NCBI GenBank assembly: GCA_903813345.2
Contig: CAIIXF020000009.1
Location: 25,270,740-25,334,739, forward strand
Reading direction: 5' to 3'
Source of the DNA: Owenia fusiformis
Lineage: Eukaryota > Annelida > Polychaeta > Sabellida > Oweniidae
DNA: 64,000 nt
The position numbers were made by a program, and so were the translations under genes. Under the pieces are notes generated by a model. That model had not been told where the DNA came from. It did not search any database and was given only the letters and a program-made list of their open reading frames with translations. This document shows positions 1 to 64,000 of this stretch, piece after piece; the stretch's first letter is position 1, and each line of letters opens with the position of its first letter.

Positions 1-2500
1 GCTAAAAAGGCCGCCTGTTGATGCTTTGAGGTGTCATCAATTGTTATTTAATCCAAATAAAGTAAACATTATTTTGTAGATTTAGACACGGGCTTTCAAG
101 TCGTATGCATTTTAGTCATTAAATTAACAACAATGCTAGATTATACGTGTTACTTGGGTATCAAATTGAAATAAAATAACGAAATTAAATATCAACACGT
201 TAATGATAAATGACTATCCGCTATCAGTATTAATGACTATTTGCTACTCAGAATAATTGAAATTGCCTGAACTACATGTGAAGAATCTTTCTATAGAACC
301 CATTGAATGGTCTAATTCACTACCGTCCTAAAAAACCGACCATTCAAAATTTTTTGTTCAAATTCACAAAAATACAGTTGACTAACATACTAGAAAACGT
401 ATCCACCTATAACACGATGACACGCAGTTTAAATAACAGTTAACTGGGTTTTTTGTTACATATCAATGTAACATTTTCGAAGGGAAACTTACATGCTCCC
501 TGTACGTTTATAGATTTACTGAAATGTATCGTGTATTGCATTTGGTTTTGCTTCACTGCGCCCACTATTATCTATCTTTGCCTATAGTGGTTTTTTGCCA
601 ACAATATTCTACACACTCCTTGATGAATCAATTCTATGTCTGGTAGAACACTAGAAATAAATGTAAAATGTATTTTACGTTCAGAAATATGGAATTAAAC
701 CCACGTCCTCCATTTGCAACTAAGCTGTACCCTGTTTCCCTTTTAAACGTGGTCACGTGGTAGGGTAGTGTGATAATATAATTTTTTGTTATATGTATTG
801 CCGCACTGGAATTTTTCCATTGTGGCACTGTTTAAAAAGTACATGGCAAATAAGTAAATAAATAAACATTGGGTTAGGCCCAGAAAAAAATAATTTTTGG
901 GCCCAAGAAGAATGGTGCATGTAAAAAATATTTTCCTAGTAACCTTGTAATGATTATGGTGCTATATTTGCACATACATTTGGCATACATTTACATGTGT
1001 ACAAGCTGTACTAGAAATGGCATTGATGAACAGAACAGACTTTCCACATATTTAGTCCCAATAAAGATCTGACTGACAGACATACAGCTTTCACTATCAA
1101 TGTTTAAGTTTTAGCAATAGATGCCTTACAAAGAGACATAAGGTCTGACCTATGAGGTCCTCACGCACATATGTTTACAATATTGACAATCGTTTTTTAT
1201 GAGTCCAGAAGTTTATGAAGCAAAGTCTGGCATCTAATGTGTTTCCTCACACTTTGACAATACTTTTATTTTCTATCTCAAATATTTAACAACTTAAGAA
1301 TGTTAAAAGTCCCAGTTGTATACCATGTATGTAGGCCCAGTATGTAGGGATAGTACCCAGGGGGTTTGGGGCTGGGGGATTCCTCCCCCTTGACCAAAAT
1401 TTCTTTCAAAATCATGATGTTTTTCACCATTCTGAGCACTTTTCCAGTGAATTTGGACCAAATTTTTCTTTTTTTCCCTTTCAAACATAGTTTTTTTTTC
1501 AATTTATGAATTATGGATACAGATAAGTTTTGAGCCAAAAGATGTCGAATATGAACCATCCTGGAATTTACTGATAACTGACCCCCCCCCTCCCTTGACA
1601 AATGCTGTCTACAGGCCTGATAGCCTCAAATAGATTCTACTATAAAACCTGGCCTGGATGAGTAATGAGCATACTCATAGTAAATATACCTGGGAGCCAG
1701 ATGGAATCACTATTCTCCTCTCTCATATCTAGAGGTTAACATGTTTGGGGAGGTGTTAAATCACACCCACATGGAACTTAAACTACTCTCAATTATTCAG
1801 TAGATACTATACCACCTTAAGGGACGATCTCAAAAATATTACAGCAACTAAGATTGGCATCATTTCAATACTACTAGCTACTAAACTACTAAACATGTTA
1901 ACGATATTCTTAATTTTTTTAAGAAAATGGTATTCTTAATATAGATGTCGTGTAAACTAGTCTTGCTCCAAGCCATTCTGGCCCTAACCCCCCCCCCCCA
2001 CAATTAACCACCACTCTAGAGGTGATTTAAAGAGAGATTTAAGATACATATGAGAAGGTACCTCAAACTAGAACTGCAAAGCATTACTCTCCAATATATA
2101 GAAATGGATATCTTACATGATACCTTTTAATCAAAGATGGGCCAAATCAATGCACTTGGAGACCGCTAATGAGTTACACAGATGAAGATCATTTACAGAT
2201 GAAATTAAAAACAGTGCAATAATTTTGTTTGAAGACATACATCCAACTGACCAAAGTCAGATGTTAAACATAAACATTGAATAAATGATTAACATGATGC
2301 ATTAAGGTTAGCCCCAGTACATGATGTGTATTTCCAATATCATTTATTTCGCGATCATGTTCGGTCTTTGTATGTATATAGCACAGTGCAAAAACTTACA
2401 TGCATTTGGATATTAGGTGCTTCACAGTATCATGTTGTACTTCTGCCATCATGATAAACCATGACATCTCATTTCTTCTCAGCCCTGAGATGTTGAGAAT
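1..2500. other. Gene-free stretch with a decayed MITE
   Basis: I see no convincing exon on either strand. Around 1330-1620 there is a degraded copy, in reverse orientation, of the CAGGCCCGTAGCCAGG element that is intact at 34025-34219. Both share text such as TTCTTTCAAAATCATG and TTTTTCACCATT. A C-run preceded by AGTCTTGCTCCAA near 1962-2000 looks like a lone end of another MITE family, found whole at 8922-9012. Confidence 0.5.
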
Positions 2501-2569
2501 GGTGCAGGAATGGCTATATCGTTGTATAGCGATATATATCGCTATACTGCCTCTCATTGACTTACATGT

Positions 2570-4480
2570 GATATATTCGATATATATCGTCGATATATAA
2601 GGCTATATAAAATCTGGCCAGATATACTTCTCCAGATTTTATCATGTTCCTGGCATTTACCCATGACGATATACACGCTATATTCGATATGTATCCTCTT
2701 GCCAAGATATAGAGCGATATACACACGATGTATACGCTATATTTGATATATATATATCCTGTCTTTAAGATATATATCGGATATATATCCCCAATACAGG
2801 GGTTTGTTGAATCAGTTCTTACAATTAGCCATGATGATATACACGATATACACGATATATTCGATATATATCTTATTTTCAAGATATAGAACGATATACA
2901 CATGATATATACGCTATATTCGATATATATCCTGTCTCCAAGATATATATCGGATATATATCCCCAATACAGGGTTTGTTGAATCAGTTCTTAAAATTAT
3001 TCATGACGATATATACGATATACACGATATATTCGATATATATCCTATTTTCAAGATATAGAACGATATACACATGATATATACGCTATATTCGATATAT
3101 ATCCTGTCTCCAAGATATATATCGGATATATATCCCCAATACAGGGTTTGTTGAATCAGTTCTTAAAATTATTCATGACGATATACACGATATACACGAT
3201 ATATTCGATATATATCCTATTTTCAAGATATAGAACGATATACACAAGATATATACGCTATATTCGATATATATCTTCTTTTCAAGATAAAGAACGATAT
3301 ACACAAGATATATACGCTATATTCGATATATATCCTGTCTCCAAGATATATATCGGATATATATCCCCAATACAGTGTTTGTTGAATCAGTTCTTAAGAT
3401 TATACACGACGATATACACGATATACACGATATATTCGATATATATCCTATTTTCAAGATATAGAACGATATACACATGATATATACGCTATATTCGATA
3501 TATATCCTGTCTCCAAGATATATATCGGATATATATCCCCAATACAGGGTTTGTTGAATCAGTTCTTAAAATTATACACGACGATATACACGATATACAC
3601 GATATATTCGATATATATCCTATTTTCAAGATATAGAACGATATACACAAGATATATACGCTATATTCGATATATATATCCTGTGTTTAAGATATATATC
3701 GGATATATATCCCCAATACAGAGATTGTTGAGTCGGTTCTTACAATTGTCCATGGCGATATACACGATATATTCGATATATATCCTCTTTTCAAGATATA
3801 GAACGATATACACACGATATATACCCTATATTCGATATATATATCCTGTGTTTAAGATATATATCGGATATATATCCCCAATACAGAGATTGTTGAGTCA
3901 GTTCTTACAATTAGCCATGATGATATACACGATATACACGATATATTCGATATATATCCTATTTTCAAGATATAGAACGATATACACAAGATATATACGC
4001 TATATTTGATATATATCCTGTCTTAAAGATATATCGGATATATATCCCCAATACAGGGTTTGTTGAATCAGTTCTTAAAATTATACACGACGATATACAC
4101 GATATACACGATATATTCGATATATATCCTATTTTCAAGATATAGAACGATATACACAAGATATATACGCTATATTCGATATATATATCCTGTGTATTAG
4201 ATATATATCGGATATATATCCCCAATAAGGGTTTGTTGAATCAGTTCTTAAAATTATGCACGACGATATACACGATATATTCGATATATATCCTCTTTTC
4301 AAGATATAGAGCGATATACACACGATATATACGCTATATTCGATATATATCTTCTTTTCAAGATAAAGAGCGATAAACTAATGATATACACGATATATTT
4401 GATACATATCCTCTTTTCAAGATATTGACCGATATACACATGATATATACGATTTATTCCATAGTTAGCATGATATTCAT
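2570..4480. repeat. 172-bp ATATCG-rich satellite array
   Basis: The marker CCCCAATA recurs at about 2789, 2962, 3134, 3365, 3537, 3711, 3876, 4046 and 4219. Spacing is 165-174 bases except for one of 231, where an extra subunit of about 59 bases is inserted. Each unit is built from subunits of the type CGATATATTCGATATATATC plus a unique spacer, TTTGTTGAATCAGTTCTTA. The subunits are themselves near-palindromes, so both strands give spurious Tyr/Ile-rich ORFs. No coding function is supported. Confidence 0.9.
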
Positions 4481-4982
4481 AGGATAACATGTGAAAATGA
4501 AAACGGTATTTTTGTAATCAGTGGTAAAATATGATATTTTTGACAAATTTTCACTTAACCATAGCATACAGTTTTTTAGCCATGACATACGGCGTCGTAT
4601 GTGATGGTTTATGGAGTTTTGCTACTTCAGAGTCTAAACGACGCTAAGTGTCAACATCGCTGGATCGTTTGGAAAACTCGAATTAAATAACTGAATTTCC
4701 GACGATTCTGATGATGACTTTAACTATGGAATAAAAAGAACATCCTCTATATATTCGATATATATCCTATAGAGCGATATACTAACGATACATACGCTAT
4801 AGTGACCGAGGGAAATAACGATATCATCCGAGAGAAATATCGATATCATCCGAGGGATATTACCCATATCATCCCGACAGGTGAATAACGACCTTATACC
4901 ATGGTCAAGAGCAACATCTACCCAAAATCATCTGTTGAATGATAGAAAAAAGGATTGAATCTTAGAAATATTTACGTTACAT

Positions 4983-5790
4983 ACACTCCCCTCCGTAAGT
5001 TTGGCAATCTTAGCTCCCTCATTGAACTACGTGTTAAAGCCTCTTTATGTTTGAATTTCTATTTCCATTACCTGCGAGGAAAATACTTATAATATTGATG
5101 GGAATGTAACTTAATTCATTTCCAATGCCTCCAAATGTTCCCAATTCTTTTCCTCAATTGCAATAGGTTGAAAATTGATGATAAATCTGATGAATTTTGG
5201 AAAATCGACATTCCCATGTAAACCAATGGGAAATGGTAGGTTTGCCGCAAGTCATATGACAGAATATTTATCCATCTGAGATCTTGCAAAAAATACAAGT
5301 TAGGTGGCCAAAATTGTATTTGCTTACTTTGTTTAATAAAAATTTGATATGTTTCCTCAGTTTTAAAAAGTTATAGGTCTTCAAAGTCAAATTTTTTTTC
5401 TGTTACATAAGTATTCATAAAGTAAACTGAACACTTAGAGTACAAAAAGTAGACAATTCAATTTTCTATAATTATAAAAATATTTTAGGTGAGTCTTTTA
5501 CTGGTAGGATACCCTGAAATCAGATTTGCCCCGAACCCATCATTTTCCATTGGCTTACATAGGAATGACGATTTTCACAAATTCATAAAGTTTATCATCA
5601 ATTTTCGACCTATTGTGATTGAGGAAAAAATTGGGAAACCTTGGGGGCATTGGAAATGAAGTCAAGTTACATTTCCATCAATACAATAAGTATTTTTTTA
5701 AAAGGTTATGTTAATAAAAATTCAAACAAAAAGAGCCTTTAATATGTAGTTCAATGAGGGGGTTAGAGTTCCAAAACTTATGGAGGGTAT
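4983..5790. repeat. Long inverted repeat at the core of the composite element
   Basis: The left arm (about 4983-5250) and the right arm (about 5530-5790) are reverse complements at high similarity over roughly 260 bases. For example, CTCATTGAACTAC, ATTCATTTCCAATGCC and GAAAATTGATGATAAA on the left each recur inverted on the right. The spacer is about 280 bases. No ORF of note is present. This is the likely fold-back core of the surrounding element. Confidence 0.8.
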
Positions 5791-5989
5791 AACCTACTCC
5801 CAAGTACATTGAGAAATTAAGTATAAGGGCAAGAAGAACAAAATACTTAAAGAAATTAAAATGTGAAGATAATTTTAATCAAAAAATAAAAAATATAAAA
5901 AAACTCATTTTTGGAAAAAAATAAATTTTTGGTAATAAATTTAATTTGTGAAAAAAAGATACCTACTTGATATTTGTCTTGATATCAAA

Positions 5990-6110
5990 ATATACACAAT
6001 TTTTTGGAAAAAATGAAAAATTTTGAAAAAATGAAAATTTTGAAAATATGAAAATTTTTGAAAAACTGAAAAAAATTGAAAATGAATTTTTTTGGAAAAC
6101 ATGTAAAAAT
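5990..6110. repeat. Low-complexity GAAAAATTTT-type purine/T tract
   Basis: Irregular iterations of TGAAAATTTTGAAAA units form a low-complexity stretch. No gene is apparent here. Confidence 0.7.
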
Positions 6111-6129
6111 TTTTAATATACCCTGATAT

Positions 6130-7010
6130 CATCCCTCTAATCCTAAATATCTTGAAAAGAGGATATATATCGAATGTATCGTATAGTGTGTATATCGCTC
6201 TATATCTTGGAAAGAGGATATATATCGAATATATCATGTATATCATGTTTGAAAAATATAAGAACTGATTTAACAAAATTGTAAACTGGAAATATATATC
6301 AGATATATATCTTGAAGACAGGATATATATCGAATACCCTATTTTTCAAGCACGATATACACGATATATTCGATATATATCCTCTTTCCTAGATATAGAG
6401 CGATACACACGCGATATATACGCTAAAATCTATACATATCCTGTCTTCAAGATATATATCGGATATATATCTTCAATACAGAGGTTTGTTAAAAAAAGTT
6501 CTTATATTTATGGATGACGATATATACGATATATTCGATATATATCCTCTTTCCAAGATATAGAGCGATATACACATGATAACGATATACACGATATATA
6601 TCCTCTTTCCTAGATATAGAGCGATACACACACGATATATACGCTAAAATCTATACATATCCTGTCTTCAAGATATATATCGGATATATATCTTCAATAC
6701 AGAGGTTTGTTAAAAAAAGTTCTTATATTTATGGATGACGATATATACGATATATTCGATATATATCCTCTTTCCAAGATATAGAGCGATATACACATGA
6801 TAACGATATACACGATATATCCTCTTTCCTAGATATAGAGCGATACACACACGATATATACGCTAAAATCTATACATATCCTGTCTTCAAGATATATATC
6901 GGATATATATCTTCAATACAGAGGTTTGTTAAAAAGTTCTTATATTTATGGATGACGATATACACGATATACACGATATATTCGATATATATCCTACCCC
7001 AGAGATATAT
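6130..7010. repeat. Second satellite block with about 220-bp period
   Basis: The first ~210 bases carry the satellite in the opposite orientation. From about 6350 it runs in the same orientation as the first block. The marker CTTCAATACAG recurs at about 6471, 6692 and 6911, giving a period near 220. It shares the CGATATATTCGATATATATC core with the 172-bp block but has its own spacer (TTCTTATATTTATGGATGACG-like). Confidence 0.85.
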
Positions 7011-8394
7011 ATCGGATATATTTCGATTTGAGGATGGGGAGAGATAGTTTCACGAATATATCGTCTGAGAGACGATATATATCGCTATACGACGATATAG
7101 CCATTCCTGCACCTTTATGGAGATGTTTCAGTTGAAACAGAAAGATGCTATGAGTATCAGAATGCCCAAATGCTTCCTTTAACTTAAGTCGAGTTAAAAA
7201 TAAACAGGTAACAATTAACTTACGAAAACATTATTACCAAAACTAACCAGACATCTTTAAGACTAAACATACAATTGAACACTTTCAGAAGGGTTTGAAG
7301 AATCTACATAAACCAGGATAGAAGAACTAACAAACAGTGAAAAAATACAAAAACATCAATGCAAGAATATCAAAGCAAGAGGGAGAATTTTGTTTTGCCT
7401 TCAAATAAAAGGGTTGGTCCTTCAGAATACAAATGTGGAAATATGAGTCAATGTCTTTATCAACACAAATGATGCATTTGGTGCAAAACCAACTAATTAA
7501 GAGTTATATCTCAGACCTAATTAACCCATAGATCGCCTGACAATGTTGGGGATGATTGAGCAGTTGAAGCAAGATTTCATCACCACTTTAAGAACTATTG
7601 ATCTGAATCTGAAGTCTTTTGCAGACAGCAGTTTAGAGCACAGCTTCAGGAATTAGCTAAACTAAGGCAAGCCCCTCTATTCATTCATTCTGTGACTCGT
7701 GGCATCTTTCTGTTTCACCAGAAACTCAAGATTGAGAAGACATTATATGTCATGGTTATCATGATGGCTTCATTAACATAGGCTAACAACTATCTGCTAT
7801 TGTAGGGTAGGCTGTGTGCCAGACTGTATGATAGTACAATACTATGAACATAGATCATGTCAATCCCCAAGCCACAATTATTTAAAATCCCAATTCTAAT
7901 TTACCAGATTCTCTCTTTAAGAGAGAGCTAATCTCTTCAAGAGATAATAGAGGCTATATAATTTATGAAACGTCAAAACCCAAACAGCTTATGAAACTCA
8001 AAGGCGAGAATCTATTGTGAGAGATGAGTATCAGCATTTTCATTCTGCATCAGTTGCAAAAAATATATAATGAATATCAAAATGAGCAGGATCTCAATAT
8101 TTATTCATATGATCTTTTGTGATCTAACCGAGTCTTCAAGAGGCTGTGGATACCCACCTTGGGATACCACAGTACATTTACACAAAATACCAGTCTAATG
8201 CTTTAAGAGTATGAAATTATCTTGATTCTTGACTTATCTAGGGTATTTTCAAAGAAAGTCAAGGAGAGCTCACAGTTTGAGAGAATGGCAGTTTGGGCAG
8301 ATTGACCTTTTAGCTTTCATTTGTTTCAACCATCGTAGGTTAAAGATGCAGCAGGACTTAACTTAAAGGTTATCATGACTAAAGTAATACAATT

Positions 8395-8602
8395 TACAGC
8401 AATGATCTCCATAGGATTTTTTCTCGAGTGGGTGCAAAATTCTCATTTTCACAATTCAGACCAATATTGATCACAATATGCCCATTTTTCATGATTTTTC
8501 TCAAGTGGGTGTAAATGGATTTTCAGGTGGGTGCAAGCTTATTTTCAAAATCCCAAGTGGGTGCTACGCCCACTTGCTTGAATGCTGGGGAGATCACTGT
8601 AC
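8395..8602. mobile_element. MITE-like element, CAGTGATCTCC-type ends
   Basis: The left end ACAGCAATGATCTCC matches the reverse complement of the right end GGGGAGATCACTGT. The interior has three GTGGGTGCA/GTGGGTGTA repeats. No coding capacity. Confidence 0.5.
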
Positions 8603-8921
8603 AGTATAGCAGAAATATTCAACAAGAAATGCTTCTATGATTTTTGATTTCTAAATCTGACCAATTGTGACTTTAAATGAGAAATCACATGTAGCGATGC
8701 ACCTAATATAGAATCTGACCATTTGTTACTAATGGGAAATCACATGAGCCTAATATAAAGCAGATTCATAGCCCAGCCATTTAGCAATGAGTCAATTATC
8801 TATAATACAAAGGCAGGTCATGATTACTGGTAACCTAATTTCATAAGTGCCAGTTAGTAATAACCATCAATTCATGATTCATACTGATTGAACTGAACAA
8901 ATGTATAAATACCTTAAATAT

Positions 8922-9012
8922 AGTCTTGCTCCAAAACCCTGAACCCCAATAATCTACTTCAACAACTGTTCTTAGAGTAGATAAGTGGGATTGAGGGTCT
9001 TGAAGCAAGACT
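8922..9012. mobile_element. Short foldback MITE with AGTCTTGCT ends
   Basis: The left end AGTCTTGCTCCAA pairs with the right end TTGAAGCAAGACT. The same ends bound 32421-32538, and a lone copy is present near 1962. Confidence 0.6.
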
Positions 9013-12000
9013 CCTTTAATACAGGAATTTGACAATTTGAAACCGTCAATTACTGTAGTAATGCATGGCTTTTACAATTACAGACTGCTGCATCACCCAC
9101 ATAAATATGGTAATTGATAGAGATATTCCTTGCATCTGTGCTTAAGACTAATTGGGGACTTTTAGGGTCAAGCACTGCCAAATGTGAAGTACATGTACTC
9201 TGGAAGTGACTATTAAATCACCACAAATATTTATACATATGTGCATGTATCATGAGTACTTTGTAAACATAATGAAGATGTAATATGGAAGTGTTATTAA
9301 GTTGCTCATTTTCTGATAGCGATATTACAAGAATTCAGTAAAAAGCTACTGTATATCATTGTGGGTGTAACATCTATCTGGAAGATAACTACAGTAGATA
9401 AATCAGAATGTCTGCACTAAGTAGAAAAAATATACCCCCCCCCCCTTCCCTCTACCCAATTTATGTTGACATAAATGTAATCTTTTCTATAGCAGATATT
9501 CTCCCCATCCTTCAAGATCAGGCATCCCTGTCACAGCTCATAGAATAATTTGAAATTCCCTTGGACCATGTGCCAAGGATGATTCTTCCCAGTATTGAAG
9601 CACATGACAGAAACATGCAGTTGAGTAACTAAATTCATGAAGTTTAGAACCTGGGATGAATAATATCACCAGATTGAGGCATTTTAAGTTAGAGATCAGT
9701 ATGTGGGAAGAATCTGGTTGAGAAAAAAACTTTGAAAGGACACTGAACAGAATATAATGCACTGCATCATGTTTCTCCCCTCTGCAACCCCAATTAATTA
9801 CAAGACAAATAACAGACTAAAACTTGAAAACCATATATATTTGTTTCCGGTTGTTCCAAATCAATGTCAATCAATTTGAAATGTGCTGGTAGATCTAGAT
9901 GGGGTTACAGGAGCCATGATCCTGTGTTTTCAGTTAGGGCCTTTTGAAGGACTTATGTCAAAGTTTAGCTTCTTTAGAAAAATGAATTTTTGAAAAAGGG
10001 CACAATTTAATTCAAAATGAGATTTACATCCCCCTCCTTTTCAATTTTTAGATCCACCCTGGAGATATATTTCAGTTACCTTAAGCGTGTTGTCTTAAAA
10101 CTCCCTTGGGCATTTCAAATATATTATATCTCATAATGACTCTAGAACTATAGTATAAGTACAATAAAGAAAGACATAAACCAATTCTCAGTATAGAACA
10201 TGTCATTAATCTCCCTAACTATATAGTCTAATAATACATAAAGATTACCCATACAGGGACCAATAACACAACTCAGTGACAATGCCTGTCTTACAATGAT
10301 TTCCCAAATGATTACGCTGATACAGTAAAACTTTATCTCAACAGCCAATATATCTGAACACCCATCAACATGAACACTTTCTCTCAGGTAGAGTCTCTCA
10401 TTGAAACCCTTGGTTAATTAAGAAATCTTAAAAAATCATCCTCCTAAGCAGGTATCCAGAATCCGTACCTCCTTCTTCCCCCTGCCATAAACAATTTGAA
10501 AGTGCCCGATTAAACTGAATCATGTGATCTAATTATGCGCAATGACTCATACATGATTTCTGTCGCAGTGTTGCGACAGCCAATCAGATTGCAAGTTCTT
10601 AATCGGGGAAATGCTAACTGCTTATCGCAGGGGGTAAAAAGAAAGAATATATTCTGGATTTTGAAGTCCTGTGATCGGAGGATGTAAAAAATATGAACAC
10701 TTGCTATTTTATACACCTTTACCTGGTCCAGTAGCATTCAGATCAGATTGGTTTTCCTAAATTCCTTAACACTAGACTTATGATTTATACAGGGTTTCCA
10801 AAAAAGTCTCAACTAGGTGCAGAAAAAGTTATTACTATATATTTTGGTCATTTTTCAAAAAGGGATCAGTTTAAAAGCGCAAAATTTTGTTGATACTGAA
10901 AATAAAGATTTGAGGCCCCCTTCGGGTACCTAACTAATTATTTTTATAGTACTGAACCAATTAACATTTTGGCTTTGTGGGATCTACAGCCTGTAGTTAT
11001 GCCACAGAATGCATACACAGCAATGCCCTCTCAAGTATTAGATAAATCAGAACGACATTTTGGTATTTTAATAATTTGTATTTATCATGCATTTCAAATA
11101 TTGTTTTTCTGTAAGGTGCAACATATGAGAATGATATTTATCTCAGATCATCATCACCAATGACCCTCTTTACCCTCCCCTTATTCAATGCCTAGGTTAT
11201 TATTTATAGAAAAGATGCTCACATTTGTGTATCATAAAAACACAATATTTTTTACTGATGCACAACATGTATCAAGTACAGTTATACATGAAAAGAATAC
11301 CAATGATTAATGGATCCCAGCCAACATAACAAAATGTTATCTGTTTTTGTAAGCTGCATGTAAAGAAGACATGCTAACCTAGATGTTCCCTTCTTGACAT
11401 CCATGTATATGCAAGTATTTAATGAGTATCATTTGTGAAAAACTTTTTAGAGTTGCTTCCTGAGATTTAGTTCTTAGTCTGATACTTGTTGCGTTATCAG
11501 TTACAGGGCTTTCAAAAGTTTTTTCAAGGCCGGCTGCAAAGTTTGCTTGCCATAAGATTGTGGATTAAGCATACACATACACATGATTACATGTGCAGAT
11601 ACTTGCCTGCCAACTATTGGATACATGCTATACAGTATATTACCTGTATTTCACATGCATAAGAAAAATTTAATAAATAAAAAATTGGAGCAGGCATTTT
11701 TATGCCAATATCATCACTAGCCTATAATTTCACCGTTGGTGACAATTCAAAAATATTTCAAGTATCGGAAGTCTAATTTAACAAACTGAATAGTAGCTAT
11801 TGAGGGGTTCTATCCTGAGACCTGAGGCATGAACAATATTTTTGATGATTTTGTAAAATGGAAATATTTTCCAATACCCATTGCTCCTGGTCTTTCACTG
11901 AAGAATCATGTTCTTTGCACTGCAAAAAAAGGTGTCTGATAGGCAGGTTACAATAACAATATCCCATTGTCTCAATGGTGAGTTATTCTGTTAAGATTTA

Positions 12001-12507
12001 TAATTGGGGTTAATCTTTTTAAAGATCCCATTCAACTTATATTAATACCAATACCAAGGTTCAAATTCCATCCAAACTTAAAGTTGCTTAATTATGCAGT
12101 AAAGTTAAGTCCAACAAAAACTCATCAATACACTCATAAATAAATAAATCTAATAATAAAACCGATGCATATAGATCACATTAAAATGTCAACCACAAAG
12201 TTTAATTTCAATACAGCCAAGCCCTTTATTTGGTTTCAAGCTATCATTTTCTCACTTCAAATGAAACTACCTAGTTACTGTGGTAAGGATCACCGTGATC
12301 TCCACAGGTTTTTTACTCAACAGGGTGCCAAATCCTAATAATTACATTACCTGATTTGGTCAAAATATGTGAGTATTTCATCCTTTTGGCAGCATGCATT
12401 TTACAGATTTTCAGTGGGTTGCTGTACAATTTTTGAGCCATCAACAAGGCGCAGCACTTGGTTGTTCCAATGCTAGGGACAGATTTTCAGGTTAATGTAG
12501 TTTAACA

Positions 12508-12690
12508 TACAGTGAAACCTGTTATAGTGAAACACCTCTGTAAGTGGAACACCTCTGTTAGGGGAACACTTCAGAGTCCAAAGACCAACTGATTTAATGT
12601 TAATGAACCTCTAAAAATTGAACACCTCCCAAGTGAAACACTTTTTACAGGTACCAAAGGTGTTCCACTTAGACGGGTTTTGAGCTGAAC
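12508..12690. mobile_element. Decayed member of the CAGTAAAACCTG MITE family
   Basis: It begins ACAGTGAAACCTGTTATAGT and contains repeated GGAACACCTCTG units. The right end (GGTGTTCCACTTAGACGGG) is eroded. Intact relatives are at 21636-21804 and 46357-46478. Confidence 0.5.
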
Positions 12691-13164
12691 CCTTATGAAG
12701 TATAAAATACAGATATCAAACACATAGTAAAAATAGAAGTTTTAATTTCTAGTTGTCTGAGTAATGCTACATTTAGCCTACCTTTAAGTTTTATTTTGAG
12801 ATCAAAAAGTATGAAATGCTAAGACAGTATTCTATATTTGCTATGTACTAAATATCAGGCCGAGTTGACATTTAACATTAGGCTTCAGGCCTACACTAAA
12901 AGGGTTAAGTATTTTATTCCCATGGTACTAAATAACAATTTCTGCCTCATTTGTAGGAGCTAATAATGCAAGAGTCTTTCTAAGGATTCTAAATGGAGTA
13001 TTGATTTTGATTGGTTATTAAAGATGATATCATTTGGCGTGTCAGGCTACTGTAATGTTTCAACGTTATTAACTATGAATACGTAACAATATTAGAAATA
13101 ATATCTAATAATAGGGTATATAACAAGTAGATAAACAAAGACATAATGCATGTAGTTATGCTGG

Positions 13165-13259
13165 GGTCACACTTGCTCTTTTGTTCAAAATGAATGCAAT
13201 TTCGTATAATATACGCATCGGCCAGGTGCCAGTCACTGAAAATCTGAGCAAATGTGACC
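13165..13259. mobile_element. 95-bp hairpin MITE
   Basis: The left end GGTCACACTTGCTC and the right end GAGCAAATGTGACC are inverted repeats with one mismatch. A second, diverged copy occupies about 14100-14240. Confidence 0.5.
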
Positions 13260-16200
13260 ACAACATAACTGAGATTGAAACATATGTTTTCATGGAGTTT
13301 TCAATAGTGTAGTTTAATTGACAAAAAAATGAATATTGTTTTTGTATTCTACTGCTTACATCTACCTGCTTAGGAGAATGACTGCTTACCAATGACATTT
13401 CCGGATAAAACCCTGTCAATGGCAGACTAACTTTTTCAACAGAAGTTAAAGGGTATTAGTTTTTAAGATCTTCTTTTCTGTGAAGATGATACCCCTAAAT
13501 CACTTCATGCATAAACCAGAAACCCTGGCACTCTGTTTCTAATCATTACTTCACTAGGGGTATTTCAGCATAGATTCACAATATACTCTCCAGAGTATGG
13601 TTCACCACGAAGGATACTTAAGCTAATGGTAGGTATTAGTATTGTGGGATTCAAAACATGTACTATGTCCCTTAATAGACAAACTAGATGGATAAAGAGA
13701 GACCATGATAAATCACAAAATGTAGGTAAGGTATTGCTCTGTATCCAATAGCTAAAGGGCAGCTAATCTGTGTTGTTTTCAGACTACAAGACTTGTATTG
13801 ATCCTTGCTGGCATAAGAGTCCCAAAAGACAATTATAAACAGCATAATGGTACATGTTAAATAAGCCTCTCTGATGGTTTGATTTTGCATATTTAAAAGA
13901 GAGCTTCATGTACACTATCTCATATACTAAGGCTCTGACCCTGGAGGAATACAAATATGAGAGTCTTGCATCAAGTCTCCAGTACCCTATCCACCCTCTC
14001 TTTTAGTTACTTCACTATTAGGAGGCATTAAGTATAGGAGGGCCGCATTACATTCAAGGACTTGATACAGGACTAGGTATATGATCACATATAATGCAGT
14101 GGTCACATTTCCTTTATCTTCCACACTGGAAACTGGTCGATGAGTATTTTCTTCAAAACAGAATACAATTTTGAAAGAATACTCACCCTTCGGGTGCCGA
14201 TGCTGAAAATTTGAGCAAGTGTGACAACTGCATTAGTGCATCTGTACCTGAACATTAAAAGTGATTTTCCCACCATTAGAACAACCAGATGCTGTTCCTT
14301 CTTGAAAATTTTACAATAACATGCTATCCTGTTAAAAATCTGTTTTCTCCTTGTCAAAATGATAAAATAAAATAAAAATGACAAAATGTCCAAAGATTTG
14401 ACAACCCTTTGAAAAATGTCTTGTTATATGCTTTTTAATTTTTCAAATTTTTGCTTGTCTAATTCATCATTTTGACCATCATCCAAAACATCTCGAAAAA
14501 TCACAATTTGTGCTTGAAACTGGGTAACATAACCACAAAACCAAAAGAAAATAAACATGGAAACCTCTATAAACCATAATAACCTGCAAAAACAAACAGG
14601 AAAATGACTTTCAAAACCTCATATAAAAGGTAGATACATACTGAGCCCTGCTGTTTCATTTCTTATGTAAAAATAACATAGACTAGTCAAATTGGGGTAA
14701 TTAAGATTTAGAATATCATATAGCAATGGGGTTTAATGCTTCCAGTGATTCGAAGAGGCACAATCTATATCTTGTCTAAGGGACATGAACTGAAATTGAT
14801 AGAAATGGAATTCTCCTCACTATACTTTATAGTTTTACGATGTCAGATTACAGGCCCTCTCAGCCATGTCAGCTAAAAATTAGTTTTTACTGTAATTTAA
14901 TGCATGGGAACATGTACTTGTGATATAATCAGACAAATTAGGCTATCATCAAATTAAAGTAAGAACATCTGTTAGAATAAATGTACCTCAGTTATGGTAA
15001 TCTTATAAAAAGATGTTAATCACTTTGTATACCATCACAAAAATTTTGCATTTTTCAGATTTTTACCCATCAAAAAGAATCTAATCTAATCAGTATTTGT
15101 CAGTATTATAACCAAAAATAGAGGATATATTAACATCATATGGGCCAATCAGATCGCTTGGATTGTAAGTTTGTAACCATATTTTTATTTAATGGTGGTG
15201 ATCAAACTGAACCCTGTATGCCGAAAACTCAAGACCAAGAATCATCCCTTTCAAATCTATTGATAAGGTTTGTCTGGAAATATGCAACAAAAAATGAGAC
15301 ACCCGCAAGCAGACAACAATCTCCCAAAATAATAAAAATGGAGCTGAAGATGAGAACTGTTTCTTGCATTGCTGCAAAAAGCATACAGGCAGCATAAATG
15401 AATATTATTGAATTAGCATTGAAGAAGAACAACAAAGCAACCTAGCTCTGATATCTATTGTCTATCTGCGTGAGTTGAGCAATCAATAGTAGGCTCCTGG
15501 AGTCTCCATGCTTTATACATTATGTAGCACTAACACTGGGCTTGCAATTTACAATAACATATACAGGTATGCTACATACGGCATTGACAATAACAGAGAC
15601 AAAGATATCTCCAGGAATTGAAGCAAATGAGTGTTTTGGACAGCTTAGAATTTGAATAATAACCTAGTTGATAAAATCTATTGAATCTAGTTTTGTTTAT
15701 ATTAATGAAGAATTGAAATATCATACTTATCAACTTCCTCTAATGTCAAACTAGCCTACCTATTGTATTAGATCTCTTAACAAGAAGCTAGACCAACTAT
15801 TGAAAAGGGTCTAAATCAGAGAAGTACAATCATCTGATCAGTCTTTTTTGTCAAAATTGGTAAGATTTCCCAGGCTGAAAAATCTTAGACAACACCGTTA
15901 GAACATTGTTGGTATCCATTCTTGCTTAAGGGTTCACAAGTATGTTTGTTTCAAATGTCTAAATATTCAAGCCCTTCGAGTCAGTTAAATGTCAACTTCC
16001 CCAAATTTCAAGTTTCAAGAAGTAATTATCTTAAATATTTTATCATTCAACGAAGACATGCCATACCACCAGATGAGAATCTGGCAAAGTAACTTCACTT
16101 GTTTAACACATATACCATATACATACTGATGCGTTATATAGCTATGGTGCATGACCTGATCTATTAATCAACTTTAACTTGACGTCCTGAGGAAATATTC

Positions 16201-16712
16201 ATTTTTCATCTGGAAAAATGCACTTCTATATAAGATGACAGTAGGTAACAGGGAATCCCCTCTTTTCACTCCAGATCTGGTGCAACAGCACCTGGATGGA
16301 CCAAAAGATGGAGGAATTTTGACAGCTGAAATAGGCTAAATAACAAGCAAAATGACTACTAAAAACGAAAATTTCCCTGTTCTGCCGAACATTCAATATT
16401 ACTTTAGAATTTATTGAGGTATGCAATTTTTGTATGTTATATGTGCCAAAAACTCCGATATTGTAATTATACATCTACAACTTATACAAATGGTCACAGG
16501 CGATTTATTACCTGCGTTGTCAGGGACATTGGTTGTGGGGTAGCGCTACCAAACTGTAATATAATCTATTAACGAGGCAGAGCGTAGTATAACGTGCAGG
16601 GATAGGCACGGGACCCGGCACAGGATAAGTACATCATGTAACAACTAATGATATTATCAGTCATTATTTTCCTATAGCTCATTAGCAATATTTTACTTGT
16701 AGATATGCTTAC

Positions 16713-16829
16713 CTCTCTATAACTGCTACTCTCTGGATCAAATGTAGAGTTGATATCACGGAATGTCAAGTTTATATGAGGCCAAGAGCTAAAAAAATTA
16801 GCCAACCAAGGGACTTCATAACTCCTCAT
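16713..16829 (-). CDS. Tweety homolog, first coding exon (partial gene)
   Basis: Tweety proteins are five-pass membrane proteins linked to large-conductance anion currents and lipid handling. This exon encodes 39 residues from ATG (16829) to a GAG|GTAAGC donor (phase 0). Seen: MRSYEVPWLANFF, then SWPHINLTFRDINSTFDPE, then SSSYRE. The order Tyr-x-Val-Pro, a hydrophobic helix, Pro-His-x-Asn-hydrophobic, then Asn-Ser-Thr-Phe-x-Pro and a Tyr, is the conserved N-terminus of Tweety family members as I know them. The next segment of the family is the first transmembrane helix, but I could not place that exon with confidence. An open stretch at 15229-15435 has two hydrophobic helices but lacks family motifs. 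The downstream part of the gene should lie at lower coordinates. Identification rests on one exon. Confidence 0.6.
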
Positions 16830-18239
16830 TTTGAAAGTTATAAATCCTGAAGTAATAGTCACTATGTGCTTATATAAACAATTTCAGCATATTCCTTATA
16901 TACTCCTATGAAATTCTGCCAACTTTTGCTTGTTTTAATCCACATTTATGTTCCTAAATTGTAAACATAACGAGAAAATTTAACCATCGATTCTCAAATC
17001 GAAAATTACACCTGACCTACTTTAGCGACGCGCCACCTATTGAGGAAAAGTTTTACTGTAAATCTTCATGATTGGTTAATTTGCATACCTGTATTTTTGT
17101 GCGTACCACACATCAATATGCCTAGAGTCTTGACTCTCCTCTATTGTTTTGTGGGGGATATATGCTGTGTAAACCTTGGAAGTCATGTTGACCCCGATCT
17201 TTCAATATTCAAGACCAAAAAGAGTAAATAAATCCAGGGGAATAAATACGGAGAATACTGTACTGTATACAGGGTCGTCCAAAAAATCATTCACACTTTT
17301 GACAACATAGCATTTTCTAACAGGAAGATTTCCCTTTTTTAGTTTTTATCGAATCAAACTACTTCATAGTTGACGTAATGCTTTGATATTTGAACTATAT
17401 CAGGCGTTTATATGACATCGAATCATACTGTAGGCCTAGTTACGCTTTGATATTTTAACCAAAGCACGTTTATATGGCATTGGAACTCTTATTCCTCTAT
17501 TATTTCTCTGGAAAGGGATAACTCATATAATTAATATGAAAAGAATAGCTCAGAAAAGCTCAGAAAGGAATACACTCAGAAAACAATGGTAAGAAAGTGG
17601 TATGAAAAAGATGTGTTGAGATAGGCATATTGACTGCACAGTGCACACATGCTATCGCCAGCAAATACGCCATCTTTTAAATCTGTTAAACTATAAATTC
17701 GAAATCGCCAATTTTTAACAAAATTTTGGAACATTAAATGCCAACACATTATCCATGATTCGAAAAGCTTTTAGGAACCATTCTCTTCCACGAGACCACT
17801 CCTCTTTCCACTTCTAGTAGGGTATGTTCGTGATTGAGAGGGTACAATGGCTTAACAAGAATATTTTCACAGTTAATTCATAATTAATTGTCACACGTTT
17901 ATAAATTGTAAATTCTAATGTAAATTGTGTGTTTATGCAATGATCTCTTCCAAATGGTTGATGACTATGAATGGTGATGATGTTTGCAATTACATGTTCA
18001 TTTTACACAACTCATATTGTATTTTTACGTTCGGTTCTTTCCAAACACTCAATTTTTATTTATACATTTGTTTATCTAATATGTACATGTACCAAGGTAT
18101 TATATGATAATTCTATTGTTTTTCATCTGTTTTACAGAATAATGGAACACTGTGCATCAGCCATCCATTTTTCCAAAGTGATAACAAGAAAATCTTTCCA
18201 AAGTTCAACTGATGATCTACAATGACTGTATTAGCTCTT
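16830..18239. other. Intergenic region between Tweety 5' end and ITIH-like 3' end
   Basis: Both flanking genes are on the minus strand, so this should hold the Tweety 5' UTR and promoter. It contains a repeat at about 17340-17480 (TTGATATTTGAACTATATCAGGC) related to the outer ends of the 37530-40555 element, and a lone TACAGGGTCGTCCAAAAAAT end at about 17269. No other exon was recognised. Confidence 0.4.
18055..18060 (-). promoter_or_regulatory. Candidate polyadenylation signal of the ITIH-like gene
   Basis: AATAAA on the minus strand lies about 180 bases past the stop codon at 18240-18242, a normal 3' UTR distance. In AT-rich DNA this hexamer is common, so it is only a candidate. Confidence 0.35.
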
Positions 18240-18424
18240 TTAATACCAAAAACATTTTTGCAAAAATCTGCCCAAGAGTTCATCAAATCCCCGGGCATTT
18301 TCAGGTATTGTCCAGCAGTTAAGTGAGTGACTCCAGTTAACAGTGACGCTGTAGTCGGCCACATGGACTGTGCCCTTGTACGAGAATTCGGAAGGGATGA
18401 ATAAACCCTGGGACGACACCGTAC
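18240..18424 (-). CDS. ITIH-like gene, terminal exon
   Basis: 185 bases from acceptor TTTACAG to TAA. It encodes GTVSSQGLFIPSEFSYKGTV, then NWSHSLNCWTIPENARGFDE and a short basic/aromatic tail ending FLQKCFWY. The Cys-Trp and the following Glu-Asn-x-x-Gly-Phe-Asp-Glu align with the conserved end of the ITIH C-terminal domain. Confidence 0.7.
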
Positions 18425-21400
18425 CTGTAAATAACAAATATGAATAAACAAAAAATTTACACAACCACGACCCAATTTTGTTAAGGAAAATGCACAGATT
18501 TCTGTGATTAAAGTACCTCAATAATCCAGATATACAAGGGGTGGTCAATAAGTAATGGACGCTTTTTCACTCGGATGCTTTTTATTGACCAAACTCTTAG
18601 ATTTTTTCACAAGTACATATTTTGGCTTCAAATCGTCAGGCCTGATAGACAATTATATGATTTACCACTTGTGAAAAGAGGTTGGTCAATAAAAAACATC
18701 CGTGTAAAAAGGGTGATCAATAAATTATGGATGCTTTTTATGTCAACATGATTTAAGGAAGATCCGAATGCCCAGGAGTTTGATAATTATAATTTGCATG
18801 ACGACAATTATCAGTAATTAAACTTTAACACATTAATGGCTATTCGTCACTTTTTAACGAAAAAATAGTATTTAGTAAAGCACGTCATTACCCATAATCC
18901 CTGCTGCATTGTCAGCTAGTTTCTGAACCTCACCGATCATGAAGTCAAGATGAGTCAAATGCTTCATTACAACTAGATGGACAAGATCCCCTAAAATATT
19001 GGTATAATTAATAAACAATGGGAACCAAGATGTCTTAGGACTTATTGACACGATTCCAGATTACTTTGAAATTTCGTTTTTACTGCAATTAACGGTCTTT
19101 GATCATTGGTGTAGATGTTTTCATTGGCTTTGACACAGATACATAGATATATGACACAGATGTAGACCTAAATTAATACAGGATCAATATTTGCAAATAA
19201 CCAGTTGAATAACAAATTAAGTTAAAATTGTGATTGTTATCTAATCACGCAGGAGTTGGATTTATTAGTGTCGACACACTGCCACACATTTTCCCTAAAT
19301 TAAAAACACAACTGATGAACAGTGCGGGATTGGCTATTTTCAGTTCTCAAGAAAATATAAGGCCCGGGAATGAAGGATTCTATAGCTACGTTCTGACCTA
19401 TTTGTATGTCCATCTCAGACCTGTATACCCTCACTTTCACCTGGTCTGAGCCATTAAATGACAGCACGTCTTTCTCCCACGTGTGCACGTAGCGTGGCGT
19501 TTGTCTGAAATATACAGCACGTTACGTACACAGGGGCGGATCCAAGAACCAACAAGGGGGGGGCCCAAATTTCAGGTCATAAGAAAAAAACGTCCGCGCT
19601 TTTTGGGCCCCTAAAATCCAAAAGTGGGCCCAAATTTTGAAATTTTGAGGCCCATTTTCTTCAAAATTTGGCCTGAAATTAAAAAATAAGGCCTTAAAAG
19701 GCCCAGTAATGACCAAAAAGGCCTAATTTTTAGGGCCTGAAGGCCTTGTTTCGCCCAAAAAAAATTTTGGGCCCAATTTTTTTTTCTGGGCCCACCCAAG
19801 GGGGGGGGGGGCGGGCCCCCAGCCCCCCCCCCCCTAATCCGCCAGTGGTACATGTCAAGGAAATCACTGTTGTAACGTCATGTAGTGGTGAAGTTCGTTT
19901 GGAGCTGGTAGGCTAATACGGTGAATCCATTGGCTCGAAGCTCATATATTTTAACGTGCATTTAAAGAGCTCGAGCTCTAATAAACTCAAAGTGCCCGTT
20001 TAACAGGGAGTGAATGATGATGAAGATGATACGAGACTGTTATAGTTGTTATAAAAGATATCGTTTAGTTGATGATTAGAATCTATATTTGATGGCTTTA
20101 AAGATTGTGTCGTTTATGATGGGAATCGATAATTGATGACTATGAAGATTGTGTCGTTGATGATTAGAATCGATAGTTGATTGACTATAAAGATTGTGTC
20201 GTTGATGATGAGAATCGATAGTTGAAGACGAAAAAGATATTATGTCGTTGATAATGAGAATCGATGGCTGATGACTATGAAGATTGTATCGTTGACGATT
20301 AGAATCGATAGTTGATGGCTATAGAGATATTTTAGTGTCTTTGATGATGAGAATCGATAGTTGATGGCGAAAAATATATTGTGTCGCTGATGATGAGAAC
20401 CGATAGCTGATGACTGTAAACATTGTATCGTTGATGATTAGAATCGATAGTTGATAGCTATTAAGATTGCATTGTTGATGATGAGAATCGATAGTTGATG
20501 GCGAAAAATATATTGTGTCGCTGACGGTGAGAACCGATAGTTGATGACTGTAAACATTGTATCGTTGATGATTAGAATCGATAGTTGATAGCTATTAAGA
20601 TTTCATTGTTGATGATGAGAATCGATAGTTGATGGCGAAAAATATATTGTGTCGCTGACGATGAGAACCGATAGTTGATGACTGTAAACATTGTGTCGTT
20701 GATGATTAGAATCGATAGTTGATGGCTATTAAGATTGTATTGTTGATGATGAGAATCGAAAGTTGATGATGAGAATCGAAAGTTGAAAGCGAAAAAGATA
20801 TTGTGTTGGTGATGATGAAAACCAATAGTTGATGACAATAAATACATAATAAATATTCTCTCGTTAATGATTAGAATCGAAAGTCGATGGCTATTAAGAA
20901 TGTATTGTTGATGATGAGAATCTATAGCTGATTAATAAAAAGATTGTGTTGTTGACGATGAGTGAACTGTGTAATTCCCTCTTGATCTTACCTTGAGCCA
21001 GATGTGAACAATATATCACTTCTAGTGGCGTAAATGGTAACAGTGTTGGTTTCTATAAGTAGTTCACCAATATACTTCGCCAGGGATCCAGATTTTAGTG
21101 TCGTATCACCATTTATGAATTTAGCTCTTACTCGTGTACCTAGATCAGTAATAATCAGTATGAATTGGGTGATCGACTAAATGATTCATATCTCTGTCAT
21201 GGTTATTAAGAAAATCAACAAAAAGTTCAGAATTTTTATTCAAAACTTTTATAATCTTTTATGTTCAGAATTTTTTTCAAAACTTTTATGATTTTACTAG
21301 GTATTTAAGTTTATGCTAATAAACCCTTAAAATTGGACCATCTCGTAAATGAAATTGTTGGAAATACTACCAACGTTCAAGATTCAATATTCAAACGTGA

Positions 21401-24400
21401 TAGAATTCTGAAAAGTTGCATCCCTATCTACTCTATGGAACTACCCTGAACGCAGAATCTAGTTAAAACTACGACGAAGCTCTCTTTTAAGAAGAGGGTA
21501 ATATGGAACAGATAATCTGTCAATTCGATAGTCCGGTCCTAATTACCAAGTTGTTACAAATTACTATTGTCTATAAAAATGATGCACGGCAACGGAGTAA
21601 TTTGATTGGCCAAGAGCATGGACTATATGCAAATACAGTAAAACCTGTGAACGTTGAACATTTTTGCCGAGAAAAAGTGTTGGTATATGTTCACTACAGA
21701 GAGGATAATTTGTTCAGAAGTCAGTAGAGTACGTGTGGAGGAAGGGTGTCCACTAGAGACATGTGTTCACTAGAGAGAGGTGTTCACTAAGACAGGTTTT
21801 ACAGGTTATAAATCCAATCTGCATCATGTACCTGTGGCTTTTTCACTCAGAAACTCATATACTTGATTTGGTTCCCCAAATACATCGTAACATAGGTGCT
21901 TGTCTGTTCCTTTTATCTTCTGCCGGATATGAGGGTCGCCTTTCACTAAAATTGTCACAAAAAGAACACAGTATAGTTACACCAGAATAAAGCATTCTTG
22001 CGATTTTTCCGTTGGAACTATGAATTCTGGGCCCATGAAAAGATGTCAGCGTGATTGCTCTATGTATTAAGTTTTCAGACGATGTCTTATAAGTTTTGTA
22101 CATATACACCTTTATATGAAGCGTCCACAACTAGCACCCACATATCAGGCCTCCTAGACTATTATCAACGCGAGCATCAGGTGTGTGGTTCGCGAGCACG
22201 GATCTCTGTTCGCAAGTGGAGAAATATGTTCGGGAGCGAGGAAATGGTGGTGCGCGACTAAAGATTTCACGTTCGTGATGTGTGAATCGTGGTTCGAGTG
22301 CGAAGAACATATATAGTTCGCGAGATCAGAACTGATGTTCGCGTTGATGGAAGTATAAGAGACCTGTATATTATATGGAACATATAAATAATTGAATAGT
22401 ACTCGTTTTGGACATCAGTGTCACCTTAATATTTTACTCACCACACATGAAATCAACGCAAATAAAAGCATGATGGATTTCTTTGCAGGTTGAGTTACTT
22501 TGGCATGCTGCAAATAAAGAAAATGTACGAATGCATCACCCTACTCAGCATTATATCGAGAATGATTATACATAGAGCAATTCGTAAAGCAATATGTGAA
22601 CTTTTATATATAGTATTTCCAATTATGCGCATTATTAGTAATAGCAAATCACAATTATATGTTAAGGGTATCAACGATTTTAAAAACGAGTTTTTCTTTT
22701 GTCTTGTCTCATATTCAATGTGGAAACCTCAAAGCATGATAGTTTCCCTGTATTTTACTGAAATCGCTAAATACGCCTGTGAAGGAAAGTATACCATAAC
22801 ATAATAGTTGAGCAAGTGAGGGTTTGCCTCTTTAATGTACATGTAAGCACTAAGCAGGCCAGATTGTTGAAGCCAGCAGTCTTATTTGCAAAAAGACAAA
22901 TTCAGTACGTTATTAAAGAATGGACTTCAATTGGAGGATCTCAATTGCTCAGCTATAACGTCTTTCTCGTGATATTTACTAACGAGTCGGTGTAGTAGTA
23001 GACGCCGTTGTTGTGGTAGGCGTCGTTGTCGTTGTTGTTGGCGTCGTCGTCGTTGTGGTAGGCGTCGTCGTCGTTGTTGTTGGCGTCGTCGTCGTTGTAG
23101 TAGGTGTCGTCGTCGTTGTTGTTGGCGTCGTCGTCGTTGTAGTAGGCGTCGTCGTCGTTGTAGTAGGCGTCGTCGTCGTTGTTGTTGGCGTCGTCGTCGT
23201 TGTGGTAGGCGTCGTCGTCGTTGTAGTAGGCGTCGTCGACGTTGTTGTTGGCGTCGTCGTTGTGGTAGGTGTCGTCGTCGTTGTAGTTGGCGTCGTCGTC
23301 GTTGTAGTTGGCGTCGTCGTCGTCGTGGGCGTCGTTGTTGTGGACGTCGTCGTTGTTGTTGGTGGCGTGGTGGTGGTGGTTGTCGTCGTTGTTGTTGTTG
23401 TTGTAGTAGTTGTTGTGCGTATTCCACCAACTAAAATACAAAAGGAAAAAGCATAGAAATAGCTCCGTGTATCATTATTTGTACTTTCTTTTTGATAACA
23501 ATTCGAGCAAAACAGAATGCCAAATTGGGTTAAAGAAGAAAAATGTCTGTATGCCAGGCTAGCATAAATTCTGTCATTTCCAATTAGATTCTGAATTCGA
23601 CACAAACTCCTGCTTCTTTTACTGGACCTAAATAAACATATCTAATGTAGAAAGGGAAAACAATACCAATCGGTTAATTTAAACACGAATGCTATGATGT
23701 ATCTCACATATCCACGAACTAGTGCTTTCGGATTGCGTTGCGATACATATTTTCTGAATGATTTTGAGGCGTGTTAAGACATCGTTTTTCGTGCGTTAAT
23801 CAAAATTTAAGATATTGGGGATTTTTTCTTTTCACTGCGCCCTGTACACCATTTCCTTCGGTTGTTTCCATTTTTGCGTCTGTGTTTACATATTATTTTA
23901 TAGATAGACACCTTTTTGAAAGGCAACGGATATTTTATTGCCATTTATAAACATTTATTTATTACCCCTCCCCCTCTCCCTCGATCAATCGTCATGGTTC
24001 CCTTTCAGAACTTCTACCCCACTTAAAAGATGACTCACCACAAAGTCCATCTACGCACAATTGTAAATTATGGTACTGATCGCAGTCTGACTCCCTCACA
24101 CATGTTGGATGTGATCCTAAAATGCAAAAGCTCGTTTATACAATGTATGAAACAAGTCTTCGAGTACTGGGGTATTTAGGTAGTTCTGCGTCTTCTATTA
24201 GCATGGTCTACATGGATACGTGCTACATCTTTTAGTTTTTCCACAAAGAGTACACAAACCTAGATTATTACTTTGTGTAACAAATATTATAGATATATGA
24301 CAAAGGAGAAATTCAATGACCTAAATTGTTCGTACTTTTAGAAAGTAGGTCACTGAATTATCTAAATTTTCGTAGATTGTAGAAAAACTGTTCACCCTGA

Positions 24401-25256
24401 ACTAATGATCAAGATACATGCATGTGCGCTTTGTGCAAAAGTGAAAACTGAAGGCCATGTATGGAACTTTTCGTACAATACATATCAGATAACAACGGTA
24501 CTCACCACAAAATGTGTTTATGCAGTCTGGCTTCGTTGGATCAGTGCAATGTTCATTGAATTCACAACTCACTGGAAATTGGTGATAATCATTAATCACA
24601 AAGTTAGCTACGAATGGGGTCATAATTTGTGCACTTTTTATCATGAAATACATTAAAATAAGTGCTGCAAAATAGGTCACGGCCGGAATCGCTCTCCGAG
24701 GTTATTACCTAATTTGTGAGTCAAGGACACAAGTCATAAGAACGTTTAATAAGTGAAAAATCTATAACAAGGCCCCATGTCATAAAATATTGACGTATTT
24801 CGGGCATTGACTACTGGAAGGTCAATGTTGTAAACACATGCTTTTCACACTGTCGTGATTTCAGCGTTCCGGTGTGTCTTTGGGCAGAATTTTGTCATAT
24901 ATACGAGTTAAAGTGTACCCTGAGAACCTGCAGGTATCAGTTCCTCTTCAGATGCGAAGTCAAACTCTTAACAAAGGGTGCAAATTGAAAATGATTATTT
25001 TGAATGTGAGAAAAATATGAAATATCGAAACAACCAGTCAAGTTAGTTTAATACATATTCCCGATGTACATAATGTGGACCTACTTACCGCATGTGAATG
25101 TTTCTGTATGGCAGAACAGAGACGGTTTGCAGCTTTCTGGTCTCTCACAGGCCACTCCCAGGCCCTTTTTCTTCCTACATACATTTTTACTGGTGCACCA
25201 TTTTCTAGTAGAGCAATCTGCATCTGTTTCACACTGAGCTGCTACATGACAGATTA
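18240..25256 (-). CDS. Cysteine-rich / mucin-like / ITIH C-terminal-domain secreted protein (nine exons, 5' incomplete)
   Basis: I joined nine minus-strand exons: 25089-25256, 24506-24571, 24039-24116, 22984-23430, 21832-21945, 20992-21139, 19398-19504, 18892-18990 and 18240-18424. All junctions are GT/AG and all phases agree (mostly phase 1), so one frame runs to TAA at 18240. Domain order: about 17 cysteines in EB/Dickkopf-like modules, about 149 residues of Thr with regular Pro, then a domain matching the inter-alpha-trypsin-inhibitor heavy chain C-terminus. The latter has a Gly-Asp-Pro-His start, Leu-Cys-Tyr-Asp with Phe-Gly-Glu-Pro, a Val-Val-x-x-His strand followed by a Leu-Asp-Phe segment and Gly-Ile-Met-Gly, then Cys-Trp near the end. 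The VIT and vWA domains of classical heavy chains were not found. The signal-peptide exon was not found. It is probably secreted and extracellular; the function is unknown. The weakest join is the donor after the Thr exon (C|GTTAGT); without it translation stops two codons later. Confidence 0.65.
18568..18706. repeat. Foldback element in the last ITIH-like intron
   Basis: The arm CACTCGGATGCTTTTTATTG (18568 on) recurs inverted as CAATAAAAAACATCCGTGTA (to 18706). Flanking GGGTGGTCAATAAGTAATGG at 18539 and GGGTGATCAATAAATTATGG at 18710 are direct copies of a mariner-like end. Confidence 0.65.
18892..18990 (-). CDS. ITIH-like gene, fourth ITIH-domain exon
   Basis: 99 bases, phase 1 to phase 1, with acceptor ATTTTAG and donor G|GTAATGAC. 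It encodes DLVHLVVMKHLTHLDFMIGE then KLADNAAGIMG. It matches the family segment with a Val-Val-x-x-His strand, a Leu-x-Phe strand and a final (His/Ala)-Gly-(Leu/Ile)-(Leu/Met)-Gly turn. Confidence 0.75.
19398..19504 (-). CDS. ITIH-like gene, third ITIH-domain exon
   Basis: 107 bases, entering at phase 2 after TTTCAG and leaving at phase 1 at AATAG|GTCAGA. It encodes WEKDVLSFNGSDQVKVRVYR then SEMDIQI. This short end was chosen, although the frame stays open to a TAA further on, because it joins Gly-Asp-Leu-Val of the next exon exactly where family members have a Gly-Asp-x-Val strand. Confidence 0.65.
19531..19848. mobile_element. G/C-rich MITE, CAGGGGCGGATCC ends
   Basis: The left end CAGGGGCGGATCC pairs with the right end AATCCGCCAGTG. 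The interior is purine/pyrimidine-skewed GGGCCC-rich sequence. It lies 27 bases upstream of the exon starting at 19504 (gene orientation), so it sits hard against the branch-point region. Confidence 0.7.
20060..20985. repeat. Intronic tandem array, ~45-bp units in ~134-bp higher-order repeat
   Basis: Units of the type GATGATGAGAATCGATAGTT repeat throughout. The variant GGCGAAAAATATATTGTGTC returns at about 20366, 20500 and 20634, a 134-base higher-order period of three units. The array lies in the intron between ITIH-domain exons two and three. Confidence 0.85.
20992..21139 (-). CDS. ITIH-like gene, second ITIH-domain exon
   Basis: 148 bases, entering at phase 1 and leaving at phase 2, with donor AG|GTAAGATC. 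It encodes TRVRAKFINGDTTLKSGS, then AKYIGELLIETNTVTIYATR and SDILFTSGS. The alternating beta-strand pattern fits the family (Lys/Gly-x-x-x-Gly-Glu-Leu...Val-Thr-Ile). Confidence 0.75.
21636..21804. mobile_element. MITE, CAGTAAAACCTG family
   Basis: The 11-bp perfect inverted ends GTAAAACCTGT (21638-21648) and ACAGGTTTTAC (21792-21802) are preceded by TA on the left. The interior carries several GTTCACTA-type repeats. It lies in the intron just downstream of the exon at 21832-21945. Confidence 0.75.
21832..21945 (-). CDS. ITIH-like gene, exon opening the ITIH C-terminal domain
   Basis: 114 bases, phase 1 to phase 1, with acceptor ATTTTAG and donor G|GTACATGA. It encodes KGDPHIRQKIKG, then HLCYDVFGEPNQVYEFLSE. 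The Gly-Asp-Pro-His start followed by Leu-Cys-(Phe/Tyr)-Asp/Asn and Gly-x-Pro is the hallmark opening of the ITIH C-terminal domain; von Willebrand D domains share only the first part. Confidence 0.75.
22984..23430 (-). CDS. ITIH-like gene, Thr/Pro mucin-like exon
   Basis: The acceptor is ATTTTAG at 23431-23432, the first codons are VGGIR, then about 140 residues of Thr. A Pro falls mostly every seventh residue (TTTTTTP heptads, 21-bp units), with occasional Ser and Ala. Such a tract is expected to be heavily O-glycosylated and extended, acting as a spacer. The exon is 447 bases, phase 1 to phase 1 if the donor C|GTTAGT at 22978-22983 is used. Otherwise an in-frame TAG at 22979-22981 ends the protein. 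The complementary strand is open too, as (Val/Gly)n, and is a shadow. Confidence 0.65.
24039..24116 (-). CDS. ITIH-like gene, third cysteine-rich exon
   Basis: 78 bases, phase 1 to phase 1, with acceptor TTTTAG and donor G|GTGAGTCA. It encodes PTCVRESDCDQYHNLQLC then Val-Asp-Gly-Leu-Cys-Gly. This is another 4-Cys module of the type C-x5-C-x8-C-x4-C. Confidence 0.65.
24506..24571 (-). CDS. ITIH-like gene, second cysteine-rich exon
   Basis: 66 bases, phase 1 to phase 1, with acceptor TTTCCAG and donor G|GTGAGTACC. It encodes a 4-Cys half-module, SCEFNEHCTDPTKPDC followed by Ile-Asn-Thr-Phe-Cys. It has the same length class and ending (FCG) as the next exon, suggesting exon duplication. Confidence 0.65.
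25089..25256 (-). CDS. ITIH-like gene, exon with 9 cysteines (first one recovered)
   Basis: The acceptor TTTTTCAG is at 25257-25264 and the donor G|GTAAGTAG at 25081-25088, phase 1 at both ends. The 56 codons include CETDADC, WCTSKNVCRKKKGLG, CERPESC and LFCHTETFTC. The spacing resembles EB or Dickkopf N-type modules. The frame stays open upstream to 25362 with a hydrophobic run (Leu-Ile-Ala-Met-Val-Val-Val-Val-Leu) that mimics a signal peptide. It has no suitably placed ATG upstream of that run and crosses a strong acceptor, so I take the true first exon to lie further 5'. Confidence 0.65.
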
Positions 25257-25721
25257 CTGAAAAATAAAAGTCATGGCTTGCTTGTTCTAAAGGTTTCGAT
25301 AAAACTACAACAACCATTGCAATTAGTACAAGTGTTAAGATAGAGTTCCAGAGGCTTGTCAAAAATGATTGACTAGCAAAAGAAATTCAATTTTAAATGC
25401 ATACCAGAATTTTTAATCGATAAGTTCATGATCATTAAACCATCAATAAGTTGATATCTGAAAAGATATGACCAAATATGGAAGTAACTGAATATTCAAT
25501 ATTTAATTTAATCACATCTTTTTTCACTTCAAAATTAATAAAATGCATGATTAAAAATTAGCCCTGTGTGTTGGACTAGGTTTGTTTGGTGTTCCAAAGA
25601 GGTCGATGGATTGAATGGTTAGTGGAACCTGTTCTCCTCTTTTGTGATTTAATAGCGAGCATTTACTATTAAACGAGTAGATAAACGCGTTGAGAATAAG
25701 TTTCGAAAACTTGTCACAAAA

Positions 25722-26445
25722 GATGAGTATCGATATGGCGAACTTTTTGAACATACGTTTCTCTTAAATCAGTCATCAAAAAAAGTTGAAAATTTTACAC
25801 ATTGTCAATTTAATGGTCATCTTTTGAATGATAAAAATATAATTGGAAAAATATATATATAATGTCATCTATATTGTTTTAGAAAACACATCAAACACTT
25901 GTTTTGTTCTTGATAACATGTTTCCAGAGTGAAATAAAACATCTTTCCGAACCTCATTGGAACAAAACGACATAAAGATAACATGTTTAGGTCTCTTAAT
26001 TTTGTAATTCTACAAAGGAGATTTTGGTTGATTTTAAAAAAGTATCTTGTTAATGAAATAAAAGGTTCATCTTGATTTTATATCTATTTTTGGGGGATTT
26101 TGTTTTAATTTTTTGAATACTTTTTTAAAATCAACCAAAAATTCCTTTGTATAGCTATAATATTGAGAGGTCTAAAAACATGTTGTATATGCTATTTTGT
26201 TCCAACAAGGTTCGGAAAGACATTTTATTACATTCTCAAGAAGTTGTAGAAAGGAGCAAAAACAATTGCACTAGAAAAAAAAGTTAACAAAAACAGTTAT
26301 ATAAAATATTTCTAAATAATTTTCGCATTAAATTGTTGTCAAACAGTCAACATTACATAAAATACGTGTTTTTTACAGAACGTTTTCAATGATTAGTTTA
26401 AGAGAAAAACATTGTTGAATTCAGTTCTCCATATCGATACCCATC
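25722..26445. mobile_element. Palindromic element, first copy
   Basis: The left side (GAGTATCGATATGGCGAAC ... CTTTCCGAACCTCATTGGAA) recurs inverted on the right (CCAACAAGGTTCGGAAAG ... CCATATCGATACCCATCC), so nearly the whole 720 bases is a long imperfect palindrome. A diverged copy is at about 60835-62230. No ORF of note. Confidence 0.75.
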
Positions 26446-26989
26446 CTTTGAAAATATTTATTTCTCTCACCACTCCATCTCATACATATTTTTAAACTTG
26501 AACAGTTTTGACCTTATTTTAGGATCTATATACACTTAACTTTTAGGTAAGTTGGTAAGACAAAGCAGTGATGTACGGTCGGTTTTGGAATTGGATATGG
26601 GGATTATCCCTCAGAAGATATGCATATCTCCCTCTGGATAAACCCCACATCCAAAACCTCCCAGTACATAACCCTTATTTATTCATCTTCAATCCTTTTA
26701 TCTTCTATGTTTGATAATAGAATTTTCAGAAAATAAGACAAGAATCGTGAGGGAAATATAAATATAATTTTTTTAAAATGTTGCTTCCGATATTTTACAC
26801 TCTTTATCCCTTCTCATTCATTTAATCTTCTGTGTTGATATTTTCACCGTTTAGTTTGACAGTATATGACGTATGGCGCATCATCATTGTGGGATACTAC
26901 ATATAACTACTTCACATATCCCTTTTTGCCACCATATATGGTTTTGTACTATCTTTCCTAACCAATGCAGTATTAAATCTTTTGATTAC

Positions 26990-27153
26990 CTATTACAACC
27001 AGAAAGAGTCTCAGGAGCAAGCACGAACATCGATGCGCCATCTATGACACGTTTCGTTATAGAAGCAAAGAGTTCCTCTCCAGTCAGGTTTTTGGGGCGG
27101 CGTAGTGATATCTCGAGAAACTCAATTCGGAAAATTGTATCCTTAATTTTCAT
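26990..27153 (-). CDS. Candidate orphan exon, unrecognised protein
   Basis: On the minus strand an ATG at 27153 opens 54 codons ending at AATAG|GTAATC (phase 2). It reads FRIEFLEISLRRPKNLTGEE, then LFASITKRVIDGASMFVLAP and ETLSGCN. Codon choice and composition look protein-like. I do not recognise the family. The phase does not fit a direct join to the exon at 25089-25256 (phase 1), so it belongs to another gene or needs an unseen exon between. It could also be an internal exon, since the frame is open a little further upstream. Confidence 0.35.
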
Positions 27154-27159
27154 GTGTCC

Positions 27160-29120
27160 ACAATTCCTTTGTCGTCTATTTCGTGTTATATTTCAATTTT
27201 CAGATTTCCATAAGATGATTCATGCTTTTTATAGACTCTGATAAAAAAGTGTAGTTCTAATATGCATACAAAGAAGGATGTATATATTTAAATCGATTAA
27301 TAAAATTTGAAATATGGTTTGTTCTACATTAATAATCAATGAGATCTCATCGGTCATTATACTTTTGCATGCTTCACATCATAAATACTGTTTTGGAATA
27401 TATAAATATCAATATTTCAACTTTGTAAGGCACATTTATTGTAATGTGTTTTGCAGTGTGGAAAACAAATTTACTTACTTTTAAATTTAGGCCAAACCTA
27501 GATTGAAATGGTACGTTTGGTAAATTCCATATGCTATTCACAGAGGCAGTATGGTAATACAGAGCAGCATTATAAATTGCGTTTTTACATTGTGACATGC
27601 AGGGATATATTTATATAAGCATTCTAAGAATGAACTTGTAAATCATTAAACTCTTTCTAAACCATTTTGATATTATTCAAAGTTAAAACTTAATTCTGGA
27701 CTATAAATTTCTTAAATTTCTTTTATTCTTTAGTTTAGTATTAAGCTGAAAATGTTCATCTTCAATTATGTCCTTGATATTTGTGGCTTGCTCCAATGAT
27801 CACTGATCATTTGATCATGTTGTCTGACGGGTGTGGGAGATATTACATTATTAGTATAAAAAGCAATTGACAAATAAGTTGACGTTCTTTGTCTGATGGA
27901 TTGTATTCCGAACAAAAGACCGGAGACTAAAAACTTTTCTATGTTATGTAAACTTGATATTTCAGGGGAAATTATCACATGATATGGGTACTAGGTATAT
28001 AATGACATACTTCCTTATCTTAAAGTGAGTGTCGTCTACAAAACAACATATCACGTGATCACGCCATGTCCTTTTTGAACGCTGTATTTCATTTTCTTGC
28101 ATTTTCTTGGAACTTCTTTACCATTACACCTGATCCCTTCATCACATGCTAACTTGCGCCGTCTGTAGTTTATTTTGTAAATTTAAAACATGGTAATTAA
28201 GGTGCGGTGTTAGTATTTGTTATTATTAAGAAGTGCTTCACAGTAGGAAGAAGGATGAAATTGCGCGTTTTAATACTGGGTCTCAAAATTAAACTGATCC
28301 CTGTGGTTAACAAAGTTGATCTAATCGGGTGTGTTTTTCTTTTTGGTTGTCTTAGACACAACTAAAAATATAAGTTGTCTCCGAGAACGTTGAATAAGAT
28401 TTAATCAGAAGAGTACAATGTAAACATAACATAAGAAAACGTATACTTTACAATAAATAAATAAATATATTATTCTTTTATTACATGGTGTTATTTCAGT
28501 TAGTTATGAGTGTTGTACAATTCGATCCATTACGGCTACGAAAGCACAAGTGACAAATATGAATAACCCCATATTTTTTATAGAGCAATAATTCAAAAGG
28601 GATTATTCTTACACGCTATATATACACTTTAATTGTTGTTAACACTCTGGTAAAGTGGTTCTCAAGGATACGTAGCTGTTCGTCCAGTCCTAAATTATAC
28701 GGCCTATACCATAACAATCAACGTCTCTTCTCATAGCCCATACTGTAGCGATAGAATAATGTTCAAATAGTATAATTTAGTGATACAACAACGGCCTGTC
28801 ATTATCAAACGTATGATAATCTTTTCTTCATCCGAGGGCCAAACGTACATGTACGTGACAGGGTGAACGCAAAAAATGACGTACCGATCTGAGTAGAAAT
28901 TTCATTTCATTGAATGTTTCTTAAGCACTCTCGGCATCTGTACATGAATCGCTGAGGTGATAGAGTGAGCCCAACTCATTCGTTGGAATAGAGACATATG
29001 TATGTCAATATATGTCTCTGGTTTGAAATTCTAAAAAGTCATTCCAATGTGATCTTTAAATGTACTTGTAAGTAAGTCCCTATGATCAAGTTTGTCAATT
29101 GTGATAAGTTGTTACCTTTG
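27160..29120. other. Non-coding stretch downstream of the bHLH gene
   Basis: No exon recognised. It should include the bHLH 3' UTR at its upper end. A dyad TATGTATGTCAATATATG lies near 28998. Confidence 0.4.
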
Positions 29121-29126
29121 CTGCGA

Positions 29127-29705
29127 TCATATCTTGACTCTTCTTTTTCCCGAATCTATGAGTACCTTAGGTTTTCTTCCTCCCTTTCGTCTCCCCCTCC
29201 TGTCGTGGGCGATTAGTACATCTTCGATTGGCCGTATCGCGACTCCTGTGCTTTCGAGTATACTCCCCAGTGCCGATATATAATGTATTGCCAGGCGCAA
29301 TGTTGCGATCTTAGACAGTTTTTGGTGTTCACTCAGGTTTGATTTTGGTACCACTTTGCGCAAAGCTTCGAACGCTTCGTTCAGCAAATGCATCCGGTTT
29401 CTCTCTCGAATAGTTGCACCGTTCCTATGAGGTGGATCTGGGGAGCTTCTGTGGAGCCTGCTATGTCCCGGGGATTGTGGCAACGTGTACATCTCGATCT
29501 GATCGTGAGCCTGATGTCCGTGATACGGCATCTGTTGACATGAGTTGTTATACGGCTGCATTGGGGCCATCGTCACCTCCGCTCTGCAATACGAAACAGC
29601 GCCCTCTATTCGACCTTCTTGCTTTATCATGGTCGTTTGATCGTAGCCATATTGGGGCATCGCACACGACATATATTGATAGTGTGGGTCCATTGACTGA
29701 TACAT
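29127..29705 (-). CDS. bHLH transcription factor, group A
   Basis: A single-exon ORF of 192 codons from ATG (29705) to TGA. The N-terminal half is Gln/Met/Tyr/His-rich without clear domain. The bHLH region spans about residues 98-150: basic region [20 protein letters not shown] (with the Glu-Arg-x-Arg pair that contacts E-box DNA), loop [11 protein letters not shown], helix 2 [21 protein letters not shown] basic tail ([13 protein letters not shown]) follows and could be a nuclear localisation signal. Such proteins dimerise with E-proteins and bind CANNTG. The [12 protein letters not shown] helix recalls Ptf1a/Fer3/bHLHa9-type factors, but the subfamily is not settled. I chose ATG 29705 over the in-frame TTG at 29723. 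A GCAAAG|GTAACA donor-like site just after the stop leaves a spliced 3' UTR possible. Confidence 0.9.
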
Positions 29706-29974
29706 CTTAATACAATAATTCAAATGTTTAGTGCGCTATGATCTAATGTCGCTGTAATTTTTCGGTAAAAATGTTCTCCACAATTCTTTAATTACGCAAT
29801 TAGTGCCCTATTGTCATCTAATGTTTTTGACTTATCATCCTTACTATGCAACTGCTTTTTGATATCAAAAGTCATTGGTTTCGCATAATTTTGAACATCT
29901 TCCAGTGAGCGACTTTTTGGTTCTAATCGTTTAGCGTTCTAACTCGGATAGATACAGGCTGCGATTGGTGGATG

Positions 29975-30003
29975 GTTTTATACTCTCTCGGAATGGGGGC
30001 GGA
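29975..30003 (-). promoter_or_regulatory. TATA box plus GC box of the bHLH gene
   Basis: On the minus strand TCCGCCCCC (29995-30003) is followed by TATAAAAC (29975-29982), 270 bases upstream of the ATG. A CCAAT pentamer lies at 29964-29968. The predicted start of transcription is near 29945-29950. Spacing and order are those of a canonical TATA promoter; function is inferred. Confidence 0.6.
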
Positions 30004-30009
30004 CAACTC

Positions 30010-33000
30010 TGAGAAAGGTGTCAAAATTACTGCGCAGTTGGATTAAATATACAGACAAAAAGTGGACTCCTTTCGGCATTAAGAAGGATAGATTTAAAGC
30101 TTTTTAGAGAGTCTTGGGTCAAGCTCGTGCGAATATGTACCCCCACACTTAACACATACTTCGAATTATGGAGAATGCTATGTTGTTTCTGTCTGATTAT
30201 TTCACTTACGATACACAACTTTTTAACTTGTCAGATAAGCTTAAATCATAACTATATTTAATAATATATTTAAAAAGACCAAAAACGTGTTTCAATTACA
30301 TTATTTTAAAGAATGACTAAAACAGTTCCTGAAGTGACAAACAATAATATTTGAAGGATTTTGAAATGATATTTGAAAAACTTTGCATGGAACTTAAGTC
30401 AGATAAAAGTCAGATTGACTTTGACAAAAGTTACAGTTTAATTTTTTGCATGTCATTGACAAGAGAGAACAGGTTCCTCTTTCGCACATTTGGTTCTGTT
30501 CAAACCTTATCTTTATCATATTCCCCCTGGTTTTGAATGACACAACTTCGAGATCAATGTATATTCTCCAATAAGAATCAATTGACTCGAACTTGAATAA
30601 AATCTAAACGTGCAAGCCGAAAACCCCTAAACGAGTCTATCTGAAAAACCACAGGCTCGAGCGGGGAACATATATTGGGTGTCTATAGCCGGTAGAATTT
30701 AATAGATTCAACCTGCGCAGAAGCAGAATATAATTGGCAGCCAATTTAAGAATCACATAGACAATTAAACACCAGCAGGAGATCAAGTGCTGTTTTTTAC
30801 CAGAATATTGCCCCTTGCAGACATGCAGGAAGTATATATCCGGACAAAATCCAAACTATCGCGTCATATGAAATATATCCTTTATCAAATACGAAAACTA
30901 AAATTTAGAATTGACAATATGGTAATAAAATGTTCAGCCTTATTTTTTAACTTCAGCAGAGCACATTTTAGACATCGACTTTAGATAATTCATTTATCTT
31001 ATTTGATAATTGGTAAATGGTAATTACACTTGCATAAATTGAATTAGGTACATCCTCTATAAACTATCTGTTCAGGAACTGGTCGCTCCCAGATGTCAAA
31101 ACTGATTTCTCAACATCAATACTCAACTTTTCTACAAGCGGATACTTTCCTCAATAGATGCTCCTTATTTTGCAGCACGAATTATTAAATGCTTATTTCT
31201 ACAATTGTAGGCATTAGGCAACCAAATACATTAAATAATATTTGTTAGGTCTAATTAAATACAAAATAGCAATAATGATAATCATGCAACAGCGTGTATA
31301 TTAGTTATTAAAAAATGAAAAAGATTATGAAACGTAAATTTTGTTAACAACAAGGTTTGTAACATAACGCATAATGCAAATAAGAAACACACGCATTGCA
31401 GGGCTACAATTATTAACATGACACACAAATCTATTTCAAGGAAAGTTTTTATTAACCAATTTAGGTTATTTCAAAATAAATGCATTGTTGAAGTAAATGA
31501 CGTTAACGGATGACGCAATTAAAGCGTGACGGGACTTTGGAAAACTGTTCCATTTGTGGAGGTGTTACTTTACTCAAGGTATTTGTGATGAACTTCAAAT
31601 TCATACGATGTCAGTACTTTAAATTTTTTGTCCAAACTTCAAATACAATTTTGAGTAACAATTAAGGTTTCGTAAAAACAACAAAAACAATGTGTTGCAG
31701 TAACGTAAATTCTTGTGTCGTGTGAAAAAATGATCGATCAGGTCTTGATTATTGAGGAATTTAATGTGCTTCCAAAATTAGTCTATTACTATGTCACCAC
31801 CACCAGAAGACATATTGTTATAGTATCCAATTTTTTGTGGACGCTGTTCGGCGTTCAGCAGTAGGTGTTCGGGGTTCGGCGTCTGTAACAAGTTCTTATA
31901 CAACTACCAATAATTGATGTGGTAACCTTGTCATCATTACTAGGCACTGATTTTGTTTCATTTAACTAGTCAAAATAATTTCTTTCTGTGTGGTTTGGCG
32001 TTGTGACTGTTGCAATACGGCCTCACGACTATATCTCGATACCATACAACCTAGGATTTGGCCAATAAGCTAGCTCTGCCCGTACTATCACAAACCTCAG
32101 AATTGATAGCATACTCGACGAACTTACCAATTATAGTTTAATCATACAGGTGCTTCACAGATGCTTCAATGAATCATAAATTCTTAAAAAAATAATTGTC
32201 AGATTTTCACGCTGTTATAAGTACTTGCTGATTCGTATGTCAAACATATGAATATCAAAACGTTCTTTTATACGATTTGATTCTATTTTATTTGTTACAG
32301 CACCAATGGAACCCTTTGGCAAAAACTATGTATAAAGAAGCCAAATGCAAATTTTAGACTTTAGCCTTTATTCACCTCAATGTGACTAGTGTATTGAATT
32401 TTTTCTTGTGGCCGTTTCATAGTCTTGCTCAAAGACTGTATCCACCCCCCCCCCCCGTCACCTTCACTATCTTTACCTGGCAATATACAGAGAGAAGGAT
32501 AAAGGGGGGGGGGAGTACAGGGTCTTTTAAGCAAGACTAGCCGTTTTACTATAGGTAAATAATCAATAAATCTAATAAATGTCGCAAGTGGCTCTATCTC
32601 AGATATGAGAAATATTCATGGATGTCATCAAACTTGATAGAAATACGAAACACATACACACAAACTCTGAACATTATGTTCCGTACATGCACGCATATTT
32701 CCCTATTGAAAAAAACAAAACAAAGAGAAAATCGAAGTTTGGCTGGCATTTATTCTTAGAATGTTTATGTGTTCTACAAGGAAATGTGATCACATATCAT
32801 ACTGGATATAACACACTGGACAACATCGCCCTAATCAAGATTTTCGTTTGTTCGGTTTCACCATGAAAAAATATAACACGAAAATAGGAGCTTAAAATAG
32901 TAAAATCGAGACCGCCGATAACACTTCGGAATGCGACCTAAGCGTGTGGGCCACATGTAAATCGTATCAAATACAACTTGCTAATATTTTTCTTTAGATA

Positions 33001-33460
33001 TCTTTTATCGTATATGCTTAAGAAAATGGTATAAGGTATTTGATGATAACTCTTCGTATCGGGTTGTTTTTAAGAGTGGGAGCCATGCTGAGGAGAGACT
33101 CTATGAGTGTCTTCAGTAAATATTCCCCTATCAAAAACTACTTAAATTGGTATCATCAGTCGGTAAACTGTTTAGATATCTCCTGAGCTTTGTAATTGTA
33201 TATCTAACCTGTCCTTGATTTTACCTCGGGTATGCAATTTGAACTAAAGTGAGTTTTTATCAAAAATCACAAGGATGACTGCAAGCGTTATTTAATTGAT
33301 TTCGATTTTGGAACTGTTTCTTGATCATTCATACCCGGCATTCATAACGGAGTTAAAATGTCACATCTATAAAATAATACCTAGCAATTGGGCAAGGCTA
33401 ATTTCTTCGTGAAAGTAGAGAAACTTTATTTTGGCGAAGTTTAATCATGATAATGTAGTT
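30010..33460. other. Gene-poor stretch upstream of the bHLH gene
   Basis: No exon recognised on either strand. It holds a fragment of the TGTCACCACC element at about 31792-31900 (GTCACCACCACCAG, then GGCGTCTGTAACAA, as in 38885-39000) and a foldback MITE at 32421-32538. It may carry regulatory DNA for the bHLH gene, but nothing specific could be picked out. Confidence 0.4.
32421..32538. mobile_element. Foldback MITE with AGTCTTGCT ends
   Basis: AGTCTTGCT at the left and AGCAAGACT at the right, with an inner C-run pairing with a G-run. Same family as 8922-9012. Confidence 0.65.
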
Positions 33461-33462
33461 AC

Positions 33463-33983
33463 ATTGTTCTTAGACCATGAGCCGACCATCACCATTGTTC
33501 TTAGACCATGAGCCGACCATCACCATTGTTCTTAGAGCATGAGCCGACCATCACCATTGTTCTTAGAGCATGAGCCGACCATCACCATTGTTCTTAGAGC
33601 ATGAGCCGACCATCACCATTGTTCTTAGACCATGAGCCGACCATCACCATTGTTCTTAGACCATGAGCCGACCATCACCATTGTTCTTAGAGCATGAGCC
33701 GACCATCACCATTGTTCTTAGACCATGAGCCGACCATCACCATTGTTCTTAGAGCATGAGCCGACCATCACCATTGTTCTTAGACCATGAGCCGACCATC
33801 ACCATTGTTCTTAGAGCATGAGCCGACCATCACCATTGTTCTTAGACCATGAGCCGACCATCACCATTGTTCTTAGAGCATGAGCCGACCATCACCATTG
33901 TTCTTAGACCATGAGCCGACCATCACCATTGTTTTTAGACCATGAGCCGACCATCACCATTGTTCTTAGACCATGAGCCGATC
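33463..33983. repeat. 31-bp minisatellite, about 17 copies
   Basis: The unit is TTCTTAGACCATGAGCCGAC followed by CATCACCATTG. Copies are nearly identical except for one position: AGACC versus AGAGC before ATG. The order is C C G G G C C G C G C G C G C C C. Thirty-one is not a multiple of three, so it is not coding. Confidence 0.95.
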
Positions 33984-34024
33984 AACATGCTCTACAAAAA
34001 CGTGAATATGACATTTATAAATAC

Positions 34025-34219
34025 CAGGCCCGTAGCCAGGATTTGCCAAGGGGGGGTTCGGTTTTCAAAAATTTCCAGGGGGGGGTTCACATTTGACAAT
34101 TTTGAACAAAATATGGCTAAAATCACTTGAGAAGTGCTCAAAATGGTGAAAAACTGCATGATTTTGAAAGAATTTTTGGCCAGGGGGGAACCCTGCAAAC
34201 TCCCCTGGCTACGGGCCTG
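34025..34219. mobile_element. 195-bp MITE, perfect 16-bp TIRs
   Basis: CAGGCCCGTAGCCAGG (34025-34040) is the exact reverse complement of CCTGGCTACGGGCCTG (34204-34219). There is no coding capacity and no clear duplication outside. A decayed relative is at about 1330-1620. Confidence 0.85.
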
Positions 34220-37200
34220 AGTAGTGACCACCATGCTAAAATTAGTTTCAATTTAAATCGGAATTTCCCTCCACAAGAATTCCATCAACAGGGATTTTCA
34301 TCCAATATTGTGTAGTCACAGAGAAAACGTGGACGAATGGGACATAACCCAAATCAAAGAAATAATCTATTCTAAACGTTTCTGTTAGATGGTTAATAAC
34401 ATCCATTTTCTATCATTCTGGCATAATATTTAGTAAGTTCTGTTATTGATATAGTTGTAAATTAACAGATATGAATTTCTAGACTGCCAATTCATGTTAA
34501 ACTGATCCTTTATTCTTACCTGATTAGTATTCTAATTTTAACATATAGTGAGAAAAAATATCTTCTACATACACCTGAGAAACAGATTCCAGAACTCATC
34601 CAGAACTTTCAGATCGACAATGAAACAAATTAGAAGTGACAGTTAAATGTTTACAATCGGCAGGTACACTGATTTGCCCAGAGAGACTTGTTATATGGGA
34701 ACTGTTTATCTTTCAAAGACTTTGGGAGTTCTTGCAAAAAGTTTAATCCCATCAAATGCATCTTTGCAATATGGCCTGTGAAGCTTATCAGTTCAATGTC
34801 GTTTTCAAACTAAAGACTGATTATTAATCTCCATCCAAAATTCTTCTGATTTGGAACATATACAATAAGCAATATTTGAAAATATTGTTTGCCTAGTAAG
34901 CGCCTAATGTGCATATGTAGTAATTAAAAAAGGCAAATATTAATTTATTTCGTGAGCAAATTTTTATGCTATGAAAATTTACAGGAAAAATAAACCGGAA
35001 ATAGCAACCAAGCTCTTTTTAATCTAAAGTACGCAATTGGCGTCGTTTATTATTATCTTCACATAATTTATTTATTTATTTATTTAGCCTCCAATACTGA
35101 AGAATAGTTTGACAATTAAAACAATCTTACACTATACCTTATGCTAATTAAACAATTACAATATCATGATAAATAATCATAATTGTGTTTGAAGTTATTG
35201 AAACGTTAAAAAGTTTCAATTGCATTCAAACTTTGTATTTTTGAAACACAATTTGAATAATTTTCAAATCTTTATAAGTATTCATGATCAACTATCATTA
35301 ATATTTCTGAGGTTTGAAATTACTAATTCCACCAGATGGATTGCATTTCAAATATAAATGGCCGACATGGGGGCGTATTAGGGGCCTTGTTTTTCAAAAC
35401 GGGACTCGTGTTTAAAAAAATGCGCCCCCCCCGTAAAACAAAGTGTTTACATATAGAAACGTTTATTAGTTTCAACTATACCTTTATCATATATGATTTT
35501 ATATTCAATATGATGAATTTTGTATCTACGATCGCCATTTAAGCCCAACGGCATTTTAACAAGGTTTGGGTTTGAAACAAGTTAGAATACTTTTAGTACA
35601 TGACTGACTATGCGTATTCTAGCGTTTTTCCGCTAAATTGTAACATTTTAGATGACCTAGTTCCCAGTATATATTATATTCCCATGTTTATTTTTCATTT
35701 TTATACATATCCGCCTTGACATGTCCTGACATATATATCAGTAATGGCGTCTATGTTGCAAAAGATCCAGGATTTAAAACAACAGAAACAGTTAGTACAT
35801 TAGCATGGGGCGGAGGCGCCCAGTGGCCTATGAGCAAAACAATTGTGGGAACCCGAGAATGACATCTTAAATATTTAACGACAAAATATCTCATTTAGTG
35901 CAACCCATGTCTATAGGCTTTTCGAACATCAGAGGCTGCTCGCAGAGTCATGAGCCTGGGATCCTCTAATTCTACTCAAATGTGTCTGGGGATGACGGCA
36001 GGTATACTCGCCAGCAGACCTTTAAGTATTCAAAAGAGGAAATAGCCATCACTTCCTGTCCAAAATGTGTGACAATATTTAATATTTACATATATATTCT
36101 GAATATATAGATCTACAACAGATTAATACCTAGATTAATCTGTATGTCTCGATGCATCATTTATTCGAATCGATTTGTTTTCTTTATATTTGTATTTTAT
36201 GATAAATGATGAGTAATACAATACTGCTATTCTAAGTGAGCTTATCTTCACCTTTATTTCACAATGGTATCTTATCTTAATAAACCTGTATCAAATTCGT
36301 TGACACAAAGAACACATTCTACATAAGTCTAAATGAATGTGTGGAAGCTTATGTAATAAACAATTTATAATCACCAGTATTTTCATGGTCTATTATTTCT
36401 ATTTATCGTATAATCCAATCTCAATTTTAGAAATTCTCAAAGGATAAGTTTTATTCATCTATCTCTACGATAGCTCTATTCCAAAGGACGATATGCTATG
36501 CAGTTTGGCAATCGTAGTTTTTTCAAAATGTTGAACCTATTTTCTCAAAAGAGGATCTTCTTTTTCTGGTTTTTATTGCTTGAAAAGATTATTCAACAAG
36601 GGGTCTAAAACTTCGTCAAAAGAAGAATGGTATTGAAAGTCTAGTTTTGAAGATATCCATTTTCGATGATCAAAATTATGCTGAAAACAATGGATAGCGC
36701 GAGTTTTCCATATGGGAAAATAACATGGGATATGTGGTTTTTAACTTTAACACATTTCAATACACATCCCCTTCAGAAATTGTTAATATAGTGTAGAAGA
36801 AATTTTCGATATGTTCAAATTGAGAAAAACAAGATCCTCTTTTTAGAAAATGAGCCTAACATTTTTTTTAAAATTCCAGGGTGGGGTCCTAATCCATAAA
36901 TTTTCAGAGAGTTGGATTGATATTTTATTACCATGGGAACTTCACTTGAAAGAAAATATATTGTTTTAATAAAAAAAACACTGTATTGATGGCCAGAAAG
37001 TACCCATGGTGAAAGATATGACCGTCTAAAATCACTTGCCATACTGCACATGGACCTTTTGAATCGCGTGTTTTGGTCTTAAAAAATCAAGACATACAAG
37101 AAGTGATCAAAATATTAGCTCGAATCTTTTGGATTGGTGATTATGAATTTATAAACAGTTAAAAGACAATCACGACATTCTGACATTTTCAGTTTTGGAA

Positions 37201-37529
37201 AATATCGAGTTGCGTCCCTAGGAGCAAATTCTCCCTTGAATCTAGTTCTCCTACACAACAAAGTGGATAGGGAAGCAAGACCCTGAAGGCATTTTCATAA
37301 ACTTCCTGAAATCTGAATGATCAAAGCCAAGTGTATTGCTGGCCGAAATATGGAGCTCTGGACGAAAAGCATTTATTGGGCTCTAAACGAATACAAGTGT
37401 TATTAACCTATATTAGGAGTATATCGAGAGTACGATTTTCTACAACAGAGAAAACGATTTTAGTCTTATATAAAGCCCCGTTTCGCAAATGCACATTTAA
37501 ATACTTTCGCATTTAAGATAGCTGTGGTA
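34220..37529. other. Gene-free stretch
   Basis: No exon or RNA gene recognised on either strand. AT-rich with a short TTTA microsatellite at about 35070-35085. Confidence 0.4.
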
Positions 37530-37676
37530 ATTGTCGATTTCGATATTTTTAGTTTTCATCAAATTAAACTACTTTATAGTTGATGTAATGCTTTGAATTT
37601 TGGACCGAATCAGGCTTATATACGACATGGAAACCCTGGACTATGTTAAATTGTTCATATATCGTCCGTGGGCGCC

Positions 37677-37706
37677 ACACAGTTCAACGATATCGTTGAA
37701 CTGTGT
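37677..37706. repeat. 30-bp perfect palindrome
   Basis: The arm ACACAGTTCAACGAT is followed directly by its reverse complement, with GATATC at the centre. Flanks pair further (GACATGGAAAC near 37624 with GTTTCCATGTC near 37740), making a ~140-bp cruciform-capable block. Confidence 0.85.
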
Positions 37707-38884
37707 TGCCAACGATGAACAAATTATCATACTCCGAAGTTTCCATGTCATATAATGGTACGTTCACACCAACGGCGCTTTGATGGCGCTTTAAAGCGGC
37801 TTGTAAAGCGGCACCAAAGCGTAACAAAGCTTAATTAAAGCGTCGGGGTCGTAATAGGTCGTAGAAAAGCTCGGGAGTAAAGCGGGATATTCGGCAAGAG
37901 CGCTAAAGAATTTTAACTGTTTAAGCGTTCGCACCAACGGCGCTTTGATGGCGCTTTAAAGCGGATTGTAAAGCGGCACCAAAGCGTAACAAAGCTTGAT
38001 TAAAGCGTCGGGATCGTAATAGGTCGTAGAAAAGTTCGGAGTAAAGCGGGATATTCGGCAAGAGCGCCAAAAAATGTTAAACTGTTTAAAAATTTTGGGC
38101 GCTCTATTACGAATTGATTGAAGCGCCGAGAGCGTATCAAAGCTTAACAAACCGTAACAAAGCTCAACAAAGCTTGACTCAAAGCGTAAGAAAGCTTAAC
38201 ACAGCTTGGTTCAAAGCGGGGACCCCAGTCTATTCACGGTCTGTTACCACTTGACACGCTTCGTTAAGATGTCTCAAGATTTGCTACGATCTGGCATGAA
38301 GATCTGACACGAGGTCAGACGCTTTCATCAATATCTGACACTCTTTGTTACACTTTCCTGAGGGACTCTCAAGCTTTCCAACGAATTGAGACGCTTTAAT
38401 CAAGGATTGAAACGCTTTGCTGTACGCTTGAAAGTTTTCACACGCTATATCACGCCGTGCGACAAACGTCATGTCTTCTTCAGATAGGTCATGCTCTGGT
38501 CCATCTGGAATTTCTGGATCTCGTTGTTCTGCCATCGTGTTCTCGAGTCAAAGATGCAATGGTTTTATGGATCTACTGCATCTTTATATAGTCATTGGAT
38601 CAAAAGCGGCATGGAATCGGCGATCTCGACATTTTCCAATGCGTGACAGAGCTTAACAGAGCGTAACAATGCACAACAGAGTTTTGCAATCGTATCAGAG
38701 CCTGATTTAAAGCGTCATAATCGCATCAAAGCGTAATAATGCTTATCAAAGCTTTTCAAAGCGTGATTTCAAGCGTAACAAAGCCTGATCAAAGCGGGAT
38801 CAAAGCGTGAGGAACCCTTTAGAGCTATGTTAAGCTTTCCTACGCTTTGGATCAAGTTTTTCTGAGCTTTGTTACGGTTTGTTA

Positions 38885-40146
38885 TGTCACCACCAAAAGT
38901 GGTGACATATTGTTATGGTCTCCGTTTTTTTCCGACGGCGGTTGGTGGTTGGTGGTTGGAGGTTGGAGGTTGGCGTCCGGCGTCCGGCGTCTGTAACAAT
39001 TTTTACAACTTCCTATAACTTAACAAATACTGTTTAGACTGACTTCAATTTTTTTCTAAATCATCTACATGTTCTCAGAAGTTCAAATCTGACTTTAGAT
39101 TTGACATTTGACCTTCAATGACCTTCTCAAGGTCAAAAAGGTCTTTTTTCAACTTGCTTCACATTGACTAAATTTTTTTTCAAAATCACCTACATGTTCT
39201 CAGAAATTCAAATCTGACTTTAGATTTGACATTTGACCTTCAAATCTGACTTAAGATTTGACATTTGACCTTCAATGACCTTCTCAAGGTCAAAAAAGGT
39301 CAAAAAGGTCTGTTTTCAACTTGCTTCAAATTGACTAAAAATTTTTTTCAAAATCATCTACGTGTTCTCAGAAATTCAAATCTGACTTTAGATTTGACTT
39401 AAGATTTGACATTTGACCTTCAATGACCTTCTCAAAGTCAAAAAAGGTCAAAAAGGTATTTTTTCAACTTGCTTCAAATTGACTAAATTTTTTTTTCAAA
39501 ATCATCTACATGTTCTCAGAAATTCAAATCTGACTTTAGATTTGACATTTGACCTTCAATGACCTTCTCAATGTCAAAAAAGGTCAAAAAGGTATTTTTT
39601 CATCTTGCTTCAAATTGACTAATTTTTTTTTTTCAAAATCATCTACATGTTCTCAGAAATTCAAATATGACTTTAGATTTGACATTTGACCTTCAATGAC
39701 CTTCTCAAGGTCAAAAAAGGTCAAAAAGGTCTTTTTTCAACTTGCTTCAAATTGACTAATTTTTTTTCAAAATCATCTACATGTTCTCAGAAATTCAAAT
39801 CTGACTTTAGATTTGACATTTGACCTTTAATGACCTTCTCAAGGTCGAAAAAGGTCAAAAAGGTCTGTTTTCAACTTGCTTCAAATTGACCAAATTTTTT
39901 TTCAAAATCATCTACATCTTTTCAGAAGTTCAAATTTGACTTTACAAGTTCTCAGAAGTTCAAATCTGACTTTAGATTTGACCTTCAATGACCTTCTCAA
40001 GGTCAAAAAGGTCTTTTTCAACTTGCTTCAAATTGACTAAAAAAAATTTTCAAAATCATCTACGTGTTCTCAGAAGTTCAAATCTGACTTTAGATTTGAC
40101 TTAAGATTTGACATTTGACCTTCAATGACCTAACTAGGTGGTGACA
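38885..40146. mobile_element. Inserted element with TGTCACCACC termini
   Basis: Perfect 10-bp inverted ends TGTCACCACC (38885-38894) and GGTGGTGACA (40137-40146) bound a GGTTGG-rich leader and a tandem array. The leader resembles a fragment at about 31792-31900, so this is a repeated family. It interrupts the outer element. Confidence 0.7.
39000..40135. repeat. ~140-bp tandem array rich in AGGTCA/TGACCT
   Basis: About eight copies of a unit containing CAACTTGCTTCAAATTGACT, ATCTACATGTTCTCAGAA, CAAATCTGACTTTAGATTTG, then ACATTTGACCTTCAATGACC and TTCTCAAGGTCAAAAAGGTC. Each unit holds two TGACCTT and one to three AGGTCA hexamers. It is non-coding by eye. Confidence 0.9.
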
Positions 40147-40555
40147 TTTTGTCATGTTAATGCCTTGTTAAGCTTTGATACGCTCTCGGCGCTTAATCGA
40201 TTCGTAACAGAGCGCCCAAAATTTTTTAAGAGTTTAAATTTTTTGGCGCTCTTGCCGAATATCCCGCTTTACTCTGAGCTTTTCTACGACCTATTACGAC
40301 CCCGACGCTTTAATCAAACTTTGTTACGCTTTGGTGCCGCTTTACAAGCCGCTTTAAAGCGCCATCAAAGCGCCGTTGGTATGAAGAAAAATGACAAAAA
40401 TGACGGCGCTTTGCTCGCCGATTTAAAGCGTGGCATTCGCCGTTGGTGTGAACGTACCTTAAGTCACATCTAGTTCAAATATCAAAGCATGCTTTCAACT
40501 ATAATAGAGTTTAATTCAATGAAAACTAAAATTATCGAAATCGTCACTTTCCGTC

Positions 40556-41737
40556 CGCCATTTTAAAAGCGAAGGTAACGGCCATTACTTTCGCTTGATA
40601 CTGACCAGTGACAACTGGATAAAGCTGAATAGAGCTGAATAATCAGCACTTGTTTTTATTTGTTTTAGTTGGGCCAGACTGCCATAAGCTGAATAGAGCT
40701 GAATAATCAGCACTTGTTTTTATTTGTTTTGGTTGGGCCAGACTGTCATAGGCTTCAATGGTAAGAACTAGCAATACTCACTTGATTCTATGATTTATCA
40801 AAAAGTGTTAGCTGAATCTGTCTTAAATGATATAGTATGGAATCACCTCGTTAGTTATGTTCACATTATAATTAATTATTGAACTTTGGTTGTTTAACCA
40901 TGGTATTAAAGAATTTTATAAAGATTGCATCAATGAAGATTTCTTAAAATATCACGACGAAAAACGAGAATTGGTGAGATTTCGTCAAAACTAAACAGAA
41001 ATTCCTCCATTCAGTTCAAATCACAGCTGTTTAGAGCTTAATATACAGAATAGTAACGTTTTGAACACCCTCTTTAATTTTAATGCTACAATGTATTTTG
41101 GGGGTTCTGTTATGTAGGTATTATAATTCAAATAAAAAGACCATTCACGTTTTCAGCTTTTAGATGATATCATGGGCATTCTATCAGATAATCCCTTGAA
41201 ATGCCCGTGATGACATCAAGTTTTGGGCTGCCATCTTGAATTATACATTGTTAATTGTCATCAGGGTTTTAAGGCAATATGATGACGGGGACTTATGATG
41301 TAAATCTACATCTGAAAACATATAGTTCTTGGCTCATAGAGTGCGTTGTTTATCGCTTTTATCTTTTTCACATCTTTTTCTTTGAACCTTATTTTTACGT
41401 ACTTCTTACTATTTTACTATATTTCCAGCTGCCATTCACACAAGCGTCTTTTATTTAAGATAATTGTTTTGTCATCAATACATTTCTGATATGAATGTCA
41501 AAACAAATATCATTGCCTTCTTTACAAAACATTGTGCGATATAAACTAATTATCATTAATCCTTTAATCTAGAAAATCTAGCCTTTCCTCCTCTTCCTCG
41601 ATTAGTTGTCTGGTTTATTTGTTTCGATACGGTTGAGCTGCCACACAACCCACAGCGTTGTCTTACAGCAGTATAGTAGACTAATTGATGTTTCAATGTT
41701 TAGCCCTGTTAGTCAAAAACTTGTTACATCCAAAAAC
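40556..41737. other. Stretch with a short direct repeat, no gene seen
   Basis: A direct repeat of about 80 bases (GCTGAATAGAGCTGAATAAT ... GTTGGGCCAGACTG) occurs at 40622-40682 and 40686-40746. No exon recognised. Confidence 0.5.
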
Positions 41738-42389
41738 AAATATGTAGTCGGGAAGGGCATTGTAATTGTGTCACTGCCATATCGACGTGACCTTCTTACA
41801 AGGTGTCCCAAATATGTAGTCGGGAAGGGCAATGTAATTGTGTCACTGCCATATCGACGTGACCTTCTTACAAGGTGTCCCAAATATGTAGTCGGGAAGG
41901 GCAATGTAAATGTGTCACTGCCATATCGACGTGACCTTCTTACAAGGTGTCCCAAATATGTAGTCGGGAAGGGCAATGTAATTGTGTCACTGCCATATCG
42001 ACGTGACCTTCTTACAATGTGTCCCAAATATGTAGTCGGGAAGGGCAATGTAATTGTGTCACTGCCATATCGACGTGACCTTCTTACAAGGTGTCCCAAA
42101 TATGTAGTCGGGAAGGGCATTGTAATTGTGTCACTGCCATATCGACGTGACCTTCTTACAAGGTGTCCCAAATATGTAGTCGGGAAGGGCAATGTAATTG
42201 TGTCACTGCCATATCGACGTGACCTTCTTACAAGGTGTCCCAAATATGTAGTCGGGAAGGGCAATGTAATTGTGTCACTGCCATATCGACGTGACCTTCT
42301 TACACGGTGTCCCAAATATGTAGTCGGGAAGGGCAATGTAATTGTGTCACTGCCATGTCGACGTGACCTTCTTACAAGGTGTCCCAAAA
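41738..42389. repeat. 72-bp tandem array, nine copies, open on both strands
   Basis: Units begin at 41738 and every 72 bases to 42314, nearly identical (differences such as GGGCAATG/GGGCATTG). As 72 is divisible by three and the unit lacks stops in one frame on each strand, it reads as a 24-residue repeat on plus (KYVVGKGNVIVSLPYRRDLL, then TRCP) and another on minus. The plus frame has an ATG at about 41696 and ends at 42415. No splice or promoter evidence or known family was found, so I regard it as a minisatellite first. Confidence 0.9.
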
Positions 42390-42728
42390 ATTGTACCGAG
42401 ACCAATAAAGAATAACTCTTATGTAAATGATGGGATATTCTTTAGATTTCGTCATCGGTCTGGCAATTTGATTATCATAAATATCTGATTGTTTTAATAA
42501 ATCCATTGGTTTTAAAGAAAAGATTCACCCTTATTTCAATGTTGTTCAGATACAAACATAGAACAACAGTCTGTGAGTGATTGAGAAATATTCTTGAAAT
42601 TCCGTCATCACTGGTCCCAGTTTGGTTATAAAGACGTTACGTCCTTATAACAAAATGGATGAACATCCAAAAACTTATTTTCATTATTTTCACCAAGAAG
42701 GAGTCACGAGTATATACATCCAAGGGCT

Positions 42729-42877
42729 CCCATAATCGAGGGAGAGTTTTCCACTTCATCAACCAGGACGTTAATAGGCTTAACACAACGCAACCAAGAC
42801 GTTATGAAATTCACCAGACATGACATAACGTCCTGGTTGCTGAAGTGAAGAATTCTCACTCGATTATTGGAGCTGCT
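42729..42877. mobile_element. Foldback MITE, ~45-bp arms
   Basis: CATAATCGAGGGAGAG ... CAACCAGGACGTTA recurs inverted as TAACGTCCTGGTTG ... CTCACTCGATTATTGG. A related copy lies at 51420-51530, just outside the LINE insertion. Confidence 0.8.
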
Positions 42878-43113
42878 GGAAATATTTGCTCGTGCCTAAC
42901 TAGCTTTTCAGTACCCGGATGTCTTTCTCAGGAAGTAATCAACTTATGATTTGTTAACGCTCAGTGCCGGATCTGGAAGCTATCAGGGGGCACATTCCAA
43001 GTCAGAAAAAAATTCAAGGCTTGCGTAGAAAAAGTGTTGCCCCTAAAACCATTTCACAATATATTTTGCACTTGTCAGATGTTTATATCACATCATGTAT
43101 GCATTAATTAAGA

Positions 43114-43282
43114 AATATAGACCGAAGAGCAGGGGTAATATTGTCGAATACACCCCGCAGGGCTAGGCACAAACGTTTTCTGTACCCCAAACGACCGAAG
43201 GGAGTGAGGGGTTCGAAAGTTTTTTGTGCCTAGCCCTAAGGGGTGTATTGGACGATATTATACCTGCTCTGAGGTCTATATT
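43114..43282. mobile_element. Foldback MITE with AATATAGACC ends
   Basis: AATATAGACCGAAGAGCAGG on the left pairs with CCTGCTCTGAGGTCTATATT on the right. Inner GGGCTAGGCACAAA pairs with TTTGTGCCTAGCCC. Confidence 0.85.
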
Positions 43283-43289
43283 ACGATTC

Positions 43290-45330
43290 GAACATGAAAA
43301 CTCACCAAAATGTTTCGAATATTCATTATGGTCCGCCATTACTACGGCCCGCCGTTATGACGTCACACATTACACGTATTACCAGGGGTTTTGTTCGCGA
43401 ATATACCCCGGGTGAAATGTTGACTTTGTTTACAGTTTATAGAAGGCGTGAATACATTCATGTTCGAATTCCAAATTCACAATGCTCTATATATTATTGA
43501 TCACTTGCTGGCCAATAAGAACACATATTACAACAGAGGCATGATTGATATATGCAAACTGCAATAAGAGAAAACATTGACCCATTGTGACATATTTCTA
43601 AATAGCATCATAATGATCAGTCAAATAGGTGCTTATGTATATAAAAAAATGGATGTCTAGATTGAAGATAACCTTGCAAAATGTTTCTGGTTTGATTTCA
43701 ATTGTTTTGAAAGAATCTAGAATTAGAATCTTTCCGGCTCATGCCATTCCTTGTCATGTCTATTTTCTAAAAATCACAAAAGTGCACACTTTATTTCAGG
43801 AAAACTAAAGATTTTTACAATAATGTATTATTTTTCTATTTTTCTACCATTTTCACCCATTTTTGCACTTTGAATCCATCATAACTTCACCAATTTATAA
43901 CATATTGTGAATCTTTTGGGAGATATTGTATTTGATATTGTAAGGAATAGATTGGTAGGTCAATTGTACATTTTGCTTGCAATTTTGTCACCCCTATAGA
44001 TCTGATTCTGCCTTTAAAGGGCTGATCAACACACATCATTCTTTGTCTGCTTGGTTTATTCACCAGCTTGGCCAAGGTAAAATACCCGCATACACTTGAT
44101 TCAAGAACTTGTCCATTAGATTTACCAAAATTAATTTGACTTCTATTTTGCAACCATTTTCCATTATTGGTAGATCACACATGAGGCAACAATTAAAAAA
44201 AATGATGTATATTCACGGACCACCTCAGGATAAGTCCTTAGTCCCATCCTCGGTCGCAAAAAAATATTTATAGTTTGACTTATTCTCTCTGATCCATGCA
44301 TATTCCAATCCTATTTCGCATTTAGAAACATGGCATTTTCTAATGTTCGTGGTAAATAGACAATGTTAGTAATTTTCAATTTCGTTTCCATCTTATCGTT
44401 CCAAATATCGAGATGCATACCAAATCGTAAGTTAATGTACGTCGGATGCCTACATGAACTTCGGTCAACTCTAAAAAAAATTACACCCATTTGATATTTA
44501 AACAAGCTACAATTAGATAACTCAAAAGAATTAAGATACAAACTCCACTGTGTACAGTTGATAGAATATACGCGGGGTTGAATTGAACATATCAGAAGGT
44601 TATTTGGACACTAAAAGAAATTATGTATTGTTCTAAATGAATAAAAAGGATGATCTGAAACTTACTGGGTTTATGTAATAAATAAAATTGCAGATGAAAT
44701 AATTACAATACTTAATAATTACTATTGTTTTCTTGATCAATATTGAATCAGGTTTAATTCATGTTCATAATAATCTTATCAAATAATTATCATGGTCTTG
44801 CAAAAAACTTTAAATTGTTATGATGGAATTAGATTAATTGGTAAAAACTATCTGAGTTAGCAATTATGGCATAAGTATTGAATGGTAAAAAAACAGTTGA
44901 TCATTTATTTATTAAGTATGAATTGTTGACGCATGAAATATTTCTATTTTAATACAAAGAATGATAGCTTATGTCGCCAAAGCTTTCATTTATCTGTGAG
45001 AAAATAGCATCTTTTTATCAAACAAATCCCATATTTTTACGCATCGTGCTTTTCAATACCAACACTATTTGAGTTCAGCTTGTTGTTATATATGCTGGGC
45101 ATTAGGTAATTCACTTTTAAACATTTAAATCGAATATAAAGCAATTTGGACGTGGTTGACTGATTATCATTTTCATAAGGATTAATATAGCCAGCTTTCA
45201 AAGCTGTTATATCCGTCAGTCCGTCAATCATTGTAACATTAATTGGATGGGAAAATTAGAAAAACTTAATTGATACATACCATTGTTGAAGTGGGTTGAG
45301 CATTGTGTTTATGATGAACACCTAGGTGAT
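43290..45330. other. Upstream region of the astacin gene, no exon seen
   Basis: A block at about 43690-44160 (TCCGGCTCATGCCATTCC ... CCTATAGATCTGATTCTGCC) is repeated in inverted orientation at about 56090-56420, marking a dispersed repeat family. Nothing coding was recognised. Confidence 0.45.
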
Positions 45331-45337
45331 AATAAGC

Positions 45338-45343
45338 TATAAG
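45338..45343 (+). promoter_or_regulatory. Possible TATA element of the astacin gene
   Basis: TATAAG lies 62 bases before the first coding exon ATG, leaving room for a short leader. It is a single weak match in AT-rich DNA. Confidence 0.3.
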
Positions 45344-45404
45344 AATTAATTTAAGAGCGAGGAGGAACAGTTGTCAGGAGACAGGGAGTCCTCAGGGAAC
45401 GAAC

Positions 45405-45485
45405 ATGCAGTCACATACACTTCTAACCACCATCATTTTGGGGACTTTAATTTCTCAGGGATTTACCAAACCGATGTCATTAGAT
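45405..45485 (+). CDS. Astacin exon 1, signal peptide
   Basis: 27 codons ending at GAT|GTAAGT (phase 0). N-terminal MQSH is followed by the hydrophobic core LLTTIILGTLIS, then QGFTKP, a plausible signal peptidase region. Confidence 0.8.
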
Positions 45486-48400
45486 GTAAGTAGAATATTT
45501 AATTGATTTATACATATTTGTTATCAAAACTATTGATAAGATATTTCGTATCACCAATAGTAAATACAAGTATTTCGTGCTTTAAATGCATGCTACAATG
45601 ATCAACAACGTCATTTATAAAAATCAATGAGCTGAGTATGTTACAGAAGATCTCAATTATAAGGCAAAAACAATTAGTTTGATCTGAAAAAGATTCACGA
45701 GGAAAACGTTCATAAAAGAACTCAATACCTATTTGTGATCAAAGAATACAACAACAAAAAATCTGATTTTTGTAAAAACTTACAGCATCAATAGGCCTTC
45801 TTACAAAACCTGTGTTATGTAAAGATTAACCAGCTAGTCACATTGTCACAATGCTAAAGCAGTAGTGGGATTTCTTTTCAAGCCTTGGTATTTTTAGAAA
45901 AACCTAAGTTTTGTATTAACGTTTGTATATGGTCCAAACGCAGACTTTTCCTGATTTTTATTTCGAATATTCAGAGAGTTTTAGATACATAGGCATTATT
46001 TGAACCAATTACAAAATTGTTCTTTAAAATATACTCTTACTGCTTGTGACACAGTTACATAGTTTATCTTTATGCCCCCCCCCCCCGTGCATATTCGGAC
46101 ATTCCAATAATTAAAGTACTACATTTTATTCAGAATAGCAGGACCGATGACTCGAGTTCCACGGAAGAAGAAGATAATACAAATTCTATTGAAGAAGAAG
46201 ACGGTCCAGGTAAAATCTAATTCAATTATTTTAGGCCCAAATGTAACTTTATTTAGCAGTGTCAGAAGATATTGACAAGTCTACATGAAATAAAGTAAAT
46301 ACAAGTTGCATATTATTGTATTAGTGGTTTAGCTTACATTACAACAAATATATATACAGTAAAACCTGGCGTAGTGAACATCTATCTCTAGTGGACACAC
46401 TCTCTCCCTGTAGTGAGCACCTACCAGCACTGAACGTTTTTATCGACAAAAAATGGTCAATATGTACATGTTTTACTGTAAAACTCGTTTCACCACTCAC
46501 AAAGAGACTTTAACATTTAGAAGTTTTCATTTTCGACCTTATAAAGTGAATTTTGAAATAATTGTATGTCATTTGAGATAAATAAGACATGTCGTTCTGT
46601 TTGTTTCGTTCTGTGTACATGCTCCTAATAATTCATAGTTATGTATTTAAAGCTGAGCCCGGAGTGAAAAATGACATGCCCTGTCGTATTTGCTTCAACG
46701 ATCCTACTGTTATCATTAATTGTCCTCTATCTCTATATTAATCAACAAAAAAGTATCATTGAAGTCTATAAACATCAATCAAACTCGGCTGAATCAATCC
46801 ATCAATTTACGGTTATATCCTTTGATTAGACATGCGTATATTGTTCCTGCAATGTCAGTCCCTAATAACCTTATTAATAGTCTAGCTACAAGCCCTTGTG
46901 ACCCCCTCCCCCACTTCACATCTTTGTGAGAGGGTCTGTAGTCAAGTAGGAGAGGGGGGTCACAGGGGATTGTAGCTAGATTACCTTATCACGCCTCGGA
47001 TATTCATCATGAAAATTTCGAATTCATTCATAGCTTATTTTTCCATTTACACCAAAGGTTGGACATTTAAGACTTTCATTATTTCGTCGTTTAATTCGAA
47101 TAATTAATTTATATTGACTAACTAGTGTTATGATCTTTAGTGATTTTGTATCTTTGAGATGATTTTATAGAAAATAGTTTGCAATGTGTGAAAAGAATTT
47201 AAGCCTTGAATTTTTCACACATTGCAAACTATTTTGTATAAAATCATCTCAAAGATACAAAATCACTAAAAGAATATATTTTCAATTAAACTTTTTGCAA
47301 GGACCAAGTATTGCAAAACTCAATTTCTCGGATTGGCTGGAATCGGACACACCTTGCCTTGCTATGTGTGAATTCTTCCTTACAAAATTGATGAACTTCT
47401 GTCGGATGAAATTTTCATTTTCGTCATTTTCACCAAGAAGGAGGTCGATTTTATCCAAATAGTTTACCCTTATGTTAATTTTAGCATCCGGTTTTTTTGT
47501 TGTTTTTTTAAATAACATTTATTGTCCTTTTAAATCAACGTACAATTACATATTAACATCAATCATCATACAAAAATAAACATACCTATCTTACAAATTT
47601 AATATCTTTTGTTTGTTAAACTCGCTTTTAATATTACATGTACCTAAATAGTTTTGACAGTTAAAAATTTGGATTGTTTTTCTTGCTAATAGAACTTCTT
47701 TATAATTAGAACATGTTTGAAGACCTAAAATTTGTTCATCTGACAAATTGAAATTATTCCAAATATCATTAACTTTATTACATTTAATAAAATGATGTAC
47801 AATAGTGTCATTTACACCACAATGGTCACATAAAGGAGAATTTTTAATTTTGAACTTGAACAGGACCGAATTACAAGGATAGATATTGTGAAGTGATTTC
47901 CAATGTAAAATACGGAGCACATTTTCATTATGAGCTCGCAACTAAGAGCTTTTATCAATTTTTACATTGTTCATTAAAACATCCACATGTCTACGTTTGA
48001 CAAATTCATTTCTAAAATCTGAACTGGTACATTGTGTCATGTCTTTACCCATAAAATTCATTTTAACTTCATTAACATTCAAATTTTCAACAATAATCGT
48101 TTTGCCAATATTGGCTTTTAAGCCTATATATTGAATTGGGGTTGTTGCATTTTTTCCAATGATATGAGACAATTGTTCATATGGCATTATTTCATTATTA
48201 ATACAGATGTCTTTTAAAAAGTTAATGCCCTTTTTAATCCAATTTTTAAAACAAACTGTTTTTCCACTTATTTTGATTAGATTATTGTTCCAAAGAATTG
48301 AATTATCAATGTTAGCTGGAGCTTTGTACTTCTGCCAGCATCCTAGCATTTTGTCATAAAATTCTGGCAGTTCAGAATTGTTAATGTCACCGTTACATTT

Positions 48401-51400
48401 AAAAATAGTTAAATTACATGCATAGATGTTACAATAATATGTAGACAGACATCGCCAGTGGCCATTTCCCGGTACAAACAACAATTTTATCCACTTGAAA
48501 ATGAAAGCAATCTGCATGTCAAACATATTTAACATTTTTAAGCCACCTTTGTCATAATTTTGAACCAGTATGTTGCGCTTTACTTTTTCAGGTATATGTT
48601 TCAACTCTTCTTCCTTGTATTTGCCTTTAGCCCAGATGAATTTAAAAAAAAGTGTTCATTCTTTTTAGCATAGTGTCAGAGAGAATAAAACTCTGCATTA
48701 AATATAAAAACTGTGATGCTAGCAGGGCTTTTACCAATGTGACTCTACCATACATTGTTAAGTTTGTCATGGACAACATTTTCATTATGTGTTCACATCT
48801 AGCAAATCGTGGTTCCAAGTTCTCTCTTATTTCAGTAACATTTTGAGTAGTGCTATACAAAATACCTAAAATTTTAACATTGTTACTTGGAAATAATTTA
48901 CATTTTACATTTCCTATTGTATAATTGTTGAACTTCCATTTACCTAGCCATAATGCCTCAGTCTTATCTTTGTTCATCTTTAAACCTGATATATGCGAAA
49001 ATTCATCAACAAGATTCAAGACACTCTTGAAGGAGTTGACATCACTTACAAAAATGGTGGTGTCATCTGCATATTGCAGAATTTTGACCTCATCATTTGG
49101 CAAGCGTACCCCAACAATGTTTTTATCATGCCTTACTTTACAAGAAAAAAGCTCTGCCGCTATAATATACAGGAGCGGAGATAGGGGGCACCCCTGCTTT
49201 ATACCTCGCTCTAATAAGATTTCACCACTTAACCAACCATTATAATTAATGTAACTAATACAATTATTGTTCAAAGTTTTGGTCCATTGTATAAAGGATT
49301 GCCCAAATCCAAAAATTGATAGAGAATCATACATGAATTCTTTAGAAATACTATCGTACGCTTTAATGCAATCTATTGCCAAAAGAATACCATGCTCTTG
49401 CTCATCATCAAGATAATTTATTACATCATCAATAGTTCTCAATATTAGGCTACTCGATATTTGGGGAATATATCCACATTGATCTTCGTGTACAATTTTT
49501 GCTACAACAACTTTTAACCTATTGGCTAAAACCTTGGCTGCTATCTTGTAATCAACATTTGTTAAAGTGAGGGGTCTCCAGTTTTTTAGAACGTTTCGAG
49601 GCAAGTTTTTCTTGGGGAGTAAAGTTATAAGACCTTCACGTTGGGTACAAGATAAAAAACCCTTATTGAAACCATCATTCAGTGACTGAGTAACAAAAAA
49701 CATATTTTAGACCAAAACACTTTATAAAATGCTGCAGTTAAACCATCCAGACCTGGGCTAGAATTGTTTTTCATTGTTTTTAAGGCAAATATACAATCTT
49801 CATTTGTAATCAAGCCATCACAAAAATCAGAGTCAGATTTATCTAACTTAGGAACTGGAACATCCTTTAAAAAATCATCTAAAATAGCCCTTCTATAAAT
49901 CTTCCGATCTGAATACAATTCTTGATAAAATCTCACTTGTTCTTTTATGATAACATTTTGATCATTAGTCAATGTACCATTGGATAATTTTAAAGATGTC
50001 ATAACCTTACTTTTCATTCTTGCAGTTTCTAGTTGTAAAAACTATTTATTACTTCTTTCCCCTTTTTCTGCCCAAACAGCCTTAGAACGTAAAAAAGAGC
50101 CATGTGTCTTAGAAGCAGAGAGGAGATCAAACTGTGCCCTAGCTTGATTTACATTTTGGTTTAACTGAACATTACTAGGATCATAACATAACTTTTTACA
50201 GGCATTTGTCAACTTTACTCGAACGGAAAATTTTCTTTAGCAAGTTGTTTACCATAACCAATAGAATAGGATTTGATTTTTGATTTTAAGCAATCCCATT
50301 TTATCTGAGGGTCAACATTTGTCTGTGCCTGTGCATCATTAATTATCTCATTTACATTATCTATATACTCAGAGTGCTGTAAGAAACTGTTATTTAGTTT
50401 CCAGTAAGAAGGACCCTTGTTCTTCCTAGAAGAATCCAAGCACATCAAATAACCCCTATGGTCTGAGTTGGGAATACTTAAAATTTCAATGTTAGTCCCC
50501 TTATTAAAACAAAGATCATTTGTAAAAACATAATCTATGCGACGCAAAATTGGTTTATTCTTATGCTTCCAAGTATATTCCTTCTCGTTTGCATGGAACA
50601 ATCGCCATACATCACAAAAATCCATTGAAACCTGTTATCTCAGCCTGAATGTGTTTTTTACCACCGATATTATCCAATGCTGGATTTAATACACAATTCA
50701 TATCACCAGCTAAAATCAAATTAATATCATCAGTTACATAGTATTTTTGTTATTATTGTTATTTCAGAGTAAAAATGTATCTTATCAGCATTATTACTTG
50801 GAGCATATACATTAAAACATAGATACTGCTCACTGTCATGTTTAAATTTTATACCAAATAATCGATCATCTTTATGACATATTTCAAAATCTACAATATC
50901 AAAAGACTTGTTTACTATAATTAATTCACCTCTACTATGTGGAGTGCCACAGTTGGCATATATTTTAGATCCCCAATCAATACTCCACTCTTCAATAAGT
51001 TGTTCTGTTATATAACTTTCTTGCACAAAAGCTAAGTCACACTTGTTTTTTTTTAAAAAACTGAAAAAAAGTATGACGGGTCAATTTCCGACGTAGTCCT
51101 TGAACATTTCCACTAAAGATCGTTACCATAATTATCTATAAAAGTTAATGCGCAATACATATTAACCATTAGACAGACCTTGCGGCCCGATTGGTTTTGT
51201 TCTAATAAAAGCGCTCTTCCCCGTAAGGGCGGAGCTTGGTTGCATGTATTAGCTCTAGAATTACTACAGTTATCCAAGTAACTGTGTACGATCTAAGGAA
51301 CAATAACCGATCTAATGAGCCATTCGCGGTTTCACTGTGTGAAAGTCTGTACTTAGACATGCATGTCTTAATCTTTGAGACAAGCATCCGGTTAATGAAT

Positions 51401-54400
51401 AGCGAATAAGTCACAAGTATTTACATCCAATGGCTCCAATTTAATCGAGTGAGAACTCCTTACTTCAGCAACAATTCGACCATTTTGTTATAAAGACGTA
51501 ACGAATCCATCTATGCTATCAAGGTTTTTCCACCGGACCCCTTTAAAAGGAATACCCCAAATCCTCCTGACACTGACTTTCCACTTAAACACACCGGGTA
51601 CAGAAATCGATATAACATCCCACATCTGACACCAATGTAATCATCCGTGGGCAACCTCGAGACAACGAAATAACAAACTGACACATTATATCAATGCAGT
51701 GAGACAGGCCAGATAATACAAAAACTTCGTATTATCATATTTTCATATTGTCTTAAGATTGATTGGATTTGGAATATGCATATTGACCTTTAAGACTAAT
51801 GCATTTTGGAAGTAAGTAAGCAAGATAATCTCAATGTAAGGTCGGTACATAATCTGAGGTTCACAAATTTTAAGCTACTGAGCTTCAGTACAAGATTATC
51901 TATTCACGCGCTCTAAACTTTTTATAAACACCTTATGTTAACATAGGTTTTTAATATAATTGATGATGTTATCATCATGATCTGATTCAAAATTGTGTTA
52001 GCCATAGTGCATAAGATATGGGTTATTCTTCGAGAGGATTTCATTTCAACGAATAACTTCCCGCTAGAATTCAAAGAATTTATTTTGTGAGCAAACGTTT
52101 CTAATTGGATTTAGCCCCCTCCTATGTGTCTTTTGAAAAACCTTACTATTGCAAAATATTCTAAATACTGTAACAGTTATTATACTTGACCGACACTTGA
52201 GAACAATATTATATACATTTGGCTATCCTTTCTAAAATCTAACAATCTATGGTTCTTAGAACAATCTGAAACAACTATCAGGTTTTCTAACAGCTATGCA
52301 CTCAAATATTGAATGCAAACTGCACAAGATGGTGGATATGGTAGCAGTATTTTGAATATTTGGTCATAACTTTCCTCGAAGTACTAATACCTCTCGTTCA
52401 CCGATGCCATGTAAAATTATTTATAAAATAGGTAATTCTAAAGTTGAAATTACCCGACTAAAAACCTTATAACCAATCATGTAAAATTGCCCTCTGTGAT
52501 AGGGTAGTTTTAGTAATGTGATACCGTGCGATATCTATACAATAGGTAATTTTAGTGATGTTAGCGTGCGGTCACTGCGGTATGTATGTAATAGGTAATT
52601 CAGTAATTAGGTATACCATTGATACCACATAGTATTAGTACGTTACAGAATAACCTATCATCAAGGGTAATTTTACACGATTGATTACAAGGCTTTCCAT
52701 CCTTATCTTCCTAATATTACCTTATAAATTGAGCCGTATTTTGACTTACAAAATTACTTGGGTGATATGTATATTAGATATTATTGATCATTCCATCTCC
52801 CATCATAGTGATTGAATACAGCTCATGACAATATTTTCCAAAGATGTTTTATTGATACAGGAAGTAAAATGAAGTAAATAACATCTGGATTATCGGCGTC
52901 AATATTTGTCATGTTCTTGTGGCATAACATAGAATTAATATTTGAAACCACCCAAGCAAATCTGATGACAACTCAGCTTAAGCTCTAATTCATAATCAAA
53001 TATATGCAAGATTATGGGACTTTTTAGATCAGACAAAAATTCAAAGCATCAAATTCATTGAGTTTTACAATGTGTAATAGATAATAGTGTAATAGATGGT
53101 ATCATAATGAACTGGGCGTCAGACCAGAATCAGATAGGTCAAGGCACTCCGGAATGGAAATTAGGGAAAAATAAATGTAACTTTCAAATTCTCTGTAATT
53201 CCTCAAATACAAGCATTTTGGGGGATTTCTTGAAAATGTGCGTTGCGTAAGTACGAACAAATAAGGTATTGTTACGTAATGCAGCATGTGCTTCAAAACG
53301 AGGCAGTTTCGTATTGATGGCCACGTGTGACATTCATTTTATCCTCAACATATTCGAATGTACTCATACGTAGCTAATCTTTATAATCTAGTTCTGTTGG
53401 ATGAGATATGAGTGAAATAAGGAAAAATAGTGAAACATATAGGATAGGTTGGAAATTGATAATTTTCTACAATTTAAATATATGTTTTTGGCGATGATGT
53501 GCAACGTCCAAAAATAATGGAAACATGCGTCACTCGACTTGAATGTTGTAAGCTTATACAATGCGTCTCAAAAAACGAAACTAACAAAAACATTATGGAA
53601 ACCCTTACTAGGCCTACATAATAAATTTTACTAAATCCTGTATAGTAAAGATTTGTTTCATGTTAGAGAAATGTGGCCAAGCTGAATTCTCAATTACTGA
53701 ACAGTGCAAACCGCAAACAGTCGTTTACCCCTTGTCAATTATTGCTTCAATATTAATATACATTGATATTACAGATGACGGATTGGGCAATCCCGACGAA
53801 AGGGGAGGTAAGTTTTTATTTTATTTCCTTCTTATACCTAAGAAATACATAACTTGTATGTTAAAATTCCTGTTGTCGCATGTATATATCGATTATAAAG
53901 ATAGAGACTCGACTAGAAACTGGAACTGAAAGCGGTTTGAAATATAGAATACAGATATGGCCCTGCTATTTCAATGTTATTTTGATCACCTCCTAAAATA
54001 CTATTGAAAATATGCAATTAGATAAATTAATACAGATCCACTAAAACTGTCAAACGAAATCACTTAACTAAATCAGTTGTTAACCTTCACTTCAAAAACT
54101 TTATGATTATATTAAGTATGTATATCATGAAATTTTTGCTGTGTATTGTCTGAAACCCCCCATTGGAAATACCTATGTAATGTATATGATGTGTTTTAAA
54201 TATAGAACATGTTTTGTTCTAGATGGCGATATGAGGGGTTGGGAAGACCTTATGGGTCCGCCGGACGATAACGTATGCAATCAGTAACAATCAGTAATGT
54301 ATAGAAATAACATAAAAATTAAAAAAAATATGTCATCCCATGGGTACCTAGAAAGAAATGCAAAATATTTACCTTTAAGTTACACTATGTATTTTTGATA

Positions 54401-57400
54401 ACATATTAATAATGATATTCTATAGTATTCTATAAAACATGTCGGAAAATAAGTTCAGGCAAAAGTGCTCTCATTCTCTTATTTACAATTATTTACAACC
54501 AAGTCTTTTACAAAAACAATATATTTTTGAAATATTACTCCATAAAATACTAGAAGTATTCCCTTTACTATTGGATGCATACTTTATCTCACATATAGAG
54601 CCTTGAGACCATGATTAAGTTGTACAAATACTTCCAAACGTTGAAATGAGGTCAGTAATTACCCTTTGCATTCGTAATAACAATATGTTGCTGACAGGGA
54701 AGCTCTTTTATGTTTAAATCTTTTTCATTGCAAATCTAGCAAAATTCAAGTTCCATAAAAGAATAAAAGAAAAATGAAATCATTTTGCATGAACTTATTG
54801 AACGACTTTGTATATGAAAATGGCTGCATGTAGATTGTTTGCTGCATTACCGATGTTTACTTTAAAATAACTTTTATATTGCAGCCAATGTTTAGGAATG
54901 TCATTAATAGGAAATATTGGGGGACTTACTTATGGACAGATGGAATAGTTCCATATGAGTTCCAAGAAGATAAATATTTAGCTGTTGGTGAGAGTCCTTA
55001 TAATTATAGTTAAGATGTCATAGATGAGTAACTTGAGATGCGGAATCATCATGTACATTAATTGAAATGAAATGGTGTTTCTTTTAACAATAAAGTTCAT
55101 GTTAAAAACTGGGTTTTCAAAGTGTACTAAATGTTAGTAACCATGATAAAGAAAATATATCTCACATCTGATATACGAAAATGCATGAATATACATCGAC
55201 CTTCATCAATTGATATCTATATGACAGATGAACTCACACGGAATTTGACACTTGAGGCAATTGAATGGCTAAATGACCAAAGCGCCATATTTGGGAAGGC
55301 ATGTTTACAAATTAGGCCAAAGACACCATCTGATGTCGACTTTATTCGATTTGAATCACGGTCTGGGTAAGTATGTTTTAATAGATGAAACTAAAATGAT
55401 AATTTAGATGTCACTTATGTCATTTTGAAAATCGTTATTTTGACTATACAGGGTGTCCCGAAAGTATAGCCCCCCCCCCCCCCCTAGGCAGACATATACC
55501 AGTGTTGTCTCAGTATGTGTCATATGTCTTTTTAAAGCTTATCAAAAGTCACATTGATTTGCCAAGTATCATGGTTCAACTCTCAAATGGGAAAAAGTTA
55601 CAGTCATTTTAAAATTTAGTGTTTGGTCAAAATAAAGTTTAATTTTACACCACATTACTAGTCAATGTGTCCTCTCTTGGCCATGTTAACAGCGGCAATT
55701 CTTTTCAGATATGACCTTAAATGCCCTTCAAATAAGGCAGTGGAATTTTGTAATCCTCTTCAAACCTATTAAGACACTTTAGAAGAGTTTTCTTGGAGTA
55801 TCTACCCTCACCGTTTTCAATATCCATCTGACACGAAAATAATTGCTGCTGTTAAGATGGCCCGGGAGAACACATTGGCCAGTGATTTGGTGTAAAATTG
55901 AACTTAATTTTGGCCAAACACTAAATTTTAAAATGCCTGTCATTTTTTCACATTTGAGAGTTGAAGCATGATTCTTGGCAAATCAATGTAACTTTGGATA
56001 AGCTTTAAAATTATATATGACACATACTAAGAAAACACTGGTATATGTCTGCCTAGGGGGGCCCCATACTTTCGGGACACCCTGTAGAATAAGTTAAATT
56101 TTGCATCTAAAGGCAGAATCAGATCTATATATGGGAGTGACAAAATTACAAGCAACATGTACAATTGACCTACTAAACTATTGCTTACAATCTCAAATAC
56201 AATATCTTCCAAAAGATTCACGCTATGTTATAAATTGGTGAAGTTATAACGGATTCAAAGTGCAAAAAATGGGTGAAAAATGTTTAAATTCTCCCAAATA
56301 ATAAGAATGGTAACCATTCGTATAGAAAAATAATACATATTATTGAAACAAATTTAGTTTTCCACAAATGAAGTGTGCACTTTTGGGGATTTTTAGAAAA
56401 TAGACATGAAAAGGAATGACATAAGCCAGAAATATTCTAAAATTGACACAATTTTTTGTTAGTCTGCTCGCTAGATCTGATTCTCTCTTTAAACTTGTGA
56501 AGAATAGAACATATACATTTCATTTCTCATTTTCTCATCAATATTAGATGTTAAAATAGTTTTTTAAATAAAAGGTCTAAATCTGGAGTCTTGAATTGAA
56601 CTAGTTCAGTTTCACCAATTTAGTATCACTTTGGTTTAATTTAATTTTTAATGATTAACATTGTGGCTCAATTTTCATTAATTTTGTATATTTTTGCCAA
56701 GGCATAAAACTAGGGAAATCTCAATTGAATTACATACGTGTAGGCATAGAAGGTCCATAAAACGGAGTCACATATATATAATAAACATATTTTAAAATAA
56801 AATACGACAATTTTTCACATATGTTTGAAGAATGCAAAAACTACCGAATACAATTACTCAGATGCGAGTAGGTAGTTACCAGTATCACCACCGGTGGCTG
56901 ATTCGGGGGAATTAACATGGCAGGGTGTTACAAAATTCCCTTAAACTTGAATATGCATCAGTTTTAGTGGTTCACTATTCATATTACCTTTATGTATCTG
57001 ATAGTTACACAAATTAAAATATGTATAGTAAAAGAAAATATGATCTGCCCAACACAAGAAAATATATTTTCATTTTTGTGATTTTACAACATTGGGGCTA
57101 TGGGAAATCACCCCGACCTAGAAGTCACTTTTTCAAAGAAAATTAAATTTTCAAAGTTGATAAACTCTTTTCAAAACCACATTTCTAAACGTAATTTTAC
57201 ATGTCGATTCCAAATATGACATCAGTTTGACTGAATTGTGAATTTTAATGACGTAAATCAAGATTATTTCTACTCGCATCTGGGATATTGCACTAAAAAG
57301 CAGAAATGTAAAATGACGATAAGTAATGATGAACAGTATTTTTCATTTTCCAAGATACTCACTGATGGTGAATTATATTTTCCAGATGCTTTGCAGATGT

Positions 57401-60400
57401 TGCGAAACGGGGTCGGGGACAAATAGTGTCTTTGGGTCCTGGTTGTGCTAAGAAAGGAGTTATCGCACATGAAATTCTTCATGTACTTGGATTTTATCAT
57501 GAACAATCTCGTACTGATCGAGATGAATATATTAGTGTACAATGGGATAATGTTAAAGATGGTGAGTAGATATTCACATGGGACTTCTGATTCTGAAGAA
57601 AATAAAAAACATATTCTTAATAAGGTATCAAGTTAGGTATTAGATGTATTAGATACTAGGTATTAGCTATTTTCACCACACCATGCCTATTAGCCTTGCC
57701 AAAGTCTCTATTATTTTTTATAATGTATGTTTTTATGTACAGCCTTGTGGCATCCCTTCCACCCCCGTTACTATTATGCTAAGTTATTCATCGATTTCGA
57801 GATTTCCATAATTCCTATATAGAAATCAAAACTAGAAAAACAGCAACTCCACGGAGTAGCAAATCCCACCGAACAAAACATGTTTTGATAAATAGCGGCT
57901 ATATAGAATTTGAGCCAAATCCATCCACTGGTATTTGAATTATCAAAGATTATGTTTTCATGAAACATGGTTGCCATTTTGAAATTCAGCTGTCATCTTT
58001 AAATTTCTTCTTTAGCACAGCTCCTATGTCCCAAGGCATCAGCATATTTAATTTTATCCAAATCCGTCAACTGGTACTTGGGTTATCAAGGATTACTTGT
58101 TTAATGAAAAATGGCGGAGATTTCGATAAATAGCAGCCACCTTGAAAATTTCTTCTCAAGCAGAACCCCTTTATCTCTAGGCATCAGCATATAAAATTTG
58201 AAGTAAATCCGTCCAATGGTAATTGAGTTATCAAAGATTACCTTTTTTATGAAAAATGCCAGCCATTTTGAAATTCAGCTGATGCCTTTCAATTTCTTCT
58301 GAAGCAGATCTCCTTTTTCCCTTAACATCAGCATATAGAATTGGAACCAAATCCATCCACTGGTATTTGAGTTATCAATGATTACGTTTTTTACAAATAA
58401 TGGTGGCCATTTTGAAATTAAGTGGCCATCTTGAAAATATCTTCTTGAGTAGAACTTCTTTGTCTCTAGGCATCAGCATAAAGAGTTTGAACTAAATCCA
58501 TCAACTGGTATTTCAGTTATCAAAGGTTACGTTCTTTTATGAAAAATGATGGCCATTTTGAAATTTAGCTGCCATCTTGAAAATCCCTTTTTGAGCAGAG
58601 CTCCTATGTCCCTAGGCATCAGCATGTAAAATTTGAACCAAATCCATTCGATGGTATTTGAGTTATCAAACATAACGTTTTTTACGAAAAATTGCCGCCA
58701 TTTTGAAATACGGAGGCCATCTTGAAAATGTCTTCTTGAGCAAGGGTCCTTTGTACCCAGGCAACAGCATATAAAATTTGAACCAAATCCATCTACTAGC
58801 ATTTGAGTTATCAAAGATTGTATTTTTTCCGGCTTTTCTATATCCCCCTCGAACTTCTTTCGGTGGGATAATAAGTAAAAGAGACCGACTAGGACAAGGC
58901 TACAAGACGTGATAGATCATTTTCTTCAAAAATATACTTAGGTATATCCTTTTCACAAAAGGTGGAAATAATCTTTGTACAGGGTGTCCAATAAATAAGG
59001 TGGAAGATATGGATGAAATAGACAATTTTTAGACAAATTTTTTTAGACAAATAAAAGGTACCAATAATTGTTTGGAATAAAATACCTTACAAAGGTGTGA
59101 GCTGATACAATTTCTCCATTTATAATTCATGTTGTCAAGTATCAAGTCAAAATGAATTCACTTTTCGTGTTCACAAGATGGGCAACATGTATATTGTACA
59201 TAAAGTAAACAGCTGCTGTCAGTGTATTAACAAATGCAATTTGAATAAAATAATATTTCATTTTCTCAATTTCCAAATTTGCTTTTAATTTTCAGGGCAG
59301 AACGAGAATTTTCTCATAAGACAACCAATTTACATCACTGACAAAGACATAACAGATTATGACTTCGATAGTATTATGCATTACAGTGCTTATGCATTTA
59401 ATAAAGAAAGTGGTTTGAAAACGATTATACCAAAAGACAATAAACTTCCCAAGGGTATACTCATGGGTCAGCGAACACATTTCAGCGAGAACGATTTAAA
59501 GGAAATACGAGAGATGTATGGTTGCACGGGACCAAGTGAGTAAAAGGCTTCGTTTTTGAACTGCCCGTGGCGCAAGTACGAGGGGGGATTCATAAGTAGT
59601 GGGACAAATGCTATAACTCCACTTCTATCAACCAGGTTTTATTCAAACTTGGAACACAGAACCACAAACATGTGATAATCATTTTGTGAAAATTTCAAAA
59701 AGTTACACCCAACTTCAGTAAAGTGAGAGTTCCAATCATGACGTCACAACAGGGTCCACGGAGCACATTGTTTGTCACAAATTGCTAGTTAAATATACAA
59801 GTCTCAACTGATATTCAGGACGTGATTTAATCCGTGACTTCTAGCGAGTCATTTTGTGGACCACATCAATTCTGTGCAGGACTATTGATTCCTTATCCTT
59901 CTGGTGCAATCTCACTCTTTCTCAAAGTATTCGCCATGACAATCAATGCATTTTTGGCACATCCTCGACCATTCTAGGTATGCACCCTCAAAACCATATT
60001 TTCCAAGATTGGTCATCTCGGTTCTCACAGCATATTCAGAATACAAACACAGAATACCACCTATATACTGTAGATGTTTTAAACTTTTTCTTTCCCATAG
60101 ACTTCCAACAAACCTCATTAGGTCTCTAATACTGAAAACTTCTTCAAAGCATTAAATTTAATCTCAGCACGGATGTTTATACGTGATTCTTGCTTTTTCA
60201 TTGCTATTTTAATCAAATTTTGCTCCATCCAAGAAGGACTGAAAATGGCAGTGTCCTGGTGTCACTGCTTTGTGTGACATCACAATAGCATGATGATGTA
60301 ATATATGTTACAGTTGTCATGACTTCAGGGCTTGAGACAATATGAAACCAAATATTTGAAAATAACTGTCATTTTGAGATATTTATGAGCATATTTATGT

Positions 60401-62976
60401 TGATCAAGCCCTTCATTTTTTAACTGCTCCGTTAACCCCTACTTTTGGTTACCATAGCAACCGTTGTTGCTAAGGAACAAAATGAATTGAATTGAAATTT
60501 CACCAAACAATGCCTTATATCCTAGTCCGTTCATGTGCCAAATTTGGTTGAGATATGTACACAGGGACTTGCTGCCTCGGAAAAGTCCCACTACTTATGA
60601 ATCCCCCCTCGTATATTGCATTATATTTAATTATTTTTCTCCCTAGGTATCACGAAAAGAACAATAACCCTCTGCGGTGCAAATTAGCCATGGTTACACG
60701 TTTCCAACAAAAACAGGTCATCAAAGCGAACTTAAAACGCTAATTACGATGTGTCTAGGTTTCGTTGAGTAGATAAATTAGTAATAATTGATAACTTGTA
60801 CTCGATTTATAGGACTAGAAACCCAAGCTTGTATTCGCGAATGGCGAACTGAATTCAACATTGTTTTTCTCTTAAACCAATAATTGAAAACATTCTGTAA
60901 ATAAAAAAAACACGGGATTTTTTATGAAATGGTCACTGGTTGACAACAATTTGATGCAAAAATTATATAAATATATTTGTTATAACTGTTTTGTAACCAT
61001 TTTTTAATTTTAGTTCAATTGTTTTTTGTTCCTTTCTACCAATGCTTGAGAATGAAATAAGATATCTTTCCGAACCTTGTCGGAAAGAAAAAATAGCATA
61101 CACGACATTTTCCTAGACCTCTCAGTATTATAGTTATACAAAGGAAACGTTGGTTGATTTAACAAAATGTATTCAAAATATTAAAACAAAAAATAGGTAG
61201 AAATTAAAGTAAACCTTTTATTTCATTAACGAGATACTTTTTTAAATCAACCAAACTTTCCTTTGTACGATTTCAATATTGAGAGATTAAACACGTTACC
61301 TGAATATGTCGTTTTGATCCAATGAGGTTCGGATAGATGTTTCGTTTCATTCCACATTGGTGATCCGCTCGATTACGCTGGTTACCGAAACGGTAACAAA
61401 ATGTTGGAACGTCGAAAAGAGGGGGAGAAACCCCAAGGTTCAAAGATGACATACGCTTATAATGTAAATCTGTATTGAGATGACATCGTCGCTGATTGGT
61501 TTAGTGAATCGATCGTTGATTGGTTTAAAACTAGGTCAATTTGAAAACTTTGAAAACCAAGATGGAGGGTAAGTACTTCCGGGAAAGGAGGTGCGCGAAG
61601 GAGGAAATCGTATGTCATCAATTGAATCATGGGGTTTTCCCTCCTCTTAACGTCGAAGAAACGATTTTTCTTTTTTCCTTATATCACGCGTTTTAGACAG
61701 AATCCCCACGGCGTTTTTTACAAACGTGCATCAGTATCATATGTTTTAGAAAATGTACATGTTTGAGAAAAATAGCTCAATAGAAGACAACAGAATCGTC
61801 AATTTAATTCGTCACTTAAGTTACATAAACGGTTTGGGTTAAAGTGCAGATCTTAACTGTTTTTCGAAAAGCCGTTTTAACTTAAGTGAGGAATTAAATC
61901 GACGATTCTGTTGTCCTCTGAACTATTTGTTCGCAAATATGTGCATTTTCTTAAACATATGATACTGATACACGTTTGTGTTAAAAAATGTCGTGGGAAT
62001 TCTACCTACAACATGTGAAATAAGGGAAATAGAAAATCGTACCTTCGATGTTCCGACATTTTGTTACCGAAACGAGCCGTTTCGGTAACCAGCCTAATCG
62101 AGTGCATCACCAGTGATTCCAAACATATGATACCAAGAACAAAAGAAGTGTCTCATGTGTTTTCTAAAACAATATAGAGAAAAGTATACATATAATACAT
62201 TTTCAAATTAAACTGTTACCATTCAAAGCAGCAGGTGACTATGGATACTTTACATATTTTATTTCTGAATGTTGACCTTATTTTTACTAAAAATGCAAAA
62301 TTTTATTAATGTTGAATGCATAATTGTAATTTGGTTTGAGACATGTTCTACTTCCTAAAGGAAGAGTGAATTCCTCCAGGGACTTTAACAATTTGAATAA
62401 CCAAAATGAGCCGAAACCAAAAGACAGCACGCGTTTTTTTTCAATGGGGAAATAACATGGGGAACATTAATCTTTGAGGAGGTTCTACCTTCAGGAACTA
62501 ATTGATACATTACAATAAAAAAGACCTAACATTGTAAGAATGACGGCATTTTTGGTGAAAATGAGGTCGACGTTTTGAAAAAGTATGTTGATGGTTTGAT
62601 TGCTAGCTTAATATCTCTGAGTCAGATTGTGACCCAAATGTGACCCAGGCATTAATGTTTGCGATAACCTACCCGAACCTTTTAAAAATCCTCGACCAAT
62701 TTTACAATTAACTCACACTTCATTCCAGGAAAATAATAACACGTTTTAACACAACCTGCCAAACAGCCGAACGTTACATTCCCGAATACAACTTTTGTGG
62801 ACTTAGTTCGGAAATCTGTAACAAATGGCAAGTGATGACATGTATGCGATGCCTTATTTTACTAGACTTGTTAACGTGCTATCATATGTTTTATAACGTG
62901 AAATATTGCTTTGTAGACGGTGAAACGTATGAAGACAATAGCAAAAGAAAACCCAAAACACCAAAAACAAAATCAG
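45405..62976 (+). CDS. Astacin-family zinc metalloprotease (nine exons, 3' incomplete)
   Basis: Exons: 45405-45485, 46134-46209, 53775-53807, 54223-54272, 54885-54987, 55228-55366, 57386-57561, 59296-59535 and 62917-62976. All introns are GT/AG and the phases agree (0,1,1,0,1,2,1,1,1). Order of parts: signal peptide (MQSHTLLTTIILGTLISQG), acidic propeptide, catalytic domain, and a Lys/Pro-rich start of a C-terminal extension. The zinc site [19 protein letters not shown] is complete: three His, catalytic Glu, and the Glu that follows. The Met-turn is SIMHYS with the conserved Tyr. Astacins are secreted endopeptidases kept latent by the propeptide; substrates include matrix and peptide hormones. 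It appears intact over the part seen. Introns 2 and 6-8 are swollen by repeats. Later exons probably lie past the window or were missed. Confidence 0.85.
46134..46209 (+). CDS. Astacin exon 2, acidic propeptide
   Basis: The acceptor is TTTATTCAG and the donor CCAG|GTAAAA (phase 1). It encodes TDDSSSTEEEDNTNSIEEED, a strongly acidic, low-complexity stretch. Confidence 0.7.
46357..46478. mobile_element. MITE, CAGTAAAACCTG family, with TA duplication
   Basis: The ends CAGTAAAACCTG and CATGTTTTACTG are inverted and flanked by TA on both sides (46355-46356 and 46479-46480), as expected for Tc1/mariner-type insertion. Confidence 0.8.
46881..46980. mobile_element. 100-bp foldback MITE
   Basis: TCTAGCTACAA ... 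TGTGACCCCC pairs with GGGGGTCACA ... TTGTAGCTAGA at the right end. Confidence 0.8.
47136..47270. repeat. Near-perfect 60-bp-arm hairpin
   Basis: TTTAGTGATTTTGTATCTTT ... AGTTTGCAATGTGTGAAAA recurs inverted after a loop of about 15 bases, with only a couple of mismatches. It would form a long RNA hairpin if transcribed with the astacin intron. Confidence 0.9.
47483..47493. repeat. Left target-site duplication of the LINE
   Basis: AGCATCCGGTT directly precedes the T-run that is the element's poly(A) tail on the other strand. It is identical to 51383-51393. Confidence 0.8.
47494..51382 (-). mobile_element. LINE retrotransposon fused to 18S rRNA sequence, with 11-bp TSD
   Basis: Minus-strand insertion in astacin intron 2, antisense to the gene. 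The left duplication AGCATCCGGTT is at 47483-47493 and the right one at 51383-51393. The 3' end is A-rich (AACAACAAAAAAA in element sense). The 5' end begins near the endonuclease ATG, so any ORF1 is missing. Directly upstream, in the same orientation, is about 210 bases of 18S rRNA. Endonuclease and reverse-transcriptase motifs resemble the Tx1/L1 side of LINEs. Confidence 0.85.
47591..51129 (-). pseudogene. LINE ORF2 remnant: AP endonuclease, reverse transcriptase, C-terminal Cys/His motif
   Basis: The pieces, in element order: 51129-50730 and 50625-50215 (endonuclease), 50017-49679 and 49703-48642 (reverse transcriptase), 48604-47942 and 47941-47591 (C-terminal). Endonuclease motifs: NVQGLR, FVQESY, NVYAPS, RRIDYVF, NSDHR. 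RT motifs: NWRPLTLTNVDYKIAAKVLA, AIDCIKAYDS, GIKQGCPLSPLLY, QYADDTTIF, GLKMNKDKTE. The C-terminal CDHCGVNDTIVHHFIKC is a zinc-knuckle-like motif. It is dead: a one-base expansion of an A-run (nine A, 51046-51054) shifts the endonuclease frame. Further frame changes occur near 50.63-50.73 kb, 50.02-50.21 kb, 49.69 kb and 48.6 kb, and an in-frame stop at 47942. Confidence 0.9.
51177..51387 (-). pseudogene. 18S rRNA 5'-region fragment
   Basis: On the minus strand the text runs ATGCTTGTCTCAAAGATTAA, GCATGTCTAAGTACAGACTT, CGCGAATGGCTCATTAGATC, TACTTGGATAACTGTAGTAA, TTCTAGAGCTAATACATGCA, GAAGAGCGCTTTTATTAG. This is the conserved start of eukaryotic 18S from about nucleotide 25-30 to about 235. It carries changes from consensus (for example AAGACATGCAT for AAGCCATGCAT), consistent with a non-functional copy. 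It is only a fragment, not an rRNA gene. Confidence 0.95.
51383..51393. repeat. Right target-site duplication of the LINE
   Basis: AGCATCCGGTT follows the 18S fragment. Its first five bases (AGCAT) also match 18S sequence, so the junction has 5-base microhomology. Confidence 0.8.
51394..53774. other. Rest of astacin intron 2
   Basis: It starts with the remainder of the repeat into which the LINE inserted (GTCACAAGTATTTACATCCA, related to 42699 on; then AATCGAGTGAGAAC, related to the 42729-42877 foldback). At 52430-52690 the phrase ATAGGTAATT recurs several times. No exon recognised. Confidence 0.5.
53775..53807 (+). CDS. Astacin exon 3, micro-exon of the propeptide
   Basis: 33 bases, phase 1 to phase 1, between ATTACAG and G|GTAAGT, encoding DGLGNPDERG. 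Supported by splice signals and phase only. Confidence 0.55.
54223..54272 (+). CDS. Astacin exon 4, propeptide
   Basis: 50 bases, phase 1 to phase 0, encoding DGDMRGWEDLMGPPDDN. A conserved Gly-Asp in a short propeptide could be the aspartate-switch that inhibits the zinc, but which Asp serves is inference. Confidence 0.6.
54885..54987 (+). CDS. Astacin exon 5, start of the catalytic domain
   Basis: 103 bases, phase 0 to phase 1, encoding RNVINRKYWGTYLWTDGIVP then YEFQEDKYLAVG. The pattern Trp-x-x-Gly-x-Val-Pro-Tyr is the usual N-terminus of mature astacins. Confidence 0.8.
55228..55366 (+). CDS. Astacin exon 6
   Basis: 139 bases, phase 1 to phase 2, encoding NLTLEAIEWLNDQSAIFGKA, then CLQIRPKTPSDVDFIRFES. 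It matches the helix and the Cys-x-x-(Phe/Ile)-x-x-(Arg/Lys) strand followed by a Tyr/Phe-Ile segment of astacins. Confidence 0.85.
55449..56084. mobile_element. 636-bp foldback element, TA duplication
   Basis: The ends are CAGGGTGTCCCGAAAGTAT and the inverted ATACTTTCGGGACACCCTG, flanked by TA at 55447-55448 and 56085-56086. The arms pair for about 250 bases (for example GGCAGACATATACCAGTGTT with AACACTGGTATATGTCTGCC). It lies in the astacin intron after exon 6. Confidence 0.9.
56087..57385. other. Remainder of astacin intron 6
   Basis: 56090-56420 is an inverted relative of 43690-44160. No exon seen; the open frame over 57238-57426 crosses the exon 7 acceptor and is not coding as such. Confidence 0.5.
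57386..57561 (+). CDS. Astacin exon 7, zinc-binding exon
   Basis: 176 bases, phase 2 to phase 1, from TTTTCCAG to G|GTGAGT. It encodes CFADVAKRGRGQIVSLGPGC, then GVIA and [20 protein letters not shown], then YISVQWDNVKD. It holds all zinc ligands of the HExxHxxGxxH type plus the catalytic Glu. Confidence 0.95.
57780..58870. repeat. ~145-bp tandem array in astacin intron 7
   Basis: About seven diverged copies. The marker CATCAGCATA returns at about 58038, 58182, 58327, 58471, 58618 and 58763. Each unit has AAATCCATCCACTGGTATTT, GAGTTATCAAAGATTA and GCCATTTTGAAAT. The array is bordered by TCCCACCGAA on the left (about 57866) and TTCGGTGGGA on the right (about 58858), inverted ends suggesting a transposon that carries the array. 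Confidence 0.85.
59296..59535 (+). CDS. Astacin exon 8, Met-turn and end of the catalytic domain
   Basis: 240 bases, phase 1 to phase 1. It encodes NFLIRQPIYITDKDITDYDF, the Met-turn DSIMHYSAYAF, then TIIPKD, FSENDLKEIREMYGC. The terminal Tyr-Gly-Cys closes the domain. Confidence 0.95.
59579..60611 (-). mobile_element. Mariner-like element remnant, perfect 27-bp TIRs
   Basis: The left terminus is 59579-59605, starting CGAGGGGGGATTCATAAG. The right terminus (60585-60611) is its exact reverse complement. TA is duplicated outside (59577-59578, 60612-60613). On the minus strand 59912-60118 encodes a fragment ending CQKCIDCHGEYFEKE, like the C-terminus of mariner transposases (Lys-Cys-x-x-x-x-Gly-x-Tyr-Phe-Glu). 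The catalytic part is lost. It is inserted right after astacin exon 8. Confidence 0.85.
60835..62230. mobile_element. Palindromic element, second copy, interrupted
   Basis: Diverged copy of 25722-26445: AATGGCGAACTGAATTCAAC, CTTTCCGAACC, then CAATGAGGTTCGGATAG and, after the inserted element, AAACAATATAG matching the first copy inverted. The inserted piece is 61363-62108. Confidence 0.75.
61363..62108. mobile_element. Nested foldback element with GGTTACCGAAAC termini
   Basis: CTCGATTACGCTGGTTACCG (61368 on) pairs with CGGTAACCAGCCTAATCGAG on the right. Inner AACAGAATCGTCAATTTAAT pairs with ATTAAATCGACGATTCTGTT, so it is palindromic through much of its length. TGGTGATCC/GCATCACCA mark the outer borders. 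Confidence 0.85.
62917..62976 (+). CDS. Probable astacin exon 9, basic linker
   Basis: 60 bases, phase 1 to phase 1, between TTTGTAG and G|GTTAGT, encoding GETYEDNSKRKPKTPKTKS. It joins exon 8 in frame and would be a Lys/Pro/Thr linker leading to a further C-terminal domain. Low-complexity composition makes this exon less certain. Confidence 0.5.
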
Positions 62977-64000
62977 GTTAGTGTAATATGCTAGTTTGTA
63001 CTTCATAAACCATACCGAAGTGAAGACATATGGAGGTAGTATTGCATGTTTATGATAACCCATTTATGCTCTGTGGATTATTTAGATCTAGATATTCTTA
63101 AGTTTGGAACTTTGTAACACCATGAAATTTCAGAAAGAAAAAATATACATAAGAATTTAAATGCAATTTTCTTTTATTAACTTTCCCCAGAGAATATCTA
63201 AAACATGTTTCTTTTAATTATCATCTCTTGCATCCAGATATTTCTGAGTAAATCAACATATAAAATGAGTTGCACTTATGAAGATATTAATTTCAATGTG
63301 GTTATATTTTACTCGAGTACTAACATTGGAATGGTGCTTCGTTTTGTTGATATTCTAAGCTTTATACTTACCACAGGGCGTATCAAAAAAAACGCAACAA
63401 GTAGTTATCTCGTAAAATTCCAAAACTAGTGATGACTACGTGAATTTCATTTGATGTACCATAAAGCCACGTCTCTCCTCTTTGCAATGATATGTCATTC
63501 ATTCACATGTGGTAATGGTTGGGTGAGAAATCCTCCCATTTGCACAGTGGGTCAAAATCGACTCTGGGCCAAGTTTTAGATATTGCAAAAATCAGTGCAA
63601 GGGCTAAGTGCCAATGGAAGTTCCCCTGACTTGAATTGTTGTGACTTTTTCTTTTGGAGCTATCTCAGGAGCATCTGTGCTCACAATTCCTCCACCAGAT
63701 ATTGCAAAACCTTGAGAAAGAATTGCCCATGGGCTGCTTTTCTCTGCTTTAATCCACAGATGAACCATGCATGACGTGGACAGATGAGCGGATCTTTATG
63801 TGCAAGGAAGTGGTGGCAATTTGGAGGAGTATAGGATGTATTCTTGCAAGAGTATGAGTATGAACACTTTACTGTCTATGCCACACATGTCACACCTTCT
63901 TCCAATAGCCCCTATACCCCTTCTACTGACTTTTGCAATGTTTAAAACTTGGGTCCGAGCTAAATGTTGCCCCACTTTGCAAAATTAATGATTATTCGGC
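62977..64000. other. End of the window, astacin intron or 3' region
   Basis: No further astacin exon could be supported here. A weak transposase-like phrase (plus strand about 63600-63720) reads as decayed coding sequence but was not identified. Confidence 0.35.

Follow-up and report, generated by a model that had tools for sequence, protein, structure and literature searches.

Our analysis of a 64,000-nucleotide stretch of the Owenia fusiformis genome (hereafter the window) reveals that positions 47483–51393 are one insertion, in which a 5'-truncated L1-like LINE with an 18S rRNA head lies inside a single 11-bp duplication. On the minus strand, the order is flank, AACCGGATGCT, 18S rRNA, LINE, A-rich tail, AACCGGATGCT and flank. 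The LINE occupies about 47492–51171 of the minus strand, with its A-rich tail at the left end, and the 18S rRNA segment (nucleotides 28–243 of the rRNA) occupies 51172–51387 of the same strand, in the sense orientation relative to the LINE. The two parts meet at position 51171 (minus strand), where alignments to relatives of the LINE and to rDNA place a single T that is common to both. The copy of a non-LINE RNA is joined directly to the 5' side of the LINE, and the A tail stands at the LINE 3' end. The exact 11-mer AGCATCCGGTT is found at 47483–47493, on the A-tail (LINE 3') side, and again at 51383–51393, on the 18S side, where its first five bases are also nucleotides 28–32 of the 18S rRNA. 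These positions bear out an earlier note on this DNA, which had described a contiguous LINE and sense 18S fragment jointly enclosed by an 11-bp duplication. The length of the duplication is best given as 9–11 bp, because its last two bases (AA in LINE sense) are indistinguishable from the A tail on the LINE side.

The 216-bp 18S segment aligns with nucleotides 28–243 of the 18S gene in the rDNA unit L002 at 213 of 216 positions, and with that of a second unit, L004, at 212 of 216, both alignments being ungapped. Two of the three differences from L002 are common to both units, and the third falls at a site that varies between L002 and L004. An extent from nucleotide 25–30 to nucleotide 235 had been read from the sequence before; its start holds, at nucleotide 28, and its end was close, being found at nucleotide 243 in the alignment to L002. 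The unit L002 is a full-length match to the Rfam family SSU_rRNA_eukarya. A search of Rfam at E ≤ 1 did not report the 216-bp fragment of the window itself, so the 18S identity of the segment rests on its DNA match to the rDNA.

Across its length, the LINE in the window is 93–97% identical to four other copies, on contigs C12, C3, C5 and C7. Its ORF2 is broken into several frames, and one of these open pieces, at 48645–49703 on the minus strand, holds the reverse-transcriptase stretch (Pfam RVT_1, E 2.5e-34). The assignment of the LINE as L1-like is a prediction from the ORF2 of the relative L006, not from that of the broken window copy. In a search with 834 residues of this ORF2, residues 1–818 find human L1 ORF2p as the closest solved structure (E 4.9e-76), with R2 proteins at 1.5e-14, and Pfam reports RVT_1 at 1.2e-34 and, for the APE-type endonuclease, Exo_endo_phos at 24.2 bits, slightly below the cut-off of 24.5.

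All four near-complete relatives (C12, C3, C5 and C7) share at least 60 bp upstream of the point at which the window copy is truncated, which indicates that the LINE RNA was left in mid-template. Compared in pairs, the relatives share about 0.3 to 1.1 kb upstream among the stretches fetched, and these lengths differ among them, so the full 5' end of the LINE is not fixed by this comparison. ORF1 frames are present in three of the four relatives (C3, C5 and C12), with CCHC-type motifs recognized by eye in C3 and C12, and the C7 relative has no ORF1 frame over 150 residues. The truncation point lies within the last ORF1 codons, 7 nt before the ORF1 stop in the C5 relative (L017), and corresponds to a position 40 nt upstream of the ORF2 ATG in L006. 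Elsewhere in the family, five copies of one LINE piece (query 604–1050) lie within about 115 kb of C12 (30371639–30486219), as if carried in a locally duplicated unit.

The site of insertion can be followed in other copies of the host repeat. The two flanks, joined around a single 11-mer, served as a query against the genome, with 40 of 263 first-look candidates scored. Among the 70 matches listed, 46 cross the join by at least 10 bases on both sides, two correspond to the flanks in the window and the remaining 22 are short or one-sided. In all 20 host-repeat copies that were fetched, the alignment is unbroken across the join: the 11-bp site occurs a single time, and 18S and LINE sequence are both absent; these copies were picked from matches already crossing the join, and the count is accordingly not itself a test but a demonstration that uninterrupted copies exist. 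The exact 11-mer is kept in five of the 20 aligned copies (L038, L044, L047, L050 and L053), and the rest carry base changes or a small gap. Since the paralogous host-repeat copies display the empty site, the 11-bp repeat is a true target-site duplication around both parts. A chance repeat, which had been named beforehand as a way in which the reading could fail, does not fit flanks that align continuously, with a single 11-mer, to other copies of the host repeat. An empty allele of the window locus was not found: among the matches listed, only the two flanks in the window reach 100% over most of either joined flank.

By the joined-flank search and the alignments, the insertion target is one arm of a dispersed foldback repeat, the left part of which lies at 47374–47482 and the right part at 51394–51472 (both on the plus strand). 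In the paralogue L048, the foldback repeat has inverted arms of about 200 bp, and several of the joined-flank matches form closely spaced inverted pairs; the window flanks gave no second arm. To the left of the insertion, two hairpins are seen at 47136–47270 (93% over 137 aligned positions) and 46881–46980 (85% over 40-nt arms), which are perhaps short foldback elements. The microRNA matches at these hairpins are below gathering scores and may reflect hairpin shape only.

The divergence of each part was counted separately. In a five-copy alignment, 3439 columns can be compared, and at 38 of them (1.1%) the window LINE has a private substitution; it also has 10 private indel events and differs from the nearest copy, that on C3, at 61/3653 positions (1.7%). 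In the 18S part, 3 of 216 positions differ (1.4%), or 2 (0.9%) when the site variable among rDNA units is omitted. The two parts thus seem similarly diverged; this is an agreement and not a date, and a weak agreement, because the private LINE changes may include some that arose in the source lineage before insertion and because the 18S count is small. Taken with the paralogous empty site, the similar divergence suggests that both parts were inserted at the same time.

The earlier note had proposed a search of the genome with the 18S–LINE junction. A 501-bp junction query returned 16 matches (16 of 16 candidates scored), among which the window alone covers both LINE and 18S. As far as such matches can tell, the insertion looks like a single event, although assembly gaps could hide further copies. 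The whole 18S, used as a query, returned 13 matches (11 of 11 candidates scored). The rDNA contig C501 accounts for five of these and an rDNA copy on C10 for two; the others are the window itself, three isolated fragments from inside the gene and two 3'-end pieces. The last five, outside the rDNA, lie at C4:9423541, C4:5335823 and C7:38321451, with the 35–38-bp 3'-end pieces at C108:21929 and C4:1738548. No LINE copy of the window family is present within 4.5 kb around each of C4:9423541 and C4:5335823, within 9.5 kb around C7:38321451, or within 4.1 kb around each of C108:21929 (where 1500 N are included) and C4:1738548, and these five pieces were rejected as further chimeras with this LINE.

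Several of these loci have features of their own. The two internal fragments on C4 (L056 and L057) are diverged 18S sequences away from rDNA, at 84% over nucleotides 754–937 and 87% over nucleotides 1122–1254. Near C7:38321451, two 18S pieces are found at 952–1030 and 1181–1248 of L011, matching nucleotides 66–144 at 94% and nucleotides 78–145 at 87%; they are about 230 bp apart, and each is followed by similar non-18S sequence, as in an internally duplicated 18S pseudo-fragment. A search for further copies of this whole unit found none among 40 of 265 candidates scored. Near the C7 18S piece (L058), a 46-bp match of 82.6% involves sequence flanking the C3 copy and not the LINE itself. On C10 near 25645000 (L009), an rDNA copy away from C501 follows an LSU match and has 18S matches that lack nucleotides 544–979; it is apparently a degraded unit. 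With regard to RNA heads on other LINE copies, Rfam gave 0 matches at gathering scores over 20 of 20 loci (19 5' flanks). It missed the window's own 18S piece too, so that this null result says little about rRNA heads, and the scan of the 19 other 5' flanks gives no grounds either way for a habit of switching in this LINE.

We consider that the insertion was probably made by one target-primed reverse-transcription event with a template switch from LINE RNA to 18S rRNA. In this event, the LINE endonuclease would have nicked the host repeat at about GGTT/AATG (plus strand), and the freed target end would have primed cDNA synthesis at the A tail of a LINE RNA. The reverse transcriptase would then have copied the tail and all of ORF2, left its template in the last ORF1 codons, and resumed on 18S rRNA at about nucleotide 243, where the 18S resembles the LINE sequence just copied. 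Copying would have gone on in the direction of the 18S 5' end. The target end of the top strand (...ATGCT) would then have annealed to cDNA bases matching 18S nucleotides 28–32, and second-strand synthesis would have closed the insertion, leaving the 11-bp duplication. We infer the switch during reverse transcription, the position of the nick and the order of these steps. A jump of the reverse transcriptase from LINE RNA to 18S rRNA, which the earlier note had considered the simplest reading, is still the best one for a single duplication around both parts, a sense 18S segment and relatives that extend upstream, with the reverse transcriptase as the presumed author of the join. Twin priming is disfavoured because the 18S is in sense.

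Sequence similarity is found at both joins, to different extents. At the outer join, the target bases ATGCT are identical to 18S nucleotides 28–32, with exactly 5 nt in common, and a match of five or more occurs at 1 of 1741 18S positions, namely the one used. The 5-base microhomology (AGCAT) that had been read at this junction is real, as the 18S and the duplication overlap in the alignment. At the inner join, a single T is strictly common, and the LINE sequence just copied imperfectly resembles the 18S next to the resume point. With an 18-nt window and a gap cost of 2, 7 of 1721 18S positions score equally well or better; the corresponding numbers are 4–12 of 1721 for windows of 14–24 nt and 27–55 of 1721 for a 10-nt window. 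A first count of this similarity had given 4 of 1730, or 10 of 1728 when one base either way was allowed. The test was designed after the junction had been seen. In addition, the inner-join score of 7 obtained with L002 falls to 5 with the rDNA unit L004, a score that 30 of 1721 L002 positions reach, and this dependence of the inner similarity on the choice of rDNA unit has led us to grade the template-switching reading slightly lower.

Flank repeats were also counted in 13 truncated copies of the LINE, chosen from 49 matches (40 of 156 candidates scored). Repeats of 9–20 bp are present in 7 of the 13 copies as compared with 7 of 156 mismatched flank pairs, and the remaining six copies have no flank repeat of 9 or more. 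In five of the seven copies with repeats, the repeat overlaps the LINE start by 1–8 nt, which makes annealing at the 5' join look like the usual course in this LINE family. At two of the 13 copies, unexplained fillers of 5 and 16 nt stand between the repeat and the LINE.

A more specific version of the switch may be imagined because the switch point is near the ORF1 stop and ORF2 start, where a ribosome would end ORF1 and restart. The 18S acceptor would then be that of a small ribosomal subunit which had not yet left the LINE RNA, and the reverse transcriptase would have hit this terminating or re-initiating subunit and jumped to its rRNA. We regard this as a very improbable refinement; if it were true, LINEs with 18S heads would have their switch points clustered at the ORF1/ORF2 junction.

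The main rival to a switch during reverse transcription places the join before it. A broken LINE RNA could have gained, by ligation at its 5' end, an 18S fragment ending at about nucleotide 243, with normal retrotransposition of the fusion RNA to follow, a route proposed for U6/LINE-1 chimeras (Moldovan et al. 2019, as summarised in PMC13174262). Such a ligation predicts the equal orientation, the single duplication and the similar divergence just as well, but it gives no reason to expect the resemblance at the inner join (equalled or bettered at 7 of 1721 positions, and weaker with L004) and requires that both RNAs be cleaved with ligatable ends, and we judge it possible but unlikely. Capture of rDNA or 18S cDNA as filler during end-joining repair of the LINE 5' end seems distinctly improbable. 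It would account for the common bases at both joins, and the fillers of 5 and 16 nt at 2 of the 13 other LINE copies are of a kind with it, but the 18S piece is wholly inside the mature 18S and in LINE sense, whereas captured DNA could be in either orientation or carry spacer.

Two separate insertions, of the 18S fragment and then the LINE or the reverse, are hardly credible given the single duplication that encloses both parts, the similar divergences and the aligned paralogous sites without both parts. Furthermore, the longest string common to the LINE's own edges (its 18S side and its 3' flank) is an A-rich one of 7 nt, so the LINE alone shows no duplication. What this reading has on its side is that the empty sites compared are paralogous and none is orthologous. 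As for a reproducible 18S-headed composite family, the alternative raised in the earlier note, we found no point in its support: the junction occurs once, spanned only by the window among the 16 matches (16 of 16 candidates scored), and the five 18S pieces outside the rDNA have no window-family LINE in the stretches around them. We give this alternative practically no weight.

Chimeras of LINEs with U6, U3, 5S, tRNA, 7SL and 28S are known, and switching of LINE-1 onto other RNAs has been described (PMC13174262). The 28S rRNA/L1 chimeras reported there (18 cases, mostly sense, 83%) resemble the window insertion in that an rRNA fragment of a few hundred nucleotides lies at the LINE-1 5' side and the parts were inserted together. 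The window chimera is distinct from these in having 18S rather than 28S, a different L1-like element and a different genome. The U6/LINE-1 and 5S/LINE-1 chimeras of the same source are likewise made of two parts with target-site duplications, with U6 in LINE sense, but they mostly contain a full-length small nuclear RNA, or 5S that is typically antisense, whereas the window holds an internal 18S fragment. The chimeric WEIRD/MGL retroelements of Magnaporthe (PMC2104539) offer a further parallel, with a template jump onto a cellular RNA from the RNA of a non-mammalian LINE; as described there, they are recurrent and have a GCC*A/U switch motif, whereas the window represents one event with no GCC on the LINE side of the join. 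The truncated tailless 18S/28S retropseudogenes of human (PMC5322556) are also copies of 18S rRNA in a genome, including two 5'-truncated 18S cases, but unlike the window they are not described, in the portion of that source drawn on here, as fused to a LINE. A further source (PMC2912911) discusses microhomology and template jumping at the 5' ends of L1.

The main text of PMC13174262 nowhere uses the terms '18S', 'SSU' or 'small subunit', and no 18S/LINE chimera was found in the open-access literature; the earlier remark that 18S is less usual as a LINE partner stands. To judge from these sources, the kind of event is already known from mammals, and the 18S partner is apparently new.

Taken alone, the window chimera is one event, with no sign of function. 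It is a well-framed case, with an empty site in a repeat, relatives that continue upstream and a separate divergence count for each half. The insertion adds 18S rRNA, and an L1-like element of this genome, to the known range of rRNA/LINE chimeras, and with a set of such cases it could be asked whether sequence similarity guides the reverse transcriptase in its choice of a new template.
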